Under the pieces are notes generated by a model. It made no database searches and was not told the origin of the DNA. It was given only the letters and a program-made list of their open reading frames with translations. The position numbers were made by a program, and so were the translations under genes. Source: Rhizoctonia solani (lineage: Eukaryota; Basidiomycota; Agaricomycetes; Cantharellales; Ceratobasidiaceae). Taken from it: a stretch of 64,000 nucleotides of DNA. The stretch is taken from positions 310,001 to 374,000 of the forward strand of contig NC_057381.1 in NCBI RefSeq assembly GCF_016906535.1. Direction: 5' to 3'. Shown in pieces: positions 1 to 64,000 of the stretch; position 1 is the stretch's first letter, and the number at the start of each line of letters is the position of its first letter.

Positions 1-712
1 TTTCTTCTTGGCACTGGTTGTTTTCACCACAGCGATCTATAGCTTGACCGCGTTCCCATTCTCTCCATTAAATCCACTCAAGGTCTACGCCCAACAGACT
101 ATTGATCTTGATTCGGGCATCAACAAGGTTCACCTGGTCACTCTTCCATCTCTTAATTTGTACAACAAGGACCAGCCGCCACTCTGGTACTCGCTCCCTA
201 GCACACAGAGACAACCCGTCTTTTGCTCCTCTCGATCAAAAGAAAAGGACGGGCTTGGCAGTTGTGAATGGCCTGGCTTGGTACCCAACGTCACACTGGA
301 TTCGACCCGGCCCTCTCATTGGATTAAGAGCTCTGTCACCAAGATTGGACGGAACGTTGCCCGCTTCGAAGTCCAAGGACGGAACACCCGGTCTTGTAGG
401 ATATACTCGGATGTGCCTATGAAGTCCGTGCGTGTAGAAGGTGGGCACTGGGAAAATGGTTCACAGACCGAAGAAGAGTTCAACGAAATTCGGCTGTGGA
501 GCCGTAAGTGGGATGAGACGTTCCGAGTTTTAGTCGCGTGGCCCGACAATAACGGAGCAAACCGGACCGGAAAGATTGCATGCGAGTGGGCCGAGTGGGA
601 CCTTGGAAAGATTCCTGCAATCGACGAACTGAGGACGTTCCTACCACCATGGACGGTGGTGAGTAAACTCGCTGATGGTTTGGTGGAAGGCACGAGGGAG
701 TTCAAAATATGA
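1..712 (+). CDS. C-terminal part of a Pff1-like M28 vacuolar membrane protease (partial)
   Basis: The reading frame is open at the left edge of the window and ends at a TGA at 710-712, so only the last ~237 residues are present. It opens with a hydrophobic segment (LALVVFTTAIYSLTAF), which would be the last membrane helix. This leads into FPFSPLNPLKVYAQQT and a ~190-residue soluble tail with CRIYSDVPMKSVRVEG, LRLWSRKWDETFRVLV-like text and CEWAEW. That helix-plus-tail layout and the FPF-P-K motif match, from memory, the C-terminus of the fungal Pff1/FXNA family of multi-pass vacuolar M28 metallopeptidases. The zinc-binding catalytic domain lies outside the window, so the assignment rests on the tail alone. 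No intron is apparent in this part. Confidence 0.6.
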   Translation, partial: FFLALVVFTTAIYSLTAFPFSPLNPLKVYAQQTIDLDSGINKVHLVTLPSLNLYNKDQPPLWYSLPSTQRQPVFCSSRSKEKDGLGSCEWPGLVPNVTLDSTRPSHWIKSSVTKIGRNVARFEVQGRNTRSCRIYSDVPMKSVRVEGGHWENGSQTEEEFNEIRLWSRKWDETFRVLVAWPDNNGANRTGKIACEWAEWDLGKIPAIDELRTFLPPWTVVSKLADGLVEGTREFKI

Positions 713-2231
713 GCTCAGCAAATTAGCGGATTCCTAAAGAACACTATTCATGATATGTATATTGCAAGCGTGCTCAAATGATATTGATGGACACCTCGAC
801 TCGACCATCACCATGAGGCTGATGCGCTCCCAGTACGACTTTTGTAAAGCATAGGCTAAGATGTACCTTTATGGTTATTCATAGCCCATTCAAACTCCCC
901 ATTCGTGGTTCTTGCTCAATATTCTTGTCCACCCCAGCCATCCCTCATGCCTGGTGCTCTCAGGACAAACCCACGTTTACAATTGGTTGAGGGCATGTTT
1001 CCCTATTTTAAATTCGCCAATTCTCTGGAAACCTCGATTGCTGGAGTAGGCCCCCAATTCTTCCTTTTTTGGTAACATAAAGTGAAAAATCACTGGCAAA
1101 CGGGCGGAGGGACCTTCCTAGGGGTTACCGGGGGGCTGGCGGAGTCATGCGCGACGATAATCTCTATCCACGAGTATCTTAAGCCTTACTACAAGAGCTT
1201 GAGTCTCTAGAGAAACTTCTGGTTTGGCTGGGTTCCGTAGACTCAGAAGTACAACTAGGGTCTAGCGAACTTACTAGTTTTTGGAGACACATATCGATAT
1301 AATGTTCAAGAGATGGTCACACTATTATTGATAGTGTCGCATGCTTGGACTCACATATCACGCGGGAGGGGGGGACGGAAATTATTGGTGAACCTGACAT
1401 GCCAATTATAAGCGCCTTTTACACCTAGGTCTTGAGCCTGCACAATGGGATATAGAATTATGTATGCGTTCACCCAAGTGCCACCTGAAAAAACTGAGAA
1501 CATATATCTGATTGCACCATGATTGAATTTTTTGCTGACCCCCAGCCAACCTTTTTTGAACCAAGGTGTTCGAGAACTTTAAACAAAACCAAAGTTCGCA
1601 GCTGGCTGGAACTGGGGGGGGGGGGGCAGCGATTCTCGACACGCCCAGGATCCCCATAAGCATCGCACATTACTTCGACTTTCTGATATTTATGTTACCT
1701 TGCGGTCCACACTCGTATTCAGAGTTGTATGACTTGATGCATTGTTTTGACTGAATATCCCCCACCATAACTATCAAGCCACTTACGTGATATTAGTCCC
1801 GTAACTCTACTTCTTTAGCCGTTCATCTCGTCCAGATTTTTATATTACACTATCATCGACCCGCATATTACTGTTGACAGCAAGTTACAGAGCTTCGCAG
1901 AAATGACGACTGGCCTGTTATACAAGCCAATATGAACCTTCTGTGGTTGTTTAAATCAACAATGAGAGTGCCAAGAAGTCTGTGTCATGACCTGTCTGTA
2001 ATTCCATATTTAGGCCAGACGGTCGGACCCTTTTTGGGCTGACCGTGACTTCCCTCAGGCTGAAAAGCCAAGTGCGTCTAAGGGATTTGTGGCGTCTGGT
2101 GTCATGAATTAGGGTTCGTACATGTGTCAGTGTTTCTCTTATATACATGCCAAGCTTAAAGTTCCCCCCCAGATTTCACACCAGCCTCTTAGTCTCCCCC
2201 TCGGTACGAATAGCTCAAGTTTTCACAAAGC
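713..2231. other. intergenic, no gene recognised
   Basis: This is the 3' flank of the protease gene and the promoter side of the next gene. No frame here has coding character. A run of 13 G residues lies at 1614-1626. A C-rich stretch just before 2232 probably belongs to the promoter or 5' leader of the following gene. Confidence 0.6.
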
Positions 2232-3928
2232 ATGAACCTTCTGGCCTTCTGGTTATTGGTCCATCTCGTTACATGGGCACCCGCAGCCACCGGCTTGGTG
2301 TTCACCAACTCTTTCCAAGGTTGGACTGGGAACACAACATATAGAATTTCCTGGGAACAATCGGATTCAGATCCAAGCTACTACGATCTTGAACTGGTTC
2401 GACCTCATGGTATATATTCCATGGGCATATCTCCCAACCTCTCGTGGCCAGAGGAATGGTCGCATAAATATGCTATTCAAAGTATGGGTTCCAAGTGAGG
2501 ACATAGAATGTTCTAATTGACATAAGACTATCAGTTCCTCGAAACGGTGACCGTTTTATCCAAGTACCCCTTGGTCCAGAGGTTTGGCCTGGGTGAGCCG
2601 GCACATCACGTTATTTGTCTTCCAACTAACAGCACGGATCAGTGTGTATTATTGGCGTACAAGAGGCGAAAATAAAGTCAGTCATTCCATTTAATGATGT
2701 ACAACTTGTAGATACTGATCTTTATTTTCATATACACTAGATCGCTGCTGTTAGTAATACGTTTTTGATATCGAGTGAGCTCATCGATCCTGTTTTTGTA
2801 TCAATACCCTGGCTCTGACACACTTTAATAACCACCAGGCTCTAGTGGGAGCACCAACCCAACCACAATAACCTCTTTCATCCCCGTCACAGCAACTGGA
2901 GACGTTGTCGAAACAACCGATGGCCATCTGGTCACTCACAAGTCCTCAGAGGTCTACTCTTCAGCGTGCGCTGCCAAATCTTTTTTCTGTTTTGGTTTGT
3001 AAAACTGGCTAACCAATTTGATTCTTGTAGGGTTATATACACAACTATCATTGTTATAGCCGATAGGTGAGGAAAACTAATTGCGCTTTACCTCATCTAA
3101 ACCTTTGGTAACAGCAAGTACTCGCCTTGGAAGAAAATTCCGCTATTAATAGGCTTGGCTCTTGCTTTGACCTTCTTAATAACTCTGCCGATTGTTTTGT
3201 GGCTTGTCTTGCGTTATAAACGTCACCCTGCTCTATCGTCTAGTAAGGTCAGACCCTTTCGTTTAGGCTCAGGAGGAGCTGGAGGATCGCACCTTAGTGT
3301 TTTGAATCCCGTTGCATTTCACGACTCGGCAGTCAGCTCCACTATGAGCCCCGCCACTTCTACGGGTGGTAGCGTCCGTCAAATCTGGGTCGTGATTGAT
3401 GGAGAGAAGCGGCTTGTAACTGTCCCTCAAGACCATCCCCAGTCTACAATACCCGGGACCCATTCAGACCCTTTCGCCGATCCTTTCGCACCAGACTCCC
3501 CCCGATATACTCAATTCTCCCCCTCTATCACGGCTGATCAAAACGTGCCAAGCTCCAGCCTGCATCCGAACGGTACCAATACTACCAGTTATCCTCCGAC
3601 TCACACCAATGCTAGCGTCATTTCGTTGGTTACAACTGTGCATCAAGATGCTCATAACATCGGTATGTACCCGGACACGGCCCAGGTCAGGGAACATTTC
3701 GGCGAGAAGCAACAGGGAAGGCAAAGGCATCAACCTGAACGTCCTGGACTATCGGAGGAGGAGATTGCTCTACGGCTGATTGTGCCTGGAAGAGCACGAG
3801 ATATGGGCTCCTTGGGAAGAGACAACGTCCCAGACGTAGATGAGAATGGACTCCTGCCTCCAGACTATCTCCAGGCGACCCAACCTACTCCTCGACAATC
3901 ATCATGGGCTGGTCCTAGTATTCGCTGA
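2232..3928 (+). CDS. putative single-pass secreted-side membrane protein, multi-exon
   Basis: Exon 1 (2232-2481) starts with a clear signal peptide (MNLLAFWLLVHLVTWAPAATG) followed by VFTNSFQGWTGNTTYRISWEQ, a short beta-type ectodomain. A donor at 2482 and acceptor ending at 2534 join ...KYAIQ to IPRNGDRFIQVPLGPEVWPG in frame. Further short introns follow; one exon near 2840-2995 encodes a Thr/Val-rich stretch (TTITSFIPVTATGDVVETT). The last exon, from about 3115, carries KYSPWKK, a hydrophobic helix (LLIGLALALTFLITLPIVLWLVL) and a ~230-residue Pro/Ser-rich cytoplasmic tail ending at a TGA at 3926-3928. The layout (signal peptide, ectodomain, Ser/Thr stalk, one helix, disordered tail) recalls fungal wall-sensor-like proteins, but I recognise no named family. 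Exon boundaries between 2593 and 3115 are uncertain. Confidence 0.6.
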
Positions 3929-5188
3929 CAGCTTTAGATAAATTCAATCCCGACACCCTTGCTCTGTAACAGGACGCCGTCTGTATACATCTTTCCTGGT
4001 GTCCGATCTCTCTTTGATTATAGACCCATTGACCGAACTCAAAACCAACTTTGAACCTTTACTCCGTTTTGTCAATTACTGTAGTTCGTTTTCAACAGCT
4101 CACTTATTTTTTTTTTACAAAGTGCTACTTTCCTTTATGTTACGAACAGCATCTGTAGTCATTCCTTTATCGATGTGTATGGATTTAGGATCATATGTAT
4201 ACAATTCAAACTTTCATAGTGGTACCATAACCCTCACTTTAACTTATCGATTTGTAGGCCGGGTGGATACTCTCTTGGCCCCCTAAATTGAACGGTCGGT
4301 CTGTGACACAGTCTATGGAGGATGTTGTGTACTTGGCCATGCTGGAATGATCGTAGGTCGCATGGCATACGCTAACCTGTACTCCCTACACAGCCTACGT
4401 GAAAGGTGCGCGTGCCAACAAACTATTGGCTATGAGAGCCATATTTGAATAATGGCATACTGTGTATTAACTGCAAATCTCCCAATGCCAGTACCCGGCC
4501 GTTCAAACTTTGTATATATTTCTTTTCTTTTCCTATTGTCATCGATTCATCACGTATCCCATTTCTCTCGCCCCACACTCGAGACTCATTGCACATGGCC
4601 TTCTATACACATGCGCCCGTTAGCATAAAGAGCTACTCATGTAATTTCCCATTTTCTCCAGAGTTCTCCAATCAGGCGACTTAGCTCTCAGACATTCCAG
4701 AGGACCCTGGATATGTCTGAAGAAGTTTGCTCCAGAGCGCTCTGGAGTTGAGTGGTCCTTTGGAGAAATAGACGGTTTCGTTGAGCAGGAGATTTTTTAA
4801 GTCTTCCTCACCTATGTATTTCACTCATAATGTGCTCTTCCCAACTGAAAATCACCAAGCAGGAGCGCTTCAGTCAATTGAGGGGCAGTAGCGATGACAC
4901 CGACTCTGGGACCGAGTGCATCGCATCATCCAATGGGTAGACTTGGTGCCCAATGTTTCATCCTAGAATCACCTTGGTGAAACAACGTAAATCGCTCAGA
5001 TGGATTGCGTCGGCCCCAGAACTTCGCTGCTGCTTATTAACCCCGACGCACAAGTCGCCAAAGCATGTTTATCAATACTCCAAGTCATTTTTCCACACAC
5101 CCGGCTGGATAATGAAAAAACTAGATATTCATTCTCGTGATGCCTTTTACACGAGTACAACAAATTCTATTCTATTCTACATTGTCCT
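3929..5188. other. intergenic between convergent genes
   Basis: This lies between the stop of the membrane-protein gene (+) and the stop of the synthetase gene (-), so it should hold two 3' UTRs. It is AT-rich with T tracts. I see no coding exon, RNA gene or repeat here. Confidence 0.5.
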
Positions 5189-8100
5189 TCACGGATTCCA
5201 GAATACAAACCCGGGTGTGCCTGGTTCTGCCACATCCAGCGCAGCCTGAGTGTAACCTGGCCCAGTCTTACCCTGTGCCTCTTCCACCGACACGACATCA
5301 ATGTCAACATATCCCATATTATGCTTCATGTATGGTACGAGTTCGCGCAACACATGAGCTTCATCGAAAGGCAAGGCACGATTAAAAGCTATTTCGGGGC
5401 CGAACTGTTCTACTCGTTTCTAAACACAGGCTTTCAGTGTGCTTTCGATCATCGATAGGTTACAAAGCATTACCTTGAAAGCCTGGACAAATGGCATTGC
5501 CTTCTTATCCTTAATCAGCCCTTTCTCTGCCAGAGCCTTTCTCAATTTTGCTTCATCGTTCGCAGCGCCTTCCTTCCATAGCGCCTCGACCACCCCAACG
5601 CAAGCAGTTTGCCATTCTGGGAATTTCTGAGCCACGAAAATCCGCACCGATTTGGGATCGTTGGGACGCAAGGCTTGCCCAGCAGGTCCTCCTCCTTTTT
5701 TTCCGGAACGCTTTTGCAGCGCGAGGTCAGCGTCTCGAATTGTCTTGGTGATACCCCGCATATAAGCAGCTGCGCCGAGGGTTGCTTGGTCAAGTTCAGT
5801 AGGAAGGGTAGGCCATAAAGCATTCTGGACGCTGGTAGACTCGCGTAGGAGATGCTGCCAGATGTGTTCGGAAAAGTGGGGGGCGATAGGCAACACAAGA
5901 AGAGCAGAGGTTCGGACGAAAAGCTCGACGAGGGTAGCATGCATTCCTGTGTCGGCAGTGACTTCTCGGTACCAATCTCGAGCCGATTGGAGCTCATAAA
6001 AGCCATCTTTGAGAGCATCCTTGTAGTTGGTGCTATAGCTTAGTCAGCAAATGGAAGATACTTGGCGTACATAAATACCCACGCCTCGTAATTTGCCTTG
6101 GTCTTGATGATCGAGTCAACAACCTCTTGTTCGAAGACCTTATCATGGAACGAATATGATTCCCTTCCACCAGTGCGGATCTTGACTTCTTTGCCTTCGG
6201 GAGCTTCACCCCGAACTCTGCCCATAACCTCCTTCTCGCATATTTCCTATCAGTCGCTGAGATCCCAGTTTAAAAAAAATACACTAACCTCACACCATTC
6301 AATAAGAGTGTACAATCGCATAATTGCAGCGTTCGCAGTTTTCTCCTCAAAGTTGGCATCCTCGATACCGTCTCCAGCGTCCGCTAGAGCCAACCTTGTC
6401 GCATCCGCACCAAACTTGTCCAAGCTATCACGGAGGGTCAAGCTGTTACCAGTACTCTTGCTCATCTTCTTCCCGTTGAGCATCAAGTGCCCGTTGGCAC
6501 GCATGGACAACGGCCAGAGATTGGGTTCGAAAAGCGCAGCGTGGTTATAGATAGCAAAAGTGAGATGGTTTCCGATAAGGTCTTTGCCAGAGGAACGGAT
6601 ATCCATCGGGTAGAAATAAGAGAATTCGCGTTGCAGGGTCAAGAGTTTCTCTGTAGGGATTGTTGAGCTAGGAGGCTTACGGTCCGGAGAGGGATTTGAG
6701 AGAATGAAGTCCCAGACTTCATCCGTCAGTTGGTCAGGGGTGATTCCGATAGGGCCAGTTTGGCTACCATTAACCACTCCACCTGGTGATCATTGTCAGC
6801 CTCGATGATCTGACTTATTCCATTTTCACTTACCTTGCAACAAGTGGGCGACTGTGTAGTAGGACATGTAAATTGTAGAGTCGCTTAAACTTTCGACCAA
6901 GAAAGTGGGGTCCCAGGGTAAGCGCGATCCAAGGCCGAAGCTTCGCGCGCATGCCCACTGGTTGAGCCATGCCAAGATAGCCTCAAACGCATTTCTCGTC
7001 TCTTGGTTATACGTGTTCATCTTTGCCAGCAACCTGCCCTTCGGTCAGCCCCTAACCTGGGTTCTATATATGCTGACGTGCTTACAATTCAGCTTGGGCC
7101 CTCCATTCTTTTTCACCATAATCCAAGTACCACTGATCTTCCAAGCTGACAACGCACTCGTCACCACTGCGGCTCATCACCCAGCCTTCAGGCTCTGAGT
7201 AGGAAAACGCTTCTCCACTTGCAATCAAATCTTCTCGAACCTTTGGCTTAGCATCTTGAACGCTCAATCCTTTATACTGGCCGATGAGCATGGTCCCGCT
7301 GTAGAACCCTTCCTTGTATGCAATCTCCTTGGCTTCGGCCAATTGTTTGACATCTTTTTGGGACTGAATCTTCAATGACTTGAGCAAGGCAGGGGCAATA
7401 AGATCGCCGTAGCTTGGAGTGGAAATGATAGGGAGAGGCTCGAATGCGACCCAACTGGGTTCGACACCATAGTAAGCGGGCTTCTTCTGCAGGTCTAGGA
7501 GAGTTTGAGCGTCCGCAGGAGAATCTGATGGGACTGATGTGACGACACCAGTACCCTATCACTCTATTAGTTACATTAAAACCGCAATTCGATACGTTTA
7601 CGCGCACCTTGTTGGCTAATACACCCTCCATGGGCAGAACCCAAACCTCATTGTTTACCGACAAAGGTGCATGTATCTTGGTTCCGATCAGAGCGGTGCC
7701 GGGAAGAGTTGCCAGCTCCTTGATCTCCCCACGAGCGCTGGTTACGCCTTGGTATGCCATGTTGCGAATTGCACGGTGTGTACAAACAAATACAGCATCG
7801 TCTTTAACAGCGTAGAATCCATACGTAATATCCTTTCCGACGAAGCAGTTTGTCTGGCCGTACCTGGCGAGAAGGGTCAGAATCCAAAGACAACTCGAAC
7901 AAAGCCAGTACCCACATAGTCTCAGGGCGAAGGGTAGCGGCAACCAAGTAGACTTTCTTCTTCTGAATATCTTCGGGTAACTCCTTTTGAGCAGCTTCAC
8001 TCCATTGCTTGACTTCCATCTTGATGCCAGTATATTCCTGAGGGCCAACCCCTTCTCCATCTTGCCTGTCATGATCCATGCAAGGTTGTCCGTCCTTTGG

Positions 8101-9036
8101 AGAATAGATGGTATGACGTTCACCAAATTTGACCTTGTTCGTTGCACGCAGCTTGTTCATTTGCCATCGAACAAAAGAATCGTAGTATGGGTTAACATCG
8201 GTAGTGATAAACGAGCGACGCCAGTCGATACGGGCACCAAAGCTAGTACAATCCGCCTATTGCCCAATTATGAGTGGACTCAAGTGTAGGAGGATAGCAA
8301 GCACTCACGCGAGCAATAGGGGTAAAATATCCAAGCCAATGCAAGGGATCCGCAAATTTCTTAATTTCTGCACGAGGAACTCCAATGGACTCCATAATCT
8401 GGAATTGGTATTTCAAGCCGGTTGCCTTTGCTGCGACTTTGCCTTTCTTTGCTTTGTCTACGGCACCAGCTGGGGCAGCGACAACTGGAGCCGGTTCAGC
8501 TTTGGGAGGTTCCTCTTCGCCCGTATAACCCCGAATTCGGGGCCAAACATTTCTATCTCCCGAACGATCTTGTCTGCAGCGGCCTTGATACGAGTTAGAT
8601 TATCAATGTAATAATAAGTAAAATATCGTACTTTAATAGGCATTCCCGTGCAGTGAAAAGCCATCGGAAAGAGAGTACGCTTGCCCAGCATACGTTGATA
8701 ACCGGCATTGAATTCAATCTTGGATATCGTGAATGCGTGCCCAAGATGGAGAGAGCCGTTCATATAAGGATAGGGAAATGTACCCAGCCACTTTGGGACC
8801 TTTTCCCTCAGCGCATCGGGCGTCAAATCAGCATATTCGCTCTCGTGAGGGGCATCTGTATGAAAGACATTCTTTTCTTGCCATTCTTTTTGATACTTTT
8901 GCTCGAGCTCCACCAAAAAGTCGCGTTTCGCGGTCTAATCATGTCAAATAAGCAAATGAGCCTCCGTCTTACGCCATTGCAATTAAATTACGCTCACTTT
9001 TGGCAGCTCCAGCGTCTGGTCTTGTGCAGTCGCCAT
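5189..9036 (-). CDS. cytosolic leucyl-tRNA synthetase
   Basis: This class I synthetase charges tRNA-Leu in the cytosol. Exon 1 is 8998-9036 ([13 protein letters not shown]); a 63-bp intron leads to [18 protein letters not shown]. Landmarks in order are the HIGH box as [15 protein letters not shown], the editing domain with TLRPETM and [20 protein letters not shown], the KMSKS loop as [10 protein letters not shown], and a C-terminal [13 protein letters not shown] tail ending FVFWNP. That order and length (about 1,080 residues, many short introns) match archaeal/eukaryotic-type LeuRS. The last intron joins ...FVQAFK to [18 protein letters not shown]. One problem is visible: after EMFGPEF the frame shifts by one base within a G run (8529-8532). 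Five Gs instead of four would restore GYTGEEEPP..., so an assembly indel is likely in this essential gene. Confidence 0.93.
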
Positions 9037-11324
9037 GGTGCGCCTAAGGGAATGTGTTGGATGCTTCAGACGAGGCCGATACAAATGCCCTCGTACAATA
9101 TGACTCCAAGCCTGGAATCCCGCATCCCGAGCTCGCATCGAGCAAATCTTCCGAAAATCTCATCCGATCATCTAGTCACGTGCACTTCCTGCGGGCTTGC
9201 TGTGGTTTGTTGACTCGTTCTTGACTCAACCAGATAGGATACAGCGTCTATAGCTACTATCGCATTACCGCAATCGGGGAGCTGAGGTCAAAAAGCGCAC
9301 GCACACATATTGCGTACCGATGAAGGTCACGTCACCGTACGAGTCCAATGAATAAATTGCGTACGCAGCAGTTTCAGAAGTCGTTCGGAAACACTGGGCG
9401 AGGACAGCCTTGCATATACACTGTCACGCAATTTGGATTCCATTTGCCCGACCGGAAGATAGGTGAATCTCGAGCGGCAATACCCATGCTCAAACTACTT
9501 TGGAGTGGACAAATTTAAACCGGCCACCTAGCAGTGGGAGCCGGACACAACGAAGAAGCATATAAACACTTTTCCCTGGGTGTATCACTGCCTCCAGTTG
9601 TATTTCTCAATTAAAAATTTCCGACAGGTATCCACATGGATGACAAAAGGTCAAAAAGCGAATATTCAAGCTCTGAAACCTTTGCGCGGCCTATTAACAT
9701 TCTGTGCAAGACGAGAATTACCATTTGGCGTAGCACATGCAGAACGAGAGTCCCTGTTAAATTTATAATAGATTATCATATTAATATCGAGTCCGGTGCA
9801 CTATAAGCACACAGTGCGCCATTTTGCTTCTCACTATTGGGATAAAGCGAAATTCTTCCAGCACTGAATTTACTATGGGGCGTTCCTGCCTAATTAGGAC
9901 TACTTCATGATAAAACTCTATTCCAATGATTAAACTTGTACCAAGAGGTACCCTGTTGTTTCGAGTCCGTACGACTTGACACCGTTGCACACTCCATTAA
10001 GCTTTATGCCTATGGCCCAAAAGATAGGAAACTCTATACAGCCTACCACTGGAGCAACAATTCCGGCGTTAGTACCCATGGTACTTCATCCGAGCCCCCG
10101 TTAGCACTCTGATTTCGCAAACTTAACCTTACGGCCTTGGTAGTACTCAGGATACACGTTGAATGAATGACGACCGGGACCAAGACCAAGATTCCATTTG
10201 TACATGCGCCCCCCTCCTACCCCTCTCAGGTCAAGTACGGGAGCTCTTGGCGCATTGGATCTACTTTGAATTGAGATCTACCGAGTGGAACGCGAATGTG
10301 TTTCGAAACTTTACTGAAGAGTTCCAACAGGCACCGTCGGACCCGTTTACTTCTTACTGCCCGAATTCGAACTCTTCACTCCAACTCCGCTGGACCTTCA
10401 GCCCTTGCACCCCACCTCCCTAGACGTTATTTAAGCTTCGGTCAAATGATATTAAACCCCATGGGCTTAAGCCCCAGACCCCGCCTTTACACACCAACCA
10501 GGGGAGCCCGTGTTGGTCCAGCTCTTCTTTAACCGACTTCATACAAACTAAACTATATATCCATACACTACAGTATTAGCGAAATTGTGCCCCTATCCGT
10601 ATACCACAAGGTCCAATGGAATAAAGTGCTCAGGAAGTGATTTGTATTCCGGAAGTAGAATCTCGGTTGCTCCCGCAGAGATTGACAACAGACAACACCC
10701 CAACACCCGAAGCCTAATGAATACACCAGGCGACTCGCGAGGTTCAGCGTGGAAGCACACAAAGCAAGCCCGCACAGTTCGTCTGTGAGGTATTAACGAT
10801 ATCGATGTACCTCGCTTGACCCTATCAGGTGCCTTCCAGGGGGCCAAGGGATAGACGCGCATATACCGACCCTAGCTGGCTCGATCACGGACATACCCAT
10901 GCAAACCCGGACAATGATCACACGTAGTCAAAATCTTACGACTATCCGATCCGTTTACTTGATACTACAACTGCATCACTGTCAGATACCTAGACTACCT
11001 ACAAACAAGCTTAAACAAAGTCCAACGCGGAGAGTGAGAGAGAGAGAGAGTAATGAGGGAGGTGGCACAAATGCGGATACTAGTTACACGGAGAGAGAGA
11101 AACCGAGTGAGCGACAACGTGAGAGCAGCGGATTTATGACCAACGAGAGTAAGGAGAGCAGTAAACCAAATATACGAGAACATAAGAGGCAGAAAATAAA
11201 CAGCAAGTAATCTAACCATAACCAAAGTACAACATAAAAAACAAATAACAACAATGAATAAAAACGAACAAATAATTACTGAGAAAGAAAGAGAGAGAGC
11301 GGTGGGAAATCGAAAAGAGCGTGA
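9037..11324. other. intergenic; promoter of the synthetase gene and 3' side of the kinase gene
   Basis: No coding signal is convincing on either strand. The stretch 11030-11330 is purine-rich, with a (GA)n run at about 11034-11050 and GAGAAAGAAAGAGAGAG near 11280. Being just downstream of the kinase stop, this probably forms its 3' UTR. The 300 bp next to 9037 should hold the synthetase promoter; I see no firm TATA box. Confidence 0.5.
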
Positions 11325-14223
11325 TTAGATGCGACGGAACCAGGCCCGTGCATTGTCCAACAAGCCGTGACGTCTCGGTCCAGCTCGTTCGTCATCGGAT
11401 CCGTGCTTGACGTCGGCCGTCGGAACCTGAGCCGCAGCCGGAGCCGGAACGGCCACCGAATCAAACAACCGGTCGCGACCGGTCGCGCTGCGCTTGACCG
11501 TCAACTGCCGCTCGTGCTCCTCTAAAAGCTCAGAAGGGATAGGAGGCACGGGCACGCGCTTCACCTTTTGGCTCGTCTCGGTTCTCTTTCGCGCGTACCT
11601 GGGAGAAACAGCGGGGGAAGAAGGCGAGATCATGCCTGGCTCGCCAAATCGGTACATCGGATGATGGTCGTAAAGCGGCGCGCCAGGATCGAGGACCATT
11701 GGGACATGAACAGTATCATGCGAGCACGTCGAACTATCGCATGCGCTGCCCTCGCTCCCTGATGCGCGTGACATGTCCCAGATTTTTCCATCCGACGGAT
11801 GGGAAATGATCACTCGCGGCGAGGAGAGGACGACTTCGGCCTTGAGCGGCGTGACGGGGAACCCACTCGACTCGGACGACGTTACCGAGAGCGTGGAGAA
11901 CGATGCCTTAGAATTGAGCTCGCGAGTCGAGAGTGTAGCCTTGGCGGATAAGCCTCGATGAGACGACTTGGAGAAAAGTTTGCAGGTTTCGTGTTCTTTG
12001 GGCTTGGTCTTGGATTCTGGAGCAGACTTCTCTTGCATTTTCGGCGTGGGCTTCTTGAACTCTAGGGAACATTTGTTCTTCAATTCTCGCATCGAGGTCC
12101 TACTCCTCAATCGATCCATAAATCCACCACTCGACTCTTTGGCTTTGGTGCAGGGGGGAACAGGAGCCTCGCTCGCAGGCGCACTCTTCATCCTCTGCCT
12201 ATCGCCATTTTCAGTTGCAGTCTTGGGCGGGTCAAAGCTGACGGTCCTCGCTCTCGGGCCGGTGTAAACCGGAATTTTGGAGGGAAAGGTCGAATTGAAC
12301 GGCCCAGGTGATGGGGATCGCAACCGGTTGGGAGAAGGAGACCTGTAATGACTAGGCGAGATCGACCCGGCCAAGAATTCTCCAAATTGAAGAGGAAGTG
12401 GTGTCTGACGAAGAGACGGCGTCGAGCGAGGTGCGCGAAGCGGGATAATCCCTCGCGGGGTAGAATCCAATCGTGCGCGGGGAGTTGTTTGGTCATCGCC
12501 CCATCCACTCACAATCTCGGCCAACGCGGGGTCGACTCTGGCCGAGCCTTGGTGTCGGCCTCGTCCACCGTGGTGTTGGGTGAACTGTCTTCCACCGCAA
12601 TAACGGAATGATTATCCGTCAGTCCCTCCCAACCTTGCTGGCCCATCAACGTCGGCGAGTTGGACAAGATCTTGCTCAGAGGGCGAGACCGGTTCATATC
12701 CATGCTGGCCGAGCCAACACTGGCGCGACGGAGCGCGTACCAGTCAACCTCGCCATCCGAGCTATCGTCATCCTCATCAGATGAGATCAGAGTGTCTTCG
12801 CTGAACCGACTGCGCTCAACTATCCCTGAGCTACCACCCCTGATCGGAGCAGACGGCACATCAAGAAGTCCGCATCCACGCGCGACGTCCCTAGCACCCT
12901 CGGACGCCCCGTCCAATTCATGGCCGCGCAAAGTCCAGCGCTCGACTCGGCCGACCATTTCCCGCAGCTCGGGGATCGTTATCCTCTTCTTCTGGTCCCT
13001 TTCGAATACGCGAGTCAGCACTTCATTTGCAGCGGGGGTGACGGGCAAGATCGAGGGGAGAAAGGTGACAGGGTCATCGCAATACGACTTGAATGTCGGG
13101 TCAACAGGAGAGGCCGCTTCCCAAGGATTTCGGCCAGTGGTCAGGTTGACGAGGACTACGCCGAGTGTCCAGACATCGTTTGCGCGAGTGTTGTATGCAG
13201 GTGATGTAACTGGTGAGTCGGGATCTCCGTAGCATTCTATATACCAAGGGCCTGGTCAGCTTGTCGCTCGTTAGATGTATACTCAAGGCACTTACCAGGA
13301 CTCATATAATAGCTACTCCCACAACCAAAGTCGCGACTGTGCCTGTCTGATGTAGCAAGTCCAAAGTCGCTAACAAACACTGTCTTGCCATCCTCCTCGC
13401 ACAGAATATTCTCAGGCTTCAAGTCCCTGTGCCGTACGCCCTGGATGTGGCACCACTGAACGGCGTCGAGCAATTGAGTAAAGACGGATCGGACAAGAGC
13501 GTCATCGCCAATGTATCGTTGTTTTTCGGCAATCATGGAGAAGAGATCACCTCCGCCGATGTAGGACAAGACCATAAACACGAGCTCCTCTTCACGGCCG
13601 TCTTCGAGAATGGGAAGAGGACCGCCGCTTAGCTCAGCATCCTGTTCCCAAGTGAGTTCGTCTTCAGGTCGGATGAAATTGGAGTGCGAGTTCCAGGTCT
13701 TGCGCTTGCGATGAGTGTATGTGGGCGGGCGACCGGTTCCGTAAACCGCATGCAGGGGGACAACCCCTGGATGGCCGTCCGCCTTCCGATGCAACGCCAC
13801 CTCGCGTGCCTGAAATGCGCGCTGTCTTGACCCCTTGGGAGCGCAACGCATAACCTTGACCGCATACACAGGCCCTGCTGAAGAGATGGTTCGTTCGCGC
13901 TCACGTCGGGTAAGCGGCCCCCATGCGTACTGGTGCTCGTCGCGCTCGACCTGCTCGGCAAGATAAACCACACCATAAGCGCCGACTCCCAAGACGCGCC
14001 GAAGTGCAAGACGAAAGTGGGGCCCAGCTGGAGAAGCGATTGTGCGACCGACAAGGGGGGTGTATTGAGCAAAGGGAGTGGGTTGAGGAGAGGGGGAACT
14101 CGGCTGATGGTCGGCAAAATGAAATGGCTGATCGAGGGTGGCTTCGAGCTGCCTAAAGGCTTCGAGCTGCTGTTCACTCTCGAACGAGTGCAGAGCCGAA
14201 CGCTCTACGTCTACCTGGGCCAT
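11325..14223 (-). CDS. Ran1/Ksp1-like Ser/Thr protein kinase
   Basis: Three exons join cleanly. Intron 1 (13237-13295) has a GTAAGT donor and TATAG acceptor and restores MSPECYGDPDSP. Intron 2 (12548-12633, GTTGGG...CCAAG) joins LMGQQG to SARVDPALAEIVSGW. The start at 14223 (MAQVDVERSALHSF) is preferred; an in-frame ATG at 14340 would add 39 residues. Kinase landmarks are the glycine loop GVGAYGVVYLA, AVKVM, HRDLKPEN, DFGLAT, GCGSSYYMSPEC and ANDVWTLGVVLVNL. The GxGSxYYMSPEC activation segment is characteristic, from memory, of fungal Ran1/Pat1/Ksp1/Sks1 kinases, which act in nutrient and meiosis signalling. A 50-residue basic insert (PTYTHRKRKTW...) sits between the glycine loop and catalytic loop. 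After the catalytic domain come ~600 residues of Ser/Pro-rich, probably disordered sequence ending in AWFRRI. Confidence 0.87.
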
Positions 14224-17041
14224 AGGGGAGGAGGGAGAAAACCAAAACGGCCTAGTAAGCCTGCTGGGCGAACAAGATATATGATATTTCGAGGATGTTG
14301 TATCTGTGCGGGCGCCTAATAGGGTCAAGAGATCAGACAAAGTACGCCACGCGACCCGTGATATGAAACTTGGACGTACCGAGGCAAGGTATGGTGAGAT
14401 GAAAACCGAATTTGTTTTTGTGTCAAGAAATTTGACCGGTACTATCTAGGCAGGACGGTGGTGAGAATACGCCGGCTACCAGCACCGTAAAGCGCAAAGG
14501 GGATGAAGCTAGGGGGAGAGACAATGGACACGCCCATATAAAAACATCTGGGATCTCGAATGACGTGGGTTGTGGCGAGAAGAAGCTCAAGGCGGGGCGT
14601 CACCCGCTTAGAAACCAGGCTGAAGGCACTCACCCAATCTTATCCTCTGCCAACTACGTAGACGGGGCCAGGCTGTGAGCTCGGTTCTGCCTGTAGCCTA
14701 ATATCCACCTACGTACCTCTGCGGCTCCCACAGTCTCACGCGCCAGATCCCGTAATCGAGCCCAGGTCGCACCACCAGCGTCGCGTCGGGTGTGGTTGGC
14801 TGCTCGCACCCAAGACTTTATCTACACCAACTCTCTCCTGAAGGCCCACTTCAGCGCTGATCTCTGCTCCCCGATTCCACGTGACGCATACATTCAATCT
14901 CAGGGGTCACCCCAATCCGGCTCTATTCCTTCCGCTCGGAGAGACCCATCGGGTACGGCCCTTTGCGCACACTCGGTCGGCCATCACCCATCTATGCTCG
15001 AAGTAAGCGCACATTGTGACATCTGTAATCACTACCCTGTGCAAATATTTTGCACCCATTATCGTGTTCTAAATATCGTCCAATAGGCTAGAATCGTTCC
15101 ATGCCGGCCGGGGTCAACCACCCGGCGCAACTCTCCTCGGCGATCGGTCAACCGCTTACGGGATCCAGAAGACTCCGCGGCCGAAGTCTTCCTCATTCAC
15201 TGCACAATGACTGTGTTCGCGCCCAAACCCTTCAACCACAATCTATTATTATGAGAACAGCCTCAACATAGGGTACTCGGTCCGCCGGTTTCATCTGAAG
15301 CAGTGTCATGAGCGAGTGGGCGATCACTGATCGTCCGTCGGTAGTTGCAAGTTTGGACAGTTTGACAGTCAGGGATGAACCCCACGTGGAAGCTCCCTGT
15401 GGCATTCCTAACCTATTTTCGCCCAAAATTTTATCAACGCCTGAATGCTATCCATCCCGTAAATCAAACACATTATTCCCCGTCCGTCGCAGAATGACCT
15501 AATTAGCGCTCGAATATCGATTATACCAATCAATTTAGTCCGTCCGAGGGCTTCTGGTCGGTTTCATCTGTGCGCTCAGGTATTCCTTGCTGGTCTCGGA
15601 CGATGACGCCTTGCAATCGCGCGCAAACAGAAGTCGATGACCCGCCCGGCCACTCCCCGTTAGTCATCACGTTTGAATCATACCCGCACGGTGTTGAGCC
15701 ACTCACTCGGCTGATCCACTCGGACGAGCCAGCACCTCGACGTCAATAACTTCCAAACCAGGTATGTGAATACAGTCGAGGAACAATCAATCATGCTACT
15801 TCTTTCAATCTGCTGGACGAAAATCTCACTGAGCCGTTTGTGCGTGGGACATCCCCCCTCTTTCCCCCGCACGACAATCACAAGTTCCGGCTCTCGAGTG
15901 GCCAGTTGTGTTTGTATGCCAAGCTCAAGTTCCGTACTATCTTCATGTGCAGTGTCCGCAACAAATGCGTGTTCGCGATGACACGTCTACCCAATCGCCA
16001 ATCGCACCAGACTCCTCGAGCTCCCGCCGATCATTCGACTTTGGAAGCGAGTTACACAGTGGATTACACAACCCGGGTGACGTAACTACCACATATTCTT
16101 CCCTGTAGAAGACCCTTGAGTCAGGTGTAAAAATAGCCCGCGCAGAGACAAATTCAACCCGCATATAGGCGCACCTCTTCCCCAAAAACTTGAACCACAT
16201 GCACGCCCAGACTCTTTTCAATTCCTTTTTAAATTTTGGCCAAGTCTCATAATACAAGAGGCCGGAGCGAAGATACTTGGCGGTTCCAATTTGTCTTGCT
16301 TGTCTGTAGTCGGAGGACTTTCTAGAACAGGCTGCTACGTGAGGAAGATAAGGAAGCTTTGTAGCGCCGAGTTCATTTATCTCGCCTTCTCAGCCTAATC
16401 ACTTCTGTGTGTGTTCGAATATACTGGGACTGGACCTAAGACTGGGGTAAGTTTTGTTTGGATGACATATTTACATTGAGTATAGAAAGGGTTACACGCT
16501 CCAAACGATAGAAGCGACAAAGACACTTCCGCGATGTGCTATACTCTTATCACACGATCCTGTGATGTACCAGTGATGTACCCAGTGTCGAGCTCGCGTG
16601 GCCTGCGTATATATGCGTATGACGTAGCCCACGAGAGTATAAAACAATACATTCGATCTGATATTTTCATTTCTAAGCCATTGCCGGCGAGGCCTCAAAC
16701 GCTACTGGTCAATGCTTCATTTCCACTATGCAGGTTTGATAAACGTGCATGCCCCACCTTCGACCTTGGTCACGGGAATAAGAAACCATGGTTACCGAGG
16801 CAGGTCATGACTTTAACTTTTATAGAAGTTATTGCATGATAAATTGATAATCAAGCCCAAGTGGCGGAGTGAGGTTGATATAAGATTCAGGCAATAGTGA
16901 TGTTGATCATCGCAAAGCTCATTGAAGTTTGCGAGCATCACAATACAACGGAGCAAGTGCATGTGTTACCACCTTTGAGATAAAAATAAATAAATAGACG
17001 TGGAACCAATACACTCCAAGTTAGTTATAGGCTGAGGTTAC
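14224..17041. other. intergenic, no gene recognised
   Basis: The first few hundred bases hold the kinase promoter and 5' leader. Beyond that I found no exon with recognisable protein motifs on either strand and no repeat shared with the rest of the window. Short open frames here look random in composition. Confidence 0.45.
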
Positions 17042-19420
17042 ATGAGCCATCAGCCCCTTACTATTCTCAAGCCAGTGACCCCAGACAGAGGTCGGCTCGG
17101 TGGAGAATTTAGGACTGCGCTCAAATCTGGATTACTTACCACAATCCTGTCCGTTGCCTACCAAACCTTCGTGAAGCCTACAGGTACCGTAACCCGAGTA
17201 AGCCTTTACAGACCTGGACCGCAGACAACACCTTCTGTGAGTCCGGTAGTCTTCCCTGACTGCACCCTCCTGAACGATGTCGCGCTCTACTTGGAGTACA
17301 GGTGGTTACTAGGTAGCTTGAACCTTCGTACAACCCATTGTTTCATCATCGGATTCGACGAATCACTTGTTATAATTGAAGAAACGAGACATATTATTCA
17401 TTCCAGCGGATGAATGTCGGTCGTTAGTTTCAGAATTGATGCGTAACTACGCAGAACCGTGGCTTAGTCATGTCGGCGCTTGGCCTCTTATCATCATAGT
17501 ACACGGCCGTTTACCAGTTAACCAGGCGTTCAGTGTCGTGGTTGTCTTCGAGTTTGCTCGATCGTACGTATTTGCAGCCGGAGTCGAACTAGCTACAGGA
17601 TGATAGGGGCCTCTGACTGGTCGTATGCAAACGGGGGTGCGTGGACATCTACTATCGGGCCATACAATCTAAATGATGCAACCGTTTTCGTCTACCCTGG
17701 CAGATATGTACCCACTTTGACTAAAATCAAGTACCGTGTAAAGTTTTTGACAGCTTCAACTTTTTGATATGGTCGTGCATGCATCTCAGCGAAGCTGTGA
17801 GGAGCATTAACGCATATGTCCTTTTGGGCTCAAGTAATGAGAGCCTTTACTGCCTTAGTATGAATCGTTTTGTACTCTGAGGGAATATGGAAAAGAATTA
17901 GGCACTCGGGGAAAATGGTAGGGAAGTCGTAGTTCATGTATCGGTAGCAGACTGAGTGACATGGTTATAGAGAAATTTCATCTAGCATGATCCTCTCACT
18001 ATGATATCTGAGTTTTGTAGATTATAGCCTATGCTGGTACTGGCTTGAACTTATGGCTGGGGTCAAAGCAACTGAAGAACAACTGGAATTTGCAAGGAAC
18101 AATGCGGGCGAGCTACAGCTTCAGCTCGCTCGAGCGAGATGATTTAGCCTCACATACACAATATATATGATAGTATCTTTCATAGAAGTCTCCTATTTTT
18201 GGAGATAGAGGAATAGTCGCAGCGTCACAATGTAAGATCTCTGGCGCATAGGTTGATGGTAGATCTTGAACCCTAAATTCACTTGGTCAATGGTAGAACC
18301 AGTAAGCGCCGGGCCGTGGAATTTGAACTGACCCTGATTGCGCAAAAATTGTTGAACGTTAAAGACGGCTTCGACCTTTGCATTAGAGGCCCAGTGCAAC
18401 TGGTAAGTATACATTTCCTATCGTCTCTGCTTTGATGTCAAATCTTTATTATTCACACTGTGTGACCATTTGGAATGAATTCTCCTTACAACGGTATCTG
18501 AGCTTTATCCCCTACCAATACTTCCCAACAGTTAGTACGAGATTGTTGATCGAATTTTGGTGTTGCAGGTGTTCAAGATAGTCTCCCCAAAGATGCCTGA
18601 GCCAATCAACAATAGGCGTAACTGGGTAAGTGCGATTTCCTGGTTATCTATGGAACATCTTTACCTCGCCCATTTGATGATAAATTTTACCTTCGTTCTA
18701 ACGAATGATCTAACGGTTACATGTGTACACTTCTTTCTACAACGGTAGCTGATCTACCTCTCACTATTCTCATTCTCGCTATTAAAAACATTTGCTAATC
18801 ATATAGTTCTTTAGTGTAGGGATTAGCAAGTGTGTTGTTGGGCTTCGCTCTGGTGAGTCCTAGTTTGATTCCTGTACTCCACATAGCCAGTGATGAAGCA
18901 TTTCGGATGTAAAATCAATATTTTCCGAGAGCGCATAAACCCATGTGGATATTTCCGTTGCCTTCCTTCTGAGTCTTTCCCTCGTCACACTGCTATGCAT
19001 GCAACGAGTACTGACTACCTTCTATAGGTCTATTCAATCTGATATTTTAGGTGGGCATGAATTTATCTTTCCATGTAATTAATTAGGACTTGTACCGTGA
19101 ATTTAATACGATATTAATATCATTGTCGGTAGTAGAACAAAGGCTACCTAGCACCAGCCCTCAGACGTGCATGCGGTACTTTACTTCTGTTATGAAAACG
19201 AGCACTGCAGCACGGGTGGGAACCAAGGTTGTATCATTCAAATTATACGTAACTCCTTCGGGGAAAGTTTCGCAAGGTTCCAGCCCGCCAACACGCATTT
19301 CCAAGACCGCATTACGCGAACTCACAATCCCAAACTGATACAGCTGTATAGCTACCAGTAGATCTTCCATTAATTTCCGAGGCTCAGTGGTTATATCACT
19401 ACTGTATTTCTATGGAAGCC
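17042..19420. pseudogene. unresolved gene remnants, two inverted related segments
   Basis: No intact gene can be built here, but two pieces look protein-derived and related. On the plus strand near 17600-17760 one frame reads ASDWSYANGGAWTSTIG, then PYNLNDATVFVYPGRY, then TKIKYRVKFL. On the minus strand at 19161-19370 another reads GVTYNLNDTTLVPTRAAV, then TEVKYRMHV. The shared YNLND-(A/T)-T...K-(I/V)-KYR pattern suggests diverged copies in opposite orientation. WSYANGGAW loosely recalls the WxYANGGTW of fungal fruit-body lectins, but the rest does not follow that family. A minus-strand piece at 18193-18414 (FNVQQFLRNQGQFKFHG) may belong as well. Multi-exon genes that I failed to splice remain possible. 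Confidence 0.3.
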
Positions 19421-19551
19421 TAGTGGGCTGAAAATCGCCCCGGACGTTAAAGATATCTGGAGTTGCCGGGTTGGGTCTAGCGGTCCATTAAGGTGGTTCT
19501 CTATGCGAACAAAGTCTAATTGTTTTATGGATTAGTCGTACAATTATATAT

Positions 19552-21124
19552 CTATAAAAAGGCCTTTTGGTACAGTGCCATATAGATCTCGTTGGCTGTC
19601 AGTGTCACGATTGTGTGCCTGTACAACCAACAATCAATACTTTTCAGCTAGGGGCCGAAGACTCTGCTCACGGAGCGATGCGAAGAAAATGCGCCGTGGA
19701 ACCTTTGTACCAAGCCAACGGCCCCTCGATTTTCAGTGTCTTCCACAGACAGTCAATGGGGTTCTTGTATAGGGCGCCAACCATTCGACCGTTCGGACCA
19801 GGGACTGTCGGTTGGTTATACATGCGAGTGAGGGCCTAAATCCAGTTATCCAAAATCAGTTTGACTGAGTATTGACCAATAAATAGTTCATACGGTATCT
19901 GCAGGTTGCATTACCAGACACTGTACGCGAATCAGATAAGTCCTCTTAGTAGTGTAATAATGATCATACCACACATATGCCCGATACCGTGCTACTCGCC
20001 AAAAATGTCCATGTACTATCGGCGCTTGCAATGCCATTCTTGACCAGTGTCGTTTTTGCCCAGTTGTAGCTCGGTAATTGAACCTGAACCGTCAGCATAA
20101 GTGAATGGTAGACAGAGATGCTGACAGAATGCTGACAGAAGATCCCATGCATGTTCGTAGAATGGCCGCGTCCATACCGCGAATGTACCCCCTTAGGCCT
20201 TCGGCTTTAAATATCTCCGCCAAAGCTGCGAACGAATTGCGATAGTAGTGCTGTGCGCCAACAGGAAGTGCTGGCGAATACGCTTGCATTCGAGCCTTGA
20301 TTAGAAAAAGGGGATTCCCCAGACAGGCTAATGAAAACACATCACCGCGTGCTGGAAGAGTCACGCCGGAGAAACAACTGACCTCCTACTAGGCCACTGG
20401 CAGCCCCTGCTGCGATAGATGTAGCGAACACTTGTTCGGTGCCCTGCCGGCCAATGGCAGAGTTGAACGAACGACGAAACGGCTCGTAGAACCCTGGGTT
20501 GGCCCTAAAATTAGGACACCAAGACTAATACCTGAGTTTCTACGTACCAAGACGAGATCCGTTCAAAAGTATCTGCCATGGTCTCGTCATTATACCTGGT
20601 AGTCTTCAATCCATAATTCGGTATCGTACCTGGTATACATACTAAATGCATTTGAATTTAAGATCCGAAGTACAAAATTATGCGCACTTACTGCTGGGCC
20701 CAGCCCTCTCTGTACGCCTCTGATCCCTTCATTCTTCCATGTCTTGATAAACACGTCAAAAACGTTCTTATAAACCTTGGGTGCGCCTTTGGACTGAAGC
20801 TCGCCTTGAAGTTGTAAACGGGTTTTGGCTACTTCGGCTCTGCGCCCAAACATATTAAGTCAAGTGGCAGGCACTACAGAGTAGTAATAACATACGGGTT
20901 TGATAGTGTAACCTATTCAGGTGATGAGCGTTTGGATTTGAGGATTAGAATTCGGGCAAGATCTTTCGGCCGAAGTGTTGGAGAAATGAAACCTACCGCT
21001 GTGCATGCGGCAAGTCCTAGCTTACAGATGGTGCTTAGATAATTTACTAAAGGAAGCATTGGATGCTCTCACCTCCGATACCGAAGCTCTCAAAGGTGGT
21101 GAGAGGTTTTACCGAGGAGCTCAT
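19552..21124 (-). CDS. OAC1: mitochondrial oxaloacetate carrier (Oac1-like, SLC25 family)
   Basis: The gene consists of small exons, so no long open frame shows it. Splicing on the minus strand from ATG 21122-21124 gives MSSSVKPLTTFESFGIGG, then LAACTAVTLSNPAEVAKTRL, LQGELQSKGAPKVYKNVF and GIRGVQRGLGPA. These are followed by GFYEPFRRSFNSAIG, AAGAASGLVGG, GNPLFLIKARMQAYSP and GYIRGMDAAILRTCMGSSVQ. The last repeat has KNPIDCLWKTL, GPLAWYKGSTAHFLRIAP and HTIVTLTANEIYMALYQKAF, ending at TAG 19552-19554. Three mitochondrial-carrier repeats with Px[DE]xxK[TA]R signatures (NPAEVAKTR, NPLFLIKAR, NPIDCLWKT) are visible. The sequence matches the oxaloacetate/sulfate carrier subgroup (yeast Oac1, animal SLC25A34/35) of the inner membrane. 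Middle intron edges are approximate. It shares a short divergent promoter with the nexin gene. Confidence 0.87.
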
Positions 21125-21251
21125 CGGGGCCTAGGATGGGGTTTAATGACTGGTCAGAGCAGGGTTCGGGTCACAGTTGGTCACGTGGAAGAAGCGATAC
21201 AGCCACCCCCTCTCTTCAGGCGGCCACCCCGGCCCCGAAACCAGGCATTAA
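21125..21251. promoter_or_regulatory. divergent promoter between the carrier and nexin genes
   Basis: Only 127 bp separate the two start codons, which face away from each other, so both promoters and 5' leaders must overlap. The interval holds a CACGTG E-box core at about 21182-21188 (GGTCACGTGG). I see no TATA box. Co-regulation is an inference. Confidence 0.5.
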
Positions 21252-24200
21252 ATGATCTCACAGGGAGCACATGTTCTGTTCTATGGAGCTATACTGGTTA
21301 CATGTCTCCCGTTTGTATGGCGACTAGCTATTTCACCTATCACGCTCGTAATTCTCGGACCCTTCATTGTTGTCCTCGCATTCTTGTCATTCGTGTTTTC
21401 TGGCTTGATATTTGCGTTGTTGGCGGAATGGATACGACCCCAGAAACCCCCTTCTAATTCTATCAAGTCGGCGACTAGGACGCTATCATTCGCGACGCCT
21501 GCAGCATGGCAAGCGAATTTGACCAGAATCCAATGGTTATCGCAGGACAACCTCCCCCCGATCAAAGAATGTTCTCCCGATGCATCTGAGCTCGTACATG
21601 AAGTTATAGACTTCATAGTGCGTGATTTTGTTCAAGTTTGGTACTCGAACCTCTCCAACTCCCCTGGGTTTCCCAATGCACTGCGACGAACCATTCAAGA
21701 AACTCTAGAGAACATTTTGGCGCGAGCAAGCCAGTTGGACGTCAGTGCCCTCGTGGTTCGCAAGATTCTTCCCAAAATCACTGCCCACATCGAGAAGTTC
21801 CGACAGTCCGAAGAGTCACTGCGAGGTGCTGCTCTTGAACGGAGATTAAGCGTAGACTCAGAAGAGTTGGATATTTTGTTGGCTATTCGTTATGTTGGCC
21901 GAGGAAAGCTTCACCCCGCGGTTGCAAACTTGTCGTCCATGGCTACTCGGCCAACCGAAGACCTGTACCTCCGCCAGATATTCGATCAGGTGTTGCCATT
22001 GGTTCTCCCAGAGAGCGATGCAAAGAGTCGTTCGGTCGTTATTGTCGCACGGGAGATTATTGGCTGCAGTGTTCTTAGGCCAGTCATTGACATGTTGACT
22101 GATCCCGACTTCTGGAACCAAACAATTGATAAAATCGTATGTCTTTGTAACTGAGGTCACCAGTTCACTTGCTTACACATTTCGACAGGCGAGTGCAGCT
22201 ATCAGAGAACAGTGAGCCTAACTTAAATGTTTCCATGCCATGGCTCATGAATGTGTTCAAGGAAGCTGGTAACCAAAGTCCGACATATGCTCGAAAAACA
22301 GGTTCCCAAATCCGGACCTTCCCGCCGCACAGCACCCTCAGTCCCGGGGGCTCTCTCTGCATCCCGAGGCAGCAGGTCGGAAAATATAAATTGGAGAACC
22401 GATGCCAAACGTTTTGAAATGTTCGTCCAGAGTATCAGGAAGTGCGAGTCATTGCTGGACGCCAGACGGTTGAAGAATGATATCATGAACGAGGTTCGGA
22501 GAACGAGGGATTTGTTGGGTGAGTGCGCCGGTATCTGGTCGGAGTCGAACTTAACTTTGAGGTAATTTCTAGCTCAACATGCCAGTGACGATTGGATCAA
22601 TGGCGTCAAGACCGAGACGATAGTTTCTTACCTCGACAGGCTCTACAATGCCAAAAACGAAGCAGAGAAACGGATCGAAGTACTAAGCGGCGCAAAAACC
22701 AATGATTCACAGACCTCGTCAACTCATACTCTTGCACCTCCCAACAAGCTTACCTTGCGGGACATCCTTCGAGACTCTTCTTCACTCCTTTACTTTATGG
22801 AATTTATGGAGCGACGCAACCATAGAACGCTCCTGGTTCAATTCTGGCTCGCAGCAGATGCATTCAAAGATCCTCTTGCTCAAATCGATTCTGACTCGGA
22901 GGCAAGTGACGACGAAGGAACTGCTCCCAGGGATTCGGCTGCCACTACAACACTTATAGAAGATACGACTATGTTATACGAGGTTTACTTTGCCCAACCA
23001 CAACGTGCTGCAGAACTCTCATGTATTTCGGCGAAGTACGTTGCGACTCTGACAGCTTTTGTACAATCCCAGTTCCCGCCCACGCGGATGGACGAGAATC
23101 GGGTTCGGAGATGCGTACTACATGCTCAAAATCAGGTCGAAAAAGCTATGGAAGAGGATTTCGAATTATTTACCAAGAGCGAGCTATGGCATCGGGCAGT
23201 AGGTGATATGTCGCCGCGTATTGAAAAACCTGCAACTTCAGTTTTGATCTTGGATGAGCCCGAGATTCAAGCTTCGACCCCAATCAGTCGAGCATCAGCG
23301 CCCAGCGAATCACCTACATTAATCCATGCATCACATTCCGTTCCGATTGTCCGTAGACCGATGAAACAGAGGCCGTCTTCGTTAGCGAGCAACGACTCGA
23401 ACCGCCAACTTAGCAGCTTTGATATTCTAATGGGATCGACGGAGGACATGGACGGGTCAAGGACTCCCCTGTTCGAGGATATGGCGATTGAACGGAAGAA
23501 GATTGATGCGCTTCAAGCTGCCTTAACGGATATCATTGCGGATGACACGGCTGCTAGGGACTACAAACCCTCTCTCTCTCCCAACAAACCCCCAAGCACT
23601 ACCCGGGAAACTCGGACCACCATTCGTCCAAGCAAAGTGTTTCCAGAAGATGACTCGGAGCCATTGATCGGGCATCCGGAGCGGGTAGATGAAGCTATAC
23701 CGCCGCTGCAGGTCGCGCTTCCTGGTGATTTACAGCTTGCTCAAGACGTTGCTCGGTTATCAGATAAAATAAAGAACCTTCAGGCACAAGAAACCATGCT
23801 CGAAGCTTTAATGCGTAAAGCGGAATTAACAGGAGAAGAACAAGAGCTTTCGCTCCTCTCTCGTTCCCGGGATTCCCTCGTCCGGGAAATCAGAGGCCTA
23901 ACGTTCCAACGAGCACACTACGAGGTCCAAGAAGCTGCCAATCGCCTTGTCCCGGAACGAACCAAAATATCTATAACCGACACTGCCACGAGCGAAGAAG
24001 AGGGTCGAGTCGTTGTTCGATACCTGGTCGAAATTCAGCAGCTTGCTATGGATGGGAGTTTTGCGTCGGGTTGGGGTGTGGCGAGGCGATATAGCGAATT
24101 CTACGACATGCATACAAGGCTCAAGGAGCGGTTCGTGGAAGTTAGGTCATTGGAGTTTCCCGGGAAGAAGTTTGTGACCGCTCTGTCGAATAACATGGTT

Positions 24201-25270
24201 GACACACGAAGGGTGGGATTGGAGAAGTATCTTCAGGTACGTGGATGACTCAACTTGAGGGTATTTTTACTAAGATCAAGGGCCAGAATTTAATCCTGAT
24301 ACCTTCCGTATGCGACTCTGATGAACTACGAGCCTTCTTGTCTCGCCAGGCAACTCCTCCAGCTCTGACTCCTTCCGCCCCTGCCGATCAAGGACTGGTA
24401 CGCACAATGTACCGTTCAGTGGCCGATAGTATCGACGACATGTTCTTCGGTCCGTCGATGCTCGACGTCACACTCCAACGCCTTTCTAGGCGCGCGGCAG
24501 AACTAACAGGAATGTACGCTCAGTTGCAAGACGAAGATGCTATCGCTCGTGTACTTGGTCTCAAATCTCGACCTGAAGAGGCCCTTGGAAAACTGCAAGG
24601 CGATCTTATGCCATTAGACGGGGAGACCGGAACCAGTAGCTTTTCGGCCCCAATCTGCGATTTATTGTTGGCAGTGTTTGAGCTCGATAGGAAAGATAAT
24701 TGGCTGCGGAGGCAGGCAATGGTGACTATCTTGCAGCAACTGCTGGGTAGTACGATTGAGCGGTAGGCTTATTCCTGGCGTTTGTCTTAGTTCATTTCTG
24801 GAACTAATACACTATGTGACACAGGAAAGTACGAGATACCGTACGAAATTCGCTGGCCGAATCTCAAATCCTGGGATATATTACCGCTTTCCGCGATACC
24901 CTTTGGCCCGAAGGAAAGCTCAAGCTTGCTTCTACTCCCACAACTAATCAAGAGAAGGTTCAGAAGAGGGAACAGGCGCATAGTAAATTAAGTGCCATTA
25001 TACCTGGCAGGTTCCGGATCCTTCATTTTCTGTTTACCTAATACTGATAACCTGATCGTAAGACCTCGTAGCGAATATGATTGGAAGATCCAACGCTCGT
25101 CGGGGTGCACGTAGAATGTTTACTGTTATGCAGAATCGAAGGCTGAACCAGCATATAGTTTACACAATCATCGATGAGGTGTGTATCATGTACGATGCGT
25201 GGACGCTCACTCATGAAGCTATTGTCAGGTTTTCCAGGCGTTATTTCCAGAGCTGCAAATCTTGGCTTGA
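21252..25270 (+). CDS. PXA-RGS-PX-nexin protein (Mdm1/SNX13-like)
   Basis: Exon 1 (21252-22136) encodes two hydrophobic N-terminal helices (HVLFYGAILVTCLPFVW and LVILGPFIVVLAFLSF) and a PXA domain (SELVHEVIDFIVRDFVQVWY ... DPDFWNQTIDKI). Later exons carry an RGS-like segment (LTLRDILRDSSSLLYFMEFM, LLVQFWLAADAF), a Ser-rich linker and a coiled coil. A PX domain follows (VVRYLVEIQQLAMDG, GWGVARRYSEFYDMHTRL, LEFPGKKF), then a C-terminal nexin domain (IPDLVANMIGRSNARRGARR) ending VFQALFPELQILA, TGA at 25268-25270. This architecture is that of yeast Mdm1 and animal SNX13/14/25, ER-anchored proteins at membrane contact sites that bind phosphoinositide via PX. A 56-bp intron at 25007-25062 has a GC-AG boundary, needed to keep IPDLVANM in frame. 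ATG 21252 is the first in frame. Confidence 0.87.
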
Positions 25271-25978
25271 TGGCTGGTAGTGGCGCTGTATCAGTATGTG
25301 TGAAGTATACGGTTCGCTTCAAAACCTCTTCAGAGGTGCGACGTTTTGACTTAAAACGCGTGTAACTTGCGAGCCAGGCCCTCTCAGAACGCGGCAGTAG
25401 TATCGATGAATTGTGTAGCTTCTTGGCTACAAAATGCATGTATATAATGCGTATTGTTGGGAAACGGCGAAGTTATGAACCAAGTATCACAGAGGACGCA
25501 CTGAAGAGGTTTTGGAACGGTTTTCGGATTTTGGAAGAGCAGCCTCACTTTGCTTCAAACCAAATGCAGCATGGTTTGATCTTATTTTAGACTGAGAGCA
25601 AGCTCTATGTGAGCGCCAATAACATACTCAAATGCAACCATTGTAAAGCAGACGACACCCAAATTAGGCCCCCGTGACCAAAGGGTAGCTGCCCTGGCGT
25701 GACAAAACTACTTGGAGGGCCAAATCGCCTGTTTCAAGGTCAATTTTGTTACTTTTTTTTGCGGGCATGTGTAGATAGAGGGCATTAGTATCGATATAAT
25801 AACTTTTTACAATGAAAAACTCGCGCGTTCAGGCGCCATAATGCTATCAGCTATTATCAAACTCAGGGCTGGACGCTTACTCAGTCATCCCAGCCTTAGT
25901 TACACAAGTATGGACCATGTTGCGGTCGCCGGAGGGTGACTGGGGGCTCGTGATTGGGACAATGTAAATAAGATGTCA
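25271..25978. other. intergenic, start of the repeat-rich half
   Basis: This is the 3' flank of the nexin gene. No exon or shared repeat was recognised. A T tract occurs at about 25752-25759. Confidence 0.5.
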
Positions 25979-27007
25979 TTAAGCTCTGCTTGCAACATGA
26001 ACACTATGCAAATTATGGCGACGGAATTCAACATCGATTTCGTGAACAATACTTGGGGGCAACATTCTGTGTCCCCGATACCTCCTGTTTGCCCAAGCTG
26101 CTTCCTGCCCGTTCAAACCCCTCCTATATGCGTCCATGTAGCGATACGCCTTATTAAAGAACCTGTAATTATGTTGATTAAAGGACAATGATAAATAATA
26201 ATGAATAATTTACCGACGAATTGAATCAACTGGGACAGCTTCCAGAGCCGCAAGCATGTTGGATTTAAGGGAGCCATGGGACCTTGATGCTGGGAACTAA
26301 CGGTAGACTCGTTTGGCACAGCCCCAGCATTGTTCAATAGGATTCAGTTCGCAGTGGAATTTTGGAAGAAACAGAAGTCGACATCCATCCGCCTCTGCAA
26401 TTTCCTCGAGTGCTGACTGCTGTTCAATGAAGCCAGGCTGCTTGGAAAGCACTTGTCGAACACAACAGTGGGTATTAGCAACATATCTCTGTGGGCTCTT
26501 GCACGTCAGTTTCAGTCCTGCCGGGTTGGTTCCACGCTCTAGCAATAACTGAGCTATCCCCTTAAATTGGCCGTGCAAGCTCTTTGTTGCTTCTGCGCCG
26601 TAAATTGGGTGATCACCCGGCCAATAAAAGTATTGTGTAGACCCATCGGGAAAGTGTGTGTCGGAAAATCGAACTCGAATCTTCTTTTCGACACCCTCTT
26701 CATTAATGCAAGTCTCAATCACATCACCAATGTTACTTGAAGGACCAAGCGTCATTTTCACAATATTTGCAACGTCGTCGCGTCGTTTTGTATGTGTTGT
26801 TACATTGTCGTACACAAAGACATGTTCGGCCTCGGGGTATCTATCTTTCGCAATCTGAATGGCCCGAGTTAGTTGCTGTCGGACACAATCTCCGGTAAAG
26901 TATCCGTCGCAAGTCTTTCCTGGAGACAGAACCACATGTGCCGACGACAACCACCATGACCGACAATCCTGAGCCCAAGGGCAAAGGCTTGAGCACTTGC
27001 TTTTCAA
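25979..27007 (-). pseudogene. decayed DDE-superfamily transposase
   Basis: Read on the minus strand, the sequence has GKTCDGYFTGDCV, then HVFVYDNVTTHTKRRDD (second catalytic Asp), HFPDGSTQYFYWPGDHP, and LLFLPKFHCELNPIEQCWG with the final catalytic Glu, leading to AKRVYR. Directly after this, an in-frame TAG (plus 26297-26299) interrupts the frame, which then resumes as FPASRSHGSLKSNMLAALEA. A normal intron (GTAAAT...TTACAG, about 26160-26213) is still recognisable before FFNKAYRYMDAYRRGLNGQE and the natural end near 25979. The N-terminal half, with DNA binding and the first catalytic Asp, is absent: coding character stops near 26935-27007, where unrelated sequence begins. No terminal inverted repeats were found. 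I recognise this as a DDE endonuclease type common in basidiomycete genomes, but cannot name the superfamily. Confidence 0.7.
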
Positions 27008-27492
27008 ACATTTCGCGTCGCAACACTCGCTCTACAAATGATTTAACCAATATACACAAACACAACATTGCTTCCAAATACCCTTCTGAGAGAAAAATCC
27101 TCAAAAAATCCAAAAACAATGGCTCAAACAACTCTATCTCTATTTATGCCTCTGATGACTCTGATAAAAAAAAACCCAGAAAAATTGCAAACTCATCCAT
27201 AAACCACACACAAACCCTAGTAAGGATGATCCCAATAGGATCTACACAAGATGCAGTTGCCAACACAACAATCAATATTGAGTCCATTTCCAAATTTTCT
27301 CCTAGCCCTAGCCCCACCCAAGCACTGTACATTGCAAGCCCTAGAGTCACATCTAACCCAGCACAAACTAGCATCACAATAATAATCAGCTCTTCCCAAG
27401 AGTCCAAACAAATCAGAGACACCAGAGCTGGATATGAGCAACTCATGGAACATACATTGGACAACAGTAGCATCAACAGCATGCCTAAAAGC
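26953..27492 (+). CDS. Ser/Asn/Lys-rich open frame of unknown function, fused into LTR-C
   Basis: An open frame begins at an ATG near 26954 (MTDNPEPKGKGLSTCFSNIS) and runs without a stop for about 180 codons before entering an LTR-C repeat at 27493, where it reads on to 27576. The protein is low-complexity and basic: RRNTRSTNDLTN, SERKILKKSKNNG, DDSDKKKPRKIANSS, then Ser/Thr/Pro-rich. I recognise no domain. It abuts the truncated end of the DDE transposase on the other strand. It could be the N-terminus of another transposase or a gag-like protein of the LTR-C retroelement. Low-complexity composition makes a chance frame possible. Confidence 0.35.
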
Positions 27493-28250
27493 TGTTATGG
27501 ATATGACATTTCTCTAATAATCTGTACTTATTTTATTATTTACACAAGTAATACTACTGTAAATAAAATGAGATAAAGATGCAAACTAAGGTTTTCAAGG
27601 TTCCTCTTTCCCATTGCAACCTTTGCAAAACCTCTAAGCCTCAGGAATACCCTCAATATGCAATGGCTTTTGCATATATGCTGTTTTCTCACTCATTTAA
27701 ATACATATAAATTCAGCTGAGTAGATAAACAGTAACTACCAATATTTTCCCTGTTTTTAGTACTTATTATACAAGATTCTATCTTGTGGCTACACACAGA
27801 AATATTCAGGGTTCCCCCCTGTCACATAGTCAAGTGCCCCAGCACTTAGTCAGTGCTTAAGCACCAACACACTAAATGCGGCTTTTCTCCATCACCTGGG
27901 CATCCCACACTGCCAAATTGCTTGCGCTTAGGTGCGCATGTTTGTGTGCTCCAGAGCGCTGGCTCAAACACTCAGAACAGACAACATTTGGCAGAGTTAT
28001 GTCCTGTTTACTGCAAGTACCCAATGCAGAGGCATCATACCTTTGGGACTGTTTACTCCAAGGGTGAAACACTTAGCTTTGGGACACCCATGGACCCAGA
28101 CAGGTAAATACTGCCTTGGGGCAAACATTGCATTGGGGTAAATGTTAGGGACTGTTGTTATTTACTGTGTACCACAGTATTGGCTCCCTCAAGTGTTTCA
28201 GTTGCCACCTGTACCTCTGTTATGGAATGAATAATTTAGACATATGTGCC

Positions 28251-28424
28251 TGTCCTAGATGTCTGTTGGGACATCAAGGGTGCAGGTGCTTGTGGCCATG
28301 TGGGATACAACAATGAACCACTTAAGGCAGTGGCTAACTACCCTTCAATGTTGAGACTACTATCTACAATGACCAAGTGCTGTAAGGCATTGGCAAGCTA
28401 TGTATCTACAGTGACAATGGTGCC
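28251..28424 (-). repeat. LTR-A, reversed, left fragment
   Basis: This begins TGTCCTAGATGTC, the reverse complement of the LTR-A 3' end, and is cut at 28424 by an LTR-B solo LTR. The same LTR continues at 29177-29551. CpG sites of the intact family are largely TpG or CpA here. Confidence 0.7.
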
Positions 28425-29171
28425 TGTTGTACACCACTGTAAGGTGGGTACACACTAGAGGTGGGTGCTTGGGGCCATATCTAATACAAGGTAATGCTGA
28501 TTAATTAAATGTACTAGGCTATACTACTGAACTAACTACTGCTCAAGGCAATGACTAGCTATCTACTGTCAACATGGAGGGGCCTTAGGCCTGGGAGGTG
28601 TGGTGAGACTACTGAAGGGGGTAAGTAATGTGCTACTGGGTTATCAGCTACTTAGCTGATCTACTAAAACCTGTCTATGATGAGAGACAAGGTAAAATTG
28701 ACTTGGGGTCTCCAAGGAATTTTCCTGCTGTGTATAACAAGGGAACTATCTACAGGGCAGTGTCCTGGACATGGTCACATGACCAGTACAAGTGGTTGCA
28801 TGCTGGCCCAAGCCCAAATTTGGGGGGTAGCAGGTGTAATCATGGGTTGTCAGCAGAGGAATAATAGGGCTCTATGGCTTAGTGGTCAAGCTGGTTCAAT
28901 TCTGGCTAGTTCTATTTTCCTCTGTTTATGACAGGCAGTCTATGCATGTGAGAAAAGAAGACTACATTTGAAAAGAGAAGCATGCTGCAGACTATGTAGA
29001 AGCATGGATTTCTCCTAGGTGCCCTTGGCACAGCATCTTGGTGCAGCATCTTGGCATAATAAGCGCCAAGATCATGTGATCAAAAAACTAAAGCTATTGA
29101 GTCCATAAAAAATACTAAAAATAAGAGATAAATTGTCCAATTCCAATGGCATAACTCAAGAGGGTGTAACA
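28425..29171. repeat. LTR-B solo LTR with a nested 173-bp element
   Basis: This runs from TGTTGTACACCACTG to GGGTGTAACA, homologous to the LTRs of the family-B gypsy element at 57557-63815. It is flanked by the direct repeat GTGCC (28420-28424 and 29172-29176). It is 747 bp long; removing the nested insertion and its duplication (178 bp) leaves 569 bp, against 562 bp for the young copies. It is CpG-depleted. Confidence 0.85.
28761..28933 (+). mobile_element. 173-bp TGTC...GACA mini-element, copy 1
   Basis: Ends are TGTCCTGGACA and GTTTATGACA, flanked by the 5-bp duplication GGCAG (28756-28760 and 28934-28938). It contains a tRNA-like core: a D-arm GCTTAGTGGTCAAGC (A-box-like TGGCTTAGTGG at 28875-28885) followed at once by a T-arm (B-box-like at 28893-28903), then TTTT. 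It has no coding capacity. By eye it differs from copy 2 at four positions. The T-arm stem is imperfect in this copy. Confidence 0.85.
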
Positions 29172-29176
29172 GTGCC

Positions 29177-29551
29177 TAAGGTGCTATGGACAATGTATCT
29201 GCTTAGTGACTTAGTGAACCCAGGCTGTAAGGCCCTGTGTACAATTGGGGATGCAACAAGAGGTAATCAACCTGGGTGTTACCATAGTTGGTTAGCCTCC
29301 TTATATATTACAAGACTATGCTAATTACAAATACTTGTGTGTGGGAAAAGAAGTGTTCTATGTGAAATAAGAGTCCTGCTTTGCAGTTGGACTTACTCAT
29401 GCATATGTGTCACTGACATGTCATAATGATGTCATCAAGTGGAGGTGGCTACATATGCTTTAGTAAGCACAGATGGGGATGTGGCTTGGCGCTTAGCGTA
29501 TGATCTAAGCGCCAAAGTCATGTGATTGAAAATGTTGTCTGTTTGGCTTTG
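29177..29551 (-). repeat. LTR-A, reversed, right fragment
   Basis: This continues the LTR interrupted at 28424: GTAATCAACCTGGGTG is the reverse complement of the LTR-A leader, followed by CCTTATATA (TATA region) and the GGCGCTTA/TAAGCGCC palindrome in partly decayed form. It is cut at 29552 by a second LTR-B. Confidence 0.7.
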
Positions 29552-30100
29552 TGTTGTACACCATGGTAATGTGGGTACTTGCTAGAAAAACAGGCGCTTA
29601 CAGCCGTACAACTACAGACAAGGCTTATCTAACTGTCTATCTAAGGCTATACTACTACTGCTTATGGCAATTTACTACTATCTACTTGTCAACAAGGGGG
29701 GCTTAGCCCTGGAGGTGTGGTAAGTGCAATAGAGGGGTAAGTGACTTCTGAAGAATAGGGGCCAGCTACTTAGCTGGCTGGATACCCTCTCTAATGGATA
29801 AGAGACAAGGTAAAATTGACTTGGGGTCTCCAAGCAATTTTCCTGCTGTATATATAGACATAGTTGCGCTATTTACATGGTCTGTGCACGTGAGAAAGGA
29901 AGTAAATGAATGCAATGGGAAGAGTGCTGTGGGCTGCGCAGAAGCGTGGATTTCTCCTAGGCGCCCTTGGCACAGCATCTTGGTGTGATAAGCACCAAGA
30001 TCACATGATTTGAAAATACAAGATATTGGGTCTCTAAAAAATACTAAAATTAATAGAAAAATTAGGAGATTCTGGTGGTATAATTTGTAAGGGTGTAACA
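29552..30100. repeat. LTR-B solo LTR 2
   Basis: This runs from TGTTGTACACCATGG to GGGTGTAACA. The flanks (CTTTG and CTGCT) do not match, and the LTR-A pieces on either side come from different copies. It therefore probably marks an ectopic recombination or deletion and not a simple solo-LTR formation. Confidence 0.75.
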
Positions 30101-30514
30101 CTGCTTAAGGCAGTGACTGAGTAACTAAGTAACTATTTACTGGACCTAAGGTCCTTGTATAATTGAGAAGATGTGACAAGAGGTAATCAACCTGGGTGTT
30201 ACAATGGTTGGTTGGCCTCCTTATATATTACAGGGAGTGAGCTAATTACAAATACATGTATCCAATGTCATAACCAATAAGAACCCTGCTCCAACTGCAG
30301 CCTTACCCATGCATACATGTCACTGACATGTCATGATGATGTCATTGAGTGGAGGTGGCTATGTATGCTGAATAACTGTGGATGGGGACATGGCTTGGTG
30401 CTTAGCATATGATATAAGCGCCAAGATTACATGATTGAAAAAGTCCTTTGTTTGCCTTTGTTTAAAATGAAGAAAATAGGAAATAAATTCCCCAGTATAT
30501 GTGTGTCTACAACA
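30101..30514 (-). repeat. LTR-A, reversed, partial copy
   Basis: This carries the reversed LTR-A leader, TATA region (CCTTATATATTACAGG) and the end ...GTGTGTCTACAACA at 30514. Its LTR 3' part is lost at the junction with LTR-B. Nearly all CpGs of the intact family are TpG or CpA. Confidence 0.65.
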
Positions 30515-30716
30515 GTTGCTGGACTATTTGTTAGGAGTTGTTATTCCTGATAAACTTAGCATATATTATGCATATATTCTGTGCAAATACTCTGATACAT
30601 AATACTAGTTCTTAACTGTTCCCATATGCATTTTGTATATAGTAACTCTTTCATACTCCTGTACTTACACAACTATTAGCAGTATCTGGCTAAATTATCA
30701 TGAGCATGCATGTGTC

Positions 30717-31299
30717 TGTCCTAGGCATCCTTAAGGGCCATCTAGGTAGCAGGTGCTTGAGGCTGTATAGACTTGTAAAAGAAACCACATAAGGTGGTGT
30801 GGATGCTACCTACAACAACAAGCTAACTATCTACAATGACCAAGCCTATAAGGGCAATGGCTAGCTATGTAGTTACAACAAGTAAGCTGCTTAAGGCGGT
30901 GATAAGCTATTTACTTAGTGGTTACTGGGCAATAAGGCCCTTGTACAGTGAATGGATGCAACAAGAGGTAATCAACCTGGGTGTTACTATGGTTGGTTGG
31001 CCTCCCTATATATTACAGAGAGTCAACTAATTACAAATTATAATATGCAAAACTGTATCAAATAAGAACCCTGCTCCAACTACAGCCCTACTCATGCATA
31101 TGTGCCACTGACATGTCATAATGATGTCATCAGGTGGAGATGGCTATGTATGCTGAGTAAGCATGGATGGGGACATGGCTTGGCGCTTAGTGTATGATAT
31201 AAGCACCAAGATTGCATGATTGAAAATGTTGTCCAATTAACTTTGTTTAAATTTGAGAAAATGGGAATAAACTCCCTGGTGTCAAGTGTATCTACAACA
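30717..31299 (-). repeat. LTR-A, reversed, solo LTR
   Basis: A full-length solo LTR of 583 bp, from TGTCCTAGGCATCC to TGTATCTACAACA. The flanks are GTGTC (30712-30716) and GTGGC (31300-31304), four of five matching, probably a duplication with one later change. It is CpG-depleted compared with 43511-44083. Confidence 0.75.
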
Positions 31300-32634
31300 G
31301 TGGCTCTACACACCACTTACCCAAGCCCCAAAAGCTAAGGAACACAATATTGCACTTGTCATATCTAGCTATTATTGAAGCCTTGAAAACTTGCCTATGG
31401 CTATTGCAGCATGTAGTGAATAGGTAACTATCTTCATTATTGTTATCTGATTTCTGTTTGTTACTTGTTACATACATCAGCCACTCAATTGTTGGTTATA
31501 TTATTGGTCATGTATAGTACTTGCTTCTTTTAAGAGGCTTGTACCCAAAAGATTCTGTATCTACTTTGCTTCAAACTACAAATACAAGTGACTTACAGAT
31601 TGTCATTCAGCTTGATTAAGTTGTCTGATTAATCTCTATATTACATTGTATTCACAAAGCTAACACAGCAGTGTGGCTTGGGCAGACTATATTTAGAGAG
31701 CTTCTAGAGATTCATACAGATGTTATTCACCTTTCTAATTTACCCTTCAAACAGGATTTATGCATGAATTCTACCAGAAACAGTATAAATGATTGATTCT
31801 CAATAGTCAGTGCCTTGAATATGGTGAGTTTTATATACATTGCCCTTCTAAGCATCTCCAAGATGTTTGAGTTTAGTTTGGGACAGGTAACTCAACTTGT
31901 TTATCAACAAATGTGCTTGAGCAACAATCCTTAGTCCTGGTAACAGGAGACTGCACCATAGAATACACTTTGAATTCTCTAGCAATCTCTGGGGGGCATA
32001 TTGGTTGGTTCTACAGACCCAGCCATGGTGATAAGTCTGAGCTCTGGAGATTTCTTTAGAAGACCTGGGTTTATTCCAGGTTGTAGTAATGGTAGCTTGT
32101 AAGGTAGGTGCCAATCAGATAATGTAGCAAACCATGTGTACCAACATTTGCTTTCTCCCCAAAGCACAATATACATGTTGGGCTAGAGTCAAATTTGAAA
32201 CTTCACCACTCATCTTCTCTTCCCCAGCCAGTAAACTCCATTTTGAAAATTGGCATACTGTATTGCACTGGATAGATATTCCCTTAAGTAGAATTACACA
32301 TTGTACAATTTTGGCATTGTGCTCAACTGGGCTAAGTAAATTTTAAAATTCACTCTAGCCCAAGGTGTCTAATATCACCGTATTATGACTCAACAAAAAG
32401 TTGGACATGTGCACTTTCCAACTATTTCACCTAAGGAACTCAGAAAAACCAGTGCAATGAAAGAATTATTGCAATAATATTTCAATAATACTGGTTGCGG
32501 CTGCCTGCATGATTACCTGGTCGAGTACACGTGAGAAGTCCGCAATAGCTTTTGGGCTACCAAATAGAGCCACATAGTTAAATTGCAATGCCGTCAAATC
32601 ATTGAATTCACCATAACCCACCACATTCTGTATA
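31300..32634. other. AT-rich interval, no gene recognised
   Basis: A minus-strand frame near 31979-32176 (CWYTWFATLSDWHLPYKL) looks protein-like but I cannot name it; it may be a transposon remnant. The rest shows no coding pattern. The last 200 bp, with higher GC, may be the promoter of the ATPase gene. Confidence 0.4.
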
Positions 32635-35567
32635 ATGGATCATAATAATGATACATTGTTATTCAACGCTCTTATTCTCTCAAAAGTTGAAGAGTATTCC
32701 TCTTCTCATATTGGCAGTTTCTGTTCGCCAGATAGTTTGAAGTTAGATGACTGGGCGCCACTGCTCTCGATTATCATATCTAGTGGCGACTCTTCACAGC
32801 ACATGAGCTTGGAATCTTGTAAAGATTTCATATGTAGGAACGCTACGATCGCTATAGATCTGAATAAGGCATATGCTCTCAAGTCGTTTTGGGCTGTGAA
32901 AGGTAAGTGTGTGGCCCGTATTCCCCCCTATGCGCATATGTATATTGAGCTTACGACACCCATCAGCTACAATCTCTGACTTACTGCAACAAGAGAGTAA
33001 GGGGGGTCTAGGATCAGGCACACTGACGAGTGGTAACAGTGGCCAAAGTCAGTTCTTGCAAGCTATTGTTTGGCAGTTACTTATTGTGAATACCTAGGTA
33101 TCCAGGATGCTTTTCAAGAGATCTACGAGGGTGATTTGCCCGAGGCATTCATAGATACTCTGGATACTTATGCCGCTTCGGCTATGGGACCTCCAGCCAA
33201 AGAAAGAGCCTATAATAAATCGATCTCAATTATTCAGTCGTCGGGCACCGGAAAGTCCCGGATGGTGGAAGAAGCAGCCAAACATGTCTTTACTATTCCA
33301 ATCAACATTCGTGAAGATCTTCCAATCGGCACATATGGCAAGTCTTTTTGTATTATTCAAGGAGCATGAGCTGAGCTGAGTTAACAAATTTTATAGCTTA
33401 CCCCCCATCAGATGTTCATTTACGGCGTTACTTCGAAGGACATGAGTACAAAAGTGATGATCTTTTGCAAGCTGGATACACCATCTTCTTCAAATTACTG
33501 TTTGATTCTGTGATTGACATGGCCAAGACGATAGAGAATGGCTCCAGGGGGCCCGAGCTAGCCGCAGCCTGGGCTAAACATCTCGGGGAAGGTCAAAACA
33601 TTAGCTCCGTTGGGCCCAACCGCAAGAAATTATACACTGATGTGATTAATCGGGCAGAAAGCCAAGTGGTATGTCTCTTGTTTTCTATCCCTTCCGTTGC
33701 ACAGTACGAATGACCACCACAAGGCTTCTTTGCCGACCATTAAGGTCCTTGAGGAGGGCATTTATACACTGAAGGATTCTGCCGAACTGTTGCGTTTGCA
33801 TTCGGATCTGAAAAAATCATGGCAAGCGCTCGAGAAATTCCTGGTACCCCACCACAGAAATGAATACCGTAATGTTTGCTTCGTTTATTTTGATGAGGCA
33901 CATGCTCTCACTAAACCCCCTTACAAACTCACCCCCTCTCGTTCCATGAGTCCATATCATAACCTGGGAAGAGTCTTATCCGAGCTCCACGCGGCCCCTA
34001 TATTCTTTATTTTTCTCTCAACAAACTCCCATCTCCAACAGTTTGCTCCACCGCCTGCAAATCACCCATCGGTCCGTGTAAATCGAGGGCATTCTCTTTT
34101 CCCACCTTTTACGGAGCTTCCATTCGATGTTTTCGTCACAAAAGTACTGAGGGGCTTGGAGAAGTCCCCTGGCTATGTGTCTTTGACCATTGCACAAGGA
34201 AGACGGGTGATGTCGTGCTTTGGACGGCCCATGTACGCTCTGTTTTGCCTTGCCAATTCCAGGAACTGACGCACGATTTTAGGTGGCATTTGCATTACAC
34301 ATTGTGGCGAAAGCAACAAGAGCAGAAGACAGATCGGGGCTTGTCATCCAACTCTGAGCCTGTCTCTGTGCCTGACGTTCTTACGTTTGCTATCGATAAG
34401 CTCACCGCTCAAGGGTCACTTGATAAGACTCCTCAATCAAGACTAGCTGCCATCGGTGTGCGTATTGGAATTTCTTTTGATTCATCAACGTACCTGTCCT
34501 GCCAGGCAGAGGCTCAACACGTAGAGTCTCACATGCGCATTGTTTATGCGATCCCTGAGCACCGTAAATATATGCGGACATGCTGTCCTTCCGAACCAGT
34601 TCTAGCTGAAGCTGCGGCGCGGTACCTTGACCAACGCTCGAAAACCGGAATTGCAGGGGAAGGGCCTAGAGTTCTGGCCGAAAACTGTCAGAACGGGATC
34701 CTTGCTCGAGGCGAGCGAGGCGAACTCTGTGGGCGACTACTTGTTACCATCGCTCACGACATTGCAATTAAGCAATACATTCAGCCAAGGAGTCTAGTAT
34801 TTCCACAATTTCATCGACCGGTGCCAGTTCTTGACTTCCTTCGTGCACTCTTTGCCTCAAACCACCACACCACGGTCCTAGGTGCCACTCCAGTCGCTAG
34901 TAGCTTCCTTGACAGTCCAAACCAACCTCCTACCTTAGAAGAGACATTCCGTAATACTTTTATCTTTTTCTCGCACTTCGAACTGGCCAAGGACTCTCAA
35001 GTACTGGATGCTTCTCTGCTCCCATATGCTCTCCTGCGTGGATACGCTCTTCAGGCTAAGGCTGACCAGGTTTCAATTGATGCCGTAATTCCGGTCCATA
35101 TGGGCTCCGAGGATAGCCCAATCACGCCAGAGACCACATCGGCCATCAACCTACAATTCAAGAACCGAAAGCAATCCGAAACCTGCCCTGTCAATCGATC
35201 GATTACTGTTCCAAATCACAAGTTGCCTGTGATTTCGATTGTATTTGAACTTGGAGAACAATCACCGAGCTCCTCATTCGTTGGTGTCTACCATGAGGAC
35301 CACCGTATCACTCGTAACCAACCTGTTCCCCACCGCGATGACCTCCACTTTACTTTGGTCGCTCGTGGCTGTGGGCCTGATACATTCAACGCTGTTTCTG
35401 AAGATACTAAGTCGCTCTACGATATTATACTTTCTAACAGAGATATGCTGGACGATTTCCCCCGAAATGAGCGGCCAAAATCGGTAGCTTTTCTTGACAC
35501 TTTTTCACCAGCATGGAGCTCGTCTGTTTCGCGACATGCGACGTTGTTTAAGGGAAGGTCGGTATGA
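32635..35567 (+). CDS. P-loop ATPase of the Crinkler-associated NTPase type, one frameshift
   Basis: Several exons separated by ~50-90 bp introns. Exon 1 (32635 to about 32902) starts MDHNNDTLLFNALILSKVEE and ends WAVKG at a GTAAGT donor. The P loop reads SIIQSSGTGKSRMVEEAAKH (near 33226-33285); Walker B with the following Glu/His reads VCFVYFDEAHA (near 33877-33909). An intron joins GRPM to WHLHYTLWRKQQ; the last exon (to TGA 35565-35567) holds IAIKQYIQPRSLVFPQFH and a C-terminal ~150-residue domain (FELGEQSP..., HFTLVARGCGPD). From memory, this family is expanded in Agaricomycetes and resembles the NTPase modules of Crinkler/CR-type proteins, proposed to derive from transposons and to carry a nuclease-like C-terminus; that link is inferred. 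An intron after TY near 33338 needs a GC donor (GCAAGT). A one-base shift near 33095-33105 (between LLIVNT and YLGIQDAFQE) breaks the frame. Confidence 0.65.
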
Positions 35568-37701
35568 GAGGAGTAGTTTCGGGAACACCCATGTAATAAA
35601 TGTGGCACAAACGGATTTATTCCGAATACCATAACTTCTGTCGTGTACCACTGAGCTTGTGATCAATTTAGTTCTCTGTTTGCCACATGTTGCTTGTTAT
35701 TTATCCTAGCCTAAAAATCGGCTCGCTAAGCATCCTGTATACTCTACAGGGGCCCGAAAATCTCGGGAGCACATCACAGACACGTAGAAGCAAGCGAGCA
35801 CTTCTGAGACTATTACTTGGCCTACTGAACGTTCCGAAGCATAATCAAAGTGATTGCGATCACTTCAAAGTGCGGTCAGGAAGATTGTTTGGACACGTTA
35901 GTTGCTGTCTGTGCTCGCGCGTGCTCTTGTGTTCTCCAAGTGGTATAAGGGCGCAATCGGCCACAATTTGGTGAGCGCGTTAAAACAGCTTTTTTTTCAC
36001 GTACTGCTTGACACTTCACAACGCGCAGCTGTAGTGCGGCAATACTGATAGCAGACTGGACTCGACGTTACCTGAGATACAGAGTCCAGATCTCGCGTTA
36101 CCAGTAGGACCAAATATGCTATCTTCTCTCGAATGAACAGTTCATTTGCCTAGCTCATCATGATATGAATATATTATATGTACTACCAAACAATTTACAA
36201 TAATTGCAGGCTGATGTGCACATGTACTTCTGCCTCCTGTGTTTTTGTCTATAACTGTAAATATACACCCACTACTATGAATGTTTTGTATAAGACTACT
36301 TTAAGGGGTGAATTACTGTGACTGAATGTTACTTTTGTTTGAAACTTGTTATACAGTAGGGCGTTGGGATTATGTATGTGTGCACACAATTATTGTAGAT
36401 GTTGGTATATTGTGTATTTGGCATCTAATCTACAGGGGCCCCAAAAACCTGGGAGTGCTCTGGAGTGCTCTGGTTTTGCAAACCTCCTTGTTAGGATCCA
36501 ATGGATCTGGATTGCTTGGCAAGCACTTGGGAGCACTCCACAAGTTGTTGTAAATTGGGGGAAAAGAGGTTGAGACTCTGGTGCTGAGCAGAGTCTGTGT
36601 TGGAAGATTTCCCAATTTCCAAGCTAAGTAAAGAAGTAGCTTCTTTAGGGTTCTCTGGGTCTAGCTATCTTGAATACAATCAACTACAGATATATCTTTT
36701 CTCAGTGTAAAGTGTCCTAGTAAGTATTTCTGTAAGAGCAAGAGTACTGGCTCAGGTTCCCTTTGGCAGAGATAGTTATGTAAGTTTCACTCCTAGTTGC
36801 AGGAACTAACTGGTTACTTAGTATATATCCTTCTTTAAGGATGATTGCCTTCTGTTCACTTAACCTAAGAACTCTGTATCAGGTCTACAACCTTTCCACA
36901 CTATGGGTACTTGGGAGATCCACTTATACAAGTTTAAGTTATTTGAAATCTTGAGGCACAATATATCACACAATTGAGGGGGGAAAGCCCAAACCCAAGA
37001 GTGACAGTCAACAGTAACAGTGAGGTGGAGTAAAGTAGGGTGGTGCCCTCCAAGGGTATGCAAGAGTCCCCTTTTATACCCTAGAGTGGCAAGGTTACTG
37101 AGTCATTCACCTAGTCAGAGTATGAGTATGACTTGCTTAGGACTGTGCTTCCTAAGACTTTGATTGGTGGGTGGGAAGGCACAGATATGACTAGGATGGA
37201 ATGTGACTGCTCTTGGGTTGAACTGCAATTAGTTAAAAATAGAAACATCTAAATACATGACTCAGTCTATCAAGAAATGCTTGGCAGCCAATGAGCACTT
37301 AGAGTGAGTCATTAGTGTGAGTCATTCTGGTGGCAAGCAGAATGACTCATAAGCAGGATTCGCAGTGCCACTAGAAATTACTAGATAAGGAGAACCTTAG
37401 TAATCTCATGAGAGGTATGACTCAACTAAGCTAGGAATAAGGTTCATTTCCCAAGTTAGAGCTAGTCATGTGATGAGCTAGATGTAAAGATACAAATATA
37501 ATGATTAGTAAGGTACTTGAGCCACATAGATAGAATCTTGTGAAGCTAATATCTCCATGAGATCTTATCGTATGAGCACGTGACAGGCAGCGTTAGAACG
37601 AGCGGAAGGAGCTCTATTGAACGATATGTAACACATACAGTCAATATGAGCGTTACATAGAGTAATGACAGGAATAATGGAAAATAGGAGTCAAATGGCC
37701 A
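35568..37701. other. intergenic with a short degenerate repeat
   Basis: This is the 3' flank of the ATPase gene followed by AT-rich DNA. CTACAGGGGCCC-AAAA-CT-GGGAG occurs near 35743 and again near 36430 in the same orientation, so the two copies belong to one degenerate repeat. No convincing coding exon. Confidence 0.45.
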
Positions 37702-38028
37702 TTAAATCAGAAAGTCAGATATATACAGATTGTTGTGGATGGTGAGCTGTGAATGCAAAATTGTGTGATACATAACAGAAGCAGCAGCTCCTTGGATTTG
37801 ATTTGTGTAGAATTGGTGCCACTTTTTGGATTGTTCACAATTTTCCTCTAATTCCCCTCTTAATAATGCTATTTGATTGTGTTGACTTTTGTATAGTCCT
37901 TGTAATTGCAAGAATTCTTTTTTTAATACAATCATATTTTGTGCTACCATATCAAGGAGTTTGCAATTGGATAATTGATCAAAGGACATAGGAGAATATA
38001 CATGAGATGGCCCAGCCATAGGTGTCAT
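37702..38028 (-). pseudogene. coiled-coil protein remnant
   Basis: A minus-strand frame reads MTPMAGPSHVYSPMSFDQL, then KKEFLQLQGLYKSQHNQIAL and LLRGELEENCEQSKKWHQFY, a leucine-heptad coiled coil. Beyond KWHQFYTNQI the reading looks random. Related-looking minus-strand text continues at 38406-38630 and 39184-39396 (see there), so this may be one broken gene or the gag region of a retroelement. No family recognised. Confidence 0.35.
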
Positions 38029-38405
38029 AACCCATATCTGGAAGGGTTATTACCATATATATTCACTGTCAAAGATATATATAGTAAATGTGATGCACAG
38101 TGATATATTAATAATATAAGTTGCTGGGGGATGTTGCACTCCCCCTGCCCCCCTAGCTGCAGGCCAATGTTAAGGGAGCCTGCAGGCAAGGTCTGAATAA
38201 TATATTATTATAGAAGAGATAATGTCATCCCCCCACCTCAAATCTGTAGCAGTTTAGTATAGTATTTGATAAAGGACTGGAGGGGGGGAGGTCATGTGAC
38301 CCTGGTGGACTGTTAGTCTCTAAGTCATGAGTGCTTAGAGTAACAACAGTTCTGACTGCATATATGTGAGTACATGCAGCCTTCTAAAGACTGTGGAATA
38401 TCCTA

Positions 38406-38630
38406 TTAGCAGGTGGCTTGGTCAGGAGACATGCCAGCAAGGGCATGGGTCATGACAATAGGAGCAGGAGTGTGAGTGCAAGAAGATGGAGGGGACCAAT
38501 TGTTCCTCCTCATAGTTTGGGAAATGGGCAAGTTAGTCATGTCCATCATGCCCAAACCAGGTGTTGTTGTGCAATACTGCCCAAAACTTGTAATCCCAGT
38601 AGTAGTGAATCCATCCCCTTCCATCTTGGG
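38406..38630 (-). pseudogene. minus-strand coding remnant, Thr/Pro-rich
   Basis: On the minus strand the text KMEGDGFTTTGITSFGQYCT, MMDMTNLPISQTMRRNNW and PPSSCTHTPAPIVMTHAL has protein character and is cut at 38631 by a solo LTR-A. It probably belongs with the pieces at 37702-38028 and 39184-39396. Between 38029 and 38405 I see no coding text, only AT-rich DNA. Confidence 0.3.
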
Positions 38631-39180
38631 TGTTGTAGACACACTCAATACCAGGGAATCTATTCCCATTTTCTCAAATTTAAATGAAGTTAAACAAACA
38701 ACATTTCCAATCACATGACCTTGGTGCTTATATCATATGCTAAGCACCAAGCCATGTCCCCATCTGTGCTTACTCAGCATACATAGCCACCTCCACCTGA
38801 TGACATTACTATGACACATCAGTGACACATATACATGAGTAAGGCTGCAATTGGAGCAGGGTTCTTATTTGATACTGTATTTGATAACTTGTATTTGTAA
38901 TTGGTCACCTCTTAGAATATATAAGGAGGCCAACCAACCATGGTAACACCCAGGTTGATTACCTCTTGTTGCATCCACTAAGTGTACAAGGCCTTACAGC
39001 CAGTAACTACTAAGTCACTATTTCATAGATTAGTCTTCACTGACTTAAGCAGTCTTGTTGTTGTAGGATAGCTGCTTGTCACTGTAGATATGTTTCACAT
39101 TGCCATAAGCAACTTCTTCTTGCTTGTACCCTGCAGCCACAAGTGCCATCCCCTTGGCATCCTAAGAGATGTCTAGGACA
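38631..39180 (+). repeat. LTR-A solo LTR, strongly CpG-depleted
   Basis: This runs from TGTTGTAGACACACTC to GTCTAGGACA (550 bp). The family motifs ATCACGTGAC and GGCGCTTA are present as ATCACATGAC and GGTGCTTA. Flanks (TTGGG and CTCCC) do not match as a duplication. Confidence 0.8.
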
Positions 39181-39183
39181 CTC

Positions 39184-39396
39184 CCATTACCTTTTCCACT
39201 CAAATGTTGTAGTGAGGATATGCTGGTGACCTCATGTTTGGCTTTGCAGCATCTGTAGGTAAGTTATAGGGTTAGGTTGCTCTGTGTATGCACAAATATT
39301 GACCTACCAATCAGCTCTTCTGGTTTGTAATCCCAAGCATATTTGTCAACTAACATTGCAAGCGTCTTCTGATGTTTTCCAACAAAGCAGTCATTG
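39184..39396 (-). pseudogene. minus-strand spliced coding remnant
   Basis: On the minus strand, from the insertion point of the mini-element: YSNDCFVGKHQKTLAMLVDK, YAWDYKPEELIG, a GTAGGT donor, a CTTACCTACAG acceptor, then AAKPNMRSPAYPHYNI. The same strand continues across the nested complex at 52645-52768 (LPSNVQHPWQTALIQLL), ending against an LTR-C terminus at 52769. It may be the internal region of an LTR-C element or a broken host gene. Confidence 0.35.
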
Positions 39397-39415
39397 GAGT
39401 ATCTCCTGGACATGG
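39397..39415 (+). mobile_element. 173-bp mini-element copy 3, left 14 bp with its target duplication
   Basis: GAGTA (39397-39401) is the left target duplication. The element starts at 39402 as TCTCCTGGACATGG (second base C instead of G) and is cut after 39415 by the outer gypsy element. CATGG (39411-39415) is that element's own duplication. The remainder is at 52481-52639; 14 + 159 = 173 bp, the same length as copies 1 and 2. Confidence 0.85.
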
Positions 39416-39999
39416 TGTTGTAGACACATTCAATACCAGGGAACTTATTCCCATTTTCTCAATTTTGAACAAAGGCAAACAGACAACATTTTTGATCACG
39501 TGACTTTGGCGCTTATACCATACGCTAAGCGCCAAGCCACATCCCCATCCGCGCTTACTTCAGCATACGTAGCCACCTCCACTTGATGACATCACTATGA
39601 CACGTCAGTGACACGTATGCATGAGTAAGGCCAACTACGGATTGGGGTTCTTATTTGATACGGTTTTGCATATAGTTGTATTTGTAATTAGGTAGCTCTG
39701 TAATATATAAGGAGGCCAACCAACCATGGTAACACCCAGGTCAATTACCTCTTGTTGCATCCCACGTTGTACAAGGGCCTTACAGCCCAGCAACTCCTAC
39801 TCAGTCACTTAGCCTACACTGCCTTAAGCGGCTTCTGCATTGTACTTACCTAGCTCATCATTGCCCTTACGGCCTTGATCATTGTAGTATAGCTGGTTGT
39901 TGTTGTAGGATAGCTTGCCACCGCCTTACGCAGTTTCTACTTAGTCACACCCGGCCGCAAGCACCCTCCTCCTTGACGTCCTTACAGACATCTAGAACA
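39416..39999 (+). repeat. 5' LTR of the outer gypsy element (LTR-A)
   Basis: TGTTGTAGACACATTC...CATCTAGAACA, 584 bp, with a TATATAAGG promoter box followed by GAGGCCAACCAACCATGG. Differences from its partner LTR are nearly all transitions, mainly at CpG. Confidence 0.93.
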
Positions 40000-40513
40000 C
40001 TAGGTAACCAACCTTAAGTTGGTTGCAAACCGTGCCCACCAAGCACACCCCCACTCAGTCTTGACAAGCAAGAAGGTCCCCTGTACTAGCACAAGGGAAA
40101 TCACCTGATTGGGCTTGCCTTTTGCTATCAATAATCAAACTAGTGTTGGCCCCAGGTAGTACCAAATTGCTATAAGGCAGACGGATCCTAATTGTCCGCG
40201 TACCACCGGTCACCGCACCCTTTGTCAGCAGAGCTAGTCAGCAGATCCACCCGCTTGCAGAAAACCCGTTCCACATCACGCCCGTACACGGCAGTTGATT
40301 GGTCAATAGGGACTGTCCAACGCTAGGTGGTTGACGCAAGCTCTTAGCGCCAGTACAATAAAGCGCCCCATAAGTCCTGATACAGGCACCCTTGGCTACA
40401 CAGCCCCCATTTTCCCCATCTTGCCCACCATTACCTCCTGTACCCCCTCTTGCGCTTCCTCCCGCGCCTCCCAGCACACCGCTTCCCACCAAGGCCGCTC
40501 TTATCCTCATGAG

Positions 40514-41866
40514 ATGGCAACCTGTTCCCAGAGCTCTGCTCATCCCCAATCCCCTCTCAATCAAGGAGAGTTGGGACCCACTCTTCCGGCAACCGCCGTT
40601 GAGTCAACAAGCCTCAAACCAGAGGTCTATGGGGAAATCTCCCTCAGCCAAGCAATCTCCCTTATCTTGGGATTGCAAAACCAAGTCCTCCGGCTTGAGC
40701 GGGAACTTGAAGAAACCAAGGAAGCAACAAAGGAAGCCCAAGACTGGATGGGAGCAGTCAATCAAGCCCTTGCTTGCGTTGAGGCTAGGGGTGGAGCCCC
40801 ACATACACCAGAAGACCGGAAACCCCCGGCAGTTGAGGCCACGCCCAGGCCCCTACCAAAAACCAACCCTATTCCAGCGCCTAGCACGCCCCTTGTTGCC
40901 TGGGCCAACCCCAGTAAAGCTCCCCCCACGTTTGCTCAGCCAACCCCAGTCCGGGCCCCCCCAAGAGGCTATACTCCCCCTCCGCCTTTGCCTATCCAAC
41001 TCCGCTCCCCCCAAGTTCCACAACCAGCGGCCCCTGTAGCCGCTTATCAAGCCCTGGTCAAAGTGGACCACCCTGACGCCTATACGGGGAAGATAGGGAA
41101 CAAAGCCCGCCAATGGCTCACACAGATGTTGGCATGGGTACGTCTAAATCAACGGATGTTCCCCACGGATCAGGAGGTCCTGTTGTTCCTCCTGATAAAC
41201 ATGAAGGACGTAGCAGGAGCCTGGGCTCACCCCCACCTCAATCAACTTGGGTCCCACAGGGCCCTTATCCAGACAGTTGACGAGTTCAGGACGGAGTTCT
41301 TGGCTGCATTTGGGAACCCCAATGCCACGCAAGCCGCCAAGCGGCAAATTACACAACTTACTCAGACAGGAACCTGTGCTGAGTACATCACAAAGTTTAG
41401 GACCATTGCCATGGACCTAGACTGGAACAACGCCGCCCTTTGTGGGCAATTTGCACGTGGCCTCCACTGGGAGGTTAGCCACCTCATTGCCACTTGAGAG
41501 CAGCGCCCCACAACACTCCTCAAGCTGCAAAATGCGGCTCTGGTCATTGATAACGCCCTCTGTGAGGAGCGTGCCAGCCACCCGCCTAAGGGTAATAAGT
41601 CTGGAACCTCTTCCACCCCCAATAGGGGGGCGAGTACCAGCCAACAGGCCATGAGACCAGGGCGCCTCTCCAGTGATCCCAACTTTGTCTCCAAGGAAGA
41701 ACAAAACCGCCGCAGGGCTGAAGGCCTCTGCATCAAGTGCGGTAAAACAGGGCATAAGTTTGCGGAATGCCGTACTGGCTGGAAAGCCACGCCTAAGGAG
41801 GAAGGCGTCAAGAAAGAAGCCGCCAAGATTGGCAAAGAGTCTGGACCTGAATTGGGAAAAGACTAA
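40514..41866 (+). pseudogene. gag of the outer gypsy element, one nonsense codon
   Basis: Start MATCSQSSAHPQSPLNQGEL, chosen because the three other gags in the window begin MATRS. A coiled coil (QVLRLERELEETKEATKEAQ) is followed by a Pro-rich linker and the retrotransposon gag core (ARQWLTQMLAWVRLNQRMFP ... GTCAEYITKFRTIAMDLDWN). A CCHC knuckle CIKCGKTGHKFAEC and the end ELGKD complete it. TGA at 41495-41497 (SHLIAT*) sits where the sister copies have an Arg codon, consistent with CGA to TGA. Confidence 0.88.
41854..41860 (+). promoter_or_regulatory. -1 frameshift heptamer of the outer element
   Basis: Gag ends TTG GGA AAA GAC TAA. G_GGA_AAA fits the X_XXY_YYZ rule, and a -1 slip gives AGA CTA AGG..., which stays open into the protease domain. 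The same heptamer is at the same place in the three other elements. Confidence 0.75.
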
Positions 41867-43510
41867 GGGGACCTGCTGCCGCGTGCAAGGACCCCAAGGA
41901 CTCTGGCTTGTGTATTGAATTTTGTAATATATCTAGTAGTAAAATATCACCACTCTTCACCATTTTGATCACACCAGAGAAAAAAGCAGAATCACTAGAA
42001 GTCCTGATAGACTCAGGCGCCACCTCATCTTTCCTCCACCCCCGTACCGCGGAAGCACTCTGCCTCCCTCTCATAGATCTCCCTTCACCCTGCACCGTTA
42101 CTATGCTCAATGGGTCAAGCCCCCAGGCTGGCAAAATTTGGAAGAAGGCTAACCTAACCTTCTCCTTTGATGGCAAACATATGACTGAGACCTTCTTAAT
42201 TTGTAACACAGGGTCTCATGCCGCCATCCTAGGATTGAAATGGTTAGATGCCCATAATCCAGAGATCAATTGGAATCAACGCACCCTTTCCTTTCCCCAT
42301 GCACCACCAGAACATGTAGCCATTGCTGAAGAGGAGGAAGCCAATCAAAAACCCCTTGAAGGAGTACCCTCCAAATACCATCAATACGCCAAGGTATTTG
42401 GAGAGGAAGAATTCAACAAGCTTCCCCCCCACCAGCATTACAACATTGGGATTGAGCTAACAGAAGAAGGCCCCTTGAACTCTCCGCTGTATAGCATGAC
42501 TGACGCCAAATCCGCCACGCTCAAAGATTGGCTCAGGGATGAACTCAAGGCAGGCAAGATCCGCCCCAGTAAATCTTCCATCAGCTCCCCCGTAATGTTT
42601 GTACCCAAAAAGGATGGTTCCCGCCGTTTGGTTGTTGATTATTGCCGCCTTAATAACCGTACCAAGAAGAACGTCTACCCGCTCCCCTGTCCAGACAACC
42701 TCATGGCCCAGCTCTGTGGTGCCAAGGTCTTCACTAAGCTGGACTTACATTGGGGTTACAACAACATACAGGTAAAAGAAGGTGACAAATGGAAGACCGC
42801 ATTCCAAACTAAGTACGGCCTCTACGAGTCCCTGGTTATGACCTTTGGCTTAACAAATGCACCTGCCGCCTTTCAGCATTTTATGAACAAGCTATTCAAG
42901 GATTTACTGGATGTATGCGTCATTATTTACCTTGATGACATCCTGATATATTCTAAGGATGACGCATCACACACACACCACGTTCATGAGGTCCTGAAGC
43001 AACTAATGGAGAATCAACTGTTCTGCAAGGCGTCCAAATGTACGTTCCACGTCACCTCTGTGGAGTACCTGGGGATCATTGTCTCAGATAAGGGTTTCAG
43101 CCTGGATAAGCTCAAAATCCAGGCGGTACAAGAATGGCCAGTACCTACTAAGATCAAAGAAGTCCAATCATTTCTAGGATTTGCCAACTTTCTTTGTTGT
43201 TTTGTTGCCAACTTTAGCCACATGGCTAGGCTGTTACATAACCTAGTCAAGAAGGAAACACTGTGGAAGTGGGGCACCAAGGAACAAGAAGCCTTCCAAG
43301 GATTAAAGGATGCCATCACCAACGCCCCGGTTCTTTGCCACGCTGATCCATCCAGACCCTACTTCTTGGAAACAGATGCCTCCGGCGCAGCTCTAGGCTC
43401 CATACTCAGTCAACAACAGGAAGACAGTTGCTTGCATCCACTAGGGTTCCTATCAGAATCTTTCAAGGGTGCCAAACAGGACTACAACACCCACAATAAG
43501 GAACTCTTGG
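41860..43510 (+). pseudogene. pol of the outer gypsy element, 5' part (protease, RT, start of RNase H)
   Basis: Protease motif LIDSGATSSF, RT with [24 protein letters not shown] and FLGFANFL, then RNase H TDASGAALGS up to HNKELL. It is interrupted after CTCTTGG at 43510 by the inner element and resumes at 50116 as AIIRSFKYWRIFLEG, perfectly in frame once one CTTGG copy is removed. Arg-to-Cys and Arg-to-His changes at CpG codons include DYCRLNN (Arg elsewhere), LHWGYNN and FLCCFVANF. Confidence 0.92.
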
Positions 43511-44083
43511 TGTTGTAGACACATTCAATACCAGGGAATTTATTCCCATTTTCTCAGATTTAAACAAAGACTAACAGACAACATTTTCGATCACGTGACT
43601 CCGGCGCTTATATCATACGCTAAGCGCCGAGCCACGTCCCCACCCGCACTTACCTCAGCATACGTAGCCACCTCCACCTGATGACATCACTATGACACGT
43701 CAGTGACACGTATGCGTGAGTAAGGCCAACTGCGGATTGGGGTTCTTATTGGTTATGGTATTGCATATATTGTATTTGTAATTAGTTCACCTCTGTAATA
43801 TATAAGGAGGCCAACCAACCATGGTAACACCCAGGTTGATTACCTCTTGTTGCATCCACCATTGTACAAGGGCCTTACAGCCCAGTAAAAACACTTAGCT
43901 ACATGCCTTAAGCGTTGGTCTCACTGTACATACGTAGCTCACCACCGCCATACAGCGCGTGGTCATTGTAGATAGTAGTTTGTTGTCGTAGGTAGACTCC
44001 TTGCCGCCTTACGCGGTACATACTCAGTTCTATACAGCCTTAAGCGCCCGCTACCTTGACGCCCCTTAAGGACGTCTAGGACA
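43511..44083 (+). repeat. 5' LTR of the inner gypsy element (LTR-A)
   Basis: This carries TCACGTGA (43591-43598), the inverted repeat GGCGCTTA/TAAGCGCC (43603-43610 and 43621-43628), and a TATATAAGG box (43799-43807) with probable transcription start about 25-35 bp further. It ends GTCTAGGACA. Confidence 0.93.
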
Positions 44084-44582
44084 CTAGGTAATCAACCTTA
44101 CATTGGTTGCAAACCGTTCTACACCCACCCCTACTAAGCTTCAACCCCCAAGAAGGATACCTGTACTAGCACAAGTGAAAACACGTGATTGGACTCCCCT
44201 TTCAGCTGTAATAATCAAAGAGCTGTTGGTCCCACATAGTAACAAATTGCTATAAGGCAGACTATCCCTATTGCCCGCATACCACCGGTCACCGCACCAT
44301 TTGTCAGCGGAGTCAATCAGCAGATCCACCTGCTTGCAGAAAGCCCGCTCTACATCACGCCTGCTCACGGCTGTTGATTAGTTGAAGGGACTGTCCAACG
44401 CTAGGCGGTTGACGCAGACTCTTAGCGCCAGAACAATAAAAGCGCCCCATAAGTCCTGATATAGGCACCCTTGGCTACCTAGCCTTCATCACTCCCAATT
44501 GCCCATCATTACCTTGCGTACCCCCACGCGCTCTTCTTTGCAGGCCTCTTCTCACGCTGGCCGCTCCTATCCACAACCAACC

Positions 44583-45934
44583 ATGGCTACCCGCTCCAGG
44601 ACAGCCTCTCGAGCCCAATCCCCTTTTGATCAGGGATACATGGAACCCACACTTCTGTCAGCCACCCCTGTCGAGTATGGCAAGGTATCCCTCAAACAAG
44701 TCACACGGCTCCTCCTTGGCCTCCTTGGCCAAGTTGAATGCCTTGAGCAAGAAATCGCCAAAATCAAGGAAGCCGGAATTGAGACCCAGATGAATGTTGA
44801 AAATATTTCCCAAACCGTCAATGTTGTCAAGGATGGGCTTAGGTCCCTCCAGTCCCATGGCCCTTGCACACCCAAAGGACCCCAAGCCAAAGTTGTGGAA
44901 GAGACGCCATGCCCCTTACCAAAAACCAAGCCTGTTGGATTGGTTAGTGGGGTCCCCTTCTGGTCAGAAGCACCTAAAGTCCTCCCCAGCCTGGCCCAGC
45001 CAACCCCAAGAAGAGCCGCTCCCCCGCAAGTCCCATCTCCCCCTCCATCTCCGCGTCTCCGATCCCCAATCGGAACAACTGCCCTCCACCTCCGGCTACA
45101 GTCGCCACCTATCCTGCTCTGGTCAAGGTTGACCACCCCAATGCCTACACAGGCAAAATAGGGAGCGAGGCCAAGCAATGGCTGACTTGGATGTTAGCCT
45201 GGACCCGCCTTAATTCGCGGATGTTCCCTACCAATCAAGAGGTCCTTTCCTTCCTCTTGATGAACATGAAGGACTCTGCTGGAGCGTGGGCCCACCCACA
45301 CCTTGACCAGCTTGGATCACACCGAGCTATCATCCAAACCGTCGAGGGCTTCAAATTGGAATTCCTGGCAGCATTTGGCAACCCTGACGCCACAAGGGCC
45401 GCCAAGCGGAAAATCACCACCCTAACTCAGTCTGGCACATGCGCAGACTACATTACAAAGTTCAGAACCCTGGCAATGGAACTGGACTGGAACGACGCGG
45501 CCCTTTGAGGCCAGTTTGCCTGCGGCCTCCACTGGGAGGTCAGCCGTCAAATTGCAACCCGCGAACGCCGCCCCCATACCCTCCTTGAGCTGCAAAATGC
45601 AGCACTTGTCATTGACAACACTCTCCGCAAAGAGCGTGCTAGCCACCCACCAAGGGATAATAAGTCTAGCAAACCATCTAACCCCGCAAGGGGGACAAGT
45701 ACCGGTCAAGCCACATCTGGTTCAAAGAGACTCTCCAACGACCCCAACTTTGTGTTGGAAGAAGAACAAAATCGCCGCCGCGCCGCTGGCGCCTGCATCA
45801 AGTGCGGCAAGATGGGCCACAAGTTTGCGGAATGCCGCACGGGCTGGAAAGCCACCCCTATTGAGGAAAAGGGGAAGGCTAAGGAAACCACCAAGATTGG
45901 CAAAAACTCTGAGTACCAATTGGGAAAAGAGTAA
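44583..45934 (+). pseudogene. gag of the inner gypsy element, frameshift and nonsense
   Basis: Starts MATRSRTASRAQSPFDQGYM. The N-terminal coiled coil and Pro-rich linker are in one frame to about 45040-45090, where a one-base shift occurs. The core then reads YPALVKVDHPNAYTGKIG ... LDWNDAAL, followed by TGA at 45506-45508 where the sister copies have Cys (LCGQFA). The knuckle CIKCGKMGHKFAEC follows. It cannot make a full Gag as assembled. Confidence 0.88.
45922..45928 (+). promoter_or_regulatory. -1 frameshift heptamer of the inner element
   Basis: TTG GGA AAA GAG TAA; G_GGA_AAA at the gag end. The -1 frame continues (RVRVPAAARKDPKDSG) until the mini-element insertion at 46002. Confidence 0.7.
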
Positions 45935-46001
45935 GGGTACCTGCTGCCGCGCGCAAGGACCCCAAGGACTCTGGCCACACATTCAAAATTTGTAATATAT
46001 C

Positions 46002-46174
46002 TGTCCTGGACACAGTCACATGACCAGTACAAGTGGTTGCATGCTGGCCCAAGCCCAAATTTGGGGGGTAGCAGGTGTAATCATGGGTTGTCAGCAGAGG
46101 AATAATAGGGCTCTATGGCTTAGTGGTCAAGCTGGTTCAATTCCAGCTAGTTCTATTTTCCTCTGTTTATGACA
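46002..46174 (+). mobile_element. 173-bp mini-element, copy 2
   Basis: From TGTCCTGGACACAG to GTTTATGACA, flanked by ATATC (45997-46001, 46175-46179). The T-arm hairpin is perfect here: AGCTGG-TTCAATT-CCAGCT. It separates the frameshift site from the protease domain of the inner pol. Its last six bases, ATGACA, supply an ATG in frame with the rest of pol. Confidence 0.9.
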
Positions 46175-49100
46175 ATATCTAATAGTAACAATAGAAACGC
46201 CCCCCTCTTCACAATTTCAATTCAGCCAGAAAGAAAAGCGGAACAACTAGAAGTCCTGATTGACTCAGGCGCCACATCTTCCTTCATGAACCCACGTACC
46301 GCGGAATCACTCCGCCTCCCACTCATTGACCTTCCCACTCCATGTACCGTTACCATGCTTGATGGGTCGAGCCCCCAGGCAGGCAAAATCTGGAAAAAAG
46401 CCAACTTAACCTTCTCCTTTGATGGCAAATCAATGACCAAAACCTTCCTCATTTGCAATACAGGGTCCCATGCTGCCATTCTAGGATTAAAATGGTTGGA
46501 CGCACATAACCCAGAAATTGATTGGAACGCGCGGACCCTCTCCTTTCCCCATACACCACCCAAACACGTGGCTATTGCCAAAGAAGAGGAAGCTGACAAA
46601 AACCCTCTTGAAGGAATACCCCCCAAGTACCACCAGTACGCCAAAGTATTCGGGGAGGAAGAATTCAATAAGCTTCCCCCACACCGGCATTACAACATTG
46701 GGATTGAACTCACAGAGGAAGGACCCCTCAACTTGCCCCTTTACAGCATGACCAACGCCAAGTCCGCCACACTCAAGGACTGGCTTAAGGACAAGCTAAA
46801 GGCTGGGAAGATCCGTCCCAGTAAATCCTTGATCAGCTCCCCCGTCATGTTTGTCCCCAAAAAGGATGGTTCCCGTCGTTTGGTCGTTGACTACCGTTGT
46901 CTCAACAACCAGACTAAGAAGAATGTCTACCCATTACCCTGTCCTGATGACCTAATGGCCCAGCTCCGCAGTGCCAAGGTCTTCACTAAACTAGACTTAC
47001 GATGGGGTTACAACAACGTCCAAGTTAAGGAAGGAGACAAATGGAAAACCGCCTTCCGCACCAAGTACAGCCTTTACGAGTCCCTGGTAATGACATTTGG
47101 CCTAACCAACGCCCCTGCAGCCTTCCAACACTTCATGAACAAACTGTTTAAAGACTTGCTGGATGTATGCATCATCATCTACCTTGATGACATCCTGATT
47201 TATTCCAAGGATGACGCATCACACACCCAACATGTTCATGAAGTCTTATGCCGCCTCATGGAAAACCAATTGTTTTGTAAAGCGTCTAAGTGTACATTCC
47301 ACGTTGCCTCAGTGGAGTACCTAGGAATAATTGTATCAGATAAGGGATTCAGCCTGGATAAGCTCAAAATCCAGGCAATCCAGGAATGGCCTACACCCAC
47401 TAAGGTCAAAGAAGTACAATCGTTCCTAGGGTTTGCCAACTTCCTACGCCGCTTTGTCGCCAATTTTAGCCACATGGCCAGGCCGTTACACAACCTGGTC
47501 AAAAAGGATACACCATGGAAGTGGGATACTAGGGAGCAAGAAGCTTTCCAAGGGTTAAAGGACGCCATTACCAACGCACCAGTACTTTGTCACGCAGACC
47601 CATTAAAACCCTACTTCCTGGAAACAGATGCCTCAGGAGCAGCACTAGGGTCCATACTCAGCCAACAACAGGAAGACGGTCGTCTCCATCCGCTAGGCTT
47701 CCTATCCAAGTCATTCAAGGGGGCCAAGCAGAACTATGACACCCATGACAAAGAACTCTTAGCTATCATCTGCTCCTTCAAATACTGGCGCATTTTCTTG
47801 GAAGGAACCACCCACCCTGTCACTGTATTCACGGACCACCGCAACCTGGAGTACTGGAAGGAGTCCCAAACATTCAACCGTTGCCACGCTCAATGGCACC
47901 TACTATTAGCAGGGTATAACTTCCAAATTGTTTACCGCCCAGGAAAGCAGTCCGGAAAACCTGATGCCCTTTCACAACGAGCCGATCATGCCAACATTCC
48001 ACCCGCCGCCCAGACCATGCTCCCTGACCCTGTATTTGCCAACGTGGCCCTGGTAACTCCTGAGAAGGAACTCCAACGTCAGATTGAGGCTGCCTTGGAC
48101 CAAGACAAATCCCTGGAGGAAATACTACAATTCCTCCAAAATGAGTCAAAGGCTCCCGCATCAATAAAACGTGCCTTTAGGGATTACAAAATAGAAGCAG
48201 GCTTGCTATTTTACCAAGGAAGGATTGTAGTACCGGACGTTGGGACATTGAGAACGGATCTACTTTGTATATTCCACGACAGCCCCCTAGCTGGCCACCC
48301 AGGCAGGCAACGGACCCTAGAACTGGTATCCAGGAACTACTACTGGCCTGGCATCCAAGCTGACACATACTGGCATGTTGATTCTTGCAAAACATGCCAA
48401 CAAATCAGGAAACCCAGGTACGGGTCTATCCCTCCTCAGCCTCTAGAACTCCCATCACGCCTGTGGCAACATGTGTCATACGACATGATAGTGGACCTGC
48501 CCAAAGACGGAAATAGTGACTCTATCCTGGTCATTGTGGATAGTTTTACCAAGTACGTGATCCTGGTGGAGTGTTCTAAGAAGCTTAAAGCTCCGGAGCT
48601 GGCAGACCTATTCCTGCGCCATGTATGGAAACGCTACGGCATGCCTGAAAAGACAGTATCAGACCGCGGACGGGTTTTCAACAACAAATTCCTGAAGGCC
48701 CTGTACCAACGCCTGGGAATAGATCCACACTTCTTGTCGGCCTACCATCCTCAAAGTGACGGGCAGACAGAGCGTGTAAATCCCACGGTCAAACACTTCT
48801 TACGGGCTTACTCAGGGGTAAACCAGAAAGACTGGGTCAAGTGGCTACCAATGGAGGAATCTGCCTACAACAACGCAGTACATAGCTCAACAGGCAAATC
48901 TCCTTTTAAAGCACTATACAGTTGGGAACCTTCCTTAACTCCAAGTAACGTTCCAACAGACGTCCCTGAGGCAGACAATCTAGCAACTCAGATGGAATTA
49001 CAATGGCGGGAAATAGAAGCAGCACTCCGGCAATCAAAGACACGCATGGTGGCCAGGGAAGCAGGAGAACCACTCAAGTTTGAAATTGGGGAAGAAGCCT

Positions 49101-49555
49101 GGCTAGACGCCAAAAACGTGAAGCTAAAGACCCTGAGTCCAAAGCTAACTGAACAACGCCTAGGCCCCTTCAAAATAACCAAAAGAATCTCCAACAGAGC
49201 ATACCGCCTAGAACTCCTGCCAACAATGAGAATCCACAACGTTTTCTACGTGGGCCTTCTGTCAAAAGTCAAAAGGGACAAAAAGCGCAGCTTTGAGAAC
49301 CGCCCTCCACCTGTCACCGTGGACAGGGAAGAGGAATACAAGGTGGAAGGAATCACTGATGCTGAGGAACAAAACGGAAAATGGTTCTTCCAAGTCAAAT
49401 GGAAGGGTTATGGGTCTGAAGAAAACACATGGGAGCCACAAGAAAACCTAAAAAACGCCGAAAAATTTTTAGAAAAATACGAAAAAGAAATGAAAAAGAA
49501 GGCCCTTGGCGCTGCCAAGGCCCTTAGAGGGGGGCAGTGTCGTAGACACATTTGA
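46169..49555 (+). CDS. pol polyprotein of the inner gypsy element, 1128 residues, open
   Basis: Domains in order: aspartic protease (LIDSGATSSF, about residues 31-40); RT ([15 protein letters not shown], about 225-240; YLDDILIYS, about 338-346); RNase H (LETDASGAALGS, about 486-497; YDTHDKELLAI); integrase HHCC zinc finger (H...H...SCKTCQQIRKP); integrase core with D in YDMIVDLP, D in SDRGRVF and E in GQTERVN; GPFKITKRI linker; C-terminal chromodomain (EEEYKVEGITDAEE, WFFQVKWKGYGSEENTWEP). All catalytic residues are present. The frame starts at the ATG given by the nested mini-element and ends in the first bases of the 3' LTR (CRRHI, TGA). The natural product would be Gag-Pol by -1 slippage, no longer possible because of the insertion and the broken gag. 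Confidence 0.95.
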   Translation: MTISNSNNRNAPLFTISIQPERKAEQLEVLIDSGATSSFMNPRTAESLRLPLIDLPTPCTVTMLDGSSPQAGKIWKKANLTFSFDGKSMTKTFLICNTGSHAAILGLKWLDAHNPEIDWNARTLSFPHTPPKHVAIAKEEEADKNPLEGIPPKYHQYAKVFGEEEFNKLPPHRHYNIGIELTEEGPLNLPLYSMTNAKSATLKDWLKDKLKAGKIRPSKSLISSPVMFVPKKDGSRRLVVDYRCLNNQTKKNVYPLPCPDDLMAQLRSAKVFTKLDLRWGYNNVQVKEGDKWKTAFRTKYSLYESLVMTFGLTNAPAAFQHFMNKLFKDLLDVCIIIYLDDILIYSKDDASHTQHVHEVLCRLMENQLFCKASKCTFHVASVEYLGIIVSDKGFSLDKLKIQAIQEWPTPTKVKEVQSFLGFANFLRRFVANFSHMARPLHNLVKKDTPWKWDTREQEAFQGLKDAITNAPVLCHADPLKPYFLETDASGAALGSILSQQQEDGRLHPLGFLSKSFKGAKQNYDTHDKELLAIICSFKYWRIFLEGTTHPVTVFTDHRNLEYWKESQTFNRCHAQWHLLLAGYNFQIVYRPGKQSGKPDALSQRADHANIPPAAQTMLPDPVFANVALVTPEKELQRQIEAALDQDKSLEEILQFLQNESKAPASIKRAFRDYKIEAGLLFYQGRIVVPDVGTLRTDLLCIFHDSPLAGHPGRQRTLELVSRNYYWPGIQADTYWHVDSCKTCQQIRKPRYGSIPPQPLELPSRLWQHVSYDMIVDLPKDGNSDSILVIVDSFTKYVILVECSKKLKAPELADLFLRHVWKRYGMPEKTVSDRGRVFNNKFLKALYQRLGIDPHFLSAYHPQSDGQTERVNPTVKHFLRAYSGVNQKDWVKWLPMEESAYNNAVHSSTGKSPFKALYSWEPSLTPSNVPTDVPEADNLATQMELQWREIEAALRQSKTRMVAREAGEPLKFEIGEEAWLDAKNVKLKTLSPKLTEQRLGPFKITKRISNRAYRLELLPTMRIHNVFYVGLLSKVKRDKKRSFENRPPPVTVDREEEYKVEGITDAEEQNGKWFFQVKWKGYGSEENTWEPQENLKNAEKFLEKYEKEMKKKALGAAKALRGGQCRRHI

Positions 49556-50110
49556 TACCAGGGAATTTATTCCCATTTTCTCAGATTTAAACGAAGACTA
49601 ACAGACAACATTTTCAATCACGTGACTCCGGCGCTTATATCATACGCTAAGCGCCAAGCCATGTCCCCACCCGCACTTACCTCAGCATACGTAGCCACCT
49701 CCACCTGATGACATCACTATGACACGTCAGTGACACGTATGCGTGAGTAAGGCCGACTGCGGATTGGGGTTCTTATTGGTTATGGTATTGCATATATTGT
49801 ATTTGTAATTAGTTCACCTCTGTAATATATAAGGAGGCCAACCAACCATGGTAACACCCAGGTTGATTACCTCTTGTTGCATCCACCATTGTACAAGGGC
49901 CTTACAGCCCAGTAAAAACACTTAGCTACATGCCTTAAGCGTTGGTCTCACTGTACATACGTAGCTCACCACCGCCATACAGCGCGTGGTCATTGTAGAT
50001 AGTAGTTTGTTGTTGTAGGTAGACTCCTCGCCGCCTTACGCGGTACATACTCAGTTCTATACAGCCTTAAGCGCCCGCTACCTTGACGCCCCTTAAGGAC
50101 GTCTAGGACA
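49538..50110 (+). repeat. 3' LTR of the inner gypsy element (LTR-A)
   Basis: TGTCGTAGACACATTTG...GTCTAGGACA, 573 bp, the same length as the 5' LTR. By eye it differs at roughly ten positions, all transitions and most at CpG. Confidence 0.93.
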
Positions 50111-51899
50111 CTTGGCAATCATCCGTTCATTCAAGTACTGGCGGATCTTCTTGGAAGGAACCCTTCACCCCATCACTGTATTCACCAATCACCAAAACTT
50201 GGAATACTGGAAGGAGTCCCAGACATTCAACTGCCGCCATGCTAGATGGCACCTACTGCTAGCCGGCTACAACTTCCAGATTGTGTACAGGCCCGGAAAA
50301 CAATTGGGGAAGCCAGATGCTTTATCACAACAATTGGATCATGCGGATATTCCACCCAAACCCCAGTCCATGCTACCAAACCAGGTATTTGCCAATATTG
50401 CCTTGGTTACTCCGGAAAAAGAACTACAACAGCAGATTGAGTCATCCCTGGATCAAGACAAGTCCCTGGAGGAAATTCTCCAATTCCTGCAGAATGAGTC
50501 CAAAGCACCCCCCTCCATCAAACGTGCATTTAAGGATTATGAGATGGAGGCTGGCCTACTCTTCTACCAAGGACAAATTGTAGTCCCTGACGTGGGGACA
50601 CTAAGAACAGATCTACTGCATATCTTCCATGACAGCCCCTTGGCAGGACACCCGGGTAGGCAACGCACGCTAGAGTTGGTATCAAGAAGCTACTACTGGC
50701 CGGGCATCCGTGCTGATACGTACTGGCATGTGGATTCCTGTGAGGTATGCCAACGGATTAGAAAGCCAAGATACACATCAATTCCCCCTCAGCTGCTGGA
50801 ACTCCCAGTTAGACCCTGGCAGCACGTGTCTTACAACATGATAGTGGACCTACCTAAGGACGGAAACACAGACTTGATCCTGGTAATCATTGACAGTTTC
50901 ACTAAGTACGGGATCTTTGTAAAATGCTCCAAGAAGCTCAAGGCACCCGAGCTAGCGGAGCTATTCCTGGAAAACGTATGGAAGCGCCATGGCATGCCAG
51001 AAAAAACCATATCCAACAGAGGCAGGGTCTTCAACAACAAGTTCTTACGTGCCCTGTACAAACGCCTTGGCATTGATCCCCATTTCTCCTCTGCCTATCA
51101 CCCCCAGAGCAACGGACAAATGGAACGCGTCAATCCCTCAATTGAACACTTCCTCAGGGCTTACTCAGGGGTAAACCAAAGGGACTGGACCAGATGGCTT
51201 CCCATGGCAGAGTTTGCATACAACAATGCCATACATAGCAGCACGGGCAAAACACCCTTCAAAGCCCTGTACGGATGGGAACCCACATTAACCCCGTCAA
51301 ATATGCCAATGGACGTTCCAGAGGCAGATGACCTTGCCCAGACAATGGAGGCACAATGGAAGGAAGTGGAAGCAGCACTCCGGCAATCTAAGCAACAAAT
51401 GATAGCTGGAGAAAGTGGGAACCCAACAGAATTTGAGATTGGAGAAGAGGTTTGGCTGGACGCCAAGAATGTTAACCTCAAAACCCTGAGTCCCAAACTA
51501 ACGGAACAACAACTAGGGCCATTCAGGGTTACTGAAAAGATCTCTGACCAAGCTTACCGCCTGGAACTTCCCCCAACAATGCAGATCCACAACGTCTTCT
51601 ATGTAGGACTTTTATCTAAAGTTAAAAGGGACAAGAAGCGCGCCTTTGAGAATTGCCCCCCACCAGTCACCGTAGACAGAGAAGAAGAGTACAAGGTGGA
51701 AGGGATTACCAATGCCAAAGAAAGGGATGGGAAATGGTTTTTCCAAGTCAAGTGGAAGGGATACGGGTCCAAGGAAAACACATGGGAACCCCAAGAAAAC
51801 TTAAAAAACACCAAAAATTTTTTAGAAAAGTACGAAAAAGACATGAGAAAAAAGGCCCTTGGCGCTGCCAAGGCCCTTAAGAGGGGGGCAGTGTTGTAG
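50111..51899 (+). pseudogene. pol of the outer gypsy element, 3' part (RNase H end, integrase, chromodomain)
   Basis: This resumes at RNase H (LAIIRSFKYWRIFLEG) and carries the HHCC finger (HVDSCEVCQRIRKPR), integrase core and chromodomain (EEEYKVEGITNAKE, WFFQVKWKGYGSKENTWEP). It is open to TGA 51897-51899, inside the 3' LTR. Two integrase catalytic Asp residues are Asn (YNMIVDLP and SNRGRVF, where the inner copy has YDMIVDLP and SDRGRVF), both explained by G-to-A. So this integrase is inactive even if the split were repaired. Confidence 0.92.
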
Positions 51900-52475
51900 A
51901 CACATTTGATACCAGGGAATTTATTCCCATTTTCTCGATTTTGAATGAAGGCAAACGGACAACATTTTCAATCACGTGACTTTGGCGCTTATATCATATG
52001 CTAAGCGCCAAGCCACGTCCCCATCCGCGCTTACTTCAGCATACGTAGCCACCTCCACTTGATGACATCACTATGACACGTCAGTGACACGTATGCATGA
52101 GTAAGGCCAACTACGGATTGGGGTTCTTATTTGATACGGTTTTGCATATAGTTGTATTTGTAATTAGGTAGCTCTGTAATATGTAAGGAGGCCAACCAAC
52201 CATGGTAACACCCAGGTCAATTACCTCTTGTTGCATCCCACGTTGTACAAGGGCCTTACAGCCCAGCAACTCCTACTCAGTCACTTAGCCTACACTGCCT
52301 TAAGCGGCTTCTGCGTTGTACTTACCTAGCTCATCATTGCCCTTACAGCCTTGATCATTGTAGTATAGCTGGTTGTTGTTGTAGGATAGCTTGCCACCGC
52401 CTTATGCGGTTTCTACTTAGTCACACCCGGCCGCAAGCGCCCTCCTCCTTGACGTCCTTACAGACGTCTAGGACA
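51892..52475 (+). repeat. 3' LTR of the outer gypsy element (LTR-A)
   Basis: 584 bp, TGTTGTAGACACATTTG...GTCTAGGACA, preceded by the polypurine tract AAGAGGGGGGCAG and followed by the CATGG duplication. Confidence 0.93.
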
Positions 52476-52644
52476 CATGGTCACATGACCAGTACAAGTG
52501 GTTGTATGCTGGCCCAAGCCCAAATTTGGGGGGTATCAGGTGTAATCATGGGTTGTCAGCAGAGGAATAATAGGGCTCTATGGCTTAGTGGTCAAGCTGG
52601 TTCAATTCCAGCTAGTTCTATTTTCCTCTGTTTATGACAGAGTA
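52476..52644 (+). mobile_element. 173-bp mini-element copy 3, right 159 bp with target duplications
   Basis: CATGG (52476-52480) is the duplication made by the outer gypsy. The element resumes at 52481 (TCACATGACCAGTACAAG) and ends GTTTATGACA at 52639, followed by GAGTA (52640-52644), matching 39397-39401. The D-arm/T-arm core is intact with a perfect T-arm stem. Confidence 0.88.
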
Positions 52645-52802
52645 GCTGGATAAGGGCTGTTTGCCAAGGATGCTGGACATTGGAAGGGAGGTTAATGAGT
52701 GGTATTCTACTTGGTGTCTCTATCTACATGGTTTGTATATGTTAATATGACTTGTGCAACAATACTGGTGTTAAGAGTTGTGTAAGTACAGGAGTAAGAA
52801 AG
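52645..52802 (-). repeat. remnant ending in an LTR-C terminus
   Basis: On the minus strand, 52769-52802 reads TTTCTTACTCCTGTAC...CTCTTAACA, the end of LTR-C, cut by LTR-A at 52803. The adjoining 52645-52768 continues the minus-strand coding remnant of 39184-39396. This suggests the remnant is the internal part of an LTR-C element. Confidence 0.5.
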
Positions 52803-53381
52803 TGTTGTAGACACATTCAATACCAGGGAATTTATTCCCATTTTCTTGATTTTAAACAAAGGCAAACGGACAACATTTTTGAACACGTGACTTTGGCGCT
52901 TATATCATACGCTAAGCGCCAAGCCACGCCCCCACCCGCGCTGACCTCAGCATACATAGCCACCTCCACCTGATGACATCACTATGACACGTCAGTGACA
53001 TGTATGCATGAGTAAGGCCAACTGCGGATTGGGGTTCTTATTTGATACGGTATTGCATATAATTGTATTTGTAATTAGGTAGCTCTGTAATATATAAGGA
53101 GGCCAACTGACCATGGTAACACCCAGGTCAATTACCTCTTGTTGCATCCCTAATTTGTACAAGGCCTTAGGCCAGCAACTACTAAGTCACCACCTGTACT
53201 TGTTGCCTTAAGCAACTTCTCCATTGTAGACACATAGCTTGCCATTGTCACTAGGACTTTGGTCATTGTACTTAGATAGTTAGTTGTTGTAGGTAGCCTC
53301 CCCACCGCCTTAAGCGGTCCACTCAGTCCATACGGCCACAAGCGCCCGCTACCTAGATGACCCTTAAGGACGTCTAGGACA
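52803..53381 (+). repeat. 5' LTR of the third family-A element
   Basis: TGTTGTAGACACATTC...GTCTAGGACA, 579 bp, with TATATAAGG and the GGCGCTTA/TAAGCGCC inverted repeat. It sits against a truncated LTR-C end; the left flank is GAAAG. Its partner LTR is outside the window. Confidence 0.9.
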
Positions 53382-53888
53382 CTAGGTAATTGACCTTACA
53401 TTGGTTGCAAACCGTTCTGTACCCTACCCACTCAGATCCAACAAACAAGAGAGCCTCCTGTACTAGTACAAGGGAAATCAGGTGATTGGACTTGCCTTTT
53501 GCTGTTAATAATCAAACCAGCGTTGGTCCCACCTAGTACCAAATTACTACAAGGCAGACAGGTCTTAATCATCCGCATACCCCCGGTCACCGCACCCTCT
53601 ACCTGCAACCTTAGACAGTCAATCCACCCGCTTGCAGAAAACCTGCTCCACATCACGCCTGCTCACAGCTGCTGATTGGTTGAAAGGACTGTCCAACGCT
53701 AGGTTGGTTGAGACAAAGGTTTAGCGTTCAAGTAGTAAAGCAACCCATAAGTCCTGATATAGGCACCCTGGCTATTAGCCCCCATTTTCCCCACATTGCC
53801 CACCATTACCTCCCGCACCCCCTCTCACGCTTCCTCCCGCGCCTCCCAGCGCACCGCTTCCCACCAAGGCCGTTCCTACCCTCATGAA

Positions 53889-55237
53889 ATGGCAACCCGC
53901 TCCTGGAGCACCGCTTGTCCCCCGTCCCCTCTTGATCAAGGAGAGTTGGGACCCGCTATTTTGGCAACCGCCAATGAGCCAACAAGCCTTGAACCCAAGG
54001 TCTATGGGGAAATCTCCCTTGGCTGCACAATCTCCCTCCTCCTGGGATTGCAAACCAAGTCCTCCGGCTTGAACGGGAACTTGAGGAACAGAAGGAAGCC
54101 ACAAAGGAAGCCCAAGACTGGATGGGAGCAGTCAATCAAGCCCTTGCTTGCATCAAGACTAGGGGTGGAGCCCCACACACACCAGAAGACTGGAAACCTC
54201 CAGCAATCAAGGCCACACCCAGGCCCCTACCCAAAACCAACCCTCTTCCAGCGCCTAGTGCGCCCCTCATTGCCTGGGCTAACCCCACAAAAGCTCCCCC
54301 CGCCTTTGCACAGCCAACTCCCGTCCGGGCTCCCCCGCAAATCCATACTCCCCCTACATCTGCGCCTATCAGGCTCCAATCCCCCCAAGTCCCTCAACCA
54401 GTAGCTGCTTACCAGCCCCTGGTTAAGGTAGATCACCCTGATGCCTACACCAGGAAAATAGGGAACAAAGCCCGCCAATGGTTAACCAGGATGTTGGCAT
54501 GGGTACGCCTCAATCAGAGGATGTTTCCCACGGATCAGGAGACATTGTCATTCCTCCTGATGAACATGAAGGACGTGGCAGGAGCATGGGCGCACCCCCA
54601 TCTTGATCAACTTGGGTCCCACAGGGCCTTAATCCAAACAGTTGATGATTTTAGGACAGAGTTCTTGGCTGCATTTGGTAACCCAGATGCTATGCAAGCT
54701 GCCAAGCGGCAGATCACAAACCTTACTCAGACAGGCACCTGTGCTGAGTACATTACAAAGTTCAGGACCATTGCCATGGACCTGGACTGGAACAACGCCA
54801 CCCTCTGTGGGCAATTTGCACGTGGCCTCCACTGGGAGGTCAGCCGCCTTATTGCCACCCGCAAACGGCGCCCAACCACCCTCCTTGAGCTGCAGAATGC
54901 GGCCCTGGTCATTGATAACGCCCTCCGCAAGGAGCGTGCCAGCCACCCACCTAAGGGTAGTAAGTCTGGAACCTCCTCTTCCTCCACCCCCAATAGGGGG
55001 GCAAGTACCAGCCAACAGGCCACAAGACCAGGGCGCCTCTCCAGCAATCCCAACTTTGTCTCTGAGGAGGAGCAAAACCGCCGCCGGGCTGAGGGCCTAT
55101 GCATCAAGTGCAGCAAATTGGGCCACAAGTTTGCGGAATGCTGCACCGGCTGGAAGGCCACGCCTAAGGAGGAAGGCGTCAAAAAGGAATCCGCCAAATT
55201 AGGCAAAGAGTCTGGACCCAAATTGGGAAAAGACTAA
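53889..55237 (+). pseudogene. gag of the third family-A element, one frameshift
   Basis: Starts MATRSWSTACPPSPLDQGEL. At 54052-54054 an A run is one base shorter than in the outer copy (CAAACC against CAAAACC), shifting the frame. From there the other frame carries the gag core (ARQWLTRMLAWVRLNQRMFP, GTCAEYITKFRTIAMDLDWN) and the knuckle CIKCSKLGHKFAEC, ending KLGKD. Otherwise complete. Confidence 0.88.
55225..55231 (+). promoter_or_regulatory. -1 frameshift heptamer of the third family-A element
   Basis: TTG GGA AAA GAC TAA; G_GGA_AAA. The -1 frame (RLRVPAAARKDPKDSG) stays open into LIDSGATSSF. Confidence 0.75.
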
Positions 55238-55964
55238 GGGTACCTGCTGCCGCGCGCAAGGACCCCAAGGACTCTGGCTGTTTGGAAATTTGTAATATAT
55301 CTAGTAACTCAAATAGAATGTCACCCCTATTCACAATTCCAATTACGCCAGAGAAGAAAGCGGAATATTTAGAAGTCCTGATTGACTCAGGCGCCACCTC
55401 ATCATTCATGCACCCCCATACCGCGGAATCACTCTGCCTCCCACTCATAGATCTCCCTTCACCCCACACCGTCACTATGCTTGATGGGTTGAGCCCCCAG
55501 GCTGGAAAAATCTGGAAGAAGGCTAACCTAACCTTCTCCTTCAATGGCAAACGCATGACAGAGACCTTCCTAATCTGTAACACAGGGTCTCATGCTGCCA
55601 TCTTGGGATTGAAATGGTTGGATAACCACAATCCAGAAATAGATTGGAACCTGCAAACCCTCTCCTTCCCCCACAAGCCACCAGAACACGCTGCCATTGC
55701 TGAGGAGGAGGAAGCTGATGAGAACACCCTTGAAGGAGTACCCCCTGAATACCATCAATACGCCAAGGTATTTGGGGAAGAAGAATTCAACAAGCTTCCC
55801 CCGCACAGGCATTATGACATTGGTATTGAACTAACGGACAAAGGACCCCTGAACTCCCCCCTGTATAGCATGACTGACGCCAAGTCAGCCACACTGAAAG
55901 ACTGGCTCAGGGACAAACTCAAGGCCGGGAAGATCCGCCCCAGCAAATCCTCAATCAGTTCCCC
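55231..55964 (+). pseudogene. pol of the third family-A element, protease and start of RT
   Basis: Protease motif VLIDSGATSSFMHP, connection region VFGEEEFNKLPPHRHYDIGI, to IRPSKSSISSP. It is cut within SSPVM by LTR-C at 55965. Confidence 0.92.
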
Positions 55965-57409
55965 TGTTATGGATATGACATTTCTTCTTTAATCTGTACT
56001 TATTTTAATTACACTAGTAATCTCACAGTAAATAAATGAGATAAAGATGCAAACTAAGGTTTTCAAGGTCCCTCTATCCAATAGTGACCTTTACAAAACC
56101 TACAAAGCTCAGGAATACCCTTAATATGCGATGCCTTTTGCATATATGCTGTTTTTCTCACTCATTTAAATATATATAAATTCAGCTGAGTAGATAAACA
56201 GTAACAAGTAATATTTCTCTTGTTTGTAGTATTTATTATTCGAGATTCTATCTTGTGGCTACACACAGAAATATTCAGGGTCCCCCCTGTTGCATAGACA
56301 AGTGCTCCGGCGCTTAATCAGCCCTTAAGCGCCAACGCACTAAATGCGCCTTTTCTCCAGCACCCGGGCATCCCACACTGCCGAATTGCTTGCGCTTAGG
56401 TGCGCATGTTTGTGCGCTCCAGAACGCTGGGCCAAACTCCCAAAACGGACAACATTTGGCTGAGTTATGCCCCATTTACTGACCCACACAGGTAAATAAT
56501 GCCTTGGGGCAAACATTGCCTTGGGGCAAATATTAGGATCTGTTGTTTGTTTACTATGTACCAAAGTATTGGCTCCCTCAAGTGTTTCAGTTGCCACTTA
56601 TACCTCCTGTACCCCCTCTTGGTATCAATCATGTATATACTTGTTTGTGCGCCTTCTCAGGGTATAAAAGGACCCTGTGAAGACACTTCTAAATGCATCC
56701 ATTTATCCACTCTTATATATTGACATATACACACAAGCCTTTAACAGCTTATCTGCGCATTTACTTTAGTGATTGACTCACTGTAAATAGCATAGGAGGT
56801 TATTTGGTGCACTAAGACCATAGGCCAGTCCCAACAGACACAGGGTAACCTATTAGTGTACTTACTGCAACCCTGTGCCCCTTGACTGTCACAGTTGTTG
56901 AGTTCAACATTGAGTATAGTGCAACAATACTGTAAGGATTGTTGTGATTGAGTGATAGTGTTTCAATCCACCATACCCCTTATATTGTAGATAGCTTTAT
57001 CTACAATATCTCATAAATCCTAGATATATTTTAGGTAAACCCCATAAGTCTTAAGTCTTACTTAAGCATATATAAGTCCTATACTTATTTAGGCAAATCC
57101 TACAAATCTTGTACATTAGTCAGGTAACCCTCCTTACCTAAGGTACTATCCCAGAGACCTTAAGTATACATACCCTTAGTCACTTAGGCTTAAGTAACAT
57201 TAGTCTAAAGGTACTATACATAACCAACCACCTGCACTTGATAGTTGCTAGACTATTTGTTAGGAGTTGTTATTCCTGATAACCTAGCCTATATTGTGCA
57301 TATATTCTGTGCATATATTCTGATTCTTAATAATAGTTCTGAGTTATTCCCATATACATTTTGTATATAGTAATTCTTTCTTACTCCTGTAATTACACAA
57401 CTCTTAACA
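55965..57409 (+). mobile_element. LTR-C solo LTR, copy 2, 1445 bp
   Basis: Starts TGTTATGGATATGACA, ends TTACACAACTCTTAACA, flanked by TCCCC (55960-55964 and 57410-57414). It holds a TATAAAAGG box at 56663-56671 and the inverted repeat GGCGCTTA (56309-56316) / TAAGCGCC (56326-56333). No coding region. TG...CA ends, 5-bp duplication and lack of internal genes fit a long solo LTR. A related, interrupted copy is at 27493-30681. Confidence 0.85.
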
Positions 57410-57556
57410 TCCCCTGTCATGTTTGTCCCTAAGAAGGATGGTTCCCGCCGCTTGGTTGTTGATTACTGTTGCCTCAACAACCGGACCAAAAAGAACGTTT
57501 ACCCACTCCCCCGTCCTGACAACCTAATGGCCCAGCTCCGTGGCGCCAAGGTCTTC
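57410..57556 (+). pseudogene. pol of the third family-A element, RT fragment
   Basis: Encodes [19 protein letters not shown], then [20 protein letters not shown] and QLRGAKVF, stranded between LTR-C and the family-B element. The conserved DYR is DYCC here (two Arg-to-Cys). Confidence 0.9.
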
Positions 57557-58118
57557 TGTTGTACACCACTGTAAGGTGGGTACACGCTGGTGGGAGCGGG
57601 CGCTTAAGGCCGTACTACTACAAGCTACAAGGTAATCTACTACTATACTAGGCTATCCTAATACCGCTTAAGGCGGCCTACCTATCTATACTACTGCGAA
57701 GGGGCCTTAGGCCTGGGAGGTGTGGTAGGTTAAGTAAGGGGGTTGACTACTGATGACTAATGGGGGCCGGCTACTTAGCTGGCTGGGTGTCCTCCTCAAT
57801 GAATATGAGACGAGGTAAAATTGACTTGGGGTCTCCAAGTGATTTTCCTGCTGTATATATAGGCAAAGCACACTATCTACATGGTCTGTGCGCGTGAGAG
57901 AAAGAAGTATAGAGGACAAATGAGAAGCGTGCTGCGGGCTGCGCAGAAGCGTGGATTTCTCCTAAGCGCCCTTGGCACGGCATCTCGGCGCGGCATCTCG
58001 GCATAATAAGCGCCGAGATCACGTGATCAAAAAACATAAGATATCAAGTCCGTAAAAAATACTAAAAATAATAGAAAATTAGGGCGATTCTGATGGTATA
58101 GTTAAGGAGGTTATAACA
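57557..58118 (-). repeat. 3' LTR of the family-B element (LTR-B)
   Basis: On plus: TGTTGTACACCACTG...GGTTATAACA. Contains TAAGCGCC at 58007-58014 next to TCACGTGA at 58019-58026, and TATATATA. Confidence 0.94.
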
Positions 58119-58129
58119 TTGCCCCCCCC

Positions 58130-61100
58130 TTAAAGGCTCTTGGCGGAGTCACAAGCCTTTTTCAGTCGCGACTTGTTGAAGCGTTGGATCTCCTCTTGAC
58201 TATGCTCCAGGAGTTCCTTGGGTTCCCAGGAGTTATCTTCTGGACCGTAACCTTTCCATTTTATCAGGTAGAACCACTTTCCTTGTTGGCGCTTTGAGTC
58301 AATGATCTGCTCAACTTCATACTCCTCCTCCCCTTCTATTGTTTCAGGGGGAGGTCGTTCCGGAAATGGTTGGCTTGGTGACTCGTGGCTCTTCGATAGC
58401 AACCCAACATAGAAGACGTCATGGATTTTCAGAGTTTCTGGGAGTTCTAGGCGGTAGGCATGGCTGGAGATTTTCTCAAGGATTTTGAAGGGACCCAGAC
58501 GTTTGGGGTCCAACTTGTTCGAATTGGTCCTGAGTTCTACGTTCTTTCCATCTAGCCAGACTTTCTCTCCTATCGAGTACTCCGGTACTGTTCCTTGGTT
58601 CCTGGTCATCCGTTCTTTGCTTAGTCTGAGGGCTGACTCTGCTTCCTTCCATTCCCGGGCTAGTGTGTCTGCTACATTGTCTGCCTCTGGTACGTTGGCT
58701 GGGACGTTGGAAGGGTTCATCACTGGGTTTCGTCCGTAGACCAGTTCAAAGGGTGTTTTTCCCGTTGCTGTGTGTTTGGCATTATTGTACGCATATTCTG
58801 CCAATGGTAACCAAGCTGCCCAATCAGAATGATCGGCTGCTACATAGGAGCGTAGGTAAAATTCGATGAACTGGTTGACCCTTTCCGTTTGCCCATCTGA
58901 CTCTGGGTGATAAGCCGAGGAGAATGCTGGTTTCACTCCGAGTCGCTGGTAAAGTGCCCTTAGGAATTTCCCCGTGAAGGTAGTTCCTCTATCCGAGACT
59001 GTTTTGACAGGTAGCCCATGGAGTTTCCAGACGTGGGTAATGAATAGATCTGCCAGGCCCCTTGCTGTGACCTTCTTGGAAGTGGGGATGAAGTGGCCAA
59101 ATTTAGAAAAGGAGTCTATTACCACCAGTATAGCGTCGTGTCCTTGGGACTTGGGAAACCCTGTAATGAAGTCATAAGAGATGGTGTGGAACGGATAAGG
59201 GGGGACTTCTAGGGGTTTAAGGGCGATGACAGGAGCATGAGCGCGTCGGTTGGCTTGGCAGATAGGACAACATTCTACCCATTCCTTGGCTGTTGATTTC
59301 ATCCCTGGCCACCAGTAGTTACGACTTAGGAGTTTGAGGGTTCTCTGTTGACCCGGATGGCCCGCTAGTGGGGAGTCATGGAATTCCCTGAGTAATTGTT
59401 CCTTCAGGGCCTCTGAGTCTGGGACCACAAGTTTCCCTCGATACCATAGTAGATCTTCCTCCCAGTCGTAGTCTCTGTAAGCCTTCCGAATGGAGGGGGG
59501 AGCATTATCCGCGTCTTCAGTTAGGAACTGGATGATAGGCTCAAGGGATGGATCTTCCCTTAGCTTGGAGCGTATTTCCGTGACAATTTCCAGCTCCTCT
59601 TCTGACGTATTGGCAAAGACTTCTGCTGGTAGCATGACTTCTGATTCTGGAGGTTGGTCAACATAGTCTGATCGTCTCGACAGTGCGTCCGGTTTTCCTG
59701 ATTGCTTCCCTGGGCGATAGTGTATCTCGAAGTTGAAATCGCTCAGGAAAATCCGCCAGCGCGCGTGTCTCCTGTTGAAGGTCCTAGCATGCATCCAGTA
59801 TTCCAGGTTTCTGTGATCTGTAAAGACCTGGATTGGTTTTTCCGTTGCTTCCAAGAATATTCGCCATTCTTCCAGTGCCTTGATGATTGCCAAAAGTTCC
59901 TTATCGTGGGTGTCATAGTTGGCTTCTGCGCCAGAAAAGGACTTGGACATATATGCAACTGGGTGAAGGCGGTTATCCTCTCCTTGTTGACTTAAGATAG
60001 CTCCCATGGCTACGCCTGACGCATCCGTTTCTAGGTAGTAGGGAAGGTTAGGGTTGGAGTGGATTAGGACGGGTGATCGGGTGACAAGGGTTTTCAGTTC
60101 CTGGAAGGCCGTTTCCTCTAGGTTACCCCATGACCAAGGGGTTTCCTTTTTGGTGAGATTATGTAGAGGGCGCGCAATGGAGCTAAAATTGGGAATGAAC
60201 CGGCGGAGATAATTGACAAAACCCAAGAAGGCCTGGACCTGTTTGACCGTTTTAGGTGTGGGCCACGTGGTGACGGCTTCAATCTTCTTCTGGTCCATGG
60301 AGAAACCGGCTGGGGAGATAACAATGCCAAGGTAATCTACTGTAGTGACATGGAAGTGGCACTTTGATAGTTTACAGAATAGCTGATTCTTTAGTAACCA
60401 GGATAGTACCTCCCTGACATGGGATGGGTGTTCCTCAGGTTTTTCCGAAAAAATCAAGATATCATCCAAGTATATAACCACTGTGACGTCAATGAGATCC
60501 CTGAATAGGTCATTCATGAAATGCTGGAAGGCAGCGGGGGCATTGGTAAGGCCAAACGGCATTACCAGATATTCAAATAGCCCGTATTTGGTCCTGAATG
60601 CTGTCTTCCACTCATCTCCTTCTTTGATCCTGACGTTATTGTAGCCCCAGCGTAAATCCAATTTAGTGAAGATCTTGGCATGCCTGAGTTTGGCCATGAG
60701 GTTGTCCTGTCTTGGCAAAGGATACACGTTCTTATGGGTGACCTTGTTCAACTTCCTGTAATCGACTACCAATCTAAGAGATCCGTCCGCCTTCTTGACA
60801 AACATGACGGGGGCGCCGGCAGAAGAGGTACTAGGACGGATCTTTCCTGTTGCCAATTCTTCGTCTATGTGTTGCTTCAGTGCCTTGGATTCCGCGTCAG
60901 TCATGCCGTATATTGGTCCTGGAGACAGTTTGGCGTCCGAAACAAGGTCAATCAATATGTCATACTCCCTATGTGGCAGGAGGACCTTGAACTCTTCTTC
61001 ACCAAAAACTTTAGCAAACTCGTGGTACTGTGGGGAAGATCCGCTAAAGGGTTTGAGTCTGCTTCCTCCTCTGAGGCAATCTGAATCTGTTCAGGGAATG

Positions 61101-61545
61101 TGACTAGTCCCTGTTGCCAATTGATGAGAGGAGCTTCTGCCGTTAACCAAGTCATGCCTAGGATTGCCGGGGTGTTGCCAATGGGGCAAACAAGAAATGG
61201 GATGGAGTGGTTGTGGCCATTGGCCGAAACTGTGAGATGAACCTGGTGCCATATGCAACCAGTCTGGGAGATTGTACCATCTAACATTCTCACAACTCGT
61301 GGATTTTCGAGTTGGGTTTTTGGTATTTTGAGTTTTTCTACTAGGCTCGGGGATATGAAGTTGGAGGTAGCGCCGGAGTCTATAAGGGTTTTAATGGGTT
61401 CTGCCTGGGAATTTTGGACGTGTAGATTGATAAATAATAGCGGTTTTTTATTAGAGTCAAGTCCAACAGAAACAAATTCTACGCAAGTATCTACAATGTC
61501 CTTTTTCGGAGTCGGGGGCTTGGCAGCAGTCCTCGACTTCAATCT
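58130..61545 (-). CDS. pol polyprotein of the family-B gypsy element (one frameshift)
   Basis: The -1 frame enters as KRLKSRTAAKPPTPKKD. Domains: protease (TLIDSGATSNFISP); RT (FVKKADGSLRLVVDYRKLN, YLDDILIFS); RNase H (LETDASGVAMGAILSQ, YDTHDKELLAI); HHCC finger (WVECCPICQANRRA); integrase core (YDFITGFP, SDRGTTF, GQTERVN); C-terminal chromodomain (EEEYEVEQIIDSKRQQ, WFYLIKWKGYGPEDNSWEP). At plus 61032-61035 a run of four Gs (CCCC on the coding strand) forces a shift between ADLP and QYHEFAKVFGEEEF. Five Cs would give ADLPPQYHEF and one open frame of about 1,140 codons. Since everything else is intact and the LTRs are near-identical, an assembly error is as likely as a mutation. Confidence 0.95.
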
Positions 61546-62798
61546 TTTCCCGATTCGGATTCCTTGGCAACCTTAGCCACCTCTTTGACTGTGGCCTTCC
61601 AGCCATTGGGGCACTGCTTGATACCATGCCCCTTTTGACCGCACTTGACGCAGAGGCCAGACGCGCGGCGGCGATCCCTTTCTTCCGGTGTTACGTAATT
61701 CAGGACTTCTGACAGTTGGACCCGTTGAGTGGTGGTAGTGGTGGAAGTGGCCACGGTGGCCGGGGACTTGGCAGGGAGCTTCTTAGGACGGTTTTCCTTG
61801 TTTTCCCGACGAGTGTTGTCAATTTTGACCGAGGCGGCAAATATGGCCTCTAGGTCGTCGTCGGGAATATTGTCCTTGGTGGACAAGAGTTCTTTCACCT
61901 TCCAGTGAAGGCCGCGCGTAAACTGGGCAATGTACGCCTCAGTGTTCCAGTCAAGTTCCGCCATGAGATTGCGGAACTCAGTGACGTACTCAGACGTGGT
62001 TGTGGTCTGAGTCAATGCGGCAATCTTCCTGGCAGCCGCCCTCTTTGCGTCCGGATCGGCGAAGGCTTCCTTGAATTTGGCCGTTAAGGCCGGGATAGTG
62101 GTTGGAGGGTTACCCTTGCCCTTGATGATGGTTCCGATGATGGGGAGGGCCCAGTTGGCGGCCTTATCTGTCATGTGGTATAAAATCCATACCACCATCT
62201 GTTCCTCCTCATCAAACTGATCCCTGTGGAGGGCAACCCAAAGGAGCATCCGATCAAGCCATTGTGTGGCCTTCCTTCCCCTGGTATCTCCCTTGTAAGG
62301 GTCTGGTAACTCCATTTTGGGTCGTTTCACTGAGGACCCAGAGTCGAAGGGGGTGAGGGAGCTAAGGGAGCGTTTAGGCGTTCCCATAGGCTCCTTTTTG
62401 GGGACTCTTCTTGGCTCCCCTTCTTCCTTGGAGTCAAAGCCTGTGCCTCTTGAAGGGCGGAAGGGGGCCTTGAGTCCAGGCCTAACCGTTTCTGGAGTGT
62501 GAGCTTCTCCCCCTGTATGAGTGGGGGGAGTGATAGGCCCAGTCGATGGGCCAGGTTTGGCTTGGGCTCCGCCCTGATCCTTGTCTCCAACGAGGTCGTT
62601 GGTCTCCTTGCATATGGCTTTGAGCTCTGAGAGCTGTTGGCCTTGAGTGTGAACTTGGGCCTGCAAGGACCCGACTTGGCTGGTGAGGGTTTGGATAGCC
62701 TCAAGGAGAGAGGCAAGGGTCGGCTCCGGTTCCATTCCGGGCAGGTGTTGCGGAGGGGGTGATGGGCCGCGAGAGGGTGGTTGGGAGCGGGTTGCCAC
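61539..62798 (-). CDS. gag of the family-B gypsy element, 419 residues, intact
   Basis: Starts MATRSQPPSRGPSPPPQHLP. It has a short coiled coil (LEAIQTLTSQVGSLQAQVHT), a Pro/Lys-rich linker, a gag core (ATQWLDRMLLWVALHRDQFD ... TSEYVTEFRNLMAELDWN), the CCHC knuckle CVKCGQKGHGIKQC and the end ESESGKD, TGA. It forms the capsid and RNA-binding protein of the virus-like particle. It overlaps the start of pol by a few bases through the frameshift site. Confidence 0.95.
   Translation of the reverse strand: MATRSQPPSRGPSPPPQHLPGMEPEPTLASLLEAIQTLTSQVGSLQAQVHTQGQQLSELKAICKETNDLVGDKDQGGAQAKPGPSTGPITPPTHTGGEAHTPETVRPGLKAPFRPSRGTGFDSKEEGEPRRVPKKEPMGTPKRSLSSLTPFDSGSSVKRPKMELPDPYKGDTRGRKATQWLDRMLLWVALHRDQFDEEEQMVVWILYHMTDKAANWALPIIGTIIKGKGNPPTTIPALTAKFKEAFADPDAKRAAARKIAALTQTTTTSEYVTEFRNLMAELDWNTEAYIAQFTRGLHWKVKELLSTKDNIPDDDLEAIFAASVKIDNTRRENKENRPKKLPAKSPATVATSTTTTTQRVQLSEVLNYVTPEERDRRRASGLCVKCGQKGHGIKQCPNGWKATVKEVAKVAKESESGKD
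61545..61551 (-). promoter_or_regulatory. -1 frameshift heptamer of the family-B element
   Basis: On the minus strand gag ends TCG GGA AAA GAT TGA; G_GGA_AAA, with the -1 frame reading AGA TTG AAG TCG. It is the same heptamer at the same place as in family A. Confidence 0.78.
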
Positions 62799-63253
62799 GG
62801 AACGTTGAGAGGATCGACTGGGGGGACGGGAGTATGGATGGGGGACGCCAGAGCGTGTGGATGGAATGTTTGAAACGGCGTGGGGGAATAGAGTGCCTGT
62901 GACAGGACTTATGAGCGGTTTTTATGCAGAGTATGAACGCTAAACCCTTGCGTCAGACACCTAGCGTTGAACTACCCCTACAACAAATCAACAGATCTGG
63001 CGATCGTGATATGAGCGGGTTTTTAGCAAGCGGGTGAATCAGCTGTCTAGGGTTGCTATCTGCTGTGTTCCGGCGAAACACGTGGTATGCGGGCGATTAG
63101 ACACCGTCTGCCTTATAGCAATTTGGTACTATCTGGGACCGACGACTTTTTGATTATTCTAGTCGAAAGGGGAGTCCGTTCAGATATTTTCCCTTGTGCT
63201 AGTACAGGGGCGCTTCTCGTTGTTGATCAAGCCTACACAAGTCGATTTTACAA

Positions 63254-63815
63254 TGTCGTACACCACTGTAAGGTGGGTACACGCTGGTGGGAGCGGGCGC
63301 TTAAGGCCGTACTACTACAAGCTACAAGGTAATCTACTACTATACTAGGCTATCCTAATACCGCTTAAGGCGGCCTACCTATCTATACTACTGCGAAGGG
63401 GCCTTAGGCCTGGGAGGTGTGGTAGGTTAAGTAAGGGGGTTGACTACTGATGACTAATGGGGGCCGGCTACTTAGCTGGCTGGGTGTCCTCCTCAATGAA
63501 TATGAGACGAGGTAAAATTGACTTGGGGTCTCCAAGTGATTTTCCTGCTGTATATATAGGCAAAGCACACTATCTACATGGTCTGTGCGCGTGAGAGAAA
63601 GAAGTATAGAGGACAAATGAGAAGCGTGCTGCGGGCTGCGCAGAAGCGTGGATTTCTCCTAAGCGCCCTTGGCACGGCATCTCGGCGCGGCATCTCGGCA
63701 TAATAAGCGCCGAGATCACGTGATCGAAAAACATAAGATATCAAGTCCGTAAAAAATACTAAAAATAATAGAAAATTAGGGCGATTCTGATGGTATAGTT
63801 AAGGAGGTTATAACA
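63254..63815 (-). repeat. 5' LTR of the family-B element (LTR-B)
   Basis: 562 bp. The TATATATA box (63551-63558) reads toward gag on the minus strand. TAAGCGCC and ATCACGTGAT lie upstream of it in element orientation. Confidence 0.94.
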
Positions 63816-63820
63816 TCTTC

Positions 63821-64000
63821 ACTAAATTGGACTTGCAATGGGGATACAACAATGTCCATGTTAAGGAAGGGGACAAATGGAAGACCGCCTTCTGCACCAA
63901 GTACGGTCTATACAAGTCTCTGGTCATGACCTTTGGCCTGACAAACGCCCCCGCCGCCTTCCAGCACTTCATGAATGAACTGTTCAAAGACTTGCTGGAC
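63821..64000 (+). pseudogene. pol of the third family-A element, RT continuing beyond the window
   Basis: After the TCTTC duplication the frame resumes [54 protein letters not shown]. Arg-to-Gln (LQWGYNN) and Arg-to-Cys (AFCTKYG) changes show CpG decay. Confidence 0.92.

Follow-up and report, generated by a model that had tools for sequence, protein, structure and literature searches.

An LTR with a tRNA-like core, very probably that of a Helenus-type TRIM, in Rhizoctonia solani and its match to the element's own PBS

A 173-bp unit dispersed in the genome of Rhizoctonia solani is very probably the LTR of a non-autonomous, 435-bp TRIM of the Helenus type. The kind is known, fungal TRIMs with tRNA-derived sequence in their LTRs having already been described as Helenus (TRIMp3) (Kojima, 2024; PMC10886601), whilst the family is a new member and a variant in two respects, its missing anticodon arm and a PBS that matches the element's own tRNA-like sequence. 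It would extend the range of tRNA-armed TRIMs to a fungus of the Ceratobasidiaceae. One host protein encoded in the window has its nearest relatives, among the few matches that carry a name, in Ceratobasidium (69% over 99% to sp. 392; 86% over 54% to sp. 423).

The window (the whole 64,000-nucleotide stretch analysed, C12:310001-374000, within the 40.7 Mb and 16 contigs searched) holds three copies, the third of which (14 + 159 = 173 bp) is split by an LTR-A insertion with its own 5-bp duplication, CATGG. The features are as follows.

28761..28933, plus strand: 173-bp solo LTR; GGCAG duplicated on either side (28756-28760, 28934-28938)
28868..28914, plus strand: tRNA-like core (GGCTCTATGGCTTAGTGG...AGTTCTA) with D-arm and T-arm, no anticodon arm
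28875..28885, plus strand: A-box match TGGCTTAGTGG inside the 28761 LTR copy
28893..28903, plus strand: B-box region, GGTTCAATTCT in the 28761 copy, 7 nt past the A-box
28908..28914, plus strand: AGTTCTA, tRNA-like 3' end, with CCA complementary to the PBS TGGTAGAACT of complete elements
28915..28918, plus strand: TTTT directly 3' of the tRNA-like sequence, possibly a weak Pol III terminator or tRNA trailer
39402..39415, plus strand: third solo LTR, left 14 bp; GAGTA at 39397-39401; interrupted by LTR-A
39416..39999, plus strand: 5' LTR of the LTR-A chromovirus that splits the third copy; candidate helper kind
46002..46174, plus strand: 173-bp solo LTR with ATATC duplicated on either side; core at 46109-46155
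51892..52475, plus strand: 3' LTR of that LTR-A insertion, closely preceded by the PPT ...AGGGGGGCAG
52481..52639, plus strand: third solo LTR, right 159 bp; GAGTA at 52640-52644; core at 52574-52620

The copies start with TGTCCTGGACA and end with GTTTATGACA. An earlier sequence-only reading of this DNA had described three 173-bp copies with 5-bp duplications, and GGCAG, ATATC and GAGTA are all present; the TG...CA ends that it gave to the copies hold for two of them, the third having its second base changed and starting TCTCC instead of TGTCC.

The whole element, first revealed by two pairs of 173-bp copies with 89 bp between them, consists of a 173-bp LTR, an 89-bp internal region and a second 173-bp LTR, the internal region holding the PBS position and, ahead of the 3' LTR, the PPT AAAAAAGGGGGGCAG. 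Genome-wide there are 24 matches to the internal region (82-89 of the 89 bases matched; all 24 candidates scored), with PBS position and PPT and with paired LTRs where both are readable, which is the arrangement that the sequence-only reading had expected of a TRIM. An exact 5-bp target duplication was found at 20 of these 24 loci (17 in register, together with L104, L105 and L141 after allowing indels); L107 has one mismatch in its duplication, and L101, L042/L142 and L108 are broken or cut. The paired LTRs, compared at 18 of 23 loci with the other five left out for their indels or breaks, show 0-2 differences per 173 positions, and none in 13 of the 18 in-register loci. The family has apparently been active recently. 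Since flank letters are held in common by L089 and L091, and likewise by L093 and L096, the internal-region loci are not all independent insertions. L089 and L091 are whole elements near opposite ends of contig C10 with the same duplication and flank letters, a likeness that suggests segmental exchange.

A 31-nt core pattern with up to three mismatches found 316 cores genome-wide (149 + 167; reversed control 0), far more than the 24 internal regions. Among 78 distinct full-length LTR copies, counted at best-match and first-listed places rather than as a random sample, once duplicates, 25 partial rows and those with <8 bp of flank had been set aside, 70 are exactly 173 bp long and 36 are solo. 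The 36 solo LTRs have an exact 5-bp duplication in 28 cases, one mismatch in two and none in six; the 28 exact duplications comprise 26 different sequences, and in none of the 28 does the match extend to a sixth base. We infer that the solo LTRs arose by LTR-LTR recombination. A relaxed core pattern had 314 places, and the 100 of them that were listed showed only the same family; a scan of viral contigs gave no match. The 435-bp element contains no coding region of note, so it must move in trans.

A SINE or MITE with a tRNA-like promoter would likewise be short and dispersed and carry A and B boxes, and SINEs have an A-rich or simple tail and variable duplications of 7-20 bp. Here, by contrast, the length is nearly fixed at 173 bp, the duplications are of 5 bp, there is no A-tail and paired copies surround an 89-bp region with a PPT. 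The SINE alternative of the sequence-only reading, with its variable lengths, A-tails and longer duplications, therefore fails, and the whole 435-bp elements refute a SINE or MITE, to which we give a negligible probability. The excess of 316 cores over 24 internal regions would also suit an LTR left by a long autonomous element, most of whose interior has gone; such a parent had been considered before. All 24 internal matches, however, are to one short region (82-89 of 89 bases); the PBS junction (up to three mismatches) gave 23 exact element copies and six loose matches against 10 in the control, and the six loose-match stretches are without similarity to the other sequences compared (BLAST, E 1e-3). 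As the genome yielded no longer element with the 89-bp region or the PBS junction, this origin is very improbable.

The element resembles published Helenus families (PMC10886601) in its two LTRs and short non-coding internal part, in a length below 1000 bp (435 bp, inside the published range of 311-1263 bp), in the A-box TRGCY...YGG and the B-box GGTTC of most families (here TGGCTTAGTGG and GGTTCAATTCC), in the 5-bp target duplications of fungal families (here at 28 of 36 solo LTRs and 20 of 24 internal-region loci), and in its PBS position, PPT before the 3' LTR and many solo LTRs. It differs in that the anticodon arm is absent, in that the PBS is the antisense of the 3' end of its own tRNA-like sequence followed by CCA, an arrangement that PMC10886601 states was not found, and in that no anticodon-loop PBS was seen at the LTR edge, only a displaced 9-nt match to tRNA-Gly(TCC) from an incomplete tRNA list. 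The host lineage is likewise absent from the published table, where the Agaricomycetes are Agaricales, Amylostereum being added in the text. In literature searches, mostly at the level of search records, neither a TRIM whose LTR matches its own PBS nor a Helenus element from Rhizoctonia or Ceratobasidium came up. With the plant TRIM Cassandra the element shares small-RNA-derived sequence in its LTRs (PMC10886601), the plant LTR carrying 5S rRNA whereas the fungal LTR carries a tRNA-like sequence. The proposal of a tRNA-armed analogue of Cassandra was right in kind, although that kind had already been described as Helenus. An LTR with 5S rRNA, as in Cassandra or Ajax, was rejected here, Rfam giving no match at E up to 1.

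The tRNA-like core joins a D-arm to a T-arm with the anticodon arm gone, as had been noticed from the sequence, and its boxes are 7 nt apart. In the 46002 copy the consensus matches lie at LTR 115-125 (A-box TGGCTTAGTGG) and LTR 133-143 (B-box GGTTCAATTCC); in the 28761 copy the B-box is GGTTCAATTCTGGC, LTR 143-144 being T and G. Two more A-box matches were seen, one of them overlapping (LTR 123) and the other with a single mismatch (LTR 24). For the D-arm/T-arm core of 35 nt the fold has a z of -3.28 (0 of 200 shuffles as good), and the 48-nt core including the acceptor folds less strikingly (z -1.57; 14 of 200 shuffles). ARAGORN found no tRNA anywhere in the window and Rfam no match at the 173-bp element at E up to 1, so that the core is a degenerate tRNA-like sequence that cannot be recognised as a tRNA gene. 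Among 43 distinct host tRNAs, taken from an incomplete set of 66 genes, it scored best with the Gln type (15.6; Leu(TAG) second, 14.0), GGCTCTAT being identical at the 5' end and the T-arm similar, with ARAGORN labels of Glu and Gln; that a Gln-type tRNA was the source of the core is only a suggestion.

The mean minor frequency across copies is 0.0106 in the core vs 0.0076 in U3, low in the A-box (0.0013) and AGTTCTA (0.002) and high in the B-box region (0.026). As the core varies no less than U3, nothing suggests that, taken as a whole, it is better conserved. An older, diverged LTR group has at least 16 copies (L003:62-222 and L144-L158; 92-100% identity to L003; 40 of 331 candidates scored), 11 of 16 lying <50 kb from a contig end and most sharing their 3' flanks; it has likely spread by subtelomeric duplication. 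Most of its copies end GGTTGTA, not AGTTCTA, and its core folds no better than shuffles (181/200). Its downstream flank resembles the young internal region (7/5000 for the first 35 nt; 26/2000 for the whole stretch) but the PBS match is missing from it (its score of 7 was attained in 1343 of 5000 shuffles), and it therefore lends no covariation support. The D-arm/T-arm covariance that the sequence-only reading had looked to thus found no backing, the examined copies being nearly identical and the sole diverged group seen having no PBS match.

In Helenus the tRNA pieces have been proposed to be kept as Pol III promoters (PMC10886601), whilst here the promoter layout looks broken and the tRNA-like 3' half matches the element's own PBS. 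In tRNA genes of yeast the A and B boxes lie 31-93 bp apart (PMC11724288), and because the 7-nt gap is far below this, use of the core by Pol III is doubtful; the spacing argues against a normal type 2 promoter, and any promoter function is putative.

The internal region opens with CT, followed by the PBS TGGTAGAACT and then TGGAAGGACACCAG. This PBS is the antisense of AGTTCTA plus CCA, unbroken over 10 nt; AGTTCTA sits between the T-arm and TTTT, and the CCA is not encoded in the LTR there. With gaps, the antisense runs on through the T-arm (TGGTAGAACT---TGGAA-GGACACCAG vs TGGTAGAACTAGCTGGAATTGA-ACCAG, score 14), a score attained in none of 5000 trials when the internal start was shuffled and in none of 5000 when the core was. 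When TTTT was substituted for CCA the score was 11, reached by 14 and 16 of 5000 shuffles; with the whole 89-bp internal region tested, 14 and 10 of 5000 reached the observed score, and an 18-nt PBS test gave 20 of 200000. The 7-nt match without CCA is reached by 36 of 300 shuffled LTRs, and the 9-nt match with G-U by 75 of 300; as the 7-nt match alone is not significant, the case for a self-match rests on position and CCA. The PBS is without three bases (AGC) of the perfect antisense, and the best-matching form of the T-stem, CCAGC, occurs in 12 of 70 copies, the other two forms scoring 10/12, not 12/14. Two adjoining repeat units, CTTGGTAGAA/CTTGGAAGGA, point to a small duplication at the PBS, and the second of them, which has the 9-nt tRNA-Gly(TCC) loop match, could be an older primer site. 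Internal positions 25-35 hold a B-box-like AGTTCTATTCC with two mismatches; this stretch contains the LTR's AGTTCTA once more and can fold onto the PBS.

Because the PBS is antisense to the tRNA-like sequence and no host tRNA fits so far, an anticodon-less tRNA-like RNA encoded by the LTR may prime the element's own reverse transcription, a tentative proposal that we hold well short of an even chance. The RNA would be trimmed after A73 and CCA-tailed, and would then prime on the element's PBS; the mature primer would end ...AGUUCUACCA, and the PBS would be the copied footprint of this RNA, given that the antisense opens with TGG, unencoded in the LTR, and does so precisely where the mature RNA is predicted to end. 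A change of role from promoter to primer would be in keeping with the missing anticodon arm, a loss that should harm a promoter but leaves acceptor and T-arm intact. If self-priming is true, the family offers a directly testable case of an element bringing its own primer. An ordinary Helenus, primed by the 3' end or anticodon loop of a host tRNA and with the core as promoter or relic, has not quite an even chance, and the match of PBS to LTR core would then reflect chance or a common origin from tRNA. Helenus elements of fungi mostly rely on the anticodon loops of tRNAs, and for Helenus generally the account by Kojima (PMC10886601) found no complementarity between tRNA-like sequences and PBSs. 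The anticodon loop of mature tRNA-Gly(TCC), CCTTCCAAG (intron placed by ARAGORN), is complementary to internal positions 11-19 over 9 nt, and the tRNA set scored (66 genes, 43 distinct) is incomplete; this match lies, however, 10 nt inside the LTR edge, a misfit with primer-set LTR ends, and loop matches of at least 9 nt occur in 14 of 200 shuffled PBSs. The 3' ends of the 43 host tRNAs examined score at most 7.0/8.5 with the PBS, vs 12/14 for the LTR core. Host primers were also sought genome-wide with patterns of a tRNA T-loop followed by AGTTCTA, which cannot tell a host tRNA with A57 and T66 from the element, and with a pattern allowing up to three mismatches. The exact pattern AAGTTCTA had 0 matches, the G57 form one (L143), and the A57, not T66, form six, namely L165-L167 and three (TTCAATTCTGGCCAGTTCTA) that look like element copies; these exact patterns found no host tRNA gene ending AGTTCTA, the 3' end needed, alongside an incomplete tRNA list. 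The looser pattern gave 43 matches (24 to the element's own PBS and 19 others, L140 and L168 among them) vs 22 in the control, and six primer-pattern stretches (L140, L168, L143 and L165-L167) had no Rfam tRNA match at E up to 5. Were priming ordinary, this would still be a well-bounded, apparently recently active family in which to study trans-mobilisation.

Self-priming in the manner of Tf1, where the first 11 RNA bases are complementary to the PBS (PMC7175516), would share with the element here an LTR sequence complementary to its own PBS, over 7 nt, or 9 with G-U. AGUUCUA(UU) of the R region would pair with the PBS in cis and the RNase H of a chromovirus helper would cut the paired R region, with no CCA-tailed tRNA-like RNA involved. 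The neighbouring LTR-B copy shows the Tf1 arrangement (PMC7175516), with a 13-nt perfect LTR/PBS match, and the R-U5-internal RNA fold of the TRIM contains the exact pairing, with a z of -2.69 that 2 of 200 shuffles equal or better. The TRIM pairing, however, amounts to 7 Watson-Crick and 2 G-U pairs, as reached by 75 of 300 shuffles, and the TGG ahead of TAGAACT stays unexplained; unlike Tf1-type elements, moreover, the element is non-coding and 435 bp long, and its complementary stretch, only putatively the RNA 5' end, lies at the end of a tRNA-like fold. We consider this route unlikely.

The TRIM RNA would start inside the LTR, at the tRNA-like core or close to it, and the proteins of an autonomous LTR retrotransposon would package and copy it in trans, the helper's integrase inserting the product. 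LTR-A belongs to a Ty3/gypsy chromovirus (RVT_1, rve, Chromo). The PPT end AGGGGGGCAG is common to LTR-A and the TRIM, and the TRIM tip TGTCCTGGAC agrees at 9 of 10 positions with the reverse complement of the LTR-A/B end TGTCCTAGAC, which bears out the earlier impression that the element's 5' end resembles LTR-A read backwards. Because PPT ends and LTR tips match, the LTR-A kind is the first helper candidate, and mobilisation of the TRIM by a chromodomain Ty3/gypsy element of this kind is plausible but unproven. Copia is the other candidate: fungal Helenus families are like Copia at the PBS and are thought to use Copia (PMC10886601), and 58 RVT_2 matches show that Copia elements are present in the genome. 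A genome-wide search at up to three mismatches revealed no autonomous element that shares the TRIM's PBS junction.

A second chromovirus in the window, on the minus strand, has LTRs at 57557-58119 and 63254-63816 that are 99.6% identical; its PBS region matches an LTR stretch at 13 of 14 positions by eye, the computed match being 7 exact and not significant. The LTR-B copy, an LTR-A-family chromovirus with its LTR at 43511-44083, carries a 13-nt perfect antisense of its own adjoining PBS (AGGTTGATTACCT / AGGTAATCAACCT), reached by 0 of 300 shuffles with Watson-Crick pairs and by 1 of 300 with G-U allowed, and to judge from these sequences it is a Tf1-like self-primed element.
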